Below the pieces are notes generated by a model. The model had not been told where the DNA came from. It saw only the letters and a program-made list of their open reading frames with translations, and did not search any database. This document shows, one piece after another, positions 1 to 64,000 of a stretch of 64,000 nucleotides of DNA. A program made the position numbers and the translations under genes. Each line of letters opens with the position of its first letter. Positions within the stretch are counted from its first letter, which is position 1. The stretch comes from Candidatus Melainabacteria bacterium (GTDB lineage Bacteria > Cyanobacteriota > Vampirovibrionia > 2-02-FULL-35-15), in the NCBI GenBank assembly GCA_023250195.1, contig JAHFBF010000004.1, positions 193,675-257,674 of the forward strand. The letters run 5' to 3'.

Positions 1-48
1 CAGGCAAAAGAAGCTATGAGACTTGCTAGAGAAAGAAAGGTTAATTAA
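1..48 (+). CDS. C-terminal 15 codons of a gene entering from the left edge
   Basis: The first bases read in frame as QAKEAMRLARERKVN followed by TAA at 46-48. The peptide is lysine/arginine rich and helical in character, typical of a protein C-terminus, but too short to identify. It converges on the TadG-like gene with an 8-bp overlap. It could be chance, but the codon use fits coding sequence. Confidence 0.4.
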   Translation, partial: QAKEAMRLARERKVN

Positions 49-1696
49 CTAGCTTTAATCCAAGTTCATCAGCTATTTGCATAAATCCCTCTTTTAGTTG
101 CGCTGGATTATTTATAAATATTACAGGCTCTGCTTTACCAACTGTTTGAACTTGGTAGCTGAATTGATCGATAATATTCTGTGTAACAGCTAAAGTTAGT
201 ACGATTGAATAAACCTTTATTCCAGCGTCTGTAAGTGATTTTACTTTAGCGCCTAGCTCAGCAAAACTATGTGTAGGTTCACCATCAGTAAATAAGATTA
301 TAATTCTTTCTGAACCTGGTCTGTCACTTTGGTCTAGCGTCCACTTTGCATTATCTAAACCTGCATTTATATTTGTACCTCCATCAGGAAAGCTAAAAGT
401 ATTAATTGGGGTGACTGCTGTACCATTTCCGCCTGTTGACATAATTGTAATTTTTTGAATAATAGTATCGAAACTGGATGGGCTAACTAAGCCTAAATAT
501 GGATATGTTGTTCTGATTCTTTTTGAAAGTGCATTTCCAGCGTATTCTGAAGTATTTATTACGGCACTTGTATCTGTTTTGTAGGATGAACTTGAAAAAC
601 TAACAAGTCCGACTTTCAAAGCAGCAGTACCGTAAATTCTTACTGTGTCAATAAAAGTCTTAACTCCATATGATGCGCTGGAAATTGGTTCTATATATGG
701 AGCCAGCATGTTGAAATAAGTTGTAATCACATTTGGATCTAAATTTCTGTTATTTGCATAACTTTGAGCAAGACTCTTATCTTCATTAGCTATAGCTAAA
801 CCAGCAAGCTCACTAATTCTTCGTCCACTTAATGCATTACGATATAGTCCACTTGCCATATCAGCATTAGTTATAAAACCTCTGTCTGGATCGGGTGTGT
901 ATACTGTCATTCCCGTGGTGTAAGTAGCATTGCTTGGAATATCAAAACCTGCAGTGTTAACTATGATATCTGTAATTGATGCAATAGTAGTCACATAACC
1001 ATTTGCAGTAATTGTTGAATTTGTTCCATATAATTGATCCTGAGCTTGATAAAGAACCACATCAGTGTAAAGTGTTCCCATGCCACCCATTCCGACTACT
1101 TGCCTGTAAGCAGATCCTATATATGTGCTGAAAGTTGCAAATCTCATTGATCCTGAAAGGTCAATTACAAAAGCCACATCAAGTGGTGGTAACTCTGCTT
1201 CTTTTGTTATTGAAATCATCGCTGTGTCTGCAAGAAATGTAGCAAAAAAAGGTTTTGGAGTGAGAGCGGAAGTTACTGAAATCTTTCCTCTATCCAGGCT
1301 GGTCATAACTGTTAGTGTAATAGGTGCTTCTCTATAAAAAGTATTAATTCCATCAGCCTGTGTAAAAGTTTTTGTATAAGTTAGAGTTGATGGTTGACCA
1401 GGACCGGTTGAATTATAAAAATTCCCTACCATTGTATCCTCTGCAATGTTCATTTTAAATGCTCTTACTGTGGCATTTACTGCTTTACCAGCATCAGCTT
1501 TATTTCTGAAATATTCCTGTGCCCCGGCTACAGCAGCTGCTTCTGTGGCTTTTTCCATTGAGCTTCTTAAAATACCAAAGTAACCAAGATCTACAGAAAG
1601 CCCTGCAAGAGGAATTATTGCTGCAATAAAAGTAATCGCTAGAGGTAAAATTGTACCTGAAAAATTCCTTTGTAATTTTTTAATTTGCTTTTTCAT
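41..1696 (-). CDS. TadG-like protein with von Willebrand factor A domain
   Basis: A 551-aa protein with the N-terminal membrane segment typical of TadG/TadE-type pilus proteins (hydrophobic residues about 15-38, followed by the SMEKATEAAAVAGAQEY heptad region) and a large extracytoplasmic VWA domain. The metal-ion-dependent adhesion site is visible as D179-L-S181-G-S183, with later conserved pieces PDGGTNINAG and ILFTDGEPTHS. In Tad systems such minor pseudopilins sit at the pilus base or tip, and the VWA domain may make contacts with surfaces or partners (inference). It is the last gene of a minus-strand Tad block, 31 bp downstream of the second TadE-like gene. Confidence 0.85.
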   Translation of the reverse strand: MKKQIKKLQRNFSGTILPLAITFIAAIIPLAGLSVDLGYFGILRSSMEKATEAAAVAGAQEYFRNKADAGKAVNATVRAFKMNIAEDTMVGNFYNSTGPGQPSTLTYTKTFTQADGINTFYREAPITLTVMTSLDRGKISVTSALTPKPFFATFLADTAMISITKEAELPPLDVAFVIDLSGSMRFATFSTYIGSAYRQVVGMGGMGTLYTDVVLYQAQDQLYGTNSTITANGYVTTIASITDIIVNTAGFDIPSNATYTTGMTVYTPDPDRGFITNADMASGLYRNALSGRRISELAGLAIANEDKSLAQSYANNRNLDPNVITTYFNMLAPYIEPISSASYGVKTFIDTVRIYGTAALKVGLVSFSSSSYKTDTSAVINTSEYAGNALSKRIRTTYPYLGLVSPSSFDTIIQKITIMSTGGNGTAVTPINTFSFPDGGTNINAGLDNAKWTLDQSDRPGSERIIILFTDGEPTHSFAELGAKVKSLTDAGIKVYSIVLTLAVTQNIIDQFSYQVQTVGKAEPVIFINNPAQLKEGFMQIADELGLKLVN

Positions 1697-1727
1697 GTTT
1701 TCTTCATTCTACTTTGAACCTTTAACT

Positions 1728-2240
1728 TTAATTTAGTGTTGGTCTTCTTGAGCGTTCAAGAAAGCATGTGGCAGAACCTGAAAGCATTAAACCATCCACT
1801 CCAAAGACAGGTACGCCGATTAGATTTCCCGGATCTACAAAAGGAATTTTTAAAGAAGGATCACTGGCAGGTGGAAATATTACATTTACAACTACTTTTG
1901 TGCTTGTAGCTCCGTTTGCTTGTCCGCCTGCTACTGTACTGTTATTTGCAGCATCAGTAACATTAAATGTAAACTGGTTTGAATCAACAACAGATCCTGG
2001 AAAACGAACCTGATCTGCATAGGTGGTAAAACCTGCAAGATCATAGGTAGATGTTCTCTTTGCGTTTATAGCAATTTTGCCTGCCACTTGCTGGGCAGCT
2101 ATTCCAAGAGTGTTGTATATATAAAGAGCTCTTGACAGTTCTACTAAGCTGAACATTAATAGTAAAAAGATGGGTATTGTCAAAGCTGTTTCTGCTAAAA
2201 CAGCCCCAATATTTCCTCTTTTTTTATAGTTATTGTTCAT
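1728..2240 (-). CDS. TadE-like minor pseudopilin
   Basis: A 170-aa protein with a short basic N-terminus, then a motif of the form GAVLAETALTIPIFLLLMFSLVE, where the E after the processing region and the hydrophobic helix are characteristic of TadE-like pilus proteins (PF07811 type). The rest is a small polar C-terminal domain. It overlaps the preceding tadE-like gene by 4 bp, suggesting translational coupling. Expected role: minor pseudopilin matured by the prepilin peptidase encoded upstream. Confidence 0.85.
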   Translation of the reverse strand: MNNNYKKRGNIGAVLAETALTIPIFLLLMFSLVELSRALYIYNTLGIAAQQVAGKIAINAKRTSTYDLAGFTTYADQVRFPGSVVDSNQFTFNVTDAANNSTVAGGQANGATSTKVVVNVIFPPASDPSLKIPFVDPGNLIGVPVFGVDGLMLSGSATCFLERSRRPTLN

Positions 2241-2779
2241 CTTTCTAAACGTCCTTCTATCTGGAATATTGCTTTTGACATGAGAGTTTTATTGCTTTGA
2301 AAGATATTGCCAGGATTAAAAACTGCAGGGATAGGAGTGTTTACACTAGCTCCAGCTCCCGGATAAGTAATTTCAACTTGTATAAAATCAATTGAGTCTG
2401 GATTATTCTTTCTATCAAAAGGAAGATTATCCGGGGCATTCTGAATTTCGGTTCCGGCTGGATTTAAATATTTAATTGTAAATTGTCCAGGCTCTTCTAT
2501 TACGCCCATAACTCTTACACTATTTCTTATTAGAGTCTCAATGCTGGCTCTTGAAATCGTATTATTGCTCATAAAGTTAACATCAACACTTTCTTTAATT
2601 GATGCTCCAATTCTTGCAGCTTCCCGGGCACCATATTCTAAAGTGTTTTGTAAATAATATATTCTTGAAACTTCAAATATAGCCCCTATAAGCATTATGA
2701 TGAATGGAAGAATAACGACGAGTTCAGTAAAAGCACTACCTTTTTGGGTTCTATTCGTGATTTTTTGTAGAGACTTCAT
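2237..2779 (-). CDS. TadE-like minor pseudopilin
   Basis: A 180-aa paralogue of the next gene. The N-terminus KGSAFTELVVILPFIIMLIG has the Glu-containing pseudopilin signature followed by a transmembrane helix, then YLQNTLEYGAREAARIGAS, the usual TadE alpha-helical extension. The stop overlaps the start of the following gene by 4 bp. A 129-bp gap separates it from cpaB upstream. Role in Tad/Flp pilus biogenesis is inferred from family and neighbours. Confidence 0.85.
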   Translation of the reverse strand: MKSLQKITNRTQKGSAFTELVVILPFIIMLIGAIFEVSRIYYLQNTLEYGAREAARIGASIKESVDVNFMSNNTISRASIETLIRNSVRVMGVIEEPGQFTIKYLNPAGTEIQNAPDNLPFDRKNNPDSIDFIQVEITYPGAGASVNTPIPAVFNPGNIFQSNKTLMSKAIFQIEGRLER

Positions 2780-2908
2780 AGTTTATTTAAAAAGCTTCCT
2801 TAGATTTATCTACCCTAATTATAGGAATAAAAATAAGTTAAGATTGTGATTGAATAAACATTGAAATAAAGTTTTAGTTTATCCCTAAGGGCTAGCAGTT
2901 ATTTTGCG

Positions 2909-3781
2909 TTAGTAATAATAATAAGTTCTTTGATCACCTAAAATAATTTCAATTGCATTTTTGTCTGCATTTGTTCCTGTAGGGGTTATGGGTATGTTTG
3001 CTGTCTGGTTATTACTACTGGAAGCTATATAACCATAAACATCTTCTAGATTAGCGCCAGATGTTATTGCTGACTGTTTTTCACTAAGTGGCCTTAAAAC
3101 AAGATGTAATTGGCCTGTCTCAGAGGCAAGGGCTAGTTTTTCTACATCTTTTGGAAGTAAAGCAAATGTTACCTGAGAAACGATTTTAGCCTGAGGATCA
3201 GAGAAAGTGTTTGGATCAAATATTTTGTCTCCAACTGCTACAACAAGTACACTTTGCAAAATTGTTTTTGAAAAAGTTTGATCCTCATTTCTCTTTAATG
3301 TAGAAATAATATCTACATGATCGCCAGGGCTGATAAATCCTCCAATACCGACTACTTCATTTACCCGAATTGTTATAGCTCTATAACCTAAAGGGATTAC
3401 TACTGCAAGTCCTCCAGCAGCACCTTCACCGACCAGTCTTCCCTGTGTAATTACCTCATCAGCATCAATTGTACTTTTTACAATGCGTCCTTTGAGGGAG
3501 TCTATTGAGCTTGGATAATCTTTTGGAACTGCCTGAGCAGGTAATTGTTTTATTGCAAGGTCACTGTCTTCAAGTTTTTTACCTGCCGGAATTTGCTTGC
3601 TTGCTACAACTACAGCTCTGGTAACAGTAAGTTCTTTTACTTTTTGTTGAGTTTTATTTAAGTACTGCCAAATTCCAATTGCAGCAATTAAACCCAGAAC
3701 AACAGCAATAACAATCATTATGACAAGAGAACTGATTTTGTTCTTTGTTTTAGGTGTAAAAGATGTTGGGTTTACTGCCAT
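2909..3781 (-). CDS. cpaB: Flp pilus assembly protein CpaB/RcpC
   Basis: A 290-aa protein with one N-terminal membrane helix (about residues 18-42), then a SAF domain (about 52-118; SKQIPAGKKLEDSDLAIKQLP) and the RcpC domain with the conserved SPGDHVDIISTL segment (about 150-160). This is the domain order of CpaB/RcpC, a periplasmic component of the Tad secretion channel. It overlaps the upstream prepilin peptidase gene by 10 bp. The partner secretin is not in the window. Confidence 0.92.
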   Translation of the reverse strand: MAVNPTSFTPKTKNKISSLVIMIVIAVVLGLIAAIGIWQYLNKTQQKVKELTVTRAVVVASKQIPAGKKLEDSDLAIKQLPAQAVPKDYPSSIDSLKGRIVKSTIDADEVITQGRLVGEGAAGGLAVVIPLGYRAITIRVNEVVGIGGFISPGDHVDIISTLKRNEDQTFSKTILQSVLVVAVGDKIFDPNTFSDPQAKIVSQVTFALLPKDVEKLALASETGQLHLVLRPLSEKQSAITSGANLEDVYGYIASSSNNQTANIPITPTGTNADKNAIEIILGDQRTYYYY

Positions 3782-4272
3782 ATGACTATATTAAAAATAC
3801 TGTTTGCTCCAAACATTATATATAAGATTGTTCCCAATAAGATAGCAATGCCATAAGGAATCTTTTGTTTTTTATCTATAACAGGTAATATTTGTCCTGT
3901 TGTTATCAGGAATTTAAGACGACCTGGATTAAAAAGGAGCCAGATAATACCTAAAATTAACCCACAGATTGCAGTGTAAAAAAAGATAATGATACCCCCT
4001 TTATATCCAGCTATAGCTCCTAATGCGCCAAGTAGTTTTACATCTCCTGCACCCATCCCTCCGGCAATATAAGGGATGGACAAAAGAGCAAGGCCTGTTA
4101 GTAGCCCAAACAAAGAATGTAAAAAGCCATGAAGTCCTGAATAAAAAACATTGAGTGAAAATATTATTGCAAGACTACCAAAAGTAAGCCAATTTGGAAT
4201 TCTTCTGAATCTCAAATCATATATTGCGCCGATAGAGGCAACTAATAAAAGAGATATTATTTCAAAATACAT
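3772..4272 (-). CDS. Prepilin peptidase, A24 family (TadV/CpaA type)
   Basis: A 166-aa polytopic membrane protein. The two aspartates of the aspartic prepilin peptidase active site are visible: one in IYDLRFRRIPN near residue 20, and one in the GAGDVKLLGALGA motif near residue 76 (the GxGD signature). The short length, without the cytoplasmic methylase insertion of PilD, fits the TadV/CpaA subfamily that processes Flp pilins. It lies directly downstream of a flp gene and overlaps cpaB, so the whole block is probably one transcript. Confidence 0.92.
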   Translation of the reverse strand: MYFEIISLLLVASIGAIYDLRFRRIPNWLTFGSLAIIFSLNVFYSGLHGFLHSLFGLLTGLALLSIPYIAGGMGAGDVKLLGALGAIAGYKGGIIIFFYTAICGLILGIIWLLFNPGRLKFLITTGQILPVIDKKQKIPYGIAILLGTILYIMFGANSIFNIVIWQ

Positions 4273-4279
4273 TTATCTA

Positions 4280-4441
4280 CTAGTTTAGAACATTTGATGC
4301 ATTGGTTATACTTGTTTCAAGCTTAGTTCCAAATGCAGTAATAACTGCTGCAATTGCAACAGTTATTATTCCCAATAAAATAGCATATTCTGCTAAGTCA
4401 ACACCTTCTTCATCCTGGATGAAATTTAATAAGCTTTTCAT
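4280..4441 (-). CDS. flp: Flp-type pilin, copy 1
   Basis: A 53-aa prepilin beginning MKSLLNFIQDEEG, with the type IVb processing region followed by VDLAEYAILLGIITVAIAAV. The Glu-Tyr pair after the cleavage site and the hydrophobic helix are the Flp signature. A strong ribosome-binding site (AAGGAGG) lies 5 nt upstream of the ATG at 4441. It is the most divergent of the three pilins here. Confidence 0.9.
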   Translation of the reverse strand: MKSLLNFIQDEEGVDLAEYAILLGIITVAIAAVITAFGTKLETSITNASNVLN

Positions 4442-4533
4442 TAATCCTCCTTAAAAGGTAATTGTTACTTACCCGAAAAAGTAAAGAGATAATCCATAAA
4501 TAGCTTATTATGTTTACTTATGCTTTATGTTTT

Positions 4534-4695
4534 TTAATTTAAAACAGTTGTAGCATTAGTAACAACTGTACCGAGCTTTGCTCCAAATGCAGTAACTACT
4601 GTTGCAATAGCAACTGTAATTAATCCAAGAAGAAGTGCGTATTCAGCCATTGATGCGCCTTCTTCATCAGATATAAATGATATAAAAGTATACAT
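4534..4695 (-). CDS. flp: Flp-type pilin, copy 2
   Basis: A 53-aa prepilin starting MYTFISFISDEEGASMAEY, with the Flp motif and a hydrophobic helix LLLGLITVAIATVVTAFG. It is nearly identical to copy 3 from residue 11 onward, also at the DNA level, which points to recent duplication or gene conversion. A purine-rich ribosome-binding site (AAGGGGGAAT) precedes the ATG at 4695. Confidence 0.9.
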   Translation of the reverse strand: MYTFISFISDEEGASMAEYALLLGLITVAIATVVTAFGAKLGTVVTNATTVLN

Positions 4696-4841
4696 AGAGA
4701 TTCCCCCTTATCTTACAATCATACTTACATATAGGATGAATTTACCTGCTGCTATCCCTAGCATTGTGCAGAAGCAAGAGGCTGCTCTACTTTTAAAGAA
4801 TCTTTTTTAAAGAAATTATAAAATAATCGTTAAAAGACAAA

Positions 4842-4909
4842 CAAAAAAAATAGGCACACTTATTCCAGATACATGTCGATTAAACATATTTGAAGAATAA
4901 TTGTGCCTA
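4842..4909 (-). terminator. Probable rho-independent terminator after pilin copy 3
   Basis: On the minus strand, just after the stop of the pilin at 4921, the arms TAGGCACAATTATTC and GGAATAAGTGTGCCTA form an imperfect stem around a loop of about 28 nt, followed by a run of eight T residues. This could end most transcripts after the first pilin and so raise its level relative to the assembly genes. Confidence 0.6.
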
Positions 4910-4920
4910 ACAAGAATCGT

Positions 4921-5082
4921 CTATTTTAAAACGTTTGTTGCACCTGTAACAACTGTACCGAGCTTTGCTCCAAATGCAGTAATTACTGTTGCAATAGCAA
5001 CTGTAATTAATCCAAGAAGAAGTGCGTATTCGGCCATTGATGCACCTTCTTCGTCTTTTAAGAATCCAACTAACTTATTCAT
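4921..5082 (-). CDS. flp: Flp-type pilin, copy 3 (first of the block, likely the major pilin)
   Basis: A 53-aa prepilin starting MNKLVGFLKDEEGASMAEY, with the Flp processing motif and hydrophobic helix. The ribosome-binding site GGAGG lies 5 nt before the ATG at 5082. It is the first gene of the minus-strand pilus block and is followed by a terminator-like hairpin, the usual arrangement for an abundant major pilin (inference). Confidence 0.9.
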   Translation of the reverse strand: MNKLVGFLKDEEGASMAEYALLLGLITVAIATVITAFGAKLGTVVTGATNVLK

Positions 5083-5414
5083 AAATTACCTCCATTTATT
5101 AACACGTAATTTTTACATACCCAATTAATAGAGCAAATATACCTGTTGTTAACCCTTGTTATTTAAAGTTTAGGGATAGCCTTTAAATAAAAAGTAAGGT
5201 TAAAAAAAATCTATTCAACTCTACCTTGATTAGATAATAAACATATTTGTTCTTTTAATATGTGACCATAAGCATAATTTATTAGAGGCTTAATAGCAGA
5301 CTTTCTATCAACTATTTAATCTATAACAGTTTAACCCTGGAGTACAGGTGGTAACTATCAATTAGAACAACTTTTTTATCTATTTGTTTTATCTATTTTG
5401 ATAGGGGGCATAGT
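5083..5414. other. Divergent intergenic region between pilin and exopolysaccharide genes
   Basis: A 332-bp AT-rich gap that must hold the promoters of both divergent blocks. It contains an imperfect inverted repeat (arms at about 5150-5168 and 5181-5202, sharing TTATTTAAAG/CTTTAAATAA). No coding sequence or convincing -35/-10 pair stands out. The purine run AGGGGG at 5403-5408 is the ribosome-binding site of the downstream TTG start. Confidence 0.5.
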
Positions 5415-7550
5415 TTGAATTTTTACGAAGCAATCAGAATCCATTTAAGATTGGGCCTGTTAATTATTTTCTTAGTGCCAACGATATCGTGGATTATAGC
5501 TTTGAATATTACCCCCATTTATGAAAGCAGGGCAAGATTACTTATTGAGGCAAAAGATTTAGGGGTTGAAGAAAATGGAGCTGCTAATCTTTTCAAATCA
5601 ATTTCAAAATCAGGTAATCCAATTCAAACACAGATTGAAATCCTGAAATCTTCTACTATACTGGAAAAAGTTATTCATCAGTTTAATCTTCGATATAAAA
5701 AAGGACCTCAAAAAGGACAATACTTGAGTTACACCAAGTTAAGCCAGAACCTTTCAGTATCTGCGGATAAGAATGTAGACATTGTTGAATTGAAATATAA
5801 AGATCCAGATCCTAAAAAAGCTAAAGATATTGTACAGGCTATAACTGATAGTTATATTGATAAAACTATTGAACTTAAAGCAAGTAATACTGCAAGTGCA
5901 ATAAGATTTTTAAAGAAAGAAAGAAATAAAGCAGAAAGAGAAATGCTTGATTCGAGTAAAAGGCTTAGAGAATTTGAACAAAGAAGTAAAATTGTTGGTT
6001 TTGATGCTAACCAGGAATTAATTAAAGCTGTTTATAGTTTGAAAAGCCTCAGACTTTCAATCGATACCGAATATGTAAGAACAAAGTCTGCATCTGAGCA
6101 GATATCCAGGCAGCTTATGTCAAATATTGATGATGTGGTTTTAGAAAATACAGTTAACCAGGATCCATTCCTTGCTGCATTGAAAAAAGATCTTTTTGAT
6201 AGACAGACGCAGTTGGTGAAATTACAGACAAAAGTTAAGCCTGGACATTATCAGCTGGAGGAAATAAAACAACAAATTGAAGGTGATAATAAATTAATCT
6301 CTGAGCGGATAAAAGACCTTCTTGGAAAAGAAGTAGACCCGAAATCTTTTCCGTATTCTCAGGATCCTCTCAGGATGGATCTTACAAAAAGTTTGTTACA
6401 GGCAAAAACTGTCGAATTAGCAACTGAACAACAATTAATTGTAGTTGATAATGCTATTGCAGAATTACAAAAAAAAGTTGATAAGCTGCCAAATGAAAAA
6501 TATATCTATAAGCAGTTATTAAGAAAAAATGAAATTGCTGAAAAAAGACTTCAGGAAATCGAGATTAAATTAATTGAGTCAAGAATGAAAGGTGTTATAG
6601 CATCTCATATTACAAATATAAGACTTATAGATCCTCCATCATTGGCAACTAAGCCAAAATGGCCTGATGCTTCAAAAACGTTGTTGATCAGTTTTATTTT
6701 CGGACTTTGTTTAGCTGCACTGGTAATTTACCTTGTCGAATATTTTGATGATGTAATAAAGGGCGTAGGTACTTTGCCTAAAGACCTCGGTTGTCCATTC
6801 TTAGGACAGCTTCCTTTTACCCATGTCAGTGATTTGCCAACTGTTTATCAGGAACCAGGGGCAGAGTATAGTGAGGCTATTCATACTATACGAACAAATC
6901 TTTCTTTTCTTTCTTTAGCAGGTAATAAGAAACTTCTTCTTATTACAAGTTCTACTAAAGATGAAGGGAAATCGACTATAGCTGTAAATTTAGCAATTGC
7001 ATATGCTCAAAGCGGTAAAAGAGTTTTGTTGATAGACGCAGATATTAGAAATCCCAGTTTATATAAATATCTGGCAAGACCAAGGGATTCAGTAGGTATT
7101 AGCAACACATTGATAAATGAAATTGACTTTTATGATGTTGTTCAGAAAAGCATTCTTGGAATCATTGGATTTGATTATTTGCCTGGTGGAGATATTCCCC
7201 CCAACCCGATTCAGTTACTTGAATCAGATAAAATGAGGGAATTACTTGAAACCAGTCAGCATATTTATGATTTGGTTATTCTTGATACTCCACCAATAGG
7301 ATTCTTTTCAGATGCATTACTTCTTTCCCGATATGCAGATGTAGTTGCTCTTGTGTCAAGGTATAACAGAACTTCAAGAAAAGAATTACTAGCCTCAACT
7401 GAACTTTTAAAGAAAGCAAATATAACAGCATTGGGGGTAATTCTAAATGGTGTTCCTGCTGCTTCTCAAGGCGCTTATGGTTATTACGGATATGGACATG
7501 AGCATGAGCATGAATCAGCAAGGTATAAAAGAGAACAGTCAGCAGCGTAG
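5415..7550 (+). CDS. Exopolysaccharide chain-length regulator / bacterial tyrosine autokinase (Wzc/GumC type)
   Basis: A 711-aa fusion of a Wzz-like chain-length domain (residues 1-120, with an N-terminal membrane helix around 12-32), long coiled coils (about 165-400), a second membrane helix around 423-445 (LLISFIFGLCLAALVIY), and a cytoplasmic BY-kinase. Walker A is SSTKDEGKST near 511-520, Walker A' is LLIDADIRNPS near 540, Walker B is LVILDTPPIG near 620. The tail GAYGYYGYG is the tyrosine cluster that such kinases autophosphorylate, followed by an unusual HEHEHE run. It probably controls polymer length together with the export protein 28 bp downstream. The start is TTG, preceded by AGGGGG. 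Confidence 0.92.
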   Translation: MNFYEAIRIHLRLGLLIIFLVPTISWIIALNITPIYESRARLLIEAKDLGVEENGAANLFKSISKSGNPIQTQIEILKSSTILEKVIHQFNLRYKKGPQKGQYLSYTKLSQNLSVSADKNVDIVELKYKDPDPKKAKDIVQAITDSYIDKTIELKASNTASAIRFLKKERNKAEREMLDSSKRLREFEQRSKIVGFDANQELIKAVYSLKSLRLSIDTEYVRTKSASEQISRQLMSNIDDVVLENTVNQDPFLAALKKDLFDRQTQLVKLQTKVKPGHYQLEEIKQQIEGDNKLISERIKDLLGKEVDPKSFPYSQDPLRMDLTKSLLQAKTVELATEQQLIVVDNAIAELQKKVDKLPNEKYIYKQLLRKNEIAEKRLQEIEIKLIESRMKGVIASHITNIRLIDPPSLATKPKWPDASKTLLISFIFGLCLAALVIYLVEYFDDVIKGVGTLPKDLGCPFLGQLPFTHVSDLPTVYQEPGAEYSEAIHTIRTNLSFLSLAGNKKLLLITSSTKDEGKSTIAVNLAIAYAQSGKRVLLIDADIRNPSLYKYLARPRDSVGISNTLINEIDFYDVVQKSILGIIGFDYLPGGDIPPNPIQLLESDKMRELLETSQHIYDLVILDTPPIGFFSDALLLSRYADVVALVSRYNRTSRKELLASTELLKKANITALGVILNGVPAASQGAYGYYGYGHEHEHESARYKREQSAA

Positions 7551-7578
7551 AGATATGGGGAATACGAAGAAATAAAGA

Positions 7579-8637
7579 ATGATAGAGAAGAGAGAAAATA
7601 AAATAAGATTGCAAAAGATAAGCATTATTTTATGTCTGATTTTTTGGTTCATTTTTTATAAACCAATTCAAACATATGCTCAAGAATTAAAATCAAAAAT
7701 CAGCCTTACTCCTTCCTATATTATTGGTCCGTGGGATCAATTGACAATAACTGATAAAACATTACAGGAGTTATTTGGACAGTCAGAAAAGTATGATGTG
7801 ACTGTTGCATCTGACGGGTATATCTCAGTTCCATTGCCGGATGGAACACAGCAAAGTATTCTGGCAGCAGGGGACACCTTGGATGAGCTGGCTGTAGATA
7901 TTAGAAATCTGTTTGGGAAGACATTAAAAAATCCACTTGTTTTCATACAGATTAGCAGATACAGACCAATAAATGTTTATATTGCTGGAGAGATTGTAAA
8001 ACCAGGAGTCTACAAGGTTGAATCAACAACAACGCTGTCTGAGAGTGAAATGATAACTACTGCTGTAGTTAGTACTTCTGGATTAACTCTTACAAATGCA
8101 ATACAACTTGCTGGAGGATTAAAGCCTCGTGCTGATATAACTTCTGTTGTTCTTGTAAGAGGGCTAAGTTCTGAAAAAAAAGTTATAGATCTAAAATCAT
8201 TTTTTAATCCTGAAAGTTCTGTACAGGATCTGAGCCTGCAGTCTGGTGATACAGTCTATGTACCTAAAACTGATAGAGTAGAAAATCAGGCACAGAACAA
8301 TGTTTTGCTTCTTGGAAAACTTGCATATCAGGAGGTTCCTGTAAGTATTGTTGGTGAAGTAAAGACTCCCGGTGGTTTTATCTTCTCAAATGATTCTACG
8401 TTATTTGATGCCCTTGGTAAAGCAGGTGGACTAAATGTTATTGGTACTTTAAAGAAAATAAAATTTTCCAGATATGATGAAAAAGGAATCTTTAGATCAC
8501 AGGAATTGAATATTGATGAGCTGTTGCAACGGGGTATTAAATTTGAGGAAATTGCACTCAGACCAAATGATGTAATTGAAATAGAATCTTCAAAACGGAA
8601 AGAAGCCAGGCACCTCTTTAGAAATATGACAAAATAG
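7579..8637 (+). CDS. Polysaccharide export protein (Wza/BexD-like, SLBB domains)
   Basis: A 352-aa protein with a signal peptide (hydrophobic residues about 13-30, ending before AQELKSK), a polysaccharide export domain (about 45-125; YIIGPWDQLTI and DGYISVPLPDG), and SLBB beta-grasp domains (about 128-235, with VYIAGEIVKPGVYKV, and about 250-330, with VSIVGEVKTPGGFIF). No lipobox cysteine is obvious. It would form the periplasmic/outer-membrane channel matched to the upstream tyrosine autokinase. Confidence 0.9.
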   Translation: MIEKRENKIRLQKISIILCLIFWFIFYKPIQTYAQELKSKISLTPSYIIGPWDQLTITDKTLQELFGQSEKYDVTVASDGYISVPLPDGTQQSILAAGDTLDELAVDIRNLFGKTLKNPLVFIQISRYRPINVYIAGEIVKPGVYKVESTTTLSESEMITTAVVSTSGLTLTNAIQLAGGLKPRADITSVVLVRGLSSEKKVIDLKSFFNPESSVQDLSLQSGDTVYVPKTDRVENQAQNNVLLLGKLAYQEVPVSIVGEVKTPGGFIFSNDSTLFDALGKAGGLNVIGTLKKIKFSRYDEKGIFRSQELNIDELLQRGIKFEEIALRPNDVIEIESSKRKEARHLFRNMTK

Positions 8638-8643
8638 TTCAGG

Positions 8644-9885
8644 TTACTTTAATGCAGCAATTTTTTTCTTTGCATTCTCTGTAATGTTTTTAATTGTTTC
8701 AGATATGTAATAAATCTCATCTTCAGAATCATCTTTCCCTAAAGTTATTCTTAATGAACCTCTTGCAAAGTTCTCTGGGATTCCACAGGCAAGAAGAACA
8801 TGTGAAGGTCTAATTGTAGATGTGTCATTAATGCTTTGCCTGCTCGAGCATGCTGATCCTGAACTAATAGCAATTCCTTTTAAATCCGCTTGTAAAACAA
8901 GACTTTCTCCTTCAAGATTTCTACAGCAAAGGCTTACATGTCCAGGGGTTCGGTGCACAAATTTTTCATGTGGAGTGTTTTCTTTCACTTTAACTAGAGC
9001 AGGACCTGTCAGCATTATATGTTGAAGCTCTGAAAATCTCTCCATAAGCTCGATTTGAAACTTGCGAAGTTTCTGTGCATTAGGGAGCAGCTCACTTTTT
9101 AATAGTTTTGCAGCAGTAGCAAATCCAACTATCCCTGCCATGTTTTCAGTACCAGGTCTGATTTTATTTTCCTGTCCACCGCCAATCAGTATTGGAGATA
9201 ATCTATCTTTTGATTTTATGTATATAGCGCCTGTTCCCTTTGGTCCATAAATTTTGTGACCTGACATTGACATAAAATCAATATTTAAATTATTTACATC
9301 AATAGGGATTTTCCCAAAAGATTGAACTGCATCAGTATGAAATAAGACATTGTTTTCATTGCAGATTTCAGAAATCTTCTTTAAATTCTGAATGGTTCCA
9401 ATTTCATTATTTGCATGAATTATAGAGACAAAGGTTGTTCTTGGTGATATTTTTGACTTTAACTCATCAAAATTAATAAATCCTTCCTTGTCTACGTTTA
9501 GCCAGGCAACTTTCCACCCTTTCTTTTCGAGATGTTCAAGAGATTCTTTAACAGCCGGGTGCTCTATTTTTGTAGTTATTATGTGGCGATCCTTATTCTT
9601 AAAAGATCCTTCATCCATCATTTTAGAAATACCAAAAATGACTGTATTAATTGATTCGGTGCCGCCACTTGTAAAAAATATCTGTTCTTCTTTTGCATTT
9701 ATTAAAGAAGCAATGTTTCCTCTGGACTCTTCTAAATATGATTTTGCGGTTCGTCCGAACTGATGAATACTTGAAGGATTTCCAAAATCTTCTTTTAAAA
9801 CATTAAGCATGGCTTCTACAACTTCATCTCTTACTTTTGTAGTTGCACTATTGTCAGCGTAAATTTTATTCATATTATTGTACAT
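8644..9885 (-). CDS. iscS: Cysteine desulfurase (NifS/IscS family)
   Basis: A 413-aa PLP enzyme that takes sulfur from cysteine for Fe-S cluster and other thiolation pathways. The PLP lysine is K211 in SGHKIYGPKG; the persulfide cysteine is C346 in SSGSACSS, in a long catalytic loop as in IscS/NifS. The conserved start YADNSATT is at residues 9-16, so translation could also begin at M5. It overlaps the Rrf2 regulator by 11 bp, and the pair is probably co-transcribed. No iscU/nifU-type scaffold is adjacent. Confidence 0.93.
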   Translation of the reverse strand: MYNNMNKIYADNSATTKVRDEVVEAMLNVLKEDFGNPSSIHQFGRTAKSYLEESRGNIASLINAKEEQIFFTSGGTESINTVIFGISKMMDEGSFKNKDRHIITTKIEHPAVKESLEHLEKKGWKVAWLNVDKEGFINFDELKSKISPRTTFVSIIHANNEIGTIQNLKKISEICNENNVLFHTDAVQSFGKIPIDVNNLNIDFMSMSGHKIYGPKGTGAIYIKSKDRLSPILIGGGQENKIRPGTENMAGIVGFATAAKLLKSELLPNAQKLRKFQIELMERFSELQHIMLTGPALVKVKENTPHEKFVHRTPGHVSLCCRNLEGESLVLQADLKGIAISSGSACSSRQSINDTSTIRPSHVLLACGIPENFARGSLRITLGKDDSEDEIYYISETIKNITENAKKKIAALK

Positions 9886-10306
9886 AAACTTGATTGTCTT
9901 TTGATGCTTTAAAGCTTATTGAATCATAGTAAAGATCTTCCAACGTAATTGATTTCAAAATGGTCAGAATACTTCTGTTTAATTTTTGCCAGAGTTGATA
10001 AGTTACATCATAGTCTTTGCCTGCATTTGGAGCAATGTTAACTGGACCTTCTACAGCTTCCATAATACTGGCAAGTGATATCTGTTTTTTGTCTCTTGAT
10101 AGAATATATCCGCCTGTAGGTCCACGTGTACTTTTAATTAGACCTGTACGCCTGAGTTTTATTGCAATCTGTTCAAGAAAAGGAAGAGGGATGTTTTGAT
10201 TCTTTGCAATTTCGCGCAATGAAATAGGCTCCTTGGATTTTGTACAGTGAATTGCAATATCGATCATTGCTTGTATGGCGTATTGTCCTTTAGTTGTCAG
10301 CTTCAT
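9875..10306 (-). CDS. Rrf2-family transcriptional regulator
   Basis: A 143-aa winged-helix protein starting MKLTTKGQYAIQAM, with the Rrf2 recognition region ISLREIAKNQNIPLPFLEQIAIKLRRTGL and the wing STRGPTGGYILSR. In IscR three cysteines near residues 90-105 bind a 2Fe-2S cluster; here the only cysteine is C21, so it is not a canonical Fe-S sensor and is closer to CymR-like members. It precedes and overlaps iscS, so it probably controls that operon. Confidence 0.9.
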   Translation of the reverse strand: MKLTTKGQYAIQAMIDIAIHCTKSKEPISLREIAKNQNIPLPFLEQIAIKLRRTGLIKSTRGPTGGYILSRDKKQISLASIMEAVEGPVNIAPNAGKDYDVTYQLWQKLNRSILTILKSITLEDLYYDSISFKASKDNQVYVQ

Positions 10307-10328
10307 ACGAAGATTATAGCGTAGATTT

Positions 10329-10438
10329 CACGTCATTGCGAGGAGGCTCTGAAAGAGCCGACGTGGCAATCTCATAACGTTTTGGAGATTGCTTCGTCGC
10401 AACAAAGTTGCTTCTCGGTTTCTTCTCGCAATGACGTG
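10329..10438. repeat. Interspersed MITE-like repeat, family A
   Basis: A 110-bp element between Rrf2 and fliR with inverted ends cacgtcattgcgaga / tctcgcaatgacgtg and internal short palindromes (ggctctgaaagagcc, gcaacaaagttgc). Related copies occur at 23701, 31063, 32197, 38387, 45610, 49753, 53020, 57106 and 60776. No coding capacity. Confidence 0.85.
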
Positions 10439-10444
10439 AAAATT

Positions 10445-11215
10445 TTAGAAAAACCTGGTTGGATTGCTGAATAAGCTTGCAAGTACCTGAAACAGTGCCG
10501 GTAAAATCATTACAAGAAGGACAATTCCAATGCTTGGCTTTATTGAGAAGCTAATCTGAAATGCATTTATCTGTGGTGCTGCTCTGGACATTAAACCTAA
10601 AATTAAATCAACTGCAAGGATTGTAATAACTATCGGGGAAACAATTAAAAATCCAATTGCAATGACATCTGTAGTAGCTTTTAAAAGCTTGTCAAAGCTA
10701 ATATGGAATTCATACATTACTATAGGAAAGGCATTAAAACTTTTATAAAGTCCTTCAATAACTTTCTCCATTCCGCCAATAGAAATAAATAAAGTCAGTG
10801 TCAGCATATCGAAAAATTTTCCTATAATTGTTGACTGTGTTTGTGTCCCCGGGTCAAAAAGAGTTGCAGCATTTAACCCCATCTGCATATCAACCATTTC
10901 ACCAGCAGTTCTTCCTATTTCCAGCACAAGATGTGCTACCCATCCGATAAAGAGTCCCACCATGACATTTATTACAATAAGATAAACAAACTGAAAATCT
11001 TTTGGATAAACGTCTGGCACTGTTAAATTTGGCATGAGTATTAAAGTTAGTAGTATAGAAAAAGAGATTCTTACAAGTGCAGGAATACTTTTATGTCCTA
11101 TTAAAGGTGCAGTACTGGCAAATGCTAATACCCGTGAAAAAACAAGAAGGATGATAATCCATATTCCACCAAATTGCTGAAGCATCTTTGCCTGGTTTAG
11201 TAAAAGATCATACAT
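10445..11215 (-). CDS. fliR: Flagellar biosynthesis protein FliR
   Basis: A 256-aa polytopic membrane protein, usual length for FliR of the flagellar type III export gate. Typical pieces are RVLAFASTAPLIG near the N-terminus, GEMVDMQMGLNAATLFDPGTQ in the middle, and RAAPQINAFQISFSIK near the C-terminus. It is last in a minus-strand fliN-O-P-Q-R order. A 103-bp gap with two short hairpins separates it from fliQ. Confidence 0.95.
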   Translation of the reverse strand: MYDLLLNQAKMLQQFGGIWIIILLVFSRVLAFASTAPLIGHKSIPALVRISFSILLTLILMPNLTVPDVYPKDFQFVYLIVINVMVGLFIGWVAHLVLEIGRTAGEMVDMQMGLNAATLFDPGTQTQSTIIGKFFDMLTLTLFISIGGMEKVIEGLYKSFNAFPIVMYEFHISFDKLLKATTDVIAIGFLIVSPIVITILAVDLILGLMSRAAPQINAFQISFSIKPSIGIVLLVMILPALFQVLASLFSNPTRFF

Positions 11216-11222
11216 TTTTTAT

Positions 11223-11298
11223 GCCTCAGACAAGCTGAGGCTTCCTTTGGTCAGCATCTTGCACTTGATCGGCTTTGCCAAATAAATCGGACAAAGCC
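11223..11298. repeat. Two hairpins in the fliQ-fliR gap
   Basis: CCTCAG/CTGAGG (11223-11239) and GGCTTTG/CAAAGCC (11272-11298) form two short stem-loops in a gap where fliQ and fliR are usually almost contiguous. They lack a T-run for termination. They look like remnants of small mobile palindromes. Confidence 0.4.
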
Positions 11299-11318
11299 TT
11301 TCAAAATAATTACGTTGT

Positions 11319-12044
11319 TCACTGTAGCCAACTTGATGTGACATCCTTTTCCTCACTTGTATTTTCTGAAAATGCTTCTTCTCTTTGCTGCAAGTCTGGG
11401 TTGATTATTTGTTTGTTTATCGGACTACCAGGAATTAGATTAAGTGGTGGGAACCCTTCTTCTTCCCATGATTGTTCCTTATTTTCCTGTGTTTCTGTTT
11501 GTGGAATAGGGATTGGTTCCTGAAAATCAGAAATAGGAATATTTGGCATTATAGGTTGAGAAGGTATTGTAGGATTTTCAGGTGGTAACAGTTTACTGGC
11601 AGAAGGAGGTATTTTGGGTGTAGAAGGTTTGCCGACATATGGAACGCCTGGTGGTAAGCCGGCTTCAGGGAACGTTGTTTCTATTTTTTCAGGGGGTTCG
11701 ACTTTTAACTTATGTCCTTCAAATTGATTCTTGAAATCTTTATCTTCTTTTGCATTAGCAGGGACTACTTTTTGTGTTCTGTGTGGGATTATTGTAAACG
11801 CTGTTGATAGTGTCCTTGTAGTATATTGATTTAAATATTGAAACATCCAGAACCCTGAAAGAATAATCAGCCCAAAAACACCAATAATTTTTAGAGCTGA
11901 TCCGATTGTTTGTTCCTGAACCTGAGTAGCAGCCTGTAAAATACCGACTACAAGTCCGATAGCAGCAGCAGCTAAAACAAGCGGTCCTGAAATTATAAGA
12001 ACCACTATTATTCCGTCTCTTACTGCTTGTGGCATCCAATCCAT
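11319..12044 (-). CDS. fliQ: FliQ with a long proline-rich C-terminal extension
   Basis: Residues 1-85 are a complete FliQ: two membrane helices and the conserved loop GILQAATQVQEQTIG. FliQ is normally about 90 aa, but this protein continues to 241 aa. The extra 150 residues are proline-, glutamate- and serine-rich, without predicted helices or known domains (for example PEAGLPPGVPYVGKP, SQPIMPNIPISDFQEP). FliQ is a core export-gate component with FliP and FliR. The reading frame is open without interruption, so this looks like a real fusion or tail. Confidence 0.88.
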   Translation of the reverse strand: MDWMPQAVRDGIIVVLIISGPLVLAAAAIGLVVGILQAATQVQEQTIGSALKIIGVFGLIILSGFWMFQYLNQYTTRTLSTAFTIIPHRTQKVVPANAKEDKDFKNQFEGHKLKVEPPEKIETTFPEAGLPPGVPYVGKPSTPKIPPSASKLLPPENPTIPSQPIMPNIPISDFQEPIPIPQTETQENKEQSWEEEGFPPLNLIPGSPINKQIINPDLQQREEAFSENTSEEKDVTSSWLQ

Positions 12045-12047
12045 TTT

Positions 12048-12165
12048 AAACGCTCCATAATTTGCTGCGGCTAATAGATTTTAGCCTACGCAAATTATTC
12101 CGCTTTTTATATGCCAGTTTTTTTTGACGCTCAGGTTTTTCGCATTTAGAAAAACCTTCGCTTAC
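12048..12165. repeat. Interspersed element, family C, in the fliP-fliQ gap
   Basis: Begins cgctccataatttgctgcggct, carries inverted pieces (aatttgc...gcaaatt), and ends tttttcgcatttagaaaaaccttcgc. A homologous copy lies at 12862-12970 in the next gap, and its right-hand part resembles 24917-24948. No coding sequence. Confidence 0.65.
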
Positions 12166-12202
12166 TTTTTCTCTCTTACCATTTACCACTTACCTCTTAC
12201 CT

Positions 12203-12853
12203 CTAATTAAAACTCTGTACCAACCCTTTTATTATTAGCGACCACCCATCAACAGCGACAAAAATTAAAAGCTTAAACGGGAGGGAAACAATTGTCGGGG
12301 ATAGCATTATCATACCCAGTGCCAGCAGTATATTAGCAATAATCAGGTCTATTACAAGAAAGGGAATAAAAATCAAAAAACCAATTTGAAATGATGTCCT
12401 GAGTTCACTCAGTAAAAATGATGCAATTAGCTGTCTGAAACCTACTTCTTCAGGGCTTTTTGGATTTGGAGAGTTGCTTAATCGGTAAAAAAATGCAAGG
12501 TCTTTAATTTCAGTTTGTTTCAGCATAAATCTTCTTAATGGTTTATATGCTTCTACTGCTGCCTGGGGAACAGTTATTCGTTGATTACTTAATGGTATTA
12601 AAGCTTTGTTATTTATCTCAGTTAAGGCAGGTCCCATTACATAACCGGTTAAAATTATTGACATTCCAATTACAACCATATTTGGCGGGACTTGCTGTGT
12701 ACCAAGTGAGGTTCTAAGTAGTGAAAGAATTATTGTTATTCTTAAAAATGGGGTCATTGTAACTATGACCATTGGAAGCATTGACAATAAAACCATTAAG
12801 ACAACTATTTGTAATGAGGGTTCTAAATTTGGGAGAATGTTATTCCAATTCAT
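12203..12853 (-). CDS. fliP: Flagellar export gate protein FliP
   Basis: A 216-aa membrane protein with FliP hallmarks: PFLRITIILSLLRTSLGTQQVPPN, LRRFMLKQTEIKDLAFF, SELRTSFQIGFLIFIPFLVIDL, and PFKLLIFVAVDGWSLI. It lacks the cleavable signal peptide and periplasmic leader seen in enterobacterial FliP (about 245 aa) and starts almost directly at the first mature helix. Part of the fliN-O-P-Q-R operon. Confidence 0.95.
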   Translation of the reverse strand: MNWNNILPNLEPSLQIVVLMVLLSMLPMVIVTMTPFLRITIILSLLRTSLGTQQVPPNMVVIGMSIILTGYVMGPALTEINNKALIPLSNQRITVPQAAVEAYKPLRRFMLKQTEIKDLAFFYRLSNSPNPKSPEEVGFRQLIASFLLSELRTSFQIGFLIFIPFLVIDLIIANILLALGMIMLSPTIVSLPFKLLIFVAVDGWSLIIKGLVQSFN

Positions 12854-12861
12854 TTTTTTCT

Positions 12862-12970
12862 ATAGCGCTCCATGATTTGCTACGGCTTGTGCCTACACAA
12901 ATCATTTCGCTTTTTCTCGGCAGTTCATTTTCGACGTTTCGGCTTGTCGCTACCGGACAAGCCTCCACTC
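12862..12970. repeat. Interspersed element, family C, in the fliO-fliP gap
   Basis: Clearly homologous to 12048-12165: both share cgctccatRatttgct.cggct, gcctac.caaat.att.cgcttttt and gacgtttcgg-like pieces. It holds internal dyads such as ggcttgtcgctaccggacaagcc. No coding sequence. Confidence 0.65.
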
Positions 12971-12999
12971 TATTGATTGTGCAAGTTATTTTTAACATT

Positions 13000-13278
13000 T
13001 TAAGTTAGTATTTTCATTCCTTTGTGAGAGGAAAATATTTTTAGATTTTGCTTATTTTTTTTTCCGGGAATGAAAATCTCGTATAATCCTGACTCGGAAC
13101 TTACTTTTTCTTTTTTTGTAATTAGAATTCTTCCTTTATCAAATCTTTTTTCAGACTCAAAGATTAGTTTTGGAATTAAACTTGTTTCACGGACTACCCA
13201 GTATGCCAACAGGCTTCCAAAGCCACATCCCGTAAAGATTACAATCAGTTTGACAAGGAGAGTAAACAGACTTTCCAT
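13000..13278 (-). CDS. fliO: Small membrane protein in the FliO position
   Basis: A 92-aa protein with one N-terminal membrane helix (about residues 5-28) and a basic, beta-rich cytoplasmic part (RFDKGRILITKKEKVSSESGLYEIF). Size, topology and position between the SpoA-domain switch protein and fliP fit FliO, a fast-evolving FliP/FliR assembly factor. The sequence alone is not diagnostic, so the name rests mostly on context. It starts 2 bp after the upstream stop. Confidence 0.6.
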   Translation of the reverse strand: MESLFTLLVKLIVIFTGCGFGSLLAYWVVRETSLIPKLIFESEKRFDKGRILITKKEKVSSESGLYEIFIPGKKNKQNLKIFSSHKGMKILT

Positions 13279-13280
13279 TT

Positions 13281-14480
13281 TTACATTTCCTCAAGATCTT
13301 TTAATTCTTCTTCAAAACTGCCTGCTTGTTCTCCTCTTGGTTTTTCTGGCTCACTTAAAAGATCGTCTATTTCAATACTGCTGCCGGAGCCTTTTGATGA
13401 TTTCTTTGTAGCTATTAAAAGATCAGTAATTCTCATCCCGAATTGGTTTCCGACAATTACAAGCTCACCCTTGGCTACCGGTCTTCCCTGTGCAGTTAAA
13501 ACAAGTTCTGAATCCAGAACAGAACCCAGAGGGAGAACTCCTCCTGACTTAAGTTCTAATACTTGTTTTAATGGTATTAAAATCTTCTGGAACTCTGCAG
13601 ATAATTCCAGAGGTAAACTTGAAAGAGGATCTTCGTCATAATTTTTTGTTGCTTTAATCATTTCATTTGCCAACTCTTCTATATTGTTAACGTCCTTAAA
13701 AAATACGGGGTGATCTTCTTCTGGTAAGACGAGGCCTATTTCTCCTAAGTGCCAGTAAAATCTTGAAATATCACTATCTTCAAATATAATCAGGTCATCT
13801 AATTCAAAAGACTTAATTTCATTAAATGATAATTTGGTAGTGCCTACATTAAAACCTACCGGTACTTTTATACCCGTATTAGCAAGTTTTCTAATGTCAA
13901 TTTGTTCTGATAAATCCTTATTTTCTTCATTTTGAGTTTTTTTAGGTTTAAATGCAGCAGGCATTCCAAAAGCAATTCTTCCAAGCTCATTTTCATCAGA
14001 CTCAACAAGCCAGACTAAATATATGAGATCCATCAGGTAAGGATGTTTATTGTCCATTTCCCAGACTTCTTTCATCCTGCTTTCAAGCGTTCCTAAAAAT
14101 GTCTGTAAGATATTTAATTCAAGCTGGGTAAGTTTCTTTGTGCTAAATGAGTAGTTTGCCGTTGATTCACCAAATGCATTATTTAAAAGAAATTCAGTAA
14201 GTTTTGCATCAATTCTTATTTGCCCGTTTTGATTATTATGCTGCCACGATGCGCCAATTCCAACCCAGTTAGTAGCATCCAAATCAAGCAGGATTGCAAC
14301 AAGTTTTGTGCGTACTTTTACTCCAAAGAAATTCTGGATTAGATCCTGAAACTCTACTTTTTCCTGAGACCAAAGAAATAAGTTATTCATTAAAGGTTCA
14401 TTTGAAAACTGAAATGAATCCGGTTTATCAGGATTCATCCCGATTTGTCTTATGAGTTCCTTGTTTTTCCCTTTTGCCAT
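13281..14480 (-). CDS. Flagellar motor switch protein with SpoA domains (FliN/FliM-like)
   Basis: A 399-aa protein. The C-terminus (about 305-375) is a canonical SpoA/FliN domain: VLPLGSVLDSELVLTAQGRPVAKGELVIVGNQFGMRI. A second, weaker SpoA-like segment is near 205-245 (FNVGTTKLSFNEIKSFELDDLIIF). The N-terminal half has a FliM-like stretch KKLTQLELNILQTFL. It would form part of the C-ring that binds CheY and the export ATPase. Ordinary FliN is about 100-150 aa, so this is a long two-SpoA version as in SctQ/FliM-FliN fusions. First gene of the operon. Confidence 0.82.
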   Translation of the reverse strand: MAKGKNKELIRQIGMNPDKPDSFQFSNEPLMNNLFLWSQEKVEFQDLIQNFFGVKVRTKLVAILLDLDATNWVGIGASWQHNNQNGQIRIDAKLTEFLLNNAFGESTANYSFSTKKLTQLELNILQTFLGTLESRMKEVWEMDNKHPYLMDLIYLVWLVESDENELGRIAFGMPAAFKPKKTQNEENKDLSEQIDIRKLANTGIKVPVGFNVGTTKLSFNEIKSFELDDLIIFEDSDISRFYWHLGEIGLVLPEEDHPVFFKDVNNIEELANEMIKATKNYDEDPLSSLPLELSAEFQKILIPLKQVLELKSGGVLPLGSVLDSELVLTAQGRPVAKGELVIVGNQFGMRITDLLIATKKSSKGSGSSIEIDDLLSEPEKPRGEQAGSFEEELKDLEEM

Positions 14481-14708
14481 GTTATTTATTATGTTTCGTT
14501 GCCTCTTGCTTTTTATTTGTGAACATTTAGGCTTAAATGGTTATTCCACTTTTTGACTCTCAGAATATTCCTTATCAGAACATTCTTTGCTTGTATTTTT
14601 AAAGATATCTAGAAGGATTCCTTACTATTTGTCCTTATTATTCCCTATATATGTAACGCAAAACCAAGTATAGGTGCGATTAATCAGGCTTCTACGGTAC
14701 AAATTTCT

Positions 14709-14737
14709 TTAACAGGTTATCTTAAATTCGTTATATA
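14709..14737 (+). promoter_or_regulatory. Candidate sigma70-type promoter for the SPFH/his genes
   Basis: TTAACA at 14709-14714, a 17-bp spacer, then TATATA at 14732-14737, about 20 bp before the ATG at 14759. It lies in a 278-bp divergent gap with the flagellar operon. Confidence 0.45.
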
Positions 14738-14758
14738 TGGTATTTTAAGGATTAAATT

Positions 14759-15634
14759 ATGCCAGAGATTGAAATTCCAGACTTTTTTTCACCAAATCCA
14801 CGAAGCCAACAGAGGCTGGATAATGTTTTTAACTGGTTGAAACAGTTCTGGGGGTACTTGATTTTTATAACTGTAATTTTACTGTTTTTAGGTGGTTCTA
14901 TAGTCAAGGTTGATGCAGGAGAAAGAGCTGTTGTTTTTAATATCTTTGGCGGTGTTGAAAAAAGAGTCCTTGGTGAGGGTATTCATATAATTGCACCGAT
15001 ATTGCAGTCAGCCACAATCTATGATGTAAAACATGCTACTTATAATTTTACTTCGGAAGAACAGGGAAAGCAGGGAAAAGTAATTGGTCCTGAAATTCAT
15101 TCATTAACTTCTGATGGTCAAAAAGTAGATATTGAACTTTCAGTCAGGGCAAGACCAGACCTGCAAAATTTATGGAAGCTACACAAATTTATTGGACCGT
15201 ATTATGCTTACAAAGTTTTATTTCCAAAAGCAAGGGCAGTTTTAAGAGAAGTATTGGCTGCTTATCCTGTGGAAGATGTCTATAGTATTAAAAGACAGGA
15301 AATCCAAAATAAAATACAACAGGAATTGCAGGATGATCTAAGGAAAAAATATTTTATTGATGTAGAAGAAGTCTTGATTAGAAATGTAAAATTTTCAAAA
15401 GAATTTCAGGATGCAATTGATCGCAAGCAGCAGGCTTTTCAGGAATACTTAAAAATGGAGTATGTTGTTGCAAGTGAAAAAGCAAAACGTGATGCAAAAA
15501 TTTTACAGGCAGAAGGAGAGGCAAAAGCAATTGGTTTAAGGGTTAATGCTTTAAGAGCAAATCCTGATTTTGTCAGGTATAGACGAGCACAAATTTATGG
15601 AAAGAGAGCGAAATTAATATTTGCCAATGATTAA
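14759..15634 (+). CDS. SPFH/prohibitin-family membrane protein 1
   Basis: A 291-aa protein with one N-terminal membrane helix (about 34-54), a band-7/SPFH domain (VDAGERAVVFNIFGGVEKRVLGEG onward, about 56-215), and a coiled tail ending in AEGEAKAIGLRV, the typical HflC/prohibitin end. Such proteins form membrane rings that organise microdomains and modulate proteases such as FtsH. RBS AAGGA precedes the ATG. It is followed with overlap by a paralogue. Confidence 0.88.
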   Translation: MPEIEIPDFFSPNPRSQQRLDNVFNWLKQFWGYLIFITVILLFLGGSIVKVDAGERAVVFNIFGGVEKRVLGEGIHIIAPILQSATIYDVKHATYNFTSEEQGKQGKVIGPEIHSLTSDGQKVDIELSVRARPDLQNLWKLHKFIGPYYAYKVLFPKARAVLREVLAAYPVEDVYSIKRQEIQNKIQQELQDDLRKKYFIDVEEVLIRNVKFSKEFQDAIDRKQQAFQEYLKMEYVVASEKAKRDAKILQAEGEAKAIGLRVNALRANPDFVRYRRAQIYGKRAKLIFAND

Positions 15635-16529
15635 TTATATAAAAAGCATCATAAACAACAAAGAAAATTCGATTGCAATTGGTGTAGCAGCATTAATTGT
15701 TGCACTTTTGGTTTTTGGTGGTGGAATGATAAAAATAATTCCTGCAGGGCATGTTGGTGTAGTATTTAATTTATTTGGCGGTGTAGAAAAAAGAGTTTTA
15801 AGTGAAGGATTGAATGTTGTAATTCCAGTCATTGAAACAGTTACAGTTTATGAGGCTAGAAAAATTTCTTATAGTTTTACTGATGGTTATGAAATAGGAA
15901 ACATAGGTTCTCCAATAAAATGCCAGACAAATGATGGTCAGCAGATTGATGTTGATGTAAGTGTTATTGCACATATTGATAAAAATAGAAGCTGGCAATT
16001 ACACCAGGATCTTGGAAGAGATTATGTAGACAAGCTTATTGTGCCGCAGACAAGAAGTATTCTTAGAAACATTGCCACGAAGTATCCTATTGATACGGTT
16101 TATACTACAGCTCGGATAGGACTTGCTCAGGATGCCGGAAGATCTCTAAAGAAATCTTTTTTAAAAAGTGGAGTTATTCTCGATGAATTTTTAATCAGAG
16201 GTATTGTTTTTTCTCCTGCATTTGCAGAAGCTGTTGAGAGAAAGCAGATTGCATTGCAGGAATCACAGAGGCAAAACTGGATTAAGAAAACAGCAGAAAG
16301 AGACAAGGAGAGAAAAATTATTGAGGGAGAAGGTGATGCAAGAGCCCTTGCAGTAAAGGGTCAGGCAATTCAGCTTGATCCAAGAATTGCTGAACTTGAG
16401 TTTCTGGAACAGCTTGATCAAAGAGGAGCAGATATTCCAGTAATAACCGGAACCAAGAATGCTATATTATCAATAGGAGATTTGTTTAAGGAAACAGAAA
16501 AACAAAGAGACAAAGAATCAGAGAAGTAG
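15627..16529 (+). CDS. SPFH/prohibitin-family membrane protein 2
   Basis: A 300-aa paralogue of the preceding gene: membrane helix about 15-36, SPFH domain with IPAGHVGVVFNLFGGVEKRVLSEG, and a coiled C-terminus containing EGEGDARALAVKG. I chose the ATG at 15627, which overlaps the upstream stop by 8 bp; a TTG at 15621 would add two residues. Two adjacent SPFH genes suggest a heteromeric ring like HflK/HflC or prohibitin 1/2 (inference). Confidence 0.88.
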   Translation: MINYIKSIINNKENSIAIGVAALIVALLVFGGGMIKIIPAGHVGVVFNLFGGVEKRVLSEGLNVVIPVIETVTVYEARKISYSFTDGYEIGNIGSPIKCQTNDGQQIDVDVSVIAHIDKNRSWQLHQDLGRDYVDKLIVPQTRSILRNIATKYPIDTVYTTARIGLAQDAGRSLKKSFLKSGVILDEFLIRGIVFSPAFAEAVERKQIALQESQRQNWIKKTAERDKERKIIEGEGDARALAVKGQAIQLDPRIAELEFLEQLDQRGADIPVITGTKNAILSIGDLFKETEKQRDKESEK

Positions 16530-16531
16530 TA

Positions 16532-17608
16532 ATGAAAAAGTTTTTGCGCAATCCAAAGGGTTCAAGAGATTGGCTTCCTAACGAAGTAATAAAACAGGAA
16601 TTTGTCAGAAAATCACTTGTTAAAGTTTTTGAGTTATGGGGATACCAGCCCATTCAAACACCTATATTAATTAACTGGGACACCTTAACACATGGGAGCA
16701 CAAAGCTCTCAGACATTGCGTTTAAGCTAATTGGTCAACAGGGGGATCTTTTGGCACTAAGAGCTGATCTCACCACGCCAATAGCTAGAGTAACTGCTGA
16801 AAGACTAAAAGGAGAGAAATTACCGTTTAGGTTTTATTATGTAGGAAAAGTTTTCAGATATCATGCTAGAAAAACTACAAATGAAAGAGAACTATACCAG
16901 GTAGGAATTGAGCTGATTGGTGCAAAAGAAGGGGCATCGGATCTTGAATGCTTAAAAATACTTCTTGAGAGTTTTAATAAATTAGGACTAAAAAAATATC
17001 TTGTTTCGATTAATCATACAGATCTCTGGAATGAGCTTTTTAAGTATTTTGGGGATATTGCGATTGAGTTATATAAAGCGCTTTCTAAAAAAGATTTCAT
17101 TTTGTTTAAATCAATTATAAATAAATCAAGCCTATCCAAATCAGAAAAAATATTCTGGAATGAATTGATAAAAATTAAAGGAAACAGGGGAGCAATAGCG
17201 CACATAAAAAAATCCGGCGGATTAAAAAAGAGGCTAAGTAAAGTTGTTTCCTCTTTTGAAAAAATCAATGGTTTGTTTGGGGACAATGTCCAGATTGATT
17301 TGAGCTTAACCAGTGATTTAGATTATTACACAGGAATCTATTTTGAAGCAATTACTCCATATGTAGGAAGAAATCTTGGTTCTGGTGGAAGATATGATCA
17401 ATTAATCAACAATTTTGGATTTAATATTCCAGCTATTGGATTTTCACTTTGTCTTGAAGATTTACTCTTAGCCCTTGAATTGCAGGGGAAAACTTTTGAA
17501 GGGTTTAAACTCCCCAAACTTTTTTCATCCGGTAAGAACATTAAAAAAACCTTTGATGCTATAAATAAACTACACAAAAAAAATAAAAGCGCAACTTTAA
17601 AGCTATGA
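16532..17608 (+). CDS. hisZ: ATP phosphoribosyltransferase regulatory subunit HisZ
   Basis: A 358-aa class II HisRS-like protein: NPKGSRDWLPNEV at the N-terminus, motif 2-like FYYVGKVFRYHARKTTNERELYQVGIELIG, and GRNLGSGGRYDQLI. It lacks the C-terminal anticodon-binding domain of histidyl-tRNA synthetase. Its stop overlaps the start of a short-form HisG by 4 bp. Short HisG needs HisZ as regulatory subunit in the first step of histidine biosynthesis, so context and length both favour HisZ over HisS. Confidence 0.9.
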   Translation: MKKFLRNPKGSRDWLPNEVIKQEFVRKSLVKVFELWGYQPIQTPILINWDTLTHGSTKLSDIAFKLIGQQGDLLALRADLTTPIARVTAERLKGEKLPFRFYYVGKVFRYHARKTTNERELYQVGIELIGAKEGASDLECLKILLESFNKLGLKKYLVSINHTDLWNELFKYFGDIAIELYKALSKKDFILFKSIINKSSLSKSEKIFWNELIKIKGNRGAIAHIKKSGGLKKRLSKVVSSFEKINGLFGDNVQIDLSLTSDLDYYTGIYFEAITPYVGRNLGSGGRYDQLINNFGFNIPAIGFSLCLEDLLLALELQGKTFEGFKLPKLFSSGKNIKKTFDAINKLHKKNKSATLKL

Positions 17609-18228
17609 AAACATCTAGAGATGAATTAACAATTGCTATTCCAAAAGGCTTTTTACATGATGGAAGTTACAAGTATCTTTCGTCACTGGGAATTAATTTT
17701 GAAACAGAAAGTTCACGGGACCTGCTTTTCTATGATAAAAAAAATAAGATAAAAGGACTTCTTGTAAGGCCAAGTGATGTAAGTGTTTATGTTGAACATG
17801 GGAGTGCAGATCTTGGAATTGTTGGATCTGATCTTTTAATGGAGCAGGCACCGGATGTTATAAAGCTAAAGGATCTGCATTTTGGAAAATGTAAGCTTGT
17901 GCTGGCGGTAAAAAAAGATTCAATGTATAGGAAATCAGAAGATCTTCCTGCTAATTCAAAAATTGCTACCAAGTTTACAAAACTTGCAAATGATTTTATT
18001 CATAAAAAAGGACTTTCTGCTGAAGTTATCAAGCTTTATGGTTCTGTGGAATTAGCTCCAATATTAAGTTTAAGCGATGCCATAATTGATCTTGTTGCTA
18101 CCGGAAAAACATTAAAAGCAAATAATTTAGTTTCTATTGAAACAATTTTAGAAAGCAGTGCAATCTTGGTTGCAAACCCTGTAGCATTTAAGTTTAAGAA
18201 ATCTATAATTAGCCTTATGCTTGATTAA
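17605..18228 (+). CDS. hisG: ATP phosphoribosyltransferase, short form
   Basis: A 207-aa enzyme for condensation of ATP and PRPP, the first step of histidine synthesis. Recognisable pieces are IAIPKGFL, LVRPSDVSVYVEHGSADLGIVGSDLL and the phosphate-binding region IIDLVATGKTLKANNL. It lacks the C-terminal histidine-sensing domain of the long form, matching its coupling to hisZ (4-bp overlap). hisD is at 29768-31042, so the his genes are scattered. Confidence 0.95.
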   Translation: MKTSRDELTIAIPKGFLHDGSYKYLSSLGINFETESSRDLLFYDKKNKIKGLLVRPSDVSVYVEHGSADLGIVGSDLLMEQAPDVIKLKDLHFGKCKLVLAVKKDSMYRKSEDLPANSKIATKFTKLANDFIHKKGLSAEVIKLYGSVELAPILSLSDAIIDLVATGKTLKANNLVSIETILESSAILVANPVAFKFKKSIISLMLD

Positions 18229-18299
18229 GAACCTTTCGCTTAAAAAGTTTAGGTTAAGATAAGTGGAATTAATTTTAATTAAAAAACCTGAAATGCCTC

Positions 18300-18328
18300 T
18301 AGACAAATTGTCCTAAATACTTTACAAT
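18300..18328 (+). promoter_or_regulatory. Candidate sigma70-type promoter
   Basis: TAGACA at 18300-18305, a 17-bp spacer, and TACAAT at 18323-18328, 38 bp upstream of the ATG of the beta-helix protein. The RBS AGGAGTAAGGG lies between. Confidence 0.5.
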
Positions 18329-18365
18329 AGCAACAAGTAATAAAACATAACTAGGAGTAAGGGAC

Positions 18366-18887
18366 ATGAACCTCTGGATGGTCCTTAATAGAGCTTTTTG
18401 GAATAGAAAAGCTAAGCCACGCTTTTCTGCAAACGTTCAGTGTCTCACTGATGGTGAAACCATTGGAGAGGTTTCTGTTGGAGAAAATACGAATATTGGA
18501 AAGAGCAAAATAATTTCAAGAAACAGTTCTATTATTGAAATTGGCAGAAATACGAACATAAGAGATCATGTTTTGATTTATGCGGATGAACCAGATTCTG
18601 CAAAATCAAACGACATATTTATAGGAAATAAAGTTTTTATATCAAGTGATGTTGAAATCTATGGACCAGCTTTAATTTCTGATGAAACATTTATTGGCAA
18701 TAAAACAATGATAATAAATTCAGACATTGGAAAAGGCTGTCTGATTGAAGACAATGTTCTGATTAAGAATGTTGTTATCCCTTCAAATATAGTTATTCCA
18801 AGCAGATCTGTAATTGATTCAACGGAAAGTTTAAATGAAGTAATTAATAGTAGTAATAAAGGAGACTGTTGTGAGATTTTTTATTAA
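18366..18887 (+). CDS. Left-handed beta-helix protein resembling the gamma-carbonic-anhydrase domain of CcmM, without zinc histidines
   Basis: A 173-aa protein made of hexapeptide repeats (IGEVSVGENTNIGKSK and so on). From residue 56 on it follows the remembered CcmM gamma-CA domain nearly register for register: EIGRNTNIRDHVLIY, IFIGNKVFISSDVEIYGPA, FIGNKTMIINSDIGKGCLI, NVVIPSNIVIPSRSVI. At the three zinc-histidine positions of gamma-CA it has Y72, S94 and Y99, so carbonic anhydrase activity is unlikely. It carries its own promoter candidate and RBS and is not in an operon. The alternative is a generic hexapeptide protein. Function unknown. Confidence 0.7.
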   Translation: MNLWMVLNRAFWNRKAKPRFSANVQCLTDGETIGEVSVGENTNIGKSKIISRNSSIIEIGRNTNIRDHVLIYADEPDSAKSNDIFIGNKVFISSDVEIYGPALISDETFIGNKTMIINSDIGKGCLIEDNVLIKNVVIPSNIVIPSRSVIDSTESLNEVINSSNKGDCCEIFY

Positions 18888-18903
18888 AGATAAAGGAGGG
18901 CAG

Positions 18904-19836
18904 CTATCTTGATTTTAAGAAATTATTTTCACCTTTTGAGTTATAAAGCGTATTTCTCCACCTGCTTGCAAGATTTAATTTCTTATGTAAATTCTTTGAT
19001 TTTGTTTTTGCCATTTTAAGAATATCTTTTAACTCTTTAATGTATACAGGAAGCAGTTTCTGGAGTATAGAATTGTTTGAAGTTAATAAACCGGAGTTCA
19101 TTTCTGGATTTCCCCCAGCAATTCTTGTAATATCCCTGAAACCGCTTGAAGCAAAAGTTGATGCTAATTTTCTAAAGTAGGATTCTTTTATTGTTTGGCA
19201 TAGCCCGATTGATGCAAGAAGCGGCAGGTGACTTATAAGTGCCACAGCTTCATCATGTTCTTCAGGAGTAGTGATTACTGGTTTTGCACCAATTTTTTTT
19301 ATAATTGTTTGTATTGTTGTTATTGATTTTTTATCTTTAGCTGTGGGAGTTAAGATCCAGGCACAGTTTTTAAATAAGTTTTTTTGTGCTGCAGAAAATC
19401 CGGATTTTTCTGTTCCTGCCATGGGATGTCCGCCAATAAAAAAACTGTAAGGGCGTGATTTATCACGCCCTGTTAATGGTTCATTAGTAAGAAAATGTTT
19501 ATCTGCATAATCACAAATCTCACTTTTTGTACTGCCAACATCTGAGATAATAATTCCTGGTTTTAGCTTTAATCCTGAAATTTTACTTAGGTAGTTTGTT
19601 ATTAAATGCAATGGAGTGCAAATAAAAATCAAATCAATATTTTCCAATGATTTGGGACTAAGCTTTGTATAACCTTTAGTGATCGCTTTTTCTTTTAATG
19701 CTAATTTTATTGTCTTTAAGCTTTTTGTTATGCCGGTAACTTTGTAACCTTTTTCTTTTAAGGCTTTTGCAAGCGATCCTCCAATCAATCCAAGACCAAT
19801 TATTGCGATTTGTTTTAGATTACTTTTAGATGTCAT
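18904..19836 (-). CDS. tyrA: Prephenate/arogenate dehydrogenase with an in-frame palindrome insert
   Basis: A 310-aa NAD(P)-dependent enzyme of tyrosine biosynthesis. The Rossmann start is IAIIGLGLIGGSLAKAL, followed by FICTPLH, SDVGSTKSEI, and the catalytic HPMAGTEKSGF (H137). Between the KSEI helix and GGHPMAG there is an unusual stretch (about residues 116-131, NEPLTGRDKSRPYS) encoded by a palindromic repeat at 19446-19473; the frame is kept. The stop is 17 bp from the end of the convergent beta-helix gene. Confidence 0.92.
   Translation of the reverse strand: MTSKSNLKQIAIIGLGLIGGSLAKALKEKGYKVTGITKSLKTIKLALKEKAITKGYTKLSPKSLENIDLIFICTPLHLITNYLSKISGLKLKPGIIISDVGSTKSEICDYADKHFLTNEPLTGRDKSRPYSFFIGGHPMAGTEKSGFSAAQKNLFKNCAWILTPTAKDKKSITTIQTIIKKIGAKPVITTPEEHDEAVALISHLPLLASIGLCQTIKESYFRKLASTFASSGFRDITRIAGGNPEMNSGLLTSNNSILQKLLPVYIKELKDILKMAKTKSKNLHKKLNLASRWRNTLYNSKGENNFLKSR
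19446..19473. repeat. 28-bp GTA...TAC palindrome inside tyrA
   Basis: The core gggcgtgat/atcacgccc forms a 9-bp perfect stem with a 2-nt loop; the outer bases are degenerate. On the coding strand it reads as TGRDKSRPY. It belongs to the 28-bp palindrome family seen at seven other sites. Confidence 0.75.
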
Positions 19837-19852
19837 TTAAATATTATATTCT

Positions 19853-19880
19853 GTAGATACGTTGCATGCAACGTTCTGCC
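19853..19880. repeat. 28-bp palindrome between tyrA and pdxJ
   Basis: Starts gtagatac and has a perfect 16-bp core palindrome acgttgcatgcaacgt; the right outer arm is degenerate. It lies in the divergent gap between tyrA and pdxJ. Confidence 0.65.
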
Positions 19881-19903
19881 AAAATTATCGCTATAATTTC
19901 TAT

Positions 19904-20650
19904 ATGCCAAAACTCTGTATAAATATTGATCATATTGCTACTGTCCGTGAAGCCAGGAAAACTATTGAGCCTGATCCGATACTTGGTGCACAACTTGCAA
20001 TACAAGGTGGTGCAGATGGAATAACTGTTCATTTGCGTGAAGACAGACGACATATTAATGACAGGGATGTACTTTTGCTAAGTCAGAATATAAAAAATGT
20101 TCTTTTTACTCTGGAAATGGCTGCAACGGATGAGATGCTTGAAATATCTTCAAAGGTAAAGCCGGGACTTATTACACTTGTACCTGAAAAAAGACAGGAA
20201 TTAACTACTGAGGGAGGATTAAATGTAATTGGTCAGAAGAAATATTTAAGTGATTATACTTCCAAACTTCATAAAAATAATTTAACTGTAAGCATTTTTA
20301 TAAATGCAGATAAAGAGCAGATAAAAATAGCAAAAGAGATTGGGGCTGACTTTGTAGAGATTCATACAGGTTCATATGCGGAAAATCCAAATGAAAAAGA
20401 GTTTAATATAGTAAAAGAAGCAGTTGAATATGCCAGAGTACTTGGACTAAAAACAAATGCAGGACATGGACTAAATTATCAAAATACAGGATTGATAGCA
20501 GCTGTTAAAGGAGTTGAACAGTTACATATAGGCCACTCGATTATAAGCAGAGCGGTAATAGTGGGTATTAAAGAAGCTGTCAGGGAAATGAAAAAACTAG
20601 TTGAAGAATCAAAGATATATAAAGAAGCAGAGAAAATCTCAGGGAATTAA
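19904..20650 (+). CDS. pdxJ: Pyridoxine 5'-phosphate synthase
   Basis: A 248-aa TIM-barrel enzyme that joins 1-deoxyxylulose 5-phosphate and aminoacetone phosphate in vitamin B6 synthesis. The family signature is present: LCINIDHIATVREARK, GADGITVHLREDRRHI, KPGLITLVPE, and GLKTNAGHGLNYQN. The start is the ATG at 19904 (MPKLCINIDH); a possible upstream TTG at 19862 would lie within the palindromic repeat and add 14 non-conserved residues. Followed by a terminator at 20752. Confidence 0.95.
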   Translation: MPKLCINIDHIATVREARKTIEPDPILGAQLAIQGGADGITVHLREDRRHINDRDVLLLSQNIKNVLFTLEMAATDEMLEISSKVKPGLITLVPEKRQELTTEGGLNVIGQKKYLSDYTSKLHKNNLTVSIFINADKEQIKIAKEIGADFVEIHTGSYAENPNEKEFNIVKEAVEYARVLGLKTNAGHGLNYQNTGLIAAVKGVEQLHIGHSIISRAVIVGIKEAVREMKKLVEESKIYKEAEKISGN

Positions 20651-20751
20651 GTTTTTATTAAAATAATATTTATTTTTAATAGTGTTAGCCTATGTTATAA
20701 AGGCCACCTTCCGTGGAATAATATATTCACGTTAAATTAAAGAAGAGAGAT

Positions 20752-20776
20752 AAAGAACCCTACGGTTCTTTTTTTG
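20752..20776 (+). terminator. Rho-independent terminator after pdxJ
   Basis: An 8-bp stem aaagaacc/ggttcttt with loop ctac, followed by a T-run. Located about 100 bp after the pdxJ stop. Confidence 0.8.
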
Positions 20777-20805
20777 TTTTTGGATATCGATTATTAATTG
20801 TTTCT

Positions 20806-20833
20806 GTAGGGGCATAGCATGCTATGCCCCTAC
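20806..20833. repeat. Perfect 28-bp palindrome upstream of nagZ
   Basis: gtaggggcatagca and its exact reverse complement tgctatgcccctac, 14 bp each, directly adjoining. It is one of two perfect copies of the GTA...TAC palindrome family in the window and abuts the nagZ start. Confidence 0.9.
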
Positions 20834-20850
20834 ATTGTTATTATGGTTAT

Positions 20851-22368
20851 GTGATTATTGATTTACAGAAAAAACTAGGACAATTGTTCTTTGTTGGATT
20901 TGAGGGATATACCTTAACAAGAGAGGTGAAACAATTTTTAAGAACGGTCCAACCCGGTGGAATAATTTTTTTTGAATGTAATATAAAGAATAAGAAACAA
21001 GTAAAAAAACTAATTAACGAGATAAATAACTGTATTGAAATAAAACCTTTTATTGCAGTTGATCAGGAAGGTGGATCTGTAGAAAGACTTAGAAATATTT
21101 GTACCTCTCTGCCAAGTATGTGGGGATTATCAAAGGTTGGACTGAAAGAACTTCTTGAAGTTCAGAAAATAATTATAAATGAACTTTTAGAACTTGGTTT
21201 TAATATGAACTTTTCCCCTGTTCTGGATGTTAATTCGAATCCGGCAAACCCAATAATAGGAACAAGAGCTATAAGCCATAAGCCGGAAATCGTGGCAGAC
21301 TATGGAGCAAAAATCATTGAACTTTACTTAAAAAATAAAATAATATCAGTAGCAAAACATTTTCCCGGACATGGAGATTTAAATATTGATTCACACTTAA
21401 GGCTTCCGATATTAAACAAAGACAAAAGCAAATTAAACAACTTTGAATTTATACCATTTAAAAAAGCAATAAAAATCAAAGTCCCAGTAATTATGCTCGG
21501 ACATATACAGCTTCCAAAAATCGAAAATGACAAAAAGATACCCTCATCACTATCAAAAAAAATAATTGATGGGATTCTTAGAAAAGAATTAGGTTTTAAA
21601 GGATTAATAATTACTGATGAACTTAATATGAAAGGAATAACAAAAAACTTTTCATTGGAACAGGCTTTATTGAAGGCAGTTCAAGCTGGGGCTGATTTGA
21701 TTTTGTTGAATCAATTTATACAGAGTACTTCTAAGGTCTATAAAAAGATCTTTGACAATATTCAAAAAGATAAACATTTGCAAAAAAGAATTGAAGAATC
21801 ATATAAAAGAATAATTACAATGAAGAAACAATTGTTCATAGGTGTAAAGGCAGATTTTGTAAAGGCAGGTTTTAAACCTGTCTCGATAGCCTCAACATCA
21901 AAGCATCAATTGCTTTCACAAAACCTTGCAAGTAAAGTTGTCCATTGGATTAAACGAGATTTATTCTTTAAATCAGTAATAAAGAATGAAAGTTTAGAAA
22001 TTATTTATCCAAAAACACATAGACTAAAAAAAGAAGATATTGAGGCTATTTTAAAAACTTTTAAGACTAAAGAGTTCAAATTATATGAATACGGGATGAA
22101 TCCAAAAATACAGGAGATAGTATCCATAAATAAGAGACTTAAGAAAAACACAAGAAAGATTGTAATCACTTATGATATTTCTGCCTGGAAGGGACAAAAA
22201 TCACTGGTTGAAACATTTGTGGGGAATTATCCTGATTTAATAATCATTTCAGCCGGGCTGGAAAATGACCTAGAGCTAACCCCAAAGATAAAGAACTTTA
22301 TTGCTGCTTATGCACCAAACTATGTTTCTTTAATGGCTGCCTTTAATAAGCTTTTTATTCAAAAGTAA
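20851..22368 (+). CDS. nagZ: Beta-N-acetylhexosaminidase, glycoside hydrolase family 3
   Basis: About 505 aa. The GH3 domain (residues 1-330) has QLFFVGFEGY, AVDQEGGSVERL, the KHFPGHGDLNIDSH catalytic loop, and the nucleophile region ITDELNMKGI. NagZ removes GlcNAc from muropeptide anhydro-sugars, consistent with anmK at 51855 in wall recycling. A C-terminal extension of about 170 residues follows, with a degenerate palindrome insert near its start. The start is uncertain: GTG at 20851 gives VIIDLQKKLGQ; an ATG at 20824 lies inside the 28-bp palindrome. Confidence 0.88.
   Translation: MIIDLQKKLGQLFFVGFEGYTLTREVKQFLRTVQPGGIIFFECNIKNKKQVKKLINEINNCIEIKPFIAVDQEGGSVERLRNICTSLPSMWGLSKVGLKELLEVQKIIINELLELGFNMNFSPVLDVNSNPANPIIGTRAISHKPEIVADYGAKIIELYLKNKIISVAKHFPGHGDLNIDSHLRLPILNKDKSKLNNFEFIPFKKAIKIKVPVIMLGHIQLPKIENDKKIPSSLSKKIIDGILRKELGFKGLIITDELNMKGITKNFSLEQALLKAVQAGADLILLNQFIQSTSKVYKKIFDNIQKDKHLQKRIEESYKRIITMKKQLFIGVKADFVKAGFKPVSIASTSKHQLLSQNLASKVVHWIKRDLFFKSVIKNESLEIIYPKTHRLKKEDIEAILKTFKTKEFKLYEYGMNPKIQEIVSINKRLKKNTRKIVITYDISAWKGQKSLVETFVGNYPDLIIISAGLENDLELTPKIKNFIAAYAPNYVSLMAAFNKLFIQK
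21859..21887. repeat. Palindrome inside nagZ
   Basis: gtaaaggcaggttt and aaacctgtctcgat flank a single central t: a degenerate copy of the GTA...TAC palindrome, read in frame as VKAGFKPVS at the junction between the GH3 domain and the C-terminal extension. Confidence 0.65.
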
Positions 22369-22463
22369 TTAATTTTGCTGTTTTGAGAAGCCAAAACCTT
22401 TTCTTAACCGTTATCATGTAAGTTAGCCCTACCACATAAGAGACCTTATGGAGATTTCCCAAC

Positions 22464-22907
22464 ATGGTGTTTAAATATCGTTTAGAAAAAGTATTGAAGA
22501 TTCGAGAAGAAGAACTCGATGAAGCTATTCTTGAAATGAAGAAAGCAGAAGACCATTTAAGAAAAGTTTCATATGAATTAAGCACAACTACTGAAAATAG
22601 GAATGATTTACACGCAGAACTTATTAGAGAAGGGATATCACGTGCAACTCTTTATGTAAGAAGAATAAAACAATTAAACGATAAGATTGTACAACTTGAA
22701 AAAGATGTACAGGCTGCTCAGGGACAATTAATCAAAGCAAAAGAAGAAGTTAAAGAAGCAAAGATGAAACTTGAAGCACTAAAAAGACATAAACAAAAGA
22801 AAGAAAAAGATTATACCGAGGAACAGAGCAGACTAGAAAGAATTAGGCTTGATGAAATCGGAATTCTAAACCACACTAGAGAACTTTTGGAAAGCAGAGA
22901 GGGATAA
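22464..22907 (+). CDS. fliJ: Flagellar export chaperone FliJ-like protein
   Basis: A 147-aa, almost entirely coiled-coil protein starting FKYRLEKVLKIREEELDEA, the typical FliJ N-terminus. FliJ is the stalk of the flagellar export ATPase. The next gene starts directly after its stop, and it precedes a FliK-like and a FlgF/FlgG-like gene, which supports the call. The upstream region shares a motif with the upstream region of the latter gene (see findings). Confidence 0.8.
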   Translation: MVFKYRLEKVLKIREEELDEAILEMKKAEDHLRKVSYELSTTTENRNDLHAELIREGISRATLYVRRIKQLNDKIVQLEKDVQAAQGQLIKAKEEVKEAKMKLEALKRHKQKKEKDYTEEQSRLERIRLDEIGILNHTRELLESREG

Positions 22908-23693
22908 ATGTTAAACGGTTATATACAATTCAATGAACTAGACTCGTTCAGGCAGGCAAACTCACTACTGAAAAATCCTTCTGTAGCTTCTTTCGATGAA
23001 GCTTTTGAACAGGTTTTAGAAGCACAAGTAAAAGAAACAAGCAGAAATGCAAAAGATAAGGCAAATGAAATTGCAGAAGAATCATCAAGTGGAAGTAAAA
23101 AGAAAATAAAAGAAAATAATCCAAATACTTTATCTGATATTACACAAATTACAAAAAATGCTGAAAAAGGTTTATCTAACGAGGTAAGAAGTACATATCA
23201 ACTATTAGAGAAATTCAAGAATAGAAAGAAAGCTCAGGATGAAGATTGTCCAAAAGGAGCAAGACAACAACTCATGGAAAATGCAAACTTTGCTGGTCAG
23301 GCAATGTTTCAACAGGTTGCTGATCAGGGTCAAAGAAGAGCTACTAAGTCTCAAATGCTTGCTGCCTGGGAAAAATTTGCACCAACAATTACTGAAGATA
23401 TAACTAAAAAATCAGTAAGAATTGATATTCCCATGATTAACGATGTTCAGGCTATTGTTCTTAGGATGCACTCTGATAAAAGTATCACAGCCTCTTTGCT
23501 TGGATCGAATGAGATGGGAGAGCTTCTTAAGCAAAGCAAAGATAAACTTGATCGCAATCTGAGACATCACCATTTATCCTTAAGAGAATTTAATGTTTAC
23601 AGATCTGAACTTGAATTCACAAATGAATCAGGCACGAAAAAAAAGAAGAAAAAATCAATAGAATCAAATAAACAAGTTTTAGACATAATGTAA
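22908..23693 (+). CDS. FliK-like flagellar hook-length protein (tentative)
   Basis: A 261-aa protein beginning directly after fliJ. The first 130 residues are polar and low-complexity; the C-terminal part (about 170-240) has alternating strand/helix character (SVRIDIPMINDVQAIVLRMHSDKSITASLL, then GELLKQSKDKLDRNLRHHHLSLREF), as in the C-terminal domain of FliK. It ends with a basic run. The name rests on position and this weak resemblance. RBS GAGGG is within the end of fliJ. Confidence 0.5.
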   Translation: MLNGYIQFNELDSFRQANSLLKNPSVASFDEAFEQVLEAQVKETSRNAKDKANEIAEESSSGSKKKIKENNPNTLSDITQITKNAEKGLSNEVRSTYQLLEKFKNRKKAQDEDCPKGARQQLMENANFAGQAMFQQVADQGQRRATKSQMLAAWEKFAPTITEDITKKSVRIDIPMINDVQAIVLRMHSDKSITASLLGSNEMGELLKQSKDKLDRNLRHHHLSLREFNVYRSELEFTNESGTKKKKKKSIESNKQVLDIM

Positions 23694-23700
23694 CCTTATG

Positions 23701-23797
23701 GTCATTGCGAGCCAAACAAAGTGAGGTGTGGCAACCTAGAACAATTTGTGCAAGTTAGATCGGGATTGCTTCGTCATTAATGCTCCTCGCAATAACA
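23701..23797. repeat. Interspersed MITE-like repeat, family A
   Basis: Starts gtcattgcgagccaaacaaag and ends gctcctcgcaataac, with gaggtgtggcaa and gggattgcttcg inside. It separates the FliK-like gene from the FlgF/FlgG-like gene. Confidence 0.8.
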
Positions 23798-23905
23798 GCT
23801 AAAAAAAATTTTAATTTCAAAATCTTTTCTTAACCAACATAATGTAATGTACCCATACCTCACAAAGGGTATATTAACCCTTATTGAAGCAGGAGCAAAA
23901 AGAAT

Positions 23906-24787
23906 ATGTTAAATGCAACTACCATAGCAGCAAATTCAGCTCAGTCAACATTAGAAATGATTGATTTTTTAACTGAGAATATTGTTAATGGTGAAACACC
24001 TGGTTATAACGCAAAAAGATTTGCATTTAAAGATTACTTATATGGTGGTGTAATGGAAAATACCGGTTATTCCTGGAGACAGGGAAAACAGCTTGTTAGA
24101 GTGGGTGAGCCAACTAAAATGATGCTCAGAGGAAAGGGTTTCTTTACAGTTTTAAATCCAGAAAATAATGAAGTAGTTTACACAAGGCTTGGTGACTTTC
24201 ACTTTGATAAAAATGGATATCTTGCATCAAATGAAGGTCTATTGGTATTAGGAACACCACTCCAGTCAAATGTTCAGGTGTTGGGAAATTCTAAATATAA
24301 CAAACTAGGACCAAAGTTTGAATTTGATGTTTTTGCAGATCCACTAAGTAATCCTTCAAGGAGAAATTATCCTCAAGTTGGCCCCGGTCAGGAAGCTGGA
24401 AAACCACAACCAATTAATCTTGGAATTGATCCAACAAATGGATTATATCTAGGAAAATATGAAAAAATTAGAATTGATAAAAGTGGAACTATCTGGGGAA
24501 AATATGGTGATAGCGAAGTCTCGCTGTATAAAGTGGCCACACGTAATTTCCAAAATTTAAACGGTTTAAAAAATTTCCGCGATACTTACTGGAAAGAAAC
24601 TTCTGAAAGTGGACCTCCACTTCCGTGTAGTGCACTTGTTCTCAACGAAGCTTTAGAAAAATCCAACATCTGGACTAAAGTTGAAATTGATTACATCATT
24701 GAAGCTCAAAGACAATATGCTGCAGCAATTAATTCACACAAAGTTGCTGACAAATTAGTTCAACAGGCTATTGAACTTGTTGGTTAA
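23906..24787 (+). CDS. Flagellar hook/basal-body rod protein (FlgF/FlgG family)
   Basis: A 293-aa protein with the N-terminal rod motif (NIVNGETPGYNAKR, a variant of ANxxTPGFK), the central GKGFFTVLNPENNEVVYTRLGDFHFDKNGYL segment, and the C-terminal LEKSNIWTKVEIDYIIEAQRQYAAAIN helix. These three are diagnostic for axial proteins of the FlgE/F/G group; length is near FlgG/FlgF. Exact member unclear. RBS AGGAG. A strong terminator follows at 24830. Confidence 0.88.
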   Translation: MLNATTIAANSAQSTLEMIDFLTENIVNGETPGYNAKRFAFKDYLYGGVMENTGYSWRQGKQLVRVGEPTKMMLRGKGFFTVLNPENNEVVYTRLGDFHFDKNGYLASNEGLLVLGTPLQSNVQVLGNSKYNKLGPKFEFDVFADPLSNPSRRNYPQVGPGQEAGKPQPINLGIDPTNGLYLGKYEKIRIDKSGTIWGKYGDSEVSLYKVATRNFQNLNGLKNFRDTYWKETSESGPPLPCSALVLNEALEKSNIWTKVEIDYIIEAQRQYAAAINSHKVADKLVQQAIELVG

Positions 24788-24829
24788 TCCCACCCAATTA
24801 CCCCTGTCAACCAGCAAGTTCATGTAAGA

Positions 24830-24858
24830 GCCCCCGAAGTGTCGGGGGCGTTTTTTTA
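24830..24858 (+). terminator. Strong rho-independent terminator
   Basis: A GC-rich 8-bp stem gcccccga/tcgggggc with loop agtg, followed by gttttttta. Located 43 bp after the FlgF/FlgG-like stop. Confidence 0.92.
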
Positions 24859-24859
24859 T

Positions 24860-24950
24860 AACGCCTCGTCGCTGCTACGCAGACTCCTTGGCTATTATAT
24901 GTCTCATTTTACGTGCTCGGATTTTCGCATTTGGAAAATCCTCGCTTAGA
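24860..24950. repeat. Interspersed element, family B/C mosaic
   Basis: The left part (aacgcctcgtcgctgctacg, cagactccttggctatta) is the reverse complement of parts of 41660-41734 and 61717-61756. The right part (gctcggattttcgcatttgg then aaaatcctcgctta) matches the end of the 12048-12165 element. No coding sequence. Confidence 0.6.
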
Positions 24951-24968
24951 AGCCTTGCAAAAAAGCCA

Positions 24969-26075
24969 TTATTTATAGTTAGATCTCTTTATCAATCCCA
25001 CAAACTCTTCAAATAAATAATCACTGTCATGTGGTCCGGGAGAGGCTTCTGGGTGATATTGAACAGAAAAGATAGAAAGTTCTTTGTGCCTGAAGCCTTC
25101 GTTTGTATTATCGTTTAAATTTATATGAGTTGTTTCTAATTCTTTTGGAAGTGTTTCAGTTTCAACGGCAAAGCCATGGTTTTGGGAAGTGATTTCTATT
25201 TTTCCGGTTTTAAGATTTTTAACCGGTTGATTTGCACCCCTATGACCGAATTTCATTTTGTAAGTTTTTGCACCAAATGCCTGTGCAAGAAGCTGATGTC
25301 CCAGACATATTCCAAAAATTGGAATGTTTAATTTATCAATTACTTTTTTAATAGTTTCTACTGCATATTTTACAGGCTCAGGATCACCGGGACCATTTGA
25401 TAAAAATAATCCTACCGGGTTAATTGATTTAATTTCATCAAATGCAGCTGTAGCTGGAACTACTAATGGTGCACAGCCAAAATAACTAAGGCGATTTAAA
25501 ATATTTTGTTTAATTCCAAAATCCATGGCTATAATAGGCCATGCCGGCTGGATCTTTGGCATTGGACCACGATACATTTCTTTTGTAGTAACTGCTTTTG
25601 CCAAGTCAGCTCCAACCATTGAGGGTGATTCGAGAACTTTCTTTTTTAGTTCATCGGGATTTAAAATTTCTGTAGAAATTCCGGCTCTCATTGCACCACT
25701 TGATCTGATTTTTCTTGTTATTGCCCTTGTGTCTACACCGCTTATTCCGGTTAAGCCTTGAGATTCTAAAAATTCATTTAATGAAATTTCCGATTCCCAG
25801 TTGCTTGCAATGGGGCTTACGTTTTTTACAATAATTCCTTTAGCAAAACTTTTTTTAGATTCTAGGTCGTTTTTATTTGTACCGTAATTTCCAATTTCAG
25901 GATAAGTAAAAGTGATTATTTGATTAGCGTAGCTGGGATCAGTAATTATTTCCTGATAGCCGGTCATGCTTGTGTTAAAGACAATTTCACCAAAACTAGT
26001 GCCATCACATCCAAAGCTTTTGCCTTCAAACGTTGTCCCATCTTCTAAAACTAAAATTGCTTCTTTATTTGACAT
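24969..26075 (-). CDS. carA: Carbamoyl-phosphate synthase small (glutaminase) subunit
   Basis: A 368-aa enzyme that hydrolyses glutamine to feed ammonia to CarB for arginine and pyrimidine synthesis. N-terminal CarA domain: ILVLEDGTTFEGKSFG, TSMTGYQEI. Class I glutaminase domain: nucleophile in IFGICLGHQLLAQAFG, with VQYHPEASPGPHDS for His/Glu. The start chosen is ATG at 26075 (MSNKEAILVLEDG), because an upstream ATG at 26129 would add 18 cysteine-rich, non-conserved residues. carB is not in the window. Confidence 0.95.
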   Translation of the reverse strand: MSNKEAILVLEDGTTFEGKSFGCDGTSFGEIVFNTSMTGYQEIITDPSYANQIITFTYPEIGNYGTNKNDLESKKSFAKGIIVKNVSPIASNWESEISLNEFLESQGLTGISGVDTRAITRKIRSSGAMRAGISTEILNPDELKKKVLESPSMVGADLAKAVTTKEMYRGPMPKIQPAWPIIAMDFGIKQNILNRLSYFGCAPLVVPATAAFDEIKSINPVGLFLSNGPGDPEPVKYAVETIKKVIDKLNIPIFGICLGHQLLAQAFGAKTYKMKFGHRGANQPVKNLKTGKIEITSQNHGFAVETETLPKELETTHINLNDNTNEGFRHKELSIFSVQYHPEASPGPHDSDYLFEEFVGLIKRSNYK

Positions 26076-26190
26076 CCTTAACATTTTACAGTTTCCGCTA
26101 AAATAACAACAAAAAACATTAAATAACACATTCGATGGTATGTTCTTACTAGGAATTGAATTGAATTAACCTAAACTTAATGTTTGTCAG

Positions 26191-26218
26191 TTGACTTCCT
26201 TTATAAAATGTTTACAAT
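26191..26218 (+). promoter_or_regulatory. Candidate sigma70-type promoter for the 26282 gene
   Basis: TTGACT at 26191-26196, a 16-bp spacer and TACAAT at 26213-26218, about 60 bp before the ATG at 26282. Confidence 0.5.
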
Positions 26219-26281
26219 CATAAGTAAGAGGCCTTAATTGATTCTTAACCTAAGAGATAAAGGCTAAAAGAGGTAAAAAAG

Positions 26282-26749
26282 ATGCCCCCAAGAAAACAAA
26301 TGCAAAGACAAGCAAGATCAAGTGGTTTTGATCCAACTGCCAGTATTACTGCAGCAGCTGGAGCTAAGACAGCTCTATACAGAACTGAAGAACCAAAGGA
26401 AGAAGCTCCAAAAGAAGCCAGTTCAAATGATGATTTAAAAAAGCTTATTGAAACATTGAAAAACAAATTAAACTCAACCAATTCAGCCCAACAAAAATCA
26501 GCTCCTCCAGCACCAAAAGCAAAAACTGTCTGGAACAGAAGTATAACAAAAGATGAAAAGACTTTTAATCCTGCTTATACGGTTCTTACCAGAATTTCAA
26601 ATCATGAAAAAGTACCTGCCAAGTCAACTAAATCCAGTGATATAACTACTAAATCGCTTCCGGATTCATTTATTTTTAGACCAGGTGCTGATGGTATTAA
26701 AATTGACAAGTTAAGCATTGCAGCCGGTAAGCAATTAGGAATGGGTTAA
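26282..26749 (+). CDS. Unknown low-complexity protein
   Basis: A 155-aa, basic, alanine/serine/lysine/proline-rich protein with no membrane helix or signal peptide. One helical stretch (about 47-65, NDDLKKLIETLKNKLNS) may be a short coiled coil. The end, IFRPGADGIKIDKLSIAAGKQL, is the most ordered part. It has its own promoter candidate, and the next unknown gene begins 7 bp after its stop. No family recognised. Confidence 0.7.
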   Translation: MPPRKQMQRQARSSGFDPTASITAAAGAKTALYRTEEPKEEAPKEASSNDDLKKLIETLKNKLNSTNSAQQKSAPPAPKAKTVWNRSITKDEKTFNPAYTVLTRISNHEKVPAKSTKSSDITTKSLPDSFIFRPGADGIKIDKLSIAAGKQLGMG

Positions 26750-26756
26750 AATATTT

Positions 26757-27209
26757 ATGTCTACAACTGCAACATTACCATTTGTTGTTACTACTCATGA
26801 TCCTAGAATTCAAGCTTTCAAAGCAGCTTCTGGTCCTGCACTTAGAACTTCTGCAAAGACATTCCCATACGCCAAAAAATTTAGTCCAAGTAATGATACC
26901 GGTATTTTATTGAATCAGGTTGATGCAGAATACTCTCGCTGTAATGAACATAGTCATTTATTGGATGCAGGACTGATTTCTGCTATTCGTGAACAAGCAC
27001 CCACAGTAGAAGATTTTTTTAATCTTACATATAAAGATTTAGAAATAATAATGAGTTCTAAATATGCGGGATCTCGAGCATCAGAACTATTCTTGGACTA
27101 TCTTGCTTCGAAACTTAATATCACAAGAGACAGAGGAGCTCTTGATGTAACTAATCCTGTTGATAGAAATAAAACAATACAAAAAATCTTATATCCTACA
27201 AAAGCTTAA
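26757..27209 (+). CDS. Unknown protein, second gene of a two-gene unit
   Basis: A 150-aa soluble protein. The N-terminus is disordered (STTATLPFVVTTHDP); residues 55-140 look helical (AEYSRCNEHSHLLDAGL, FFNLTYKDLEIIMSSKY). No known motif recognised. It follows the 26282 gene closely and probably works with it. It converges on the GlmU-type gene with a 4-bp overlap. Confidence 0.7.
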   Translation: MSTTATLPFVVTTHDPRIQAFKAASGPALRTSAKTFPYAKKFSPSNDTGILLNQVDAEYSRCNEHSHLLDAGLISAIREQAPTVEDFFNLTYKDLEIIMSSKYAGSRASELFLDYLASKLNITRDRGALDVTNPVDRNKTIQKILYPTKA

Positions 27210-27862
27210 TTTTGCTTTTTTACCCAGTTTAATTTATTTTCCTGTTTGGGTCTTGTAATAGCCAGTGCTTTTTTAGGGACATTTTTTGTAACTACTGAAC
27301 CTGCTGCAACTATTGCATCTTCATTAAGAGTAACCGGAGCTACAAGAACAGAATTTGAACCTGTTGAGGCTCTATCTTTAATAATCGTTTTATTCTTTTT
27401 GCCGGTAGCAGAATTATAATTTGCAGTAATTGTACCTGCACCGATGTTTACACTTTTCCCAATCTTTGCATCTCCAATGTAACTTAAATGAGCAATTTGA
27501 GTATTGTCTCCAATTACGGAATTTTTTATTTCAACAAAGTTGCCAATTTTAATATTATTTTTTATTATGACATTGTCCCGCAGTCTTGCATAAGGACCAA
27601 TCTTATTGTGATTTCCAATGATTGAATCCGTAATATGGGAAAATGTAATGTTGTTTCCACTGCCAATAGTAATAACACCTTCCAGATATAAATTAGGACC
27701 CAGAACATTTTTAGGACCGATTTTTATCTTCCCCTTTAAGAAGGTATTTGGATAGATAACATTACCTTTTGAGAGCTTAACTTCATTTCCTATATAAGTA
27801 TTTCTTGGATCTAAGATTGTAATTCCTTTATCCTGAAATTTTTTTATAACCTTCTCGTTCAT
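27206..27862 (-). CDS. GlmU-type left-handed beta-helix acetyltransferase, without uridylyltransferase domain
   Basis: A 218-aa protein equivalent to the C-terminal half of GlmU: linker helix then GITILDPRNTYIG, repeated hexapeptides, IGPYARLRDN, IGNFVEIKNSVIG, HLSYIGDAKIGKSVNIGAGTITANY, and APVTLNEDAIVAAGSVVTKNVP. These are the acetyl-CoA and glucosamine-1-phosphate site residues of GlmU. The N-terminal nucleotidyltransferase half is absent, so uridylylation would need a separate protein (inference). Start chosen at ATG 27862, as the alternative at 27895 would overlap the divergent gene. Confidence 0.85.
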   Translation of the reverse strand: MNEKVIKKFQDKGITILDPRNTYIGNEVKLSKGNVIYPNTFLKGKIKIGPKNVLGPNLYLEGVITIGSGNNITFSHITDSIIGNHNKIGPYARLRDNVIIKNNIKIGNFVEIKNSVIGDNTQIAHLSYIGDAKIGKSVNIGAGTITANYNSATGKKNKTIIKDRASTGSNSVLVAPVTLNEDAIVAAGSVVTKNVPKKALAITRPKQENKLNWVKKQN

Positions 27863-27884
27863 AGTATAAAATGATAGCAGATTT

Positions 27885-29012
27885 ATGATTAACACACTTA
27901 ATATTGAAAAAAGACAACAGATGCAAAATGTAAAATCTTATTCATTTATTACAAAGTCAAAAGAATGTCAGAACTTTGTAGATAAGACAAAAGGTAAAAA
28001 ACCGCTTTTTGTTCTTGTAATTGGAAGTACTGAAACTGCTTTAATTCCCGGCATTTCTGCTGCGGGGCAAAATATAGAACAACTAAAACACACTCCTGCG
28101 CTTGATGCTGATTTTCTTGTTTCAAAACCTGAAGAGTTTACTGGGAAAATTCCTGTTTCACCAGGTGGCATCCCGTCTCCGGTAATTTTATCCAAAGCAA
28201 TGGTTGAACTCCTGGGCTTGGATGTAAGCATTGTAGATGTAGGAGCTTTTATAAAACCCGAAAGAATTCATGTGGATTTAAATATGGGTCCTGCCGCATG
28301 CTTAACGACAGGACTAGCACTTGGTCCAGTTAAAACAAGTTTTCTTTTCCAGAAAGGTGAAAAACTGGGCTTGAATCTTTCTAATTATCCTTATGTTGTA
28401 ATTGGTGAATGTGTTCCTGGTGGGACTACTACAGCATTAAGTGTTTTATGTTCATTGGATATTAATGCTTTTGATCTGGTTAACAGCAGTTTCCCTGAAG
28501 GAAATCATCTATGGAAAAATCAGACTATAAAAGATGCACTGCTTAATCATTCAGAGAAGTTCTCTTCCATAAAGAAAAACCCATTGAAAGCCATTGAGTA
28601 TTTTGGTGATCCAATGCAGGCATTTATTTGTGGTTTTATAAAAGGTGTTCAGAAGGCGAATCTGCCGATTATGCTTGCCGGCGGTTCACAAATGCTTGCC
28701 GTTTATTATGTCTCAAAACTTCTTACCGGATTTAATCCTTATGATACGGTTGTAGCGACTACTTCCTGGATTACAAATGATAAAAACGCAAAAACAAAAA
28801 GACTTGCAGAACTTGTAAATGCTCCTCTTATTTCATCAAATATAAATTTTAAAGAATCAAAACATAAGGGACTTTATGCTTATGAAGAAGGACATATAAA
28901 AGAAGGTGTTGGAGCTGGTGGATTAATGGTGGCAGCTGATTTATATAAAAATATTTCGCAGCAAAGCATTATTGAAGAAATTGAAAAGGTTTATTCACAA
29001 ATAATTCTTTAA
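27885..29012 (+). CDS. CobT-like nicotinate-nucleotide phosphoribosyltransferase (archaeal/cyanobacterial type)
   Basis: A 375-aa protein of the family I know as TIGR00303, which replaces or resembles CobT in archaea and cyanobacteria: FVLVIGSTETALIPGISAAG, LDADFLVSKP, ECVPGGTTTALSVL, MLAGGSQMLAVYY, and the C-terminal EGHIKEGVGAGGLMVAADL. The expected role is activation of the lower-ligand base for cobamide assembly. It converges with cobS, overlapping by 18 bp, which strengthens the assignment. A start at 27921 is possible. Confidence 0.82.
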   Translation: MINTLNIEKRQQMQNVKSYSFITKSKECQNFVDKTKGKKPLFVLVIGSTETALIPGISAAGQNIEQLKHTPALDADFLVSKPEEFTGKIPVSPGGIPSPVILSKAMVELLGLDVSIVDVGAFIKPERIHVDLNMGPAACLTTGLALGPVKTSFLFQKGEKLGLNLSNYPYVVIGECVPGGTTTALSVLCSLDINAFDLVNSSFPEGNHLWKNQTIKDALLNHSEKFSSIKKNPLKAIEYFGDPMQAFICGFIKGVQKANLPIMLAGGSQMLAVYYVSKLLTGFNPYDTVVATTSWITNDKNAKTKRLAELVNAPLISSNINFKESKHKGLYAYEEGHIKEGVGAGGLMVAADLYKNISQQSIIEEIEKVYSQIIL

Positions 29013-29771
29013 TATCACACCTAACGACAATATCGTTACTTCGCTAAGTTCAATTAATGCACCAAACGTATCCCCTGTATGTCCCTTAAAATGCTTTTCA
29101 AGCCAGTATGTCCAAATAAGGCAGACAAAAAAACAGATTAAAACAAAAAAGACATAAAAGAACTTCAGGTGAAATGGGATGGTAAATAAAGAAAAAATAA
29201 TTATAAAAGAAATAAGATTTATTAATAAATCAGCCGGCTTTTTTACTCCGGATAAAAGGAGTGATGAGCTGACCCCTGAGTCTTTGTTCTTACTTAGAAA
29301 AGTAAATGAATAAATTGTGAGCAGCCTTGATAGTGCAAGTGAAATTACAATAACAAAAAAAAGTTTATTTAGTAAAAGTGTACATAAAGTGATAAGTTTA
29401 AACAAAATTACAAATATACCTCCAATCGCTCCAAAAGCTCCAATCCTGCTGTCTTTCATAGCCTCTATTTTTCTATTTTTATCCTGACAGCCTATTCCAT
29501 CAAAGGTGTCCATTAAACCATCCATATGTAAACCGCCGGTAAGTAAAACCCAGGCAAGTAAAACTAAAAGTGCAGAAAACATAAAAGGAATTTTACATGT
29601 AATTAAAACTTTCCCAAAGAAATAAAGAATAAAACCTAATATAAAACCAATCAAAGTAAAATACGGAGCAATTCTTCCCCAGTCTTCATTCTTTCCTTTA
29701 GGCAATGGTGGGGCGGGCAGTCTAGTTAAAAATAACCAGGCGTAGAAAAAGCGGTGAAGAATTTTAATCAT
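28995..29771 (-). CDS. cobS: Adenosylcobinamide-GDP ribazoletransferase (cobalamin synthase)
   Basis: A 258-aa polytopic membrane protein. CobS motifs: FLTRLPAPPLP near the N-terminus, GGLHMDGLMDTFDGIGC with the metal-binding aspartates (about 79-95), and KDSRIGAFGAIGG. It joins adenosylcobinamide-GDP with alpha-ribazole phosphate. The start overlaps the hisD stop by 4 bp and the end overlaps the CobT-like gene by 18 bp. Other cobalamin genes are not in the window, so salvage is possible. Confidence 0.95.
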   Translation of the reverse strand: MIKILHRFFYAWLFLTRLPAPPLPKGKNEDWGRIAPYFTLIGFILGFILYFFGKVLITCKIPFMFSALLVLLAWVLLTGGLHMDGLMDTFDGIGCQDKNRKIEAMKDSRIGAFGAIGGIFVILFKLITLCTLLLNKLFFVIVISLALSRLLTIYSFTFLSKNKDSGVSSSLLLSGVKKPADLLINLISFIIIFSLFTIPFHLKFFYVFFVLICFFVCLIWTYWLEKHFKGHTGDTFGALIELSEVTILSLGVILKNYL

Positions 29772-31042
29772 TCTAACCTTATTCTTACAGAATCTCCATG
29801 TGCTTTAAGTCCCTCAGCATCTGCAAGATTAATTACATCTTTTGCTACTTTGTTAAATGATTTCTTATTAAAAGAAATCACACTAATTTTTTTCATAAAA
29901 TCCATTACAGTCAACCCACTTGAAAATTTTGCACTGCCTCCTGTAGGCAAACAATGACTTGGTCCTGCAATGTAGTCTCCCACTGATTCACAGGAGTATT
30001 TACCTAAAAAGATTGCTCCGGCATTTGTGATTTGTGAAGCGATTTGTGCTGGATTCTTTGTAATAACTTCCAGATGTTCGGGAGCTAATAAATTAATTAG
30101 TTCACAGGCTTTGCTCAGGTCTTTAATGATTACTATTGCACTGTTTTTATTCCATGATTTTAGAACTGTTTCTTTGTTTGGTAGTGTTTTAACTAACTTT
30201 AGCAGTTCATTCTGTGTCTTTTTTGCGAGTTGTTCACTATTTGTAACCATAAATGCAGATTCAAGTCCTGAGCCATGTTCCAGCTGGCTTAAAAGATCAA
30301 TTGCTAAAAACCTTGGATTTGCGGTTTTATCTGCAATAATTGCAATTTCACTTGGTCCATATAAACCGTCTATTCCAACTTTTCCAAATACAATTTTTTT
30401 TGCAAGTGTTACATAAACGTTTCCAGGTCCAACTATTTTAGTTACTGATTTGATGCTTTTTGTCCCGATAGCAGCAGCAGCAATAGCCTGTGCCCCGCCT
30501 ATTTGATAGACTTCATTTACTCTAAGCAATTTACAGGCAGCTAAAATGCTTTTGTTTACTGGGGGTGGTGTAAAAACTACAATTCTTTTTACTCCTGCAA
30601 CCTTTGCTAAAACAACGGTCATTAAAACTGTTGAAATTAAAGGAGCTTTACCACCAGGGATATAGATGCCTACTGAATCCAAGGATACATATTTATAACC
30701 CATTCTTTCATTGGAATTAAAAGTTTTAATCCATGTTTGTGGAGTATTTATTTTTTGGAATGTTGTTATCCTTTGGATTGCTTTTTTTATGGAAGTTAAC
30801 AATGGTTTTGAAATATATTTTATAGAATTGTTAATCTCATTTTGTGAAACATGAATTGTTTTTAAACCCACATTATCAAATTTCTTTGTGTAATAAATTA
30901 AAGCTATATCGCCATTATTTTTTACATTACTTACTATTGCTTCAACAGATTCATATTCTTTATTCATCCTGGACAAATCAAATCTGGATGTAATATCATC
31001 TATTTTCTTTTTTGCTTTTTTAATATCCTTTATTATTGGCAT
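29768..31042 (-). CDS. hisD: Histidinol dehydrogenase
   Basis: A 424-aa NAD-dependent zinc enzyme catalysing the last two steps of histidine synthesis. Signatures: YIPGGKAPLISTVLM, QIGGAQAIAAAAIG, GPGNVYVTLAKK, GPSEIAIIADKTANP, LLSQLEHGSGLES, EHLEVI, and GPSHCLPTGGSAKFSSGL. Length is normal. It overlaps cobS by 4 bp, an unusual operon partner. The promoter must lie in the repeat-filled gap to the right. Confidence 0.97.
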   Translation of the reverse strand: MPIIKDIKKAKKKIDDITSRFDLSRMNKEYESVEAIVSNVKNNGDIALIYYTKKFDNVGLKTIHVSQNEINNSIKYISKPLLTSIKKAIQRITTFQKINTPQTWIKTFNSNERMGYKYVSLDSVGIYIPGGKAPLISTVLMTVVLAKVAGVKRIVVFTPPPVNKSILAACKLLRVNEVYQIGGAQAIAAAAIGTKSIKSVTKIVGPGNVYVTLAKKIVFGKVGIDGLYGPSEIAIIADKTANPRFLAIDLLSQLEHGSGLESAFMVTNSEQLAKKTQNELLKLVKTLPNKETVLKSWNKNSAIVIIKDLSKACELINLLAPEHLEVITKNPAQIASQITNAGAIFLGKYSCESVGDYIAGPSHCLPTGGSAKFSSGLTVMDFMKKISVISFNKKSFNKVAKDVINLADAEGLKAHGDSVRIRLE

Positions 31043-31062
31043 GATAATTATTATAGTGTATT

Positions 31063-31290
31063 CACGTCATTGGAGCTCATCTAAAAACTCTTATAGGGTA
31101 AGGTTGCATTTTGTCACATAAATATTGATTGAAAAACAAAATGTCATTCCGGGCTTGACCCGGAATCCAGACGGTTACACAATAGCGTACTTATCTGGAT
31201 TCCCATTTTCATGGGAATGACAATTGACCTTATCTTGAAAAAATCAATTAAGCTCATAGCAGGATTTTTGAGATAGCCTCCAATGACATG
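31063..31290. repeat. Interspersed family A element split by a second MITE
   Basis: Outer ends cacgtcattggagctcatc and gatagcctccaatgacatg are inverted copies of family A termini, but 190 bp apart. Between them lies a different, self-contained inverted-repeat element at 31143-31221. This looks like a nested insertion. Confidence 0.65.
31143..31221. repeat. MITE-like element with gtcattccgggcttgacc-type end
   Basis: Ends gtcattccgggcttgacccg at the left and attcccattttcatgggaatgac at the right, with gaatccag/ctggattc inverted inside. It is of a type found in many bacterial genomes and lies within a family A element. Confidence 0.8.
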
Positions 31291-31295
31291 AAAAG

Positions 31296-32174
31296 TTAGG
31301 GCTCTACATGTACAGTAACTTTGCACCTTCCAAAGACTTCTCTTAGTTTTTTTTCCACTTCATCAGCAGTTTTGTGGGCACTGTAAAGATCTTTTGGTTT
31401 TACTTTAATTTTGCATTCTATAAATGCTGAATATGGCCCCCGACGGGAATAAATATCATAACAATCTATAACATCATTTACTGATAAAACAGATTTTTTT
31501 ATGTCTTTTGGATCAAGCCATGCGGCATCGACAAGAATTGGGACTGTACGTGAAAGTATTTCATAACCTGCTTTTGCAATAAACAAGCTTATAATTATTG
31601 CAATGATTGGATCTACCCAGTACATCTTTTGTGCAATAAAAATCTGTGAACCTAAGACTGAAAGTGTTATTAAAATGTCAGATGCTGTGTGTGAAGAATC
31701 TGCTATTAAAAGATCACTTTTTAAAACGTTTCCTTTATTTCTTTCATAAATCCAGACTATTATATTTATAATTAAAGTAAATATTAAAAGCCAGACGATT
31801 TCTTTTTTAAATAAAGGAAGTTCTACAGGGTGCAGTATTCTTCCAAAAGAACTTTGAACTATTTCTACACAGGCTATTGCCAGAAAGATTACTATTCCAA
31901 ATGCTGCAAGTGTTTCAAACTTGCCATGCCCGTATGGATGCTGTTTGTCGGGTGGTTCCGCAGCATATTTCATTACGATTAAACCAACGATATTATTTAA
32001 GGTGTCTGCTGCTGTATGTGCTGCATCTCCCAAAATACTTAGTGATGAAGTGATTACCCCCGCAAAGATTTTTATGAACAAAACCACAGCATTTAAAAGT
32101 AAAATTATCCAGAGAACTTTTTTTGTTTCACGTGAATACTGGGTCTCTTTGGTTTTTGTCATAACTCTAGTCAA
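31296..32174 (-). CDS. Cation diffusion facilitator transporter
   Basis: A 292-aa protein with six membrane helices in residues 20-215 and a cytoplasmic C-terminal domain ending VEKKLREVFGRCKVTVHVEP. Metal-site residues are in LGDAAHTAADTLNN (helix 2) and ADSSHTASDILI (helix 5), both HxxxD pairs, which favours Zn/Co/Fe-type divalent cation efflux; the exact metal cannot be told. The 3' end adjoins the nested repeat at 31063-31290. Confidence 0.92.
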   Translation of the reverse strand: MTRVMTKTKETQYSRETKKVLWIILLLNAVVLFIKIFAGVITSSLSILGDAAHTAADTLNNIVGLIVMKYAAEPPDKQHPYGHGKFETLAAFGIVIFLAIACVEIVQSSFGRILHPVELPLFKKEIVWLLIFTLIINIIVWIYERNKGNVLKSDLLIADSSHTASDILITLSVLGSQIFIAQKMYWVDPIIAIIISLFIAKAGYEILSRTVPILVDAAWLDPKDIKKSVLSVNDVIDCYDIYSRRGPYSAFIECKIKVKPKDLYSAHKTADEVEKKLREVFGRCKVTVHVEP

Positions 32175-32196
32175 TTATATCTTTTAATGTTCTTGT

Positions 32197-32263
32197 GTCA
32201 TTCTGAGCGTAAGCGAAGAATCTTTAAACGTAATGAGATTCTTCGTCTTCGACTCAGAATGAC
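32197..32263. repeat. Short interspersed repeat, family A variant
   Basis: gtcattctgagcgtaagcg then aagaatct, facing agattcttcgtcttcgactc then agaatgac: a near-perfect 67-bp inverted repeat between the CDF transporter and surE. It forms a strong hairpin without a T-run and sits only 24 bp before the surE start. Confidence 0.85.
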
Positions 32264-32286
32264 ATGAATAAGATATAATTTTTCCT

Positions 32287-33063
32287 ATGCGTATATTAAT
32301 TTCAAATGACGATGGAATATATTCTGGTGGAATAAGAGCACTTGCTGAAGGCATTGCTCAGAATAATAATAATGAGGTTTATGTAGTTGCACCGGATCGC
32401 GAAAGAAGTGCTACCGGACATTCATTAACTTTGCACAGACCTTTAAGGCTTGAAGAAGAGACTCATTTAAATGGAGTAAAAGCAGCTTATTCCACAGATG
32501 GAACGCCAAGTGACTGTATAAAAATTGCAATTGGAGCTATTTTAAAAGAACAGCCTGAAATTGTTTTATCCGGCATAAATCATGGACCAAATATGGGTTC
32601 AGATGTCTTATATTCCGGTACTGTAAGTGCTGCAATGGAAGGCGCAATTTATAATATTCCAAGTATTGCAATTAGCTTAGCTGAGCATAAACCGCAGGAT
32701 TTTTCCGGTGCTGTAACTTTTATAGGAAACTTAATAAAAATAATTGGGCAGATAAAATTTCCTGATCGAACCCTGCTAAACATAAATATTCCACCGCTTC
32801 CTCTTTCTGAGATAGCAGGAATTGAAATTACAGAACTTGGCGTAAGACCGTATAATGACTACTTTATAAAAAGAGTTGATCCGCGTGGGAGAACTTATTA
32901 CTGGCTTGCAGGAGAAGCTATAGAAGAACATGAATTGCCCGGCACTGATGTTTTTGCAGTAAGAAACAATCAGATTTCTATTACGCCTGTAACTATTCAC
33001 ATGACAAATGAAAAAATGCTGCCTGAACTTAAAGAGTGGGCAAAACAGATAAAATTGTTCTAA
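32287..33063 (+). CDS. surE: 5'/3'-nucleotidase SurE
   Basis: A 258-aa metal-dependent phosphatase acting on nucleoside monophosphates and polyphosphate. Active-site pieces: MRILISNDDGIYSGGI (D8, D9), APDRERSATGHSLTL, GTPSDC, and SGINHGPNMGSDVLYSGTVSAAMEG. Normal length. No strong RBS is visible and the leader is very short. Confidence 0.96.
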   Translation: MRILISNDDGIYSGGIRALAEGIAQNNNNEVYVVAPDRERSATGHSLTLHRPLRLEEETHLNGVKAAYSTDGTPSDCIKIAIGAILKEQPEIVLSGINHGPNMGSDVLYSGTVSAAMEGAIYNIPSIAISLAEHKPQDFSGAVTFIGNLIKIIGQIKFPDRTLLNINIPPLPLSEIAGIEITELGVRPYNDYFIKRVDPRGRTYYWLAGEAIEEHELPGTDVFAVRNNQISITPVTIHMTNEKMLPELKEWAKQIKLF

Positions 33064-33088
33064 ACCTTAGAAACATTTAATCATTCCA

Positions 33089-33105
33089 TGTAACCTACGG
33101 TTACA
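33089..33105. repeat. Short hairpin after surE
   Basis: tgtaacc/ggttaca with loop tac, 26 bp after the surE stop; no T-run follows. It may act as an mRNA 3'-end stabiliser or be another small palindrome. Confidence 0.35.
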
Positions 33106-33171
33106 AGTTCATAAAGAATTTACAAGTTAAGCTCTTGATTTCTGCTCAAGTCATTTCATAAAATTATTTTT

Positions 33172-33381
33172 ATGATTAATGAGGAAGATAGACATCTTGC
33201 TGACGTTTTAAAAATAGGTGGATTTGCGCTAATGAGTCCATTAGGTAAAATTGTTTTAAGCTTGCCAGAGCTTAGATGGTCTAATCTTACAATTCAGGTT
33301 TTTGTTATATTGCATGCTATTTTATTTTGGTATAATTTTCTTATTAAAGAGTATAGAGAGAGTGGAAGAAAGAAAAGGTAA
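33172..33381 (+). CDS. Small membrane protein, unknown
   Basis: A 69-aa protein with a polar N-terminus, two hydrophobic segments (about 15-31 and 40-58) and a basic tail RESGRKKR. The two-helix hairpin with a positive C-terminus suggests an inner-membrane protein with both ends cytoplasmic. A second tiny membrane gene begins 3 bp after its stop. No family recognised. Confidence 0.6.
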   Translation: MINEEDRHLADVLKIGGFALMSPLGKIVLSLPELRWSNLTIQVFVILHAILFWYNFLIKEYRESGRKKR

Positions 33382-33384
33382 TAG

Positions 33385-33507
33385 GTGGGAAAAGAATTAA
33401 TAGAAATAATGGTTATACTTCTAATTTGTGCAAATGTTTTTATAGGATTTTCTTATTTGTATTATAAACTTCAACAAAGACGTAAAGAGATCCATAAAAG
33501 AAAATAA
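33385..33507 (+). CDS. Tiny membrane protein, possible partner of the preceding gene
   Basis: A 40-aa reading frame with GTG start, preceded by AAAAGG at a 6-nt spacing. One hydrophobic helix (residues 5-27, ending SYLYYK) is followed by a basic tail QQRRKEIHKRK. Its spacing and topology suggest translation with the 33172 gene, but it is short enough to be chance. Confidence 0.4.
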   Translation: MGKELIEIMVILLICANVFIGFSYLYYKLQQRRKEIHKRK

Positions 33508-33543
33508 AATACTAAATTTATTCTTATTAATTCTATAATTTTA

Positions 33544-33657
33544 TTACTTCACAAATAAATCAGAAGCTGGAATTAAAAAATTCATTGCCAGTACATAGCT
33601 TGTAATTGAAATTATAATTACAAAAGTTATTAATGGAGATGCATATTTTTGAATCAT
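33544..33657 (-). CDS. Tiny membrane protein, unknown
   Basis: A 37-aa frame with a strong RBS (AGAGGAG) 6 nt before the ATG at 33657. It starts MIQKYASPLITFVIIISITS, a single hydrophobic helix, and ends IPASDLFVK. The good RBS and clean helix make translation likely. No family recognised. Confidence 0.5.
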   Translation of the reverse strand: MIQKYASPLITFVIIISITSYVLAMNFLIPASDLFVK

Positions 33658-33810
33658 GTTTTTAACTCCTCTCTTGTAATATACAAAGCAAACTCCAGAT
33701 AAAATTTTATACCCTTATGTGGATTCTGTAATTTTGTTAAATAGATGACAGATTTTAGTTTAAAGACAGATTAAAATGATAATTGAATAGAGTCATGTCC
33801 TACTATAGCT

Positions 33811-34269
33811 CTACCGAATTTGAAACACACAGTTTTTACAATGACCTTTGGGTGTTTTAATTGTCCCACCATTTAGATCAAAACCATCCTGAATCCAGAC
33901 TTTCATTCCACTTCCACAGAGTGGGCACTTAATGTCATGAATTCCTTCTAAAATTTCTTCACAGATCCTTTCAATTAATTCACCCGGAGGTTCTTTGTAT
34001 AAACCTTCAAATCTTCTATTTTTAACTTCAACTTCTTCTAAAATTCTCGGATCAACTTTTAAAACTATTGAAATTCTCTGCCTGATAGAAGTAGGTAACC
34101 ATGTTTCAATACCTGCTTCTATATCTTCAAGAAGTTTAATAGGGACCTTTGCCTGAAGTGATAATTCTGCAATGTGAATTCTTCTTGCATTTCTTAAAAA
34201 TGAAACTCTTGAAGCTAATGTCTTTGGCAAGTTTTCCTGAGAACCGTGTATGTATTTTGGCAAGTCCAT
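33811..34269 (-). CDS. HTH-like protein with C-terminal zinc ribbon
   Basis: A 152-aa protein. Residues 18-75 look like an XRE-type helix-turn-helix (ASRVSFLRNARRIHIAELSL, then KLLEDIEAGIETWLP). The C-terminus has CPLCG (about 117-121) and HCKNC (about 143-147), a four-cysteine zinc ribbon. It lies head to head with gyrA (110-bp gap). A DNA-binding regulatory role is likely but the target is unknown. Confidence 0.7.
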   Translation of the reverse strand: MDLPKYIHGSQENLPKTLASRVSFLRNARRIHIAELSLQAKVPIKLLEDIEAGIETWLPTSIRQRISIVLKVDPRILEEVEVKNRRFEGLYKEPPGELIERICEEILEGIHDIKCPLCGSGMKVWIQDGFDLNGGTIKTPKGHCKNCVFQIR

Positions 34270-34379
34270 AGTGTAAATTATATATGTTTGAAATAAAGCT
34301 GTATAAAGTAATTACGGTATAAATTTGGAATATAAATCCTTCCTGAAATTTGCCCAAAAATACGCTAAAATAGTCCTTT

Positions 34380-36884
34380 ATGGCAAAATCAAAAGACCCG
34401 CTACCAAATCCGGGAAAACTTATTGAAGTAGATATTAAAGATGAAATGAGACGTAGTTTTATAGACTACGCTATGAGCGTTATTGTAAGTCGTGCTTTGC
34501 CTAATGTTCGAGATGGTTTAAAGCCAGTTCACAGACGTATTCTATTTGCAATGAGTGAGCTTGGACTTACCCCGGAGAAGGCATATAAGAAATGTGCTCG
34601 TATAGTTGGGGAAGTTTTAGGTAAATATCATCCACACGGTGATACAGCTGTTTATGAAGCTTTGGTTAGGTTAGCTCAGCCATTCAGCACCCGTTACAGA
34701 TTAATTGATGGACATGGAAATTTTGGATCTCTTGATGATGGACCGGCAGCCATGCGTTATACAGAAGCTAAGCTTACCGGTGTGTCTATGGAAATCCTTG
34801 CTGATATTGATTCTGAGACAGTTGATTTCGTGGATAATTTTGATGGTACCTTAAAAGAGCCGGTTATTCTTCCTTCAAAGGTTCCAACACTTTTGCTAAA
34901 TGGTTCAAGCGGAATTGCAGTGGGAATGGCTACAAATATTCCTCCACACAATTTAGGAGAGGTTGTAGATGGGGCAATTGCATTAATTGAAAATCCGGAA
35001 ATTAATACTGAAGGTTTAATGCAGCATGTTAAGGGGCCTGACTTCCCTTCAGGTGGACAGATTATGGGAGTTACAGGAATTAAAGAAGCTTTTGAAACCG
35101 GTCGGGGCTCGGTAGTAGTAAGAGGACATGTCTCAATAGAGGAAGTACCCAGCAGTTCAGGGCGTGGAATGGTGAATGCTATTGTAGTTACTGAGTTACC
35201 ATATCTTGTTGGACCGGAAATGGTAATTAATAAAATTGCTGATCTTGTAAAGAATGACAAAATCACTGGAATTGCAGATTTAAATGATGAGTCAGGCAGA
35301 GATGGTTTACGTGTAGTAGTAAAACTAAAAAGAGATGCCAAGCCTGATGTAGTTTTAAATAATTTATACAAACATACTCAGATTCAAGAAACATTTTCTA
35401 TTAACACACTTGCTCTTATAGGCAAAACTCCAAAAACTCTGAGTCTGAAGAATATACTTCAGGAGTTTGTAGAACACCGTGTAGAAATTATTACAAGACG
35501 CTGCAAATTCGAATTAGGAAAAGCAGAAGCAAGAGTTCATATTTTAGAAGGACTATTAATAGCACTTGAAAGTATTGATGCAATCATAAAAGTAATAAGA
35601 GGGGCTGAAGATACAGATACTGCAAAACAATCTTTAATAAAGAAATTTACTTTAAGTGATCTTCAGGCAAGTGCAATCCTGGAAATGCAGCTTCGCAGAT
35701 TAACCGGACTTGAAAGAGAAAAAATTGACAAAGAAAATAAAGAATTAAATAAGAGAATAAAAGAATTAAAGAAAATTCTTTCTCAAAGACAGTTAATTCT
35801 GGACATAATTAAAGAAGAGTTAACTGAAATTAAGAGAAAATATGCTGATCCAAGAAGAACAAGAATATCTGCTGCTGCAGAAGAACTTAGTGACGAAGAT
35901 TTAATTCCAAATGAAAGAGTGGTAGTTTTCCTCACTGAAAAAGGCTATATAAAGAGAATCCCGCTTATAAAGTTTGAAAGACAAAACAGAGCAACGCGTG
36001 GAAAAGGTGGAATAAAAACAAGAGATGAAGATGCAGTAGAACACTTTAAAATTGCAAATATGCATGATACTCTTCTTTTCTTTACACAGGGTGGATCAGT
36101 GTTCAGCTCAAAAGTTTATGATGTTGTGGAAGGAAGTGCTCAGCATAAGGGGCAGGCAATCTTTAATTTAATTTCAGTAAGTCAGGAAGATAAAATTACT
36201 GCTATTTATGCTACAAGCGAATTTAAAGAAGATAATTACTTCGCAATGCTTACCAAACAGGGAGTGGTAAAGAAAATTTCAATGGATAATTTTGAAAGTG
36301 TTAGGAAATCCGGCATTGTAGCTATGAACCTTGATGACGGGGATCAACTGGGATGGGTAAGAATAAGCTATGGTAAAGATCATATTATTATTGGTACTTA
36401 TGATGGTATGGTATTAAGGTTTGACGAAGAAGATTTAAGACCTTTAGGAAGAACTGCAAGAGGTGTAAGAGCTGTAAATCTGCGTGAAGGTGATTATGTC
36501 GTAGGGTTTGATACGTTTCCGGCTGATTCAAAAGAGCAGATTTTGCTGGTTACTACTGATGGGTTTGGCAAGAGAGTTGAACTTGAAGAATTTAGAGTGC
36601 AGAACAGATCCGGAGTTGGATTAATCGGGACAAAATTTAAATCAGAAAAAAGTCATCTTGCCTCGCTGGATGTAGTTAAAGAAACGGATGAAGTAATTAT
36701 TGCTTCGGCTCATGGTGTGGTACTGCGTTCAAAAGTAAATGACATTAGCTGTCAAGGTAGAATGGCTACTGGGGTTAGACTGCAAAGACTGGATGATGAA
36801 GATTATGTGGCATCTGTTACAAAACATACAGAAGAAGAAATTCAGGTAGAAGCCTCTGCTTCAGAAACAGCTGAGTTAAAATAA
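34380..36884 (+). CDS. gyrA: DNA gyrase subunit A
   Basis: An 834-aa type IIA topoisomerase subunit. The catalytic tyrosine is Y127 in AAMRYTEA; the quinolone-determining region reads [17 protein letters not shown] with T89 and E93 at the positions of E. coli S83 and D87. The C-terminal beta-pinwheel starts near 510. The GyrA box is the variant [12 protein letters not shown] rather than QRRGGKG; from memory this form occurs in cyanobacterial and plastid GyrA. The deoC start overlaps its stop by one base. Confidence 0.95.
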
Positions 36885-37582
36885 TGGTTGATTTACAAAA
36901 TTTAGCTAAAACATTTGAACAGAGTATTCTGCGTCCTGAAGCATTGTCTGCTGAAAATATAAAGAACATTGTTTCTGAATCATTGAAGTTGGGGTTTAGA
37001 GCAGTTGTGGTTCATCCTTGTAATGCAGAATTAGTTAAAGGTTTACTTGTTAACAGCCAGATTTTAACAGTTTCTGTCTGTGATTTTCCACATGGAAGAG
37101 GTCTTACCAAAAGTCGTGTAAAAGATGTAAAAGAAATTTTAAAGCTTGGGGTAGATGAAATTGATGTTGTTGCAAATTGTCAATATCTTCATGAAGGAGA
37201 TATCCGAAACTTTAAAAAAGATTTAAAAGCAATTGCAAAAGCAATGGAAGGAAAAGTTTTAAAAATTATTTTAGAGGTTGATTTACTTACTGAAAGACTA
37301 ATCAGGACAGCAACTCAGGTTATTTCTAAACTTGCAAATGAAGAAAATGCAAAACTGGTTATAAAAACAAAAACAGGCTTTGCGGAAAATAAGATTTCAA
37401 ACTTAAGCTCTGTTCAACTTATCAGAAGAACACTTGAAGAATTAAACCAGTACGGAGAAGACAAAATTAGAATCAAAGCTTCAGGTGGTATAAGAACAAA
37501 AGAAGAGGCTGTTCAATTACTTCAGGCAGGGGCGCATATGCTGGGAGTTAGTAAAGGCGCTGAGTTATTAACTTCTTCTTAA
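36884..37582 (+). CDS. deoC: Deoxyribose-phosphate aldolase
   Basis: A 232-aa class I aldolase cleaving 2-deoxyribose 5-phosphate to glyceraldehyde 3-phosphate and acetaldehyde. Active-site residues: D94 in EIDVV, Schiff-base K161 in IKTKTGF, and K198 in IKASGGIR. Stop/start overlap TAATG with gyrA implies coupling. No other nucleoside catabolism genes are near. Confidence 0.95.
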   Translation: MVDLQNLAKTFEQSILRPEALSAENIKNIVSESLKLGFRAVVVHPCNAELVKGLLVNSQILTVSVCDFPHGRGLTKSRVKDVKEILKLGVDEIDVVANCQYLHEGDIRNFKKDLKAIAKAMEGKVLKIILEVDLLTERLIRTATQVISKLANEENAKLVIKTKTGFAENKISNLSSVQLIRRTLEELNQYGEDKIRIKASGGIRTKEEAVQLLQAGAHMLGVSKGAELLTSS

Positions 37583-37587
37583 AACTG

Positions 37588-38367
37588 TTAATCAATTCTT
37601 GTAACAAGTTCTTCCACATCTCTTCTTAAAAACAGAAAGCCCTCATATCCATTTTTTGTTTTATAAGTCTCATTTACTTTTAATGTGCCGGTTTTAACCA
37701 TTTCATATATTGTTTCTTTTGTTACGCTTAAATATTCGGCTGCTTCAAATGACTTTAACTTATCCTGCTGAGTGCTTTCTATAAGCTCAAGAATCTGACT
37801 TTTCTTTTGTTTTATTTGTTCAAAGAATATAAGAAGAATCTTTGCTGTTGCCATTGCATCGTCAAGAGCTCTATGTCTTTTTTCTACAGGAATATTAAAG
37901 TGTTTAATTAGATCATTTAATTTTCTGCTTGGAAGCTCCGGGTATAGAATTCTGGCAGCTTTTACGGTACAGAAGAATTTAAGTTTGTTTAAATTATCAA
38001 GCGGTAAGTTACATATCCGGATATATTTATAGATAAAATCATAGTCAAACATTACATTGTGTGCACAGAAATAATACCCACCAGTAACAAAAGTAAGCCA
38101 GTCTTTTAATACGGATTCAACTCTTGGAGCATCCTTTACATCTTCATTCCTGATTCCTGTCATTTGAGTAATGTATAAAGGAATTGGCAAAAGTGGTTTT
38201 ACGTAAGAACAGAACTCTTCTTTAATCTGACCGTTTTGGACCTTAACAGTTGCAATTTCAATAATTTCTGAATCTTCCGGCTTTTGGCCTGTAGTTTCTA
38301 TATCGGTTACGCAAAAAGTCTTTGTAATATTTTCTTCCAGATTCAATAAAAAGTTTTTTGTAAGCAT
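37588..38367 (-). CDS. DnaQ-like 3'-5' exonuclease fused to a HTH (excisionase-type) domain
   Basis: A 259-aa protein. Residues 15-190 are a DEDDh exonuclease: Exo I CVTDIETTG (D22, E24), Exo II HNVMFDYDFI, Exo III HRALDDAMAT. Residues about 203-255 look like a MerR/excisionase-type winged helix (SFEAAEYLSVTKETIYEMVK, GFLFLRRDVEEL). Standalone epsilon/PolC-like exonucleases do not usually carry a DNA-binding module of this type. It ends 5 bp from the convergent deoC stop. Function likely in DNA repair; the partner is unknown. Confidence 0.82.
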   Translation of the reverse strand: MLTKNFLLNLEENITKTFCVTDIETTGQKPEDSEIIEIATVKVQNGQIKEEFCSYVKPLLPIPLYITQMTGIRNEDVKDAPRVESVLKDWLTFVTGGYYFCAHNVMFDYDFIYKYIRICNLPLDNLNKLKFFCTVKAARILYPELPSRKLNDLIKHFNIPVEKRHRALDDAMATAKILLIFFEQIKQKKSQILELIESTQQDKLKSFEAAEYLSVTKETIYEMVKTGTLKVNETYKTKNGYEGFLFLRRDVEELVTRID

Positions 38368-38386
38368 TTAATTATTTTATCGCAAA

Positions 38387-38425
38387 TCGTCATTGCTTCG
38401 TCGTTTTACTCCTCACAATGACGTG
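38387..38425. repeat. Short interspersed repeat, family A, overlapping the rarA 3' end
   Basis: cgtcattgcttcgtcg faces ctcctcacaatgacgtg. The right arm, read on the minus strand, encodes the last RarA residues RHCEE and its TAA stop. Confidence 0.75.
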
Positions 38426-39704
38426 TAATTCTATCTCTCTCATTGGGCTCGAAATACTTTTTACCAATTAACTCATCGGGTAAATAATTCTGCTTGACTC
38501 TGGCATCTTTAAATGAATGCCGCCCACTCACTTCGTCAGATGAGCGAGCCTCGCCTGCTTTGCAGGCGGGGGGATATTTGTAACCTTCTCCACCAACATT
38601 CCTTAAATGAACTGGTACAGGGTAAGGACTTAATTCTTGAGTATCTTTCAAAGCTTTGTCAATTGAAACTATTAGAGTGTTTGATTTTGGAGCACATGCT
38701 AAACAGATTACAGCTTGAGCCAGCGGAATCCTTGCTTCAGGCATCCCAAGAAATTGTGCGCAGTAATAAGCATTTATAGCAATAGTAAGTATATTACTGT
38801 CAGCTAAACCAATATCTTCTGAAGCTGTTACTAAAATCCTTCTTGCTATAAGAACGGGATCTGCACCTCCTGAAAGTAATCTGGCAAGCCAATAAATAGC
38901 AGCATCTGGATCAGAGCCCCTGATTGATTTTTGAAGTGCACTAATGAAATTGTAGTGATTTTCAAGGTCAGCCCCAATTTGCAACTGTGAATTACTTAAA
39001 ATCTTTTGAATAATTTCTTCATCAATCAAATGATTTTTTGAAATGTTTGCAGCTTCTTCTAAATTAAAAAGCAGTCTTCTTGCATCACCGGATGCACTCT
39101 GAATTAAAAGCTTAACTGCTCCATCTGTAATTTTTTGCTTTGGGAATCCACTTGGATGTGTAAGTGCTCTATTAATTAATTTGTGAAGGTCATTCTCTTT
39201 AAGTGGTTTTAGCTCTAATACTTTTACTCTTGAATGTAATGCTCTGGTCAGCGAGATATGGGTGTTTTCAGTAGTTGTTCCAATGAGTGTTAAATGTCCC
39301 GATTCAAGTGGTTCAAGTAAAACATCCTGCTGATTTTTTGCCAGTCTGTGTATTTCATCTAAAAATAAAATTACTCTACCCAGCAGCATTTTTGATCTGT
39401 TTATTACTTCACGTAGTTCAGATACTGATGTACTTGCTCCTGAAAGATAAATAAACTCTTTGTTTGAAATGGCCTGGGCTAAAAATGCTATTGATGTTTT
39501 ACCGCATCCTGGTGGACCCCATAAGATAACTGAATATGGAGCATGATTTCGTAAATAATTAGTTAGTATTCCATTTTCTCCTAAGAGATGGCTTTGACCA
39601 ATTATCTCTGAGATTGCTTTTGGTCTGATTCTGTATGCAAGTGGTTCATTTCCTTTAAATAAGGAGATTTGTAAGTCTTGTGCATTTTTTACATTTTTTG
39701 TCAT
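38406..39704 (-). CDS. rarA: Replication-associated recombination protein A (MgsA/RarA AAA+ ATPase)
   Basis: A 432-aa AAA+ clamp-loader-like protein acting at stalled forks. Walker A GPPGCGKTS, Walker B ILFLDEIHRL, sensor IGTTTENTHIS, and the C-terminal tetramerisation region GSDPDAAIYWLARLLSGG. Near the C-terminus the conserved GYKYPH...YLPDEL region is interrupted by about 23 foreign residues (about 380-402, ACKAGEARSSDEVSGRHSFK), and the end (RITRHCEE) is encoded by a family A repeat. The start lies only 13 bp from the divergent lpxB start. Confidence 0.93.
   Translation of the reverse strand: MTKNVKNAQDLQISLFKGNEPLAYRIRPKAISEIIGQSHLLGENGILTNYLRNHAPYSVILWGPPGCGKTSIAFLAQAISNKEFIYLSGASTSVSELREVINRSKMLLGRVILFLDEIHRLAKNQQDVLLEPLESGHLTLIGTTTENTHISLTRALHSRVKVLELKPLKENDLHKLINRALTHPSGFPKQKITDGAVKLLIQSASGDARRLLFNLEEAANISKNHLIDEEIIQKILSNSQLQIGADLENHYNFISALQKSIRGSDPDAAIYWLARLLSGGADPVLIARRILVTASEDIGLADSNILTIAINAYYCAQFLGMPEARIPLAQAVICLACAPKSNTLIVSIDKALKDTQELSPYPVPVHLRNVGGEGYKYPPACKAGEARSSDEVSGRHSFKDARVKQNYLPDELIGKKYFEPNERDRITRHCEE
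38499..38567. repeat. Palindromic repeat inserted in frame in rarA
   Basis: Contains cgcctgc/gcaggcg as a hairpin, and cgagcctcgcctgc and gccgcccactcacttcgtca pieces typical of interspersed elements. It keeps the rarA frame and adds about 23 residues before QNYLPDELIG. Confidence 0.65.
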
Positions 39705-39717
39705 AGAATTAAAACGA

Positions 39718-40860
39718 ATGCGAAAGATATTTATTGTTACTGGTGAAGCATCTGGAGATATGCATGCTGCAAGTCTTCTAAGTGAGCTTTATAAGATAAT
39801 ACCAAAAGACCAGTTAATAGTTAAAGCAATTGGCGGTAGTTATCTTCAGAGTGCAGGTGCAGACATATTTTTTAACTCAAAATACTTAGGTTCAATGGGA
39901 TTAACTGAAGTCATTAGCAAACTTTCTTTGTATTTAAATCTTGAAAGAGAACTCTTATTTCAACTAAGCACTTTTAGACCGGATGTTTTAGTCTTAGTAG
40001 ATTTCCCGGGATTTAATTTAAGAGTTGCAAAGAAAGTAAAAGAACTTTTACCTGAAACAAAAATTGTTTATTATATGCCCCCTCAGGTCTGGGCTTGGAA
40101 TCAAAGTCGTACAAAAATACTTGCAAAATATTGTGATCTTGTTTTATGTGGGCTGCCTTTTGAAGAAGAGTTTCATAGGAAACGTGGTGTAAATGCTATT
40201 TATGCAGGTAGTCCGATTTTACATGAGCTGGAAAAATTTGACAGGGAAAAAATCAGAAATGAGTTTGGAATAAAAAATGGAGAAATGTTAATCGGATTAT
40301 TTCCTGGCAGCAGAAAATCTGAAATTCACTTTATGTTGCCAGTTTTGCTGGAAGCTTCTAAGCTGCTCGAAAAAACTTTTCCTAACATTAAGTTTCTAAT
40401 TGCAAAAGCACAAACAGTTGACTTTGGAGCTGGAAATATAAAAATACTTCCGGCTGGAAATAATCATAAATTATTATGTGCCAGCGATATTTTATGGTTG
40501 ACTTCTGGCACTGTAACCCTTGAAGCAGCACTTTATGAAACTCCTATGATTTTAGGATATAGAGGAAATTATATAAATTACCTTTTATATTTGTTGCTAA
40601 AAAGAATAAATATGATTGGTCTACCAAATATTATTTATGGAGAAAAGATAGTTCCAGAATTGCTTCAAAATGATGCTACCCCTGAAAATTATTTTCAGAC
40701 CACAAAAGTCTGGCTGCAAAATCCCCCAAGTTTGGAGAAAGTTAAAGATTTGCTTAAAAAAGTAAAAGAAAAAATTACGGATAAAAATGCGAGCCAGGAA
40801 GCGGCTTTGAAGATAAAGAATGAATTTTTGAGTGATTATAAAGTACTTGCTTTTAAGTGA
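39718..40860 (+). CDS. lpxB: Lipid-A-disaccharide synthase
   Basis: A 380-aa GT19 glycosyltransferase joining UDP-2,3-diacylglucosamine with lipid X. Motifs: FIVTGEASGDMHAASLL, SLYLNLERELLFQL, LVDFPGFNLRVAKK, YYMPPQVWAWNQSR, LFPGSRKSEI, and TSGTVTLEAALYETPMI. It shows the organism makes lipid A. The stop overlaps the convergent uracil-DNA glycosylase stop by 8 bp. Confidence 0.96.
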   Translation: MRKIFIVTGEASGDMHAASLLSELYKIIPKDQLIVKAIGGSYLQSAGADIFFNSKYLGSMGLTEVISKLSLYLNLERELLFQLSTFRPDVLVLVDFPGFNLRVAKKVKELLPETKIVYYMPPQVWAWNQSRTKILAKYCDLVLCGLPFEEEFHRKRGVNAIYAGSPILHELEKFDREKIRNEFGIKNGEMLIGLFPGSRKSEIHFMLPVLLEASKLLEKTFPNIKFLIAKAQTVDFGAGNIKILPAGNNHKLLCASDILWLTSGTVTLEAALYETPMILGYRGNYINYLLYLLLKRINMIGLPNIIYGEKIVPELLQNDATPENYFQTTKVWLQNPPSLEKVKDLLKKVKEKITDKNASQEAALKIKNEFLSDYKVLAFK

Positions 40861-41572
40861 GTAGAAGAGAATCAAAAGCTCTTCTGATTTCCTGGACATC
40901 TTTCCACATCATTGCTTTAGGGGAATCGGGGGCTTTATTCCATTCATGTCTTAGTAAATATGACGGATGAAGTATAGGCATGATTTTTCTGCCAGCTAAT
41001 AAAGGATCTTTTGACTCGATCCATTGACCTCTTATTTTTGTGATTTTTGCATCTTTCATTTTTAAAATACCTTTTACTGCTACAGCACCAGCAAGAATAA
41101 CAATTTTTGGATCAATGTATTTTATCTGAGCCTGTAAGTATTCTGAACATGCTTTGGCTTCAGCTTCTTCTGGAGCACGATTGTCTGGCGGACGGCATTT
41201 GACAATATTACAGATATATAAATGTTCTTTTCTGTTTAAATTTACACTTGCGAAAATTTTATCCAGAAATTGTCCTGCTCGGCCTACAAAAGGTAATCCC
41301 TGTAAATCTTCATTTTCACCTGGACCTTCACCGATAATCATAATTTTTGAATTTTCTGGGCCGTCGCTGAAAACGACATTTGTTCTGCCTTTGCATAGGA
41401 TGCACTTTGTACACTTCATTGCAGCAGATTTTGCTTCTTCAAGTGAGTTGTATTTTATTTGGGGAGATGGGGGATTAGAGATCGGAGATGAGATTTTTTG
41501 TTCTTCTGATTTCTGATCTCTGACCTCTGCTCTCTGTTCTTTAAGACTGAATAAATTGAGTTGACTGTCCAT
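40853..41572 (-). CDS. Uracil-DNA glycosylase, family 4 (Fe-S type)
   Basis: A 239-aa DNA repair enzyme. Motif GEGPGENEDLQGLPFVGRAG, the second motif LHPSYLLR, and four cysteines for a 4Fe-4S cluster in CTKCILC and CNIVKCRPPDNRAPEEAEAKAC match family 4 UDG. The N-terminal 45 residues are unusual: residues 11-39 are a polar stretch (EQRAEVRDQKSEEQKISSPI) encoded by a simple-sequence-like repeat also found in thiE. Confidence 0.92.
   Translation of the reverse strand: MDSQLNLFSLKEQRAEVRDQKSEEQKISSPISNPPSPQIKYNSLEEAKSAAMKCTKCILCKGRTNVVFSDGPENSKIMIIGEGPGENEDLQGLPFVGRAGQFLDKIFASVNLNRKEHLYICNIVKCRPPDNRAPEEAEAKACSEYLQAQIKYIDPKIVILAGAVAVKGILKMKDAKITKIRGQWIESKDPLLAGRKIMPILHPSYLLRHEWNKAPDSPKAMMWKDVQEIRRAFDSLLLT
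41456..41542. repeat. Simple-sequence repeat inside the uracil-DNA glycosylase gene
   Basis: Coding strand carries degenerate AGAGATCAG/CAGAGAGCAGAGG units and ends in a proline/serine-rich segment. The unit cagagagcagaggtcagaga is nearly repeated at 47400-47422 in the thiE gene, in the same reading frame (QRAEVRDQ / QRAEIRDQ). Confidence 0.55.
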
Positions 41573-41624
41573 GACGAATATTTTAACGCATATAAGGGAT
41601 TAAATATAAATTCTTTAATATTGA

Positions 41625-41734
41625 GCGAAGAATGTCCGGAGCGACATTCTTCACGTGTGAGATGAGATATCTAATAGCCGAGGAGTCTGCCCTCACGCTT
41701 TGCTCAGGGTAAACTCCGCAGCGACGAGGCGTTT
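41625..41734. repeat. Interspersed mosaic element, family B
   Basis: Starts with hairpin gaagaatgtc/gacattcttc, then cgaggagtctgccctcacgc, tttgctcagggtaaactccg and cgacgaggcgttt. Parts match 24860-24912 in reverse orientation, and the ctttgctcagggtaaactcc piece recurs at 57131-57150. It fills the gap between the glycosylase and argJ. Confidence 0.65.
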
Positions 41735-42908
41735 AAGAGAAATAAGCAGAGTTAAATTTCACATATTCATAGCTTAAATCACATCCAAATGCAGAAGCTG
41801 ATTTGTCTCCAAGATTTAAATTAACAGTAACTTTTACTTCTTTGCTTTTTTTAATTTGCCTGTTTAGTTTTACTTTATTAAATTCAACAGGAGAACCTTT
41901 TTTATAAACCTGAGTATTATTTAAAAACAGATCAACTTTTGCTGGATCAATTTTTACACCAGCCCAGCCAATTCTACTGACAGCCCTCCCCCAGTTTGGG
42001 TCAGAGCCAAATATCGCACATTTAAAAAGTGTGGAATTTGAAATCGATCTTGCGATTTCTTTCGCATCGTTTTTGGTTCTTGCACCCCCAACCAGGACAT
42101 TGATTAGTTTTTTTGCTCCTTCACCATCAATTACAATCTCTTTTGCAAGTTTTATACATGACTGGTTTAAAATATTTTGGAAGTTTCTGTAAGCAGGATC
42201 ATCTTTGCTTTTAATTTCTTTTTTATTCTGCCTGTTTGAAATTAAAATTACCATATCATTTGTACTCATATCACCGTCGACAGAAATATTGTTAAAACTC
42301 TCATTAATAGAGATGTTTAGAGCATGCTGCAGCAGATCCTGGGAAACATTTAAATCAGTCATAAAGAAACAAAGCATGGTTGCCATATTTGGATAAATCA
42401 TTCCTGCCCCTTTTGTAAAACCAGCCAGGTTGAAATCTTTTGTCTTTCTTGTAACGATTTTTACAAATCTGTCAGTTGTCAAAATTGCTTTTGCAGCAGC
42501 TTTTAAATTGTTAGCATTTAAATTCACAACAGCTTTTTCCAGTCCTTTTCTCATCTTTGCCATATCAAGATGAATACCAATGCCACCTGTACTGGCTATT
42601 AAAACTTCATCAGGCTTGATTTTTAAAAGATTTGCAGTGCTCTCTTGTGTTTCCTTTACGGCATTAATCCCTTTTTTTCCAGTGCAGGCATTTGCATTGC
42701 CGGAGTTAATAACAATAGCTTTGATTTTTTTTCTTTTCTTTAAAAGTCCTTTGTTTGTATCTATGCAGGCTGCATGAATTTGATTTGTAGTAAAAACACC
42801 ACTATAAGTACAAGGAATATCTGAATAAATAATTGCTAAATCTGGCTTCTTTGTCTTTTTAAAACCACAGGTGGCTGATGCAAACTTAAATTCTTGTTTT
42901 GTAGCCAT
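41733..42908 (-). CDS. argJ: Bifunctional ornithine acetyltransferase/N-acetylglutamate synthase
   Basis: A 391-aa enzyme of the cyclic arginine pathway. The autocleavage site is KGAGMIYPNMATM with nucleophile T177; also VINSGNANACTG and GSDPNWGRAVSRIGWAGV. Normal length, so both alpha and beta subunits are encoded. Divergent from the 42949 gene by 40 bp. Confidence 0.96.
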   Translation of the reverse strand: MATKQEFKFASATCGFKKTKKPDLAIIYSDIPCTYSGVFTTNQIHAACIDTNKGLLKKRKKIKAIVINSGNANACTGKKGINAVKETQESTANLLKIKPDEVLIASTGGIGIHLDMAKMRKGLEKAVVNLNANNLKAAAKAILTTDRFVKIVTRKTKDFNLAGFTKGAGMIYPNMATMLCFFMTDLNVSQDLLQHALNISINESFNNISVDGDMSTNDMVILISNRQNKKEIKSKDDPAYRNFQNILNQSCIKLAKEIVIDGEGAKKLINVLVGGARTKNDAKEIARSISNSTLFKCAIFGSDPNWGRAVSRIGWAGVKIDPAKVDLFLNNTQVYKKGSPVEFNKVKLNRQIKKSKEVKVTVNLNLGDKSASAFGCDLSYEYVKFNSAYFS

Positions 42909-42948
42909 AATGTTCTAAAGGATTATGCTAGCATTGTACGAAGGAACT

Positions 42949-43212
42949 ATGGAAAAACAAAAGTTAATTTTAATAAGAGATTTTCTTTTAAAAACATTTG
43001 TTGTTGGCTTTATATTTGCAATATTACTTTTTGTAATGACAGCTACTTTCTGGGATAAATGGAGTAATTTTGTTTATGCAAAATTTTTTGTACCAAAAGA
43101 GGAGTTAGGCCACCTTGTAGTAGACTCATTTTTACATTTAAGGCTTTATTTGATTTTTGTTATTTTAGTCCCGGGAATAGCAATGCATTGGTTAGTTAAA
43201 TCGAAAAAGTAA
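42949..43212 (+). CDS. Small two-helix membrane protein, unknown
   Basis: An 87-aa protein starting MEKQKLILIRD, with helices at about 13-35 (FVVGFIFAILLFVMTATF) and 63-80 (YLIFVILVPGIAMHWLV). The start at 42949 is favoured by AAGGA 4 nt upstream over an ATG at 42925. It precedes the PilO-like gene by 33 bp and may be in its operon. No family recognised. Confidence 0.65.
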   Translation: MEKQKLILIRDFLLKTFVVGFIFAILLFVMTATFWDKWSNFVYAKFFVPKEELGHLVVDSFLHLRLYLIFVILVPGIAMHWLVKSKK

Positions 43213-43245
43213 CTAAATTAGTAAATAAACGTCTATCATTTCACT

Positions 43246-44043
43246 ATGGCTTCTGATTTATTAACTAAAATTAATCAGCTTTCAAAAAGAGAAAAAAATA
43301 TTATAGGAGCATTGCTTCTTATATTTGCATCACTGCCATTTTTTTATGTTACTTTTCCTTCCTGGAATCAGTACATTGATTCAAACAGTAAGATATCCCA
43401 GAGTAAAAAGAAATTAATTGAAATTGAAAGTCAGACAAGAAGATTGGAAAAAATAAAAGGGGAGAACCAGTCGCTGTCACAAAAAATTGATGATCAAAAA
43501 CTCTACTTGGCGAAAACATATGAAGTTGATTTTCTGGTTGAAGATTTGAAAAAAATCTGTGATGAAAGTTCTATTAGCCTGGATAGTTTTACTCCTTCTG
43601 ATCCGGAGCCGGTTAACATAGTTCTTGAAAAGCAATTAGAAGGTGATGCAGGGATAAGCAAAACAACAAAGCTAAGGCAGGTTCTGGATAAGCTTAAGGG
43701 GCAGGACTTACCTGTGGATTTATATCGTTATCCAATTGAGGTAAGAGTTACAGGTAATTTTACAGATATACTTGAACTGTTCAAGAAATTAGAGAAATAT
43801 GGACGTGTAATATCAGTAAATAATATTTCAATTGGAAAAGCAGGTACTACAAAACAGGGATTTGACAGCAGGCTTTCAAAAGCAAAGCCAAAGAAGCAGG
43901 AAGATAAAAGCGGTTTAATTGGTGCTTTTGATTTGGTAGCATATAGTTTACCTTCTTCTAAAGAAGAGACTATATCGACTAACCAGTTACAAAAAAATAC
44001 TAGAGCAAAGCAATTTTCATATACAAGATCAAGATCAAGATAA
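43246..44043 (+). CDS. PilO-like type IV pilus/secretion assembly protein
   Basis: A 265-aa bitopic protein: a membrane helix about 18-36, a periplasmic coiled coil (about 45-95; KKLIEIESQTRRLEKIKGEN), and a ferredoxin-like domain with YPIEVRVTGNFTDILELFKKLEKYGRVISV, the PilO signature. The C-terminal 60 residues are basic and disordered. PilM, PilN and PilP are not adjacent, so it is an orphan here. Confidence 0.78.
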   Translation: MASDLLTKINQLSKREKNIIGALLLIFASLPFFYVTFPSWNQYIDSNSKISQSKKKLIEIESQTRRLEKIKGENQSLSQKIDDQKLYLAKTYEVDFLVEDLKKICDESSISLDSFTPSDPEPVNIVLEKQLEGDAGISKTTKLRQVLDKLKGQDLPVDLYRYPIEVRVTGNFTDILELFKKLEKYGRVISVNNISIGKAGTTKQGFDSRLSKAKPKKQEDKSGLIGAFDLVAYSLPSSKEETISTNQLQKNTRAKQFSYTRSRSR

Positions 44044-44093
44044 TTATATTGACATGTCAAGTAAGATATAATTGAAAACCTGTCTAGAGGAAA

Positions 44094-44543
44094 ATGAAAA
44101 CATTTCTTGCAAAAAAAGGTGAAATAGAAAGAAAATGGTGGCTGGTTGATGCTGAGGGCCAGACCCTTGGAAGATTATCTACGCAGATAGCAGCTTTATT
44201 AAGGGGAAAAACAAAGCCAGAGTTTACCCCAAATGTTGATACCGGAGATTTTGTAATTGTAGTAAATGCAGAAAAAGTTAAACTAACAGGGAAAAAAGAG
44301 TCTCAGAAGGTTTATCAAAGACATAGTGGAATACCAGGTGGTTTTAGAACTGAAACAGTTCAACAGGTAAGAAAGAGAAGACCTATAAAAATTATTGAAA
44401 CAGCTGTTAGAGGGATGCTTCCACATACAACGCTTGGAGAAAAACAATTTACAAAGTTAAAAGTATTTGAAGGACAATCTCATTCACATGGTTCTCAAAA
44501 ACCCGTAAAATGGGAAAGTAGAAAAAGTAAAACAGGAAAGTAA
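44094..44543 (+). CDS. rplM: 50S ribosomal protein L13
   Basis: A 149-aa protein with [16 protein letters not shown] at the N-terminus, [10 protein letters not shown] and [12 protein letters not shown]. It is followed 12 bp later by rpsI, the conserved L13-S9 pair. RBS AGAGGA lies 5 nt upstream. A TATAAT box at 44067-44072 may be its -10 element. Confidence 0.97.
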
Positions 44544-44555
44544 AGGTAAAACTCT

Positions 44556-44975
44556 GTGGTAAGAACAGTTATAAAACACGATAAAAAAACTCAGTTTATT
44601 GGAACTGGTAGAAGAAAAACAGCAATTGCAAGAGTGTTTTTAACCCCTGGTACAGGGCGATTTTTAGTAAATGGGAAAGAACCATCTCTGCATTTAGGTA
44701 ATGTTATAAACTATTTGAATCTAATTAAAAAGCCTCTTGAAGCCGCTAAAGTGGAGGGGAAATATGATGTTGTTGCAAAAGTGCATGGTGGTGGTCTTTC
44801 AGGACAGGCAGATGCTATAAGACTTGGTGTGGCACGTGCGCTTCTAACTATTGATGCTTCAAACAAACTTTTATTAAAACCAGAAGGGTTGCTTACCAGA
44901 GATCCACGAAGTAAAGAACGTAAAAAATACGGACGTAAAAAAGCAAGAAAACGCTTCCAGTTCTCAAAGAGATAA
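44556..44975 (+). CDS. rpsI: 30S ribosomal protein S9
   Basis: A 139-aa protein with GTGRRKTAIARVFLTPGTG, VHGGGLSGQADAIRLGVARAL and the basic C-terminus KKYGRKKARKRFQFSKR characteristic of S9. GTG start. Overlaps the RNase D start by one base. Confidence 0.97.
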   Translation: MVRTVIKHDKKTQFIGTGRRKTAIARVFLTPGTGRFLVNGKEPSLHLGNVINYLNLIKKPLEAAKVEGKYDVVAKVHGGGLSGQADAIRLGVARALLTIDASNKLLLKPEGLLTRDPRSKERKKYGRKKARKRFQFSKR

Positions 44976-45604
44976 TGAAAATAAATCTTGAAACTATACA
45001 AATTCTAAAGAATGATCTTTCTGATGAACTTTTAAATCATTATTCTTTATGTGACTTGCTTGCTGTGGATTGTGAAATGATGGGCTTAAGTCCAGTCAGA
45101 GACAGGCTTTGTCTTGTGCAGCTCTGTGATAAAGATGAAAAAGCAGCACTGGTGAAAATTGAGCAGGGAGCAAAATCCCCAAACTTAAAAAAGCTTTTTG
45201 AAAATATTAAAGTAAAAAAGATATTTCACTTTGGAAGAACGGATTTGACCTTTCTTTATTACTGGCAGCAGATTGATTTAGTGAATGTGTTTTGTACAAA
45301 ATCTGCAAGCAAGCTTGTGAGAACTTATACTGATAAGCACAGCTTAAAAGATTTGTTGAAGGAGCTTTTAAGTACTGATATCGACAAAAGCAACCAGTTG
45401 ACTGACTGGGGAGCCCCTGAGTTAACGAAAGATCAAATCAAATATGCAGCAGGTGATGTCTTGTATTTAATTCCTGCTTATCACAAATTAATTGAGCTTT
45501 TAAAGAGAGAAAATCGTCTGGAAGTTGCTGAAGAATGTAATAAATTTCTTCCAACTTTAGCTAAGCTGGATTTGCTGGGATATGTAGATTTTTTTGCTCA
45601 TTGA
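44975..45604 (+). CDS. rnd: Ribonuclease D-like 3'-5' exonuclease
   Basis: A 209-aa DEDDy exonuclease: Exo I LLAVDCEMMGL (D, E), Exo II IFHFGRTDLTFLYYW, Exo III LTKDQIKYAAGDVLYL (Y, D). It consists of the catalytic domain only; the HRDC domains of E. coli RNase D (375 aa) are absent, as in the short forms of many bacteria. The start overlaps the rpsI stop (TAATG), so it is expressed with the ribosomal proteins and may act in RNA maturation. Confidence 0.9.
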   Translation: MKINLETIQILKNDLSDELLNHYSLCDLLAVDCEMMGLSPVRDRLCLVQLCDKDEKAALVKIEQGAKSPNLKKLFENIKVKKIFHFGRTDLTFLYYWQQIDLVNVFCTKSASKLVRTYTDKHSLKDLLKELLSTDIDKSNQLTDWGAPELTKDQIKYAAGDVLYLIPAYHKLIELLKRENRLEVAEECNKFLPTLAKLDLLGYVDFFAH

Positions 45605-45609
45605 TAAAT

Positions 45610-45681
45610 GTCATTCTGAGCGTTAGCGAAGAATCTGCTAACGTTTTGAGATCCTTCGTCGCTCTTGCTCCTCAGGATGAC
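45610..45681. repeat. Short interspersed repeat, family A variant
   Basis: gtcattctgagcgttagcg then aagaatctgc, facing gatccttcgtcgctc then ctcaggatgac. It closely matches 32197-32263 and 53020-53050. Lies between RNase D and the HEAT-repeat gene. Confidence 0.85.
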
Positions 45682-45724
45682 ATTTCGTGTCACTTTTTTG
45701 TGCATTAAAATAGCTTGCACATTT

Positions 45725-47215
45725 TTATTTTGTATTAATTTCATTTAAAGTATCAGCTGCAGCACTTCTTAAATCTTGAGGTAATAGGTTATTGTTTGCA
45801 ATGTCAGTTAAAACAGGAACAGCTCGTTGACCAATAAGACCTAATGTTTCTATAGCAGCAATCCTTGGTTCTCTATTCTCTGCTCTAGTTGTTCCGTATC
45901 TTCGGGCTGAAATTACTACGCTGTGTAGCTCTCCTATTATTTCATTAAATCTTTGATTGCTTATTTCGCCAACTCTTGGATCGATTAAGCGTGTTCCCTC
46001 ATATATAATTCTGCCCAGAAGCCTAATAACATTTGCCTGTACCATAGGGTTGGCATGGTTTAGTGCTCTTACTAAACCATTAGTAGTAGCTCTTTGCTCC
46101 ATCCTCAAGAATAAATTTGCAATAGTTAGACTTGGTATATTTCCGAATTGTTGGATTAGTTCTGGCACAGCAGTTTGTCCAAGAGCTACTAAAGCATTAC
46201 TTGCTGCAACTCTTACAGGTTCTTCAGGATCACTTAATACACCAATCAATAATCTAGCAGCTTCAGGTAAATCCGAACCTACTAAACCAAGTAGATTTGC
46301 TGTCTCACGTCTAACAAAATCGGCATCATTGGTAATAAGAGGAGTTAGTGCTGTTACTACTTCTCCGCTAAGAGCCGGAGGAAAATTGCCAGGCGCTCTT
46401 ATCATGTAAATAATTTTTATTGTGTTGAACATGATACCTATATTGCTATTACTGAGGAGAGGGATTAATTTTCTAACCATTTGATTTCTAAGAGTTTGAG
46501 ATGAGGAATATAGTATTGGGTAAAGTAAATCTGTTATGCTTTCTGCGGTGTCTCTAATATGATTATTACTGTTACTCAAAAGAGGAATTACTGCTAAGAA
46601 AGCTTCCTTTTTAATTGCACCCGACGAATTTTCTAGTATTCTGCCTAAGGCAGTACTGGCAGAACCTCTAATAAGTCGATTACTCCCTAGACGAAGAGGA
46701 ATGAGTGCTATGACAGCTTGAAATGAATCTTTCCCTACACTGCCTAATGCTTCTGCAGCAGCAGCTTGAACATGCCAGTCATGATTACTGAGAAGAGGAA
46801 CTAATGCTGCAACAGCCGATTCTCGGACGGCTTGAGGTAAATCTTGGCCTATGCCATAAAGTGTACCTGCTGCAGTTGCTTGAAGCTCGCTGGTGGTATT
46901 TCTATTATTCAAAACAGAAATTAATGCTGTGGCTGCTCTAGCTCTAACAACTGGAGATAAACTTTCTCCTCTTGTATTTAGTGTCCTCATTGCATTTTGT
47001 CTTTCGCTAATAGTTTCATTACTATTTGAAAAAGTTCTGATCAAAAGATCTATGTAAGTATCATTTGTCTCATTATTTGAATTTGATGAAACAAATGTAT
47101 CAGTACCATCATTAGGAGTTAAAATTTCGGAACTGTTTTGTTCAAATGTTATTTGGGCCGTATTAGGTAAAGTGTTTATAGGTGTTTGAAATACCCCGGA
47201 TAAGTTTCCATCCAT
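45725..47215 (-). CDS. HEAT-repeat protein
   Basis: A 496-aa protein. After a 50-residue Ser/Thr/Asn-rich leader it is built of HEAT repeats of about 38 residues: units such as VRARAATALISVLNNRN, VRESAVAALVPLLSNHDWHVQAA, VRRETANLLGLVG, VRVAASNALVALGQ, NREPRIAAIETLGLIG. The superhelix would serve protein-protein binding; no enzyme domain or signal peptide is seen. Single gene with its own unit; partner unknown. Confidence 0.85.
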   Translation of the reverse strand: MDGNLSGVFQTPINTLPNTAQITFEQNSSEILTPNDGTDTFVSSNSNNETNDTYIDLLIRTFSNSNETISERQNAMRTLNTRGESLSPVVRARAATALISVLNNRNTTSELQATAAGTLYGIGQDLPQAVRESAVAALVPLLSNHDWHVQAAAAEALGSVGKDSFQAVIALIPLRLGSNRLIRGSASTALGRILENSSGAIKKEAFLAVIPLLSNSNNHIRDTAESITDLLYPILYSSSQTLRNQMVRKLIPLLSNSNIGIMFNTIKIIYMIRAPGNFPPALSGEVVTALTPLITNDADFVRRETANLLGLVGSDLPEAARLLIGVLSDPEEPVRVAASNALVALGQTAVPELIQQFGNIPSLTIANLFLRMEQRATTNGLVRALNHANPMVQANVIRLLGRIIYEGTRLIDPRVGEISNQRFNEIIGELHSVVISARRYGTTRAENREPRIAAIETLGLIGQRAVPVLTDIANNNLLPQDLRSAAADTLNEINTK

Positions 47216-47303
47216 ATGCTCCCCCCATAAAGATTCTTCTTCTTTTTATACAACGGATTAAAGAAGGAGATTTTGATAGGTTAAATAGAGTTAAAATATA
47301 ACA

Positions 47304-48392
47304 ATGCTCCGAAATGACATACATAGGATAATTGATGCAAACATTAACCGCTCTTCTGAAGCTTTAAGAGTGCTTGAGGATTGGGCTAGATTCAGCGGTC
47401 AGAGAGCAGAAATTAGAGATCAGAGGTTGAATCTAACACTTAAAAAAATTAGACATGATTTAAATAATATTCTTTCATTCTATCCCAATTTTATAATGAG
47501 CAGAGAATCTGTTTATGACGTAGGTAGAGATGTTGAAAGCAGCTCTCAAAGAAAATCTGTCAGGGATATTATCCGTGCAAACTGTAAAAGATTGGAAGAG
47601 TCCTTAAGGGTTTTATCAGAATATGGTCAACTCATAAATATTGACGTGAAAATATTTGAAAATAATCGTTACGAGATCTACACGATCGAAAAAGAATTAT
47701 TAAAAAATGAAAAATTATTACGACTTTATAATGCCAGATTATATTTGGTGGCCGGTAAAAGCGTTGCATCGCAACATCTCTACAATGATCATGAATTTCT
47801 CTCGATTATTGAAAAAGCAGTTTCTGGAGGTGTAGATATAATCCAACTTAGAGAGAAGAATGAAAATGAAACTAAAGTTTTAAATTTAGCAAAAGAAATT
47901 AAAAAGATTTTATCCGGGACTGAAGTTTTATTTATAGTTAACGATCGTGTGGATTTAGCTTTAGCCTGTGATGCAGATGGTGTACATTTAGGTCAGGATG
48001 ATTTATCTGTAGGTGAAGCCAGAAAAATCACCCCAGATGGTTTTATAATTGGACTTTCAACACATTCCCCTGAACAGGGTGTAAAGGCAATTCATGAATT
48101 GCCTTTACCAGATTATCTGGGGGTAGGTCCTGTGTTTCCTACTCCTACAAAACCTGATTACAAGCCTGCAGGGCTGGAATATGTATCATGGGCTAAAGAT
48201 AATTTAAAAAATATTCCATGGTTTGCAATTGGTGGTATTGATGAAGGTAATATTGATAAGGTTATTGATGCGGGTGCTGGTAAAGTGGCAGTAGTTAGGG
48301 CAATAATGAACTCTAGTGATCCAAAAGCAGCAGCAGAGCAATTAAAAGGAAAATTTTTAGAAAATAAAAAAGAATATGTTACAAGCAAATAA
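47304..48392 (+). CDS. thiE: ThiD2-ThiE fusion: HMP-phosphate kinase and thiamine-phosphate synthase
   Basis: A 362-aa protein. The N-terminal 140 residues are the ThiD2 domain (RIIDANINRSSEALRVLEDW, KIRHDLNNIL, RANCKRLEESLRVLSEYGQ), known as a monofunctional HMP-phosphate kinase and fused to ThiE in cyanobacteria and some others. Residues 147-350 are ThiE: GGVDIIQLREKN, FIVNDRVDLALACDADGVHLGQDDL, GLSTHSPEQ, LGVGPVFPTPTKPDY, FAIGGI. Two palindromes interrupt it in frame (near residues 151 and 260), and residues 31-41 carry the SGQRAEIRDQR repeat. The next gene starts 17 bp before its stop. Confidence 0.92.
   Translation: MLRNDIHRIIDANINRSSEALRVLEDWARFSGQRAEIRDQRLNLTLKKIRHDLNNILSFYPNFIMSRESVYDVGRDVESSSQRKSVRDIIRANCKRLEESLRVLSEYGQLINIDVKIFENNRYEIYTIEKELLKNEKLLRLYNARLYLVAGKSVASQHLYNDHEFLSIIEKAVSGGVDIIQLREKNENETKVLNLAKEIKKILSGTEVLFIVNDRVDLALACDADGVHLGQDDLSVGEARKITPDGFIIGLSTHSPEQGVKAIHELPLPDYLGVGPVFPTPTKPDYKPAGLEYVSWAKDNLKNIPWFAIGGIDEGNIDKVIDAGAGKVAVVRAIMNSSDPKAAAEQLKGKFLENKKEYVTSK
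47755..47783. repeat. Degenerate palindrome inside thiE, copy 1
   Basis: gtaaaagcgttgc and gcaacatctctac face each other (9 of 13 positions pair). Encodes part of AGKSVASQHLY at the start of the ThiE domain, where the usual family sequence is shorter. Confidence 0.5.
48081..48108. repeat. Perfect 28-bp palindrome inside thiE, copy 2
   Basis: gtaaaggcaattca followed by its exact reverse complement tgaattgcctttac. Reads VKAIHELPL, in frame, between the HSPEQ and DYLGVGP motifs of ThiE. Confidence 0.9.
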
Positions 48393-49422
48393 AAGTAAAC
48401 TGACTGATTTGATTGGCAAACTTTCTTCTGGCTCTGTTCTGGTTATTGGTGATATTATCCTGGATGAGTTTATTGTAGGTTCACCAGAGAGGATATCACG
48501 TGAAGCGCCGGTAATTATTCTGGAACATATTTCCAGTGACTATGCTCTGGGTGGTGCTTCAAATGCCGCTCATAACATAGGTTCTGTCGGTTCTAAGTGC
48601 CACTTGATAGGAGTTGTTGGTGAAGATCTTTATGCTAAAGCACTTGAGAATGAATGTCTGAAAAATAAAATTAATCCTGTTCTTTCTTTTGATAAGAGCA
48701 GACCTACCACTGTTAAAACAAGACTTTTATCCACAGCTCATAAGCATCCTACAAGCTCTGTGATTTTTAAGCAGCAGCTTCTAAGATTGGATCGTTTAAG
48801 CAGGAAAAATATTAGTTTAAACATTGAATCTGAATTAATAAGCAATTTTGAGTCTTATGTTAAAAAAGCAAAAGCAGTTTTAATCTCAGATTATGACTTA
48901 GGGATTTGTTCTAAAAAATTTATCAAAAGTCTAATTAATATTGCAAACAAAAATAAAATACCGGTAATTGTAGATACCGGAAGTGATTTCCAGAGATTTA
49001 TCGGTTCATATTTAATTACACCAAACCAGCCTGATACTGAATCAGCAGTTGGATTTTCTATAACTGACAGAGGCTCGCTGATAAAAGCCGGGAAAAAGCT
49101 TATAAAAATTTCAGGAGCTGAAAATGTGTTAATTACAAGAGGCTCAGAAGGCATGGCTTTATTTAATGCAAAGAGATCTGATAATCCTTTTATCCTGCCG
49201 GCATTTAATGTAAGTGAGGTCTTTGATGTAACTGGTGCAGGTGATACGGTGGCAGGTGTTATAGCCTCTGCAATTTCTGTTGTAGGTGTAGGTCACGACC
49301 TGCACCTACAGATGGCATGTATCCTGGGTAATCTTGCGGCAAGTATAGTAGTTAAAAAATACGGTACGGCTGTTACAAATATAAAAGAATTAAAAAATCA
49401 TTTACAGTCAATAAAATGTTAA
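48376..49422 (+). CDS. hldA: Heptose 7-phosphate kinase (RfaE domain I / HldA-type, PfkB family)
   Basis: A 348-aa sugar kinase. VIGDIILDEFIVGSPERISREAPV, GGASNAAHNIGSVG and the catalytic DVTGAGDTV are as in the kinase half of HldE, which phosphorylates D-glycero-beta-D-manno-heptose 7-phosphate for the LPS inner core. The nucleotidyltransferase half is absent, so HldC must be separate. A 28-bp palindrome is inserted in frame near residues 303-312 (VGVGHDLHLQ). Overlaps thiE by 17 bp. Confidence 0.87.
   Translation: MLQANKSKLTDLIGKLSSGSVLVIGDIILDEFIVGSPERISREAPVIILEHISSDYALGGASNAAHNIGSVGSKCHLIGVVGEDLYAKALENECLKNKINPVLSFDKSRPTTVKTRLLSTAHKHPTSSVIFKQQLLRLDRLSRKNISLNIESELISNFESYVKKAKAVLISDYDLGICSKKFIKSLINIANKNKIPVIVDTGSDFQRFIGSYLITPNQPDTESAVGFSITDRGSLIKAGKKLIKISGAENVLITRGSEGMALFNAKRSDNPFILPAFNVSEVFDVTGAGDTVAGVIASAISVVGVGHDLHLQMACILGNLAASIVVKKYGTAVTNIKELKNHLQSIKC
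49282..49309. repeat. 28-bp palindrome inside the heptose kinase gene
   Basis: gtaggtgtaggtca and cgacctgcacctac pair at 12 of 14 positions. Read in frame as VGVGHDLHL, between the GAGDTV helix and the MACILGNLAAS helix. Confidence 0.85.
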
Positions 49423-49439
49423 ATATATTGTAAGATAAG

Positions 49440-49510
49440 CGAAGGATGTTCCGATGAGGAATATCCTTTGTGCCGTGGTAGAAAAGGAAAAATCTCGTAG
49501 GGATTTTTCC
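49440..49510. repeat. Two hairpins upstream of the 49521 gene
   Basis: gaaggatgttcc/ggaatatcctt (about 49441-49468) and ggaaaaatc/gatttttcc (49486-49510). The first resembles the hairpin at 41625-41652 (agcgaagaatgtc/gacattcttc). They lie 11 bp before the next ATG and could affect its translation. Confidence 0.5.
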
Positions 49511-49520
49511 GGTATAAAAA

Positions 49521-49742
49521 ATGAAATTTCTTTGTACGAAAGTAAAACAAAGCTGGCTGACTTCTCTTCAAAATATAGAGAAAGTAACAGATTTAAGTCT
49601 TCTTATAAAAGATTCATTTATTGGAATTAAAATAAAAAATGCTGAACCGACAAATGAAGAGATAAAACTGGTTAATAGTGCTGTTGATAAGCTTTTCGGA
49701 AATCATAAAATTGCTTTCCCGGTTAGGATAATAGAAATATAG
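49521..49742 (+). CDS. Small unknown protein
   Basis: A 73-aa soluble protein starting MKFLCTKVKQSWLTSLQNIEKV, with a mixed alpha/beta look and an isoleucine-rich end FPVRIIEI. No RBS better than weak; the leader is occupied by hairpins. No family recognised. It could be a real small gene because codon use matches its neighbours, but evidence is modest. Confidence 0.5.
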   Translation: MKFLCTKVKQSWLTSLQNIEKVTDLSLLIKDSFIGIKIKNAEPTNEEIKLVNSAVDKLFGNHKIAFPVRIIEI

Positions 49743-49752
49743 CTAACGATCT

Positions 49753-49844
49753 GCGTCATTGCGAGGAGGCTCTGAAAGAGCCGACGCGGCAATCTCCTAA
49801 ACGTTATGAGATTCCCACGTTGCGGTGCTCCTCGGAATGACGTG
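49753..49844. repeat. Interspersed MITE-like repeat, family A
   Basis: Starts gcgtcattgcgaggaggctc and continues tgaaagagccgacgcggcaa, nearly identical to 10329-10370; ends ctcctcggaatgacgtg. Lies between the 49521 gene and trpG. Confidence 0.9.
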
Positions 49845-49890
49845 GAATGGTAATCCTAATTTCTGATATATATGATGTAAAATATATTTC

Positions 49891-50466
49891 ATGGGCGTAC
49901 TTGTAATCGATAATTACGATAGTTTTACTTATAACTTGGTTCAGTACCTTGGAGAATTAAAACAGGATGTGCTTGTTTACCGGAATGATGAAATCACTTT
50001 GGATAAAATCAAAAGCATTAATCCGTCACATATAGTTATTTCTCCCGGTCCAGGAAGACCGGATGATGCAGGAGTCAGTAAAGCTTTAATTCAGGAATTT
50101 GCTGGAAAGATTCCGATTTTAGGAGTGTGTCTTGGGCATCAGTGTATGGGCGAAGTGTTTGGTGGAAAGGTTACCAATGCACCTACACTTATGCATGGTA
50201 AAACATCTGAAATTTTTCATGAAGGAAATTCGATTTTTTCTGACATACCAAACCCGTTTATAGCTACGAGATATCATTCATTAATAGTGGATTTGGAAAG
50301 CATAAAAGATAAACCTTTAAAAGTTACAGCTAAAACAAAGGATAATCTGGTTATGGCGCTTCAACATAAAGATTTTAAAAATTTAATTGGTGTACAATTT
50401 CATCCTGAGTCTATATTGACTGAACATGGACATAAGTTATTGGCTAATTTTTTAAAGTTATCGTGA
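49891..50466 (+). CDS. trpG: Anthranilate/aminodeoxychorismate synthase glutaminase subunit
   Basis: A 191-aa class I glutaminase: VIDNYDSFTYNLVQYLGEL, SPGPGRPDDAG, nucleophile C80 in GVCLGHQCMGEVFGG, and GVQFHPESILTEHG. Serves TrpE (tryptophan) or PabB (folate); no partner synthase is adjacent, so TrpG versus PabA cannot be settled. Stop and next start overlap (TGATG). Confidence 0.93.
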   Translation: MGVLVIDNYDSFTYNLVQYLGELKQDVLVYRNDEITLDKIKSINPSHIVISPGPGRPDDAGVSKALIQEFAGKIPILGVCLGHQCMGEVFGGKVTNAPTLMHGKTSEIFHEGNSIFSDIPNPFIATRYHSLIVDLESIKDKPLKVTAKTKDNLVMALQHKDFKNLIGVQFHPESILTEHGHKLLANFLKLS

Positions 50467-51854
50467 TGCTGAATAAATTATTATTTTGTATATTTCTGAT
50501 AGTTTTAGGGATTTCTTTATGTTGTATAAATACGCAGGCAAAGAAAGTAGTTAAATTTTTAGGAAACCAGTATTGTACTATTGATCCTGAAGACAGAGAA
50601 GTATCAAGAAATAATCCCGGTACACTTTTTGCTTTAAATCTTGCAAAAAATCCAATTTATAAAATTGAAGAAATAGATAAGGAATCAGCGAGGAAAAATT
50701 TGGACTCAAATTTTTCCTTCGGACTGTTTCAGAATCCAAATTATATAGTAGATGAAGGGGATAGACAATTTGCAAAAAACAATCCAGACACTAATCTTGC
50801 AGAAGAAATAGCTAAAAAATCAAGTTATAAAATTACTGAGAAAGATAAAGAATATTTTAAAAATAATCCTCATGTAAGACTAAGTCTGGGGCTGGTTGCA
50901 AATCCAGGGTTTGTAGTTAGTGAACTAGATAAATATTTTGCAAGAAATAATCCTGAAACTGATTTTGCAAAAGTAATAACACAGCGTTCTCAATATAAGG
51001 TTGATAAAGATGATAAACAAATTCTCTATAGATATCCGAAGAGTAAATTTGCAAATGGTTTGGTAAGGAATCTATATTTTAGAATTGACAAAGAAGATAA
51101 ACTATTTTCAAGACAAAATTTGAATGAAATTGTTACATCAATATTAACTCAGCTTTCCACTTATCAGGTAGAAGAGGAAGATAAAATAATAGCCAGAAAT
51201 AATGTTAACAGTAATTTTGCAAGTGGTTTATCGTTAAATCTGGGATATAGTGTTGAGAGAGATGATAAGGTATTGGTGAGGAAAAATCTTGACAGCAGTT
51301 TTACGTTTGGACTTGGTTTAAATAAACATTATAAAGTAGAGTTGGAAGACAAAAGAGTGGCTAGAGAAAATCCTGATTCAAAATTTGCTAAAGCAATAGG
51401 GAGAAATATTACTTATATTCCTGATAATGAAGATAGAGATTTTGTTGCAAAGAACCCAAATACAGGGCTTGCAAAATCATTAACCCAGAACGTAAACTAT
51501 AAAATCAAAGATACAGATAGAATTGCTGTCGGTAAAAATTTAAATGCCCATGTTGCACAGCTGGCTAAATCAGGGTCTTATAAAATAACCTCAAAAGACA
51601 AGAAAACAGCAAGAAAAAATTTGAATAGCGATTTTTCCTTTTCACTGACTATGAATCCTGTATATAGAATTGAAGATAAAGATAAAAAGATTGCCAGGGA
51701 TAATCCACATACAAGATTTGCTGAAGGACTAATTCAAAACCCGAACTATTCCCTGGAGTTGGAAGATAAAAAAGTTGCAAGAAAAAATCCTGCAAGCAGT
51801 TTTGCTTATGGATTAAGTCTAAAGTTGTTGCAGTGTGGAATACAGAGCAGATGA
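50466..51854 (+). CDS. Secreted protein of fifteen tandem 28-residue repeats
   Basis: A 462-aa protein. Residues 1-25 are a signal peptide (LLFCIFLIVLGISLCCINTQA). Residues 36-454 are fifteen head-to-tail repeats, fourteen of exactly 28 aa and one of 27 (copy 12), with consensus xYKIexeDKxxARkNPdSxF and then AxGLxxNP. Invariant or near-invariant are D8, K/R9, N15 and P/L16. In copies 2-8 two types alternate (ending GLxxNP/L versus xxITQRS-like), suggesting a 56-residue super-period. Only 8 residues follow the last repeat. No known repeat family recognised. It is coupled to trpG upstream and adjoins anmK downstream. Confidence 0.8.
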   Translation: MLNKLLFCIFLIVLGISLCCINTQAKKVVKFLGNQYCTIDPEDREVSRNNPGTLFALNLAKNPIYKIEEIDKESARKNLDSNFSFGLFQNPNYIVDEGDRQFAKNNPDTNLAEEIAKKSSYKITEKDKEYFKNNPHVRLSLGLVANPGFVVSELDKYFARNNPETDFAKVITQRSQYKVDKDDKQILYRYPKSKFANGLVRNLYFRIDKEDKLFSRQNLNEIVTSILTQLSTYQVEEEDKIIARNNVNSNFASGLSLNLGYSVERDDKVLVRKNLDSSFTFGLGLNKHYKVELEDKRVARENPDSKFAKAIGRNITYIPDNEDRDFVAKNPNTGLAKSLTQNVNYKIKDTDRIAVGKNLNAHVAQLAKSGSYKITSKDKKTARKNLNSDFSFSLTMNPVYRIEDKDKKIARDNPHTRFAEGLIQNPNYSLELEDKKVARKNPASSFAYGLSLKLLQCGIQSR

Positions 51855-53003
51855 ATGATGAATAATGTACTTACAATTGGACTTATTTCAGGGACTTCAT
51901 TTGATGGAGTAGATGCTGCTCTTGTTAAATTTATGCAGGGCAATCTAAACCCAATTTTTATAGATGGCATTGTATTTAAATATCCCCCTCAAATAAGAGA
52001 AAAAATTAGAAGATTGATTAACGTTATAGAGACACGTCGCGGCGTATCTCTACAAGAGATTTCACAATTGAATTTTTTAATTGGGAATGTTTTTGCTGAT
52101 GCAGCATTGAAAATTATCAAGAAAAACAATTTGAAGAAAAAAGATATCCTTCTTATCGGATCTCATGGACAAACAATTCATCATCATCCGAAGATTGAAT
52201 CGTTTGCAAAATATAAAATCAATTCAACGCTTCAAATAGGAGAAAGCGCTATTATTGCTTTTAGAACCGGAATTAAAACTATTTCAAACTTTAGAGAAGC
52301 TGATATTGCTGCCGGTGGAACAGGGGCCCCTCTTGTACCTTATTTAGATCAAATAGTTTTTGGCGATAGTAAAGTCTTAAAAGCAGGATTAAATATTGGT
52401 GGAATCTCAAATATAACTATTATGGGAAGAACTATAAACCCAATTGCATTTGACATAGGACCTGGAAATGGATTGATTGATTTGATTTGTAATTTATATT
52501 TCAAAAAAGATTTTGATTTGAATGGTGAAATTGCAAAAAAAGGAAAGATTGATTTTGATGCTGTTAAAAAAGCCTTAAAAGATCCTTACTTCAAACAAAA
52601 ACCACCAAAAAGTATCGGGAAAGAATATTTTAATTTAAGTTTTATTCAAAAGTATTTTTCACAAGTTAAAAACCCAGAAGATAAAATTGCTACCCTTACA
52701 TATTTCACTGCAAAAACAATTGAAAAAGCTTTTGCTGACTTTATTTTCTCCAAATATAAAGTCAAAGAGCTGGTAATTTCAGGAGGTGGATTGAAAAATA
52801 AAGTTTTAATTGATCATTTGAAAAAACTCCTCCCAAATTTACAATTTAGTACTTCAGATAAGTATGGGTTACCTTATAAATACAAAGAAGCAATACTCTT
52901 TGCTTTGCTTGGTTATACATGTCTTAAAGGTATTCCAAACAATATTCCATCCTGTACGGGGGCCAGGAAAAAGGTAGTCACTGGTAAAATGACAATTGTG
53001 TAA
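51855..53003 (+). CDS. anmK: Anhydro-N-acetylmuramic acid kinase
   Basis: A 382-aa sugar kinase that phosphorylates 1,6-anhydroMurNAc during wall recycling. Motifs: GLISGTSFDGVDAALV, GSHGQTIHHHP, LQIGESAIIAFRTGI, NFREADIAAGGTGAPLVPYLD, NIGGISNIT, FDIGPGNGLIDL, SGGGLKNKVLIDHL. With nagZ at 20851 it indicates muropeptide recycling. A palindrome is inserted in frame near residues 58-67. The gene begins on the base after the upstream stop. Confidence 0.95.
   Translation: MMNNVLTIGLISGTSFDGVDAALVKFMQGNLNPIFIDGIVFKYPPQIREKIRRLINVIETRRGVSLQEISQLNFLIGNVFADAALKIIKKNNLKKKDILLIGSHGQTIHHHPKIESFAKYKINSTLQIGESAIIAFRTGIKTISNFREADIAAGGTGAPLVPYLDQIVFGDSKVLKAGLNIGGISNITIMGRTINPIAFDIGPGNGLIDLICNLYFKKDFDLNGEIAKKGKIDFDAVKKALKDPYFKQKPPKSIGKEYFNLSFIQKYFSQVKNPEDKIATLTYFTAKTIEKAFADFIFSKYKVKELVISGGGLKNKVLIDHLKKLLPNLQFSTSDKYGLPYKYKEAILFALLGYTCLKGIPNNIPSCTGARKKVVTGKMTIV
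52026..52053. repeat. 28-bp palindrome inside anmK
   Basis: atagagacacgtcg and cggcgtatctctac pair at 11 of 14 positions; read in frame as IETRRGVSL between two helices. Confidence 0.75.
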
Positions 53004-53019
53004 AATATTCTAAACAATT

Positions 53020-54019
<1,000 letters not shown>

Positions 54020-54021
54020 GT

Positions 54022-55455
54022 CTAGAAAACCCGAGATTTTTGAAGCTCATTTGGAATAAAAGTACTTTTGCCACCTTTACTAATATCTGCAAGTATTATG
54101 TCGCATTCACTTCTTTCAAGATCAATCTGAATCTTTCTTCCAGTGGATAATGTGATTTCTACCATAATTTTACTGTCAGAATTATACTTGTGGAAATCAT
54201 CATGTAACCTTTGCTTTGTAGAATTCCCTTCCTTAAAGTAAGCGGTTTGAACTAGTCCTTTACTGGGCAAACCTCCTTGATAAACCAAATTCAACTCATC
54301 AAGGAATGGACATTTGATTTGAACAATATGTGCTTTAGGAGCTGCTTCAGTGACAATAATTTTCTCAATCGTGCGAGTACCATTGCCAGCCCTGAGTTTA
54401 AATGGAGAACCTGAAGAAACTTTATTTAGTTTTTCAATTGAAGCTCTTATTGTAGATTCATCTTCACTGGAAAAACCTTCTAAAGGTAGGCAAAGATTAA
54501 TATGGGAAACTTTAACAGGGCTTTCATTAGAAGTATCTTTCTGGACTTTCCAATAGCAATATACAACAGCCAAATCGCTATCACTCAAATTAAATTTCCT
54601 TAGAAATTTGTCAAACTTTATTTCATTTAAGCTTGGTTCAGTTTCTTTCCCGATTGTACTTTTAAGAGCTGCAATATAAGATTGAACATCTTTCAATCCT
54701 AATGCAAAATCTCTTTGTGCAAGTATTTGAATGTCTTTAGAATCAGGCTCCCAGTTCATTGCTTTGTGAATACCCTCTGTAGCTTCAAGATCTATTAAAT
54801 AGCTAAGAGCTTCGTTTTCAAGTATTGAAAACACTTCTGCAAATTCTTTGTCAATTTGAAATATTGCACTGTATTCAACATCACTTCGTCCATAGTTAAC
54901 AATATATTTAGCTACTAATTCTGGCTCTTTCCCAATGGTTGCACTTATTCTATTTAAATTTATTTCTTCTTCCAAGGTTTTGGATGCTTTATAAATCTGA
55001 CGCATCATTGCAGCTTTACTTTTTGGAAAGAATGCTAAAGGTGTAATGTTTTTACTTTTCAGTAATTGATTTAAAGCATCTAAAGTAGACTCCTTTTTTC
55101 GCTGATTTAAAACGGCATCTCTTATTGGCAGAGTTCCATCCTTAAGACAGGTTACATAAGCAGTAACAATTTCTAGTCTTCTATGATAATCGTCTCCTGT
55201 TATAACCCTCTTTATATCGGTATCATCTAAAGAAGCGATAGGAAAGAAAGCTTGATTCCGGGCTTCAATATGTTTCTGATATGGGGTTTGAACAGGTTGT
55301 TTTGCTTTCAGAGGCTCTTGCACTCTTGATGCCAGTTGCATAGGTTCTTCTAACCTTGGTGCTACTTGTATAGGCTCTACATAGCTTATTCCATTACAGG
55401 AAACATATAGCTGAAATACTGGTGGTCTAATCACTCTTTGTGTTGCATCAACCAT
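54022..55455 (-). CDS. Unknown 477-aa soluble protein
   Basis: No signal peptide or membrane helix. Residues 30-60 hold a loose repeat (PIQVAPRLEEPMQLAS, RVQEPLKAKQPVQTP). The middle (about 80-320) is mainly helical; the C-terminal part (about 330-477) looks beta-rich (KIMVEITLSTGRKIQIDLER). No catalytic motif or known family recognised. It converges on mdh with a 2-bp gap. Confidence 0.75.
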   Translation of the reverse strand: MVDATQRVIRPPVFQLYVSCNGISYVEPIQVAPRLEEPMQLASRVQEPLKAKQPVQTPYQKHIEARNQAFFPIASLDDTDIKRVITGDDYHRRLEIVTAYVTCLKDGTLPIRDAVLNQRKKESTLDALNQLLKSKNITPLAFFPKSKAAMMRQIYKASKTLEEEINLNRISATIGKEPELVAKYIVNYGRSDVEYSAIFQIDKEFAEVFSILENEALSYLIDLEATEGIHKAMNWEPDSKDIQILAQRDFALGLKDVQSYIAALKSTIGKETEPSLNEIKFDKFLRKFNLSDSDLAVVYCYWKVQKDTSNESPVKVSHINLCLPLEGFSSEDESTIRASIEKLNKVSSGSPFKLRAGNGTRTIEKIIVTEAAPKAHIVQIKCPFLDELNLVYQGGLPSKGLVQTAYFKEGNSTKQRLHDDFHKYNSDSKIMVEITLSTGRKIQIDLERSECDIILADISKGGKSTFIPNELQKSRVF

Positions 55456-55530
55456 GGTTTTAATAATTACTAACTATTCTACTAAATATAAAATATTAGA
55501 TAGAAAAAGTTAATATTTTCTTTAAGTTAA

Positions 55531-56694
55531 CTAAATTCGTTCAATAATAGCAGCTATTCCCTGTCCAAAACCAATGCAAAGGCTGGATATGCCGCGTTTT
55601 AAGTTTCTTCTTTCCAATTCATATAGAAGTGTGGTTAAGAGTCTGGCACCGCTTGCTCCGAGCGGGTGTCCCAGAGCTATAGCACCGCCGTTAACATTTA
55701 TTTTGTTTGGATCAAGTTTTAATTCTTTTTGAGCTGCAATTACTACAGAAGCAAAGGCTTCATTAATTTCAAATAAATCAATATCTTTAATTTCAAGCCC
55801 GGCTCTTTTTAAAACTTTTGGGATTGCATAAATTGGCCCGGTTAGCTGAAGTTCAACTTCTGTTCCTACTACTGAAAAATCGATAAGCTTTGCACGTGGT
55901 TTCAGGTTATATTTTTTAAGTGCACTTTCACTTGCAAGCAAAAGTGCAGAAGCGCCATCACTTACCTGACTGGCGTTTGCTGCAGTTATTACTCCACCTG
56001 CTTTAAAAGCCGGCTGCAAAGTCCCCATTTTTTCTACAGATGCATCAGGTCTAATTCCTTCATCCTTTTCTACAAGTTCTTTTAAAGTTTTTACAGGGAC
56101 AATTTCTTTTTTAAAATATCCTTCAGAAGTTGCTCTTGCTGCTTTTATATGACTGTTATATGCAAACTCATCAAGGTCTCTTCTGCTCAGGTTCCATTTT
56201 TCTGCCATAAGCTCACCCGAGATGCCCATTGGATTTGCTTTATAATTTTTAACAAAACTTTCTGGCAGTGTCATATTGGTTTTCCCTGGAAGAGGCAAAC
56301 CATCAGAGCCAATCGGTACTTTACCCATACACTCTACGCCACCTGCAATAATTAGATCATGAGCTCCTGCCATTATGGACTGAATACCAAAATGTACTGC
56401 CTGTTGTCCTGATCCGCACATTCTGTTTAACTGTACTCCCGGAACAGTTACATCAAGTGAAGTTATTGCAATGAGCCTTGCTATGTTTAAACCCTGTTCT
56501 GCAATCGGACTTGCGCAGCCATAAATAAGATCTTCAATATCTGTTGGTTTTAAATTATTTCTTTTTAAGAGTTCTGTTACAGGAATACCGCCAAGATCTA
56601 CAGGATGCATTTCAGAAAATGCACAGCCTACTTTTCCGCGACCTATCGGTGTACGTATTGCATCTACTATATATGCTTCGGTTTTATTTGGCAT
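55531..56694 (-). CDS. Acetyl-CoA acetyltransferase (thiolase)
   Basis: A 387-aa thiolase: acyl-enzyme cysteine C93 in [38 protein letters not shown] with the catalytic histidine, and C-terminal LCIGFGQG. It catalyses acetoacetyl-CoA formation or cleavage, in lipid degradation or as the first step to hydroxybutyrate. An SDR reductase at 60899 could use its product, but they are not in one operon. Confidence 0.93.
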
Positions 56695-56811
56695 TAATTT
56701 TATCTCCGTTTATCTAATATCTATTTTCCCATATATTGATAATAATCAACACAGGCACAAAACATTAATTACAGAGTCTTTTAAAGTCCTGCCCTTAATA
56801 AGGAGAAAATT

Positions 56812-57054
56812 ATGTTCTTACTTAAATCTTTAATGGAAACACTTAAGCCAAAAAAAAACAAATCAACTCTTTTCGAGCCAGTGTTAACTAAATATGAGAA
56901 TAATACTTTTCCGTCACCAGGTAAAATCAGACAGTCAATTAAAAATTTATCTCGATGTTCCCATTGTCATTTTTTAATCTTTGATAATTACTGGTCAAAT
57001 GAAGTCGAAAAATCAAATATAAAGCTTTGTCCAACATGTGGGAATAAGGTGTGA
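56812..57054 (+). CDS. Small zinc-ribbon protein
   Basis: An 80-aa protein with CSHCH at residues 49-53 and CPTCG at 73-77, a four-cysteine zinc ribbon; the N-terminus is basic. Good RBS AAGGAG 7 nt upstream. No enzyme domain; probably a nucleic-acid or protein-binding adaptor. Not assigned to a family. Confidence 0.65.
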   Translation: MFLLKSLMETLKPKKNKSTLFEPVLTKYENNTFPSPGKIRQSIKNLSRCSHCHFLIFDNYWSNEVEKSNIKLCPTCGNKV

Positions 57055-57105
57055 TTCCTGTAATCGTATGTAGTTATACCAAACGTGAAAAATAAACTAA
57101 CATAT

Positions 57106-57216
57106 CACGTCATTCCGAGGAGCCCTCATGCTTTGCTCAGGGTAAACTCCGCGACGTGGGAATCTCCAAAACGTTAGAAGATTGCCACGCCTCATTTCAT
57201 TCGGCTCGCAATGACA
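57106..57216. repeat. Interspersed MITE-like repeat, family A/B mosaic
   Basis: Ends cacgtcattccgaggag and ggctcgcaatgacagg. The inner piece catgctttgctcagggtaaa then ctccgc matches 41695-41719 of the family B element, so the copy is a mosaic. Confidence 0.8.
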
Positions 57217-57228
57217 GGAAGTGTTATA

Positions 57229-58638
57229 TTAATTTCCACAAACGGTATTAGGTCTATATTTCCTTTCAAGTAAAACAATACATTCAATATGATATGTATG
57301 TGGAAACATATCTATCGGTTGGACAGATTTAACGGTGTAATGGTTATTTAAAATTTCTAAGTCTCTGCTTAATGTATTTGGATTACAGCTTGTGTATATT
57401 ATTTTTTTAACCTCAGTATTTAAAACACTTTCTAATATTGTTTTATTACAGCCGGCTCTTGGAGGATCAAGAATAATTATCTCAGGCTTATATTTCTCTA
57501 AAACATCTTTAATTCTATTTTCTACCTTGGCATTTATAAAAATGGCATTTTGAATATTGTTTTCTTTTGCGCTGAATGTAGCATCGTCAATTGATTGCTT
57601 GATTTCTTCTATACCAATAACTTGTTTTGCGTTTTTTGCCAGAAACAAGGACATTAATCCAACTCCGCAATAAGCGTCCAAAATATTTTCTTGACCTGTT
57701 AATGATGCAAAGTTATTTAATATTTCTAGCAGCTTAATGGTTTGTGAGGTGTTAACCTGAAAAAAACTTGTTGCTGAAATTTTAAATTGCAAATCTCCAA
57801 TAGCTTCAAAAAAATATCCTCTGCCTTTTAAAACTTTTGTTTTAGGTCCGTAGATTACATTTGTAGTATTTGTGTTTATATTTATGCACACTCCTACAAG
57901 TTCAGGATGCTTATTCATTACTTCATTTGCAAATTCCTGCGAGTAGGATAAGTTCTCACTTATAGCAACCAGTGTAAGCAAAGCTTCTTTTGTGTTTTCA
58001 CCGACACGAACACAGATGTGTCTTAGCCAGCCGGTTTTGTTTTTACCGTTGTAAGCAGTCATTCTGTATTTTGGTGCCAGCTCACGAACTGTTTCTACAA
58101 TGTTGTCAAATAAACTGTTTTGAATTGGGCAATATTTTATATTTATCAGATCGTTGCTGTGCCATTCAAAATATCCTGCTTTAAGTCTTCCGGTCTTTTC
58201 CATTGTTCTAACCGGATACTGTACTTTATTTCTGTAATTCCAGGAATTGTCAGCACCTAAGATGCTTTTTAAAACCCTATCAGTTAAGTTTAATTTTGCA
58301 AAGAAGTTTTGTAAGAGCAAATCTTTTTGTTCTAATTGTTTTTCATATGGTAAATGCTGCCACTGACAACCGCCGCAGACTTTAAAAAGTTTACAATCGG
58401 CTTCTATCCTGTGATTTGGATCTGATCCTTTTATTTCAGTAATTTTTGCTCTTGCATAATTGGGACGCAGTGTAGTGATTTGAGCTTTGACACTGTCACC
58501 CGGGGCTCCACGATCTACAAAAATAATGAAATCTTTATATCTTGCTACAGCAGAGTTATCATATGCCATTGAATCTATCTCAAGATCGATAATTTCACCT
58601 GCTGAAACCGGGATATTTTGTAGAGTAGATTTTGCCAT
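57229..58638 (-). CDS. rlmD: 23S rRNA (uracil-5-)-methyltransferase, RlmD/TrmA family
   Basis: A 469-aa SAM enzyme. N-terminal TRAM domain (about 10-65; DRGAPGDSVKAQITT), iron-sulfur cysteines in CKLFKVCGGCQW, SAM-binding LDAYCGVGLMSLFLAK, and catalytic DPPRAGC...YTSCNPNTLSRDL. The Fe-S motif favours RlmD/RumA types over TrmA; the exact target uridine cannot be told. ATG at 58638 chosen over an in-frame TTG at 58689. Confidence 0.92.
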   Translation of the reverse strand: MAKSTLQNIPVSAGEIIDLEIDSMAYDNSAVARYKDFIIFVDRGAPGDSVKAQITTLRPNYARAKITEIKGSDPNHRIEADCKLFKVCGGCQWQHLPYEKQLEQKDLLLQNFFAKLNLTDRVLKSILGADNSWNYRNKVQYPVRTMEKTGRLKAGYFEWHSNDLINIKYCPIQNSLFDNIVETVRELAPKYRMTAYNGKNKTGWLRHICVRVGENTKEALLTLVAISENLSYSQEFANEVMNKHPELVGVCININTNTTNVIYGPKTKVLKGRGYFFEAIGDLQFKISATSFFQVNTSQTIKLLEILNNFASLTGQENILDAYCGVGLMSLFLAKNAKQVIGIEEIKQSIDDATFSAKENNIQNAIFINAKVENRIKDVLEKYKPEIIILDPPRAGCNKTILESVLNTEVKKIIYTSCNPNTLSRDLEILNNHYTVKSVQPIDMFPHTYHIECIVLLERKYRPNTVCGN

Positions 58639-58768
58639 ATTTAAAGCTATATTATTGTAGCAGCCATTTAAATAGCCATTCTTAACCAATCCTTTATCAA
58701 ATTTTCCTTTAGCCCTGCTTTATATTCTTTAGGAAGGATTTACAGTAAGCATTTGATTTAAAAGGGAT

Positions 58769-60721
58769 TTGAGGTTGAAAACAGAAGGGACAACAGGAAC
58801 ACCACGGGTTACAACGCCAACAGTGGTAAAACAGGAAACTCCAATTGCTGAAGTGGCTGAACCTGGTTTAGTTGATGTACCTGTCCAGCCAAATCCAACA
58901 TCTCTTGCAACATTAAAAGCATCAGCATCAGTTTCAAGAGTTACAAGCTCTCCATATCTTGGTTTAAATGATGAAGAAATCCTTCGAGAATGTCAAGCGG
59001 CAGCTAATAAATGGGTAGAGAAGCTTGCTAAGCAAATAGGAATAGATCCAGCAAAACTTCAAAAATTAGCGCCTGAGATTATTTCATTAGATCAAGCTTT
59101 GAAATTAAAAGCAGCAGCCATGGTTCCTTTGCTAAAGGAACTTCCAGAAAGTGTGCGCAGAGAAATAATTCCTAAATTGCCACTGGATATTTTAAAAGGC
59201 TTACCTGATGATCTGATTCCTCCTGAGATGAGAGAACAAATTAAAGGAACTGATTTATTTGGACAGGCTTTAGGAGGAGCCTATATTCTTGAAGGTCATA
59301 AGACTGGAGTTGCTGTTCATCATATACGCACAGGGGTTACAAATCCTTATGAATTTAGTGCTCATGAAGAAAATCATGGGCTCTGTGCTTTGCTTAGATC
59401 ATTTCTTTCAGAGGAAGAATTAACTGTGGCAGTTTGTGAAGGACTAAAAGATGATATTACTAAAGGTAGTACCAGAGTTTTTTCTTCAACAGGTATTGCT
59501 GATCTCTTATATATACCATCAACTAAAATGCGTGAAGAGGTTACGCGGTTTTTAGAAGAAGTTATCCAGGATAGTGAAAATGAAAATGGAAGAGTAAGGA
59601 TAGAACTGGAACAAGAGGGAGAAGCAGTTACTAACAACAAAAGACTTACTGCAAAAGGACAAAGTGAATTATTTGCAATAGCTAAAAGACATCCTGATTT
59701 CATGTGTTTATTTGAAAATGAAGAGTCTGCAAAATTAGCTTTATCAAATTTAATTGAGACACAGCTGAAGAGGTTTGATGTAGCAATGGGAAGAATTTCA
59801 TCTTCTTTGCCGTTTAAAATTACAATTCCTGATGAAATTTTAAAAAGTCTACCAGAGGAAGCAAGAAGTAATTTAGCGGAAGAATTACAAAAATCAGATG
59901 CAGCTAAAGAATTTATGAGGGATTCAGCAGGGAACTTTTTAAAGTTTCTTGAAGGAAACTTGAAATTTGCTCTAAATCTTCAGTTTCATATCCCACCTTC
60001 TAAAGCTGATGAAATAGGTTATACATTGTGTTCTGAAGAAAGACAGTCTTATCTTGCAGGGACAGTTACTGAAAAAGATAATGATAATGTCCCAGGTGGA
60101 AGACTTGAGAAACTGGAAGCAAGAGAAAAAATTTATGAGCCTGGAGGTCTGGGAGAAAAATATGTTGATTCATTGTGTGAACTTAGAGTTGCAACTCAAG
60201 ATCCTGCTCTGGTTAAAGAATATAACAAGCTGCATGTTGCAAGAGTTAAGTATTCAGAAACTGAACGAGAGATTAAAAAGATAATCAAAGATGATGAAGT
60301 TACTGCTCTTGCTGGACAAAATTCAACACTTGGGGAATTGATACAAAGAGAAGCACAGCTAAGAGTACAATTGGCTATTGCATCTTTGAAAGTAGATGGC
60401 TACACTCTTAGAAGAGATTCTCATGAAATGTACTATGAATCCATAAGATTGCTTCAGCAGGTAAGGTGTCAAATTAGAGATACTTTAGCTAGTGTTTCTC
60501 CACAATCTAAACTTCTTGATAGATTTTCCAGTCTGTTAGAAGAAAGTGATTCAGGATTAAGGAAAATTATATTGCTTGAGGCATCATCAGATGAAAAATG
60601 TTTAGATCCAAGAAGTAGAGTAACAGATGCCGGCTTGCTTGATAGAGTAGCTGAACTTGAAATGAAGATTAGTACAGAACAACAAAAAGCAAATATTGTT
60701 TCATTAATTAATACTTTTTAA
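58769..60721 (+). CDS. Unknown 650-aa protein with an HEENH motif
   Basis: No signal peptide. The first 60 residues are Thr/Val/Pro-rich. Residues 65-160 are helical with LPESVRREIIPKLPLDILKGLPDDLIPPE-like spacing. H199-E-E-N-H203 in EFSAHEENHGLCALL has the HExxH form of zinc metallopeptidases within a helix, with GHKTGVAVHHIRTGV just before it. The C-terminal 200 residues are long helices, probably coiled coil. TTG start; a second TTG at 58775 is better spaced from AAAGGG. Peptidase activity is only a suggestion. Confidence 0.7.
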   Translation: MRLKTEGTTGTPRVTTPTVVKQETPIAEVAEPGLVDVPVQPNPTSLATLKASASVSRVTSSPYLGLNDEEILRECQAAANKWVEKLAKQIGIDPAKLQKLAPEIISLDQALKLKAAAMVPLLKELPESVRREIIPKLPLDILKGLPDDLIPPEMREQIKGTDLFGQALGGAYILEGHKTGVAVHHIRTGVTNPYEFSAHEENHGLCALLRSFLSEEELTVAVCEGLKDDITKGSTRVFSSTGIADLLYIPSTKMREEVTRFLEEVIQDSENENGRVRIELEQEGEAVTNNKRLTAKGQSELFAIAKRHPDFMCLFENEESAKLALSNLIETQLKRFDVAMGRISSSLPFKITIPDEILKSLPEEARSNLAEELQKSDAAKEFMRDSAGNFLKFLEGNLKFALNLQFHIPPSKADEIGYTLCSEERQSYLAGTVTEKDNDNVPGGRLEKLEAREKIYEPGGLGEKYVDSLCELRVATQDPALVKEYNKLHVARVKYSETEREIKKIIKDDEVTALAGQNSTLGELIQREAQLRVQLAIASLKVDGYTLRRDSHEMYYESIRLLQQVRCQIRDTLASVSPQSKLLDRFSSLLEESDSGLRKIILLEASSDEKCLDPRSRVTDAGLLDRVAELEMKISTEQQKANIVSLINTF

Positions 60722-60775
60722 AATCTCTTTAACAAATTAAAAGGCGATGAAACTATATAGTGATCTTCTAAAGTA

Positions 60776-60887
60776 ATGTTATTGCAAGGAGCCCATCTTT
60801 GGCAGACGATGTGGCATCTTACTAACAAATTACTATAAATGATAACTAGATTGCCACGCCTTACTTTGTTCGGCTCGCAATGACATG
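60776..60887. repeat. Interspersed MITE-like repeat, family A
   Basis: Ends atgttattgcaaggagccc and gttcggctcgcaatgacatg, with ttgccacgccttactttg near the right as in 57183-57216. Lies 11 bp before the SDR gene. Confidence 0.8.
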
Positions 60888-60898
60888 AATACGCTAGA

Positions 60899-61687
60899 AT
60901 GTTACCTGTGTTTACGATAGAACTAAAAGGTAAAACAGTTGTAATTACCGGTGCAAGTCAGGGCATTGGCGAAGCAATCGCTGAGATATTTGCCGAGAGT
61001 GGTGCAGAAGTTGTTTTACTGGCTAGAAATGAAAGTAAGTTAAAGAAAAATGTAAATAAGTTCCTTGAAAAAGGATTGAAAGCAAAATATTTTGTTCTAG
61101 ATGTTGCAAAACCAACAGAAGTTGAAAAGGTCTTTAAAGAAATCGGACATGTTGAGATTTTAGTTAATAATGCAGGCATTCATTTAAATGAAACTATTGC
61201 AGACACAGATATAAATAAGTGGAAAGAATTACTGGAGATAAATCTTAATGGTGCACTGTATTGTTCAAAAGCGGTTATCAAACAAATGATAAAAAATAAG
61301 TATGGAAGAGTAATAAATATATCTTCAATTTGTGGAAAAACAGGCTATGAATTTTGTGGAGCCTACAATGCATCAAAATTTGCTTTAATTGGACTTACAC
61401 AGACATTAGCTCAAGAAGTTGCCAGGGATAAAATCACTGTTAATGCTATCTGTCCCGGCTGGATTGAAACCCCAATGGCAGAAGAGGTTTTTCATGATGA
61501 AAAATATGCAAAGTATCACCAGATTCCAGTTGAAGAACTTAAAACAACTTCTCTTGAAGCAGTACCCATTGGACGATATATTCATCCTAAAGAAGTAGCT
61601 TATTTAGCTTTGTATTTAGCTAGTGATTATGCAAGCGCTATTACCGGCCAAGCAATAAATATTTGTGGTGGACTATGTATGCATTAA
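60899..61687 (+). CDS. Short-chain dehydrogenase/reductase (3-oxoacyl/acetoacetyl-CoA reductase-like)
   Basis: A 262-aa SDR: TGASQGIGEAIAE for the dinucleotide, LVNNAGIHLNE, catalytic S in INISSICGKTG and YNASKFAL (Tyr/Lys), NAICPGWIETPMAEEV, and ITGQAINICGG. Substrate is not fixed by sequence; FabG/PhaB- or 3-hydroxybutyrate-dehydrogenase-like reactions are possible, the latter pairing with the thiolase at 55531. Confidence 0.9.
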   Translation: MLPVFTIELKGKTVVITGASQGIGEAIAEIFAESGAEVVLLARNESKLKKNVNKFLEKGLKAKYFVLDVAKPTEVEKVFKEIGHVEILVNNAGIHLNETIADTDINKWKELLEINLNGALYCSKAVIKQMIKNKYGRVINISSICGKTGYEFCGAYNASKFALIGLTQTLAQEVARDKITVNAICPGWIETPMAEEVFHDEKYAKYHQIPVEELKTTSLEAVPIGRYIHPKEVAYLALYLASDYASAITGQAINICGGLCMH

Positions 61688-61716
61688 GTGAAGATTTTCT
61701 GTAAGAGTAGGTAGTA

Positions 61717-61756
61717 AAATAACTGAGGAGTCTGTGCAGTAGCTCCGAAGCGTTAT
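61717..61756. repeat. Short interspersed element, family B
   Basis: aaataactgaggagtctgtg then cagtagctccgaagcgtta matches, in reverse, the aacgcctcg...gctacgcagactcctt part at 24860-24890. It ends within the last codon of the next gene. Confidence 0.55.
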
Positions 61757-62997
61757 ACAAGACATTTGTGATGGGCTATGTGTGCATTAATAGTACTAAT
61801 TTCATCTGATACAGGGGCATATATTTTAGCAGCTAAGGCATTAGGATCTAAATTATAAGGAATATATCTGCGTAATTTCTCTACCAATAGATCCGGAAAC
61901 ATATCAACCATTTTTAATCCTGCATCTATAGCAGCATTGCCTGAAGGATATCTATGAGTAGCTGGCTGTCCATTTATAGGAGCACCATAGCAGTCAATTC
62001 CAAATTCTCTTTTTACTGTTTTTATTAATTCAGGTACAGATGAATCTCCCACACCGCAAACACTTCCAGAATGGCATGTTTTTATTACAAGCACTTTTGC
62101 ACCTTTTGCCTTTAACCCAGATAAAAAATCATTATAATCAGGCACAATGTCTGTTACATCAAGCACTTCTACTGTATTCAAATTAGCTGGAGGACCTATT
62201 TTTTCATCAAATTCACCGGTCAATCTTTGTATTTTTTGATCTCTTTGATCTCTAAGCTTAATATAATAAGGATCATACTTAGAAGCAAATCCAGGTTCAA
62301 TTCCATTCCAGGGCAGTATAACCAGCTCATCAGCAAGAATAAGCTGGGAAATCTCTACTTCCTTTACGCCCACCATTGTATTTGACTGAACATAGATATT
62401 TACTTCATCTTGATATTTAAGTAATTCAGGTGCTTTTACAGCTCTATCAATAATATTTGGAACGTCAGAATCTGGTTCATTAACACATTTCATACTATGG
62501 AGAAAAATTAAATCTATACCTCTCTGTAACATCAATTCTCTTAGCTCTTTATTTTCATTACATTTTTTAACTAATGCAATTAATTTATCTGATCCAGCCA
62601 GCACATAAACTTCTTTTCCAAATTCGGCTGATTTTACAGCTTCAGTTATTCCTTCAATTGCCTTATCCAGATCTTCTATTCGCAAATCTTCACTAAAGCA
62701 TGTAAGAATTCTTCTACTATCGTTCATAGTTAGATAAGCAAATGCATATGTATTCGATTTTAATTGAGCCCTATGCTTATAACGTACGCTGTTAATTAAA
62801 GCATCAGTAAATTCTGCTGGGGTAATAGGTTGGCTTACACCGTCAGCCTTTAAGGTTGAGCCAATAGTTCCTCCAAGCCAGACAGCTTTAGAGCCTTTTA
62901 GATTTTGATATGCTGCATCCCAGGAAGGCCTATTTGTTCTGAGAAAATTAAATACGTGAGAACGTAGTCCAGTGGGTTCAACAACTTGTGTTAACAT
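61753..62997 (-). CDS. Divergent asparaginase-fold protein
   Basis: A 414-aa protein. The N-terminal VWLGGTIGSTLK (T44) resembles the first catalytic motif of type I/II asparaginases (TGGTIAx). The C-terminal third (about 290-395) follows the asparaginase C-domain: VEVLDVTDIVPDY, LVIKTCHSGSVCGVG, GIDCYGAPINGQPATHRYPSG, AAIDAGLKMVDMFPDLLVEKL. The second catalytic motif HGTDT is not recognisable; YVLAGSDKL stands in its place. It may have another amidase-like or a non-catalytic role. Single gene. Confidence 0.65.
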   Translation of the reverse strand: MLTQVVEPTGLRSHVFNFLRTNRPSWDAAYQNLKGSKAVWLGGTIGSTLKADGVSQPITPAEFTDALINSVRYKHRAQLKSNTYAFAYLTMNDSRRILTCFSEDLRIEDLDKAIEGITEAVKSAEFGKEVYVLAGSDKLIALVKKCNENKELRELMLQRGIDLIFLHSMKCVNEPDSDVPNIIDRAVKAPELLKYQDEVNIYVQSNTMVGVKEVEISQLILADELVILPWNGIEPGFASKYDPYYIKLRDQRDQKIQRLTGEFDEKIGPPANLNTVEVLDVTDIVPDYNDFLSGLKAKGAKVLVIKTCHSGSVCGVGDSSVPELIKTVKREFGIDCYGAPINGQPATHRYPSGNAAIDAGLKMVDMFPDLLVEKLRRYIPYNLDPNALAAKIYAPVSDEISTINAHIAHHKCLV

Positions 62998-63124
62998 GCA
63001 GTTTAGTATAGCAATGTAAAAGGTTAATGAAAAATCTCTAAGATTAAATTTTTCTAATATTCTGCGAAGACGGGAAAAGTTAAAAGATTATAAAAACAAG
63101 TCTTAACTGTTGGTATGATTGGAT

Positions 63125-64000
63125 TTAAAGACTTTTATCCCCGGGCTTAGGTGGAGGAAATATTCTAACTCTCCTGGCAGGTTCCTGACCAATACTTAAA
63201 CTGTCAAGTTTATACTGCTCAATTAATTCATGCTGAAGTTTCCGTATCTTTGCATTTCTAGGGGTTAAATCAATCGCTTTTTCAGCGTCCATAACTTTGT
63301 CTATAGCAACACGAACTTCTTCCAGAGCACCTTCTTTATCTAAAGAATGATTAACATCAAGCTCTACAGTAAAATCACTGACTATATCAGGAAAAAGTTC
63401 TTTAAGTGCTTTTTGAATACCTTCAATAGTATTGTTTTTTACTACATACAAAGGTGTCTTATGTTTTTTTGCCAGTTCTAAAATTTTTGCACCCTGTTTC
63501 GCATAATTTTTCAATGCAAAAATTACAGTTGCTTCATCGATTGTCCTGGAAATACTTGCCGGAAGTTCAAGTGTTTGTATAACTCTCTCCAGCTGTCCTC
63601 TGCTGACTGCATAAGGGTAAATGCTTACAGTCGGCAGTGGTGTATTGGTAGAAGAAAATGAAACTCCATGTGATGTAAGAGTTTCCTTCTTTGTTAGAAT
63701 TTCTACTTTTCCAGTTTCTTTATCTAGCTTCCTGATTTCAGGGAAAAGAGCTCTACCTCTTAAAAGCTCGTCTACAGCACTTGCTACATCTTTGTGAATT
63801 GCAAGTCTTTGATGATCAAGAATTTCAATTGCAATATGAAAAGTAGGTTCTGCAGCTCTCTCTAAAATCGTTTTTTGTGTCCCACGTCTTTTAGCTTCTT
63901 CATCTCCAAGTGTTACTGTTTGAATTCCACCAACCAGATCAGAGAGCACAGGATTTTTTAAAAGATTTTCTAAAGCATTTCCATGAGCAGTTCCAATGAG
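63125..64000 (-). CDS. AAA+/R3H-domain nucleic-acid-binding protein (Ycf45-like), 5' end cut by the window
   Basis: The frame stays open to the right edge: 17 codons beyond the GTG at 63949 read LIGTAHGNALENLLKNP, which continues smoothly into VLSDLVGGIQTVTLGDEEAKRRGTQKT. This is the end of the AAA+ ATPase domain of the Ycf45/SpoIIIAA-like proteins of cyanobacteria and plastids. The C-terminus LQHELIEQYKLDSLSIGQEPARRVRI is an R3H domain that binds single-stranded nucleic acid. At least 291 residues visible; the Walker motifs are outside the window. Confidence 0.88.
   Translation of the reverse strand, partial: LIGTAHGNALENLLKNPVLSDLVGGIQTVTLGDEEAKRRGTQKTILERAAEPTFHIAIEILDHQRLAIHKDVASAVDELLRGRALFPEIRKLDKETGKVEILTKKETLTSHGVSFSSTNTPLPTVSIYPYAVSRGQLERVIQTLELPASISRTIDEATVIFALKNYAKQGAKILELAKKHKTPLYVVKNNTIEGIQKALKELFPDIVSDFTVELDVNHSLDKEGALEEVRVAIDKVMDAEKAIDLTPRNAKIRKLQHELIEQYKLDSLSIGQEPARRVRIFPPPKPGDKSL

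Follow-up and report, generated by a model that had tools for sequence, protein, structure and literature searches.

A predicted metal-free, non-catalytic gamma-carbonic-anhydrase-like protein in a family of Ca. Melainabacteria

Profile comparisons of a 173-residue protein encoded in the window, by which we mean the whole 64,000-nucleotide stretch of Ca. Melainabacteria DNA analysed here, firmly indicate that it belongs by descent to the gamma-carbonic anhydrase (gamma-CA) superfamily and, within it, to the branch of Cam and CcmM. Comparison with orthologues and characterised relatives establishes, at the level of sequence, membership of the beta-helix family, loss of the three zinc ligands and most other catalytic residues, a missing C-terminal helix region, a conserved gene order and purifying selection. 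On balance we favour the reading that the protein is a lineage-specific, metal-free and non-catalytic gamma-CA-like trimer of the Cam/CcmM branch used for docking or scaffolding, which arose within its family (Ca. Melainabacteria/Caenarcanales) from a Cam-type enzyme. The change from enzyme to non-catalytic protein is already known among gamma-CAs, and the present protein is a lineage-specific new case; no description of a metal-free gamma-CA-like protein from Melainabacteria was found in the literature searched. The protein is of interest as a metal-free gamma-CA-like protein that is both free-standing and conserved, in a lineage sister to the Cyanobacteria; were it a scaffold, it would independently exemplify the enzyme-to-scaffold switch behind the non-catalytic CcmM domain.

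The open reading frame described in the initial annotation is a real gene with an ATG start preceded by a putative ribosome-binding sequence. The features of the protein and its surroundings are as follows:

16532–17608 (+): hisZ-like gene (HisRS paralogue), conserved upstream neighbour (Pfam PF13393; synteny)
17605–18228 (+): hisG, conserved upstream neighbour (Pfam PF01634; synteny)
18300–18328 (+): possible sigma-70-like promoter, TAGACA-17-TACAAT, in the gap between hisG and the gene (weak)
18353–18357 (+): AGGAG, putative ribosome-binding site 8 bases 5' of the ATG (read from the sequence)
18366–18887 (+): coding sequence of the gamma-carbonic-anhydrase-like (predicted non-catalytic) protein, 173 aa (open reading frame with ATG start; NCBIfam CcmM 70.4 bits, Cam 58.9 bits; orthologues in 8/11 family genomes)
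18453–18821 (+): left-handed beta-helix domain, approximately residues 30–152 (hexapeptide repeats; profile alignments over residues 16–157; model strands, moderate confidence)
18579–18581 (+): Tyr72 codon, first zinc-histidine position (Cam His81); Y, Y, L, K, R, K, C and S in the eight orthologues
18645–18647 (+): Ser94 codon, second zinc-histidine position (Cam His117); Ser in 8/8 orthologues
18660–18662 (+): Tyr99 codon, third zinc-histidine position (Cam His122); Y, Y, Y, Y, E, N, H and Q in the orthologues
18904–19836 (−): tyrA-like prephenate dehydrogenase gene, convergent neighbour (Pfam PF02153, PF20463)
19904–20650 (+): pdxJ, conserved downstream neighbour (Pfam PF03740)

Promoter-like sites in the gap between hisG and the gene (4, versus 5.0 expected from shuffles) are not above chance. 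Pfam identifies hexapeptide repeats in the protein, whose predicted end lies approximately where the C-terminal helix of Cam starts, leaving that helix region absent. An AlphaFold model based on an alignment of 7 sequences reached only moderate confidence (mean pLDDT 70.8) and gave no PDB match in Foldseek at E ≤ 0.001, for which reasons the fold assignment rests on sequence. Scans of viral contigs, meant to deepen the alignment, returned no matches.

Ranked against NCBIfam, the protein matches CcmM first (70.4 bits, E = 1.5e-19) and Cam second (58.9 bits, E = 5.1e-16), while the third family falls to 32.6 bits (E = 4.5e-8). The CcmM score lies below the cut-off of 550 for NF053794, a 320-position model that exceeds a bare gamma-CA domain, which could not be expected to reach this value. 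For the eight orthologues, too, this model gives the best E-values of any model. The resemblance to CcmM noted in the initial annotation is real and far beyond chance, although it is not confined to the second half of the protein as proposed there but spans nearly its whole length (residues 16–157), with IYGPALISDETFIGNKT aligning to the IHGPA..FIGF segments of CcmM. The best PDB matches in a single-sequence search were dGCA1, CcmM (3kwd) and Cam, and a profile of the eight orthologues retrieved CcmM (86.5 bits), dGCA1 (85.0 bits), Cam (78 bits) and a second CcmM (70 bits), with the remaining gamma-CAs, including the mitochondrial ones, at about 51 bits or less. Unrelated hexapeptide acyltransferases (LpxA, GlmU, LpxD and others) were considered and rejected as the parent group, the best profile match being to none of their families and the Cam and CcmM models lying far ahead. 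As controls, the GlmU-like protein of the window and LpxA proteins did not have CcmM among their top matches, and they scored 10.6 bits and at most 41.8 bits, respectively, against the family profile. Profile-profile comparison likewise gave 123–152 for the gamma-CA groups versus 62 for LpxA and 52 for GlmU. The GlmU-like gene itself (27206–27895, −) encodes a stand-alone GlmU C-terminal (acetyltransferase) domain with the uridyltransferase half absent.

Within the gamma-CAs, the initial annotation had proposed a specific sister relation to CcmM. We regard this as an improbable origin, in which an ancestor of Melainabacteria and Cyanobacteria would have possessed a CcmM-like gamma-CA domain that survives here without Rubisco-small-subunit-like repeats. 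Among NCBIfam models CcmM indeed ranks first for the window protein and all eight orthologues, it is the top PDB match of the family profile, and in an unrooted tree restricted to Cam and CcmM the family falls on the CcmM side (93/92); however, that tree has no outgroup, its bipartition gives no root, and outgroups move the family away. Profile-profile scores favour Cam-type proteins (151.7) and a plasmid-locus gamma-CA group (147.0) over CcmM (136.3), with small CamH-like gamma-CAs at 122.6. Matches of individual proteins to the family profile reach 95.9 bits for Cam-type proteins of family f6, 90.0 for CcmM, 85 for Cam and 81 for family f5. When 382 genomes of the class were scanned, the eight orthologues came out at 250–279 bits, followed after a gap by f6 Cam-type proteins at up to 97 bits and f5 proteins at about 69–81 bits. 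The nearest relative found outside the family, a Cam-type enzyme from within the class (97 bits), bears the triad, and all aligned f5 and f6 Cam-type proteins have an intact zinc triad. These enzymes of other class families are also nearer to CcmM than the window protein is, f5 proteins scoring up to 197 bits against the CcmM model versus 70.

Maximum-likelihood trees recover the family as one clade on a branch of 2.6–2.9 changes per site, and its position shifts with taxon sampling: in one tree it joins the plasmid gamma-CAs (82/87), and in another it lies outside Cam plus CcmM. We do not accept the former grouping, in which two long branches meet and which may reflect long-branch attraction. 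The plasmid-locus proteins (Vibrio, Pantoea and Gluconobacter; adjoining folE2 and thrS in Pantoea) have the histidine triad that the window protein lacks. AU tests reject neither a grouping with CcmM nor one with Melainabacterial Cam, and accept alternatives equally, including joining to f6 (p 0.51), f5 plus f6 (p 0.51), f11/f20 (p 0.47) and f5 (p 0.26). Owing to the long branch the exact parent of the family cannot be placed; sisterhood with CcmM is one of several options, and the link was over-read in the initial annotation. The origin of CcmM itself is better approached through the triad-bearing Cam-type enzymes of the other class families. For the window protein, we posit that the most likely origin is inside the family, from a Cam-type enzyme like those that the other class families still carry.

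Key differences from the active enzymes concern the metal site. A 52-sequence alignment and HMMER alignments to CcmM (3kwd) and Cam place Tyr72, Ser94 and Tyr99 at the three zinc-histidine positions, as the initial annotation had stated. By orthologue these positions read YSY, YSY, LSY, KSY, RSE, KSN, CSH and SSQ, such that none of the eight has a complete triad, which indicates that loss of the enzyme site is ancient in the family rather than an error in one genome. The protein aligns with Cam of Methanosarcina thermophila, which has triad-bearing homologues in f5 and f6, along the beta-helix (residues 10–158) and with the highest profile scores, but differs from it in lacking the zinc triad and the C-terminal helix region, in a shortened acidic loop, and in carrying Ile50, Arg52, Asn53 and Arg66 in place of Cam Arg59, Asp61, Glu62 and Gln75 (chain numbers in the alignment being one above the usual Cam numbering). 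The protein is therefore predicted neither to bind zinc nor to hydrate CO2, and its non-catalytic character and its kinship with the CcmM/Cam branch, both proposed previously, agree with the lost triad and the profile matches.

In place of the lost ligands the family has acquired new invariant residues: Lys89, Ser93, Ser94, Ser105 and Asn135 are identical in the eight orthologues, and two of these polar residues sit at the former metal site. Their conservation could be read as reuse of the beta-helix cleft by a small-molecule acyltransferase or binding protein, since beta-helix proteins often are acyltransferases. We consider this unlikely: no acyltransferase family comes close to the gamma-CA models in score, and the eight orthologues share no invariant histidine. 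Under the favoured scaffold reading, the protein would fold as the usual gamma-CA trimer without zinc and may act as an oligomer for docking or scaffolding, with the former active-site cleft and the faces of the trimer binding a partner protein or a small ligand. Two known systems provide the analogy. Some CcmM domains are non-catalytic and act as a trimer and docking module (PMC8580825), as in Synechococcus, and CcmM shares the gamma-CA branch with the window protein, which in contrast ends at 173 aa without small-subunit-like repeats, comes from a genome without carboxysome genes, and is not demonstrably closer to CcmM than to Cam. In plant mitochondrial complex I, gamma-CAL proteins have the gamma-CA fold, are missing zinc ligands and play a structural role (PMC7567890); like them, the window protein has a gamma-CA domain whose carbonic anhydrase activity motifs are lost.

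The likeness to gamma-CAL proteins, which also lack the ligands, raises the idea of an accessory-subunit role in respiratory complex I, whose 49-kDa subunit gene is present in all seven family genomes tested. This appears very improbable, as the plant subunits represent another gamma-CA subgroup with a weaker match, the gene has no nuo genes nearby in the window, it is missing from three of the 11 family genomes, and no other sign of a complex I link was seen for the protein. A complex-I/hydrogenase-like 49-kDa subunit gene does occur within 2 kb of the beta-CA-like gene in one relative (G002:C26, approximately 1721–3986).

Orthologues occur in eight of the 11 family genomes, in a conserved block comprising genes for two SPFH proteins, hisZ, hisG, the gamma-CA-like gene, convergent tyrA (in most genomes), pdxJ, and nagZ-like and fliJ-like genes. 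In G003 the gene is cleanly absent, with tyrA and hisG 8 bases apart and nothing between them, and in G007 another gene occupies its place; G004 (94% complete) has no hisG match and also lacks the gamma-CA-like gene. Absence from three of the 11 genomes indicates that the gene is not essential and is dispensable on evolutionary time. Among the three nearest species its dN/dS is 0.15–0.23 versus 0.06–0.17 for hisZ, hisG, tyrA and pdxJ (Nei–Gojobori; synonymous sites approach saturation). Purifying selection acts on the gene, which is maintained with another job. A decaying relic without function, as the word "relic" in the initial annotation could imply, is accordingly a highly unlikely account despite the lost catalytic residues, the fast-evolving branch and the clean absence in one relative, since the frame is intact in eight genomes, dN/dS is low and the new residues are invariant.

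As the initial annotation had supposed, carboxysomes appear to be missing: BMC shell proteins were detected in none of 60 genomes, the Rubisco small subunit domain (PF00101) had no match in 11 genomes, and no photosystem II reaction centre was found in the lineage. Every genome of the family except one encodes a Rubisco-family protein, the sole Rubisco-like type there. In the window's genome, genes for a HAD phosphatase and a class II aldolase follow this gene (L115:1606-2739) in the arrangement of methionine salvage, which makes form IV most likely; a Rubisco link to CO2 fixation was dropped on this ground. The lineage also has a beta-CA-like protein with CxDxR and HxxC motifs, and to judge from these motifs it may still possess carbonic anhydrase activity. 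As a partner, the beta-CA-like protein was rejected because the two show no correlation, G003 lacking both, G004 and G007 having only the beta-CA-like protein and G010 only the gamma-CA-like one; co-occurrence pointed to no partner.

Further gamma-CA-like proteins were recovered alongside the family. Those of f5 (L011, L016, L086-L094) are free-standing Cam/CcmM-type gamma-CAs with an intact triad, scoring 180–197 bits against the CcmM model, and those of f6 (L009, L010, L013) are Cam-type gamma-CAs with an intact triad and an N-terminal hydrophobic segment that is a probable membrane anchor. A 3.0-Mb genome of the phylum (G225) encodes a CcmM-like gamma-CA domain (L102) whose zinc-site residues are altered and whose reading frame stops at about 150 aa; it looks like a decaying CcmM. 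Six Cam-type proteins of f11 and f20 in the same phylum (L118, L119/L096, L120, L121, L122, L123) have all lost the histidine at the second zinc position, and most have lost others too, their triads reading H/P/H, H/Q/F, Q/A/H and, in three, T/A/R. Three of the six group as a separate clade in one of the trees, and zinc-site loss has probably occurred separately in a lineage other than that of the window protein. If f11 and f20 are non-photosynthetic, it is conceivable, though doubtful, that non-photosynthetic Cyanobacteriota made metal-free scaffolds from Cam-type gamma-CAs more than once, here and in the window protein's family, in which case the CcmM-type switch would be recurrent in the phylum and might involve a shared type of partner. 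For five of the six f11 and f20 proteins the full-length sequence was available, and these have a probable membrane anchor at the N-terminus.
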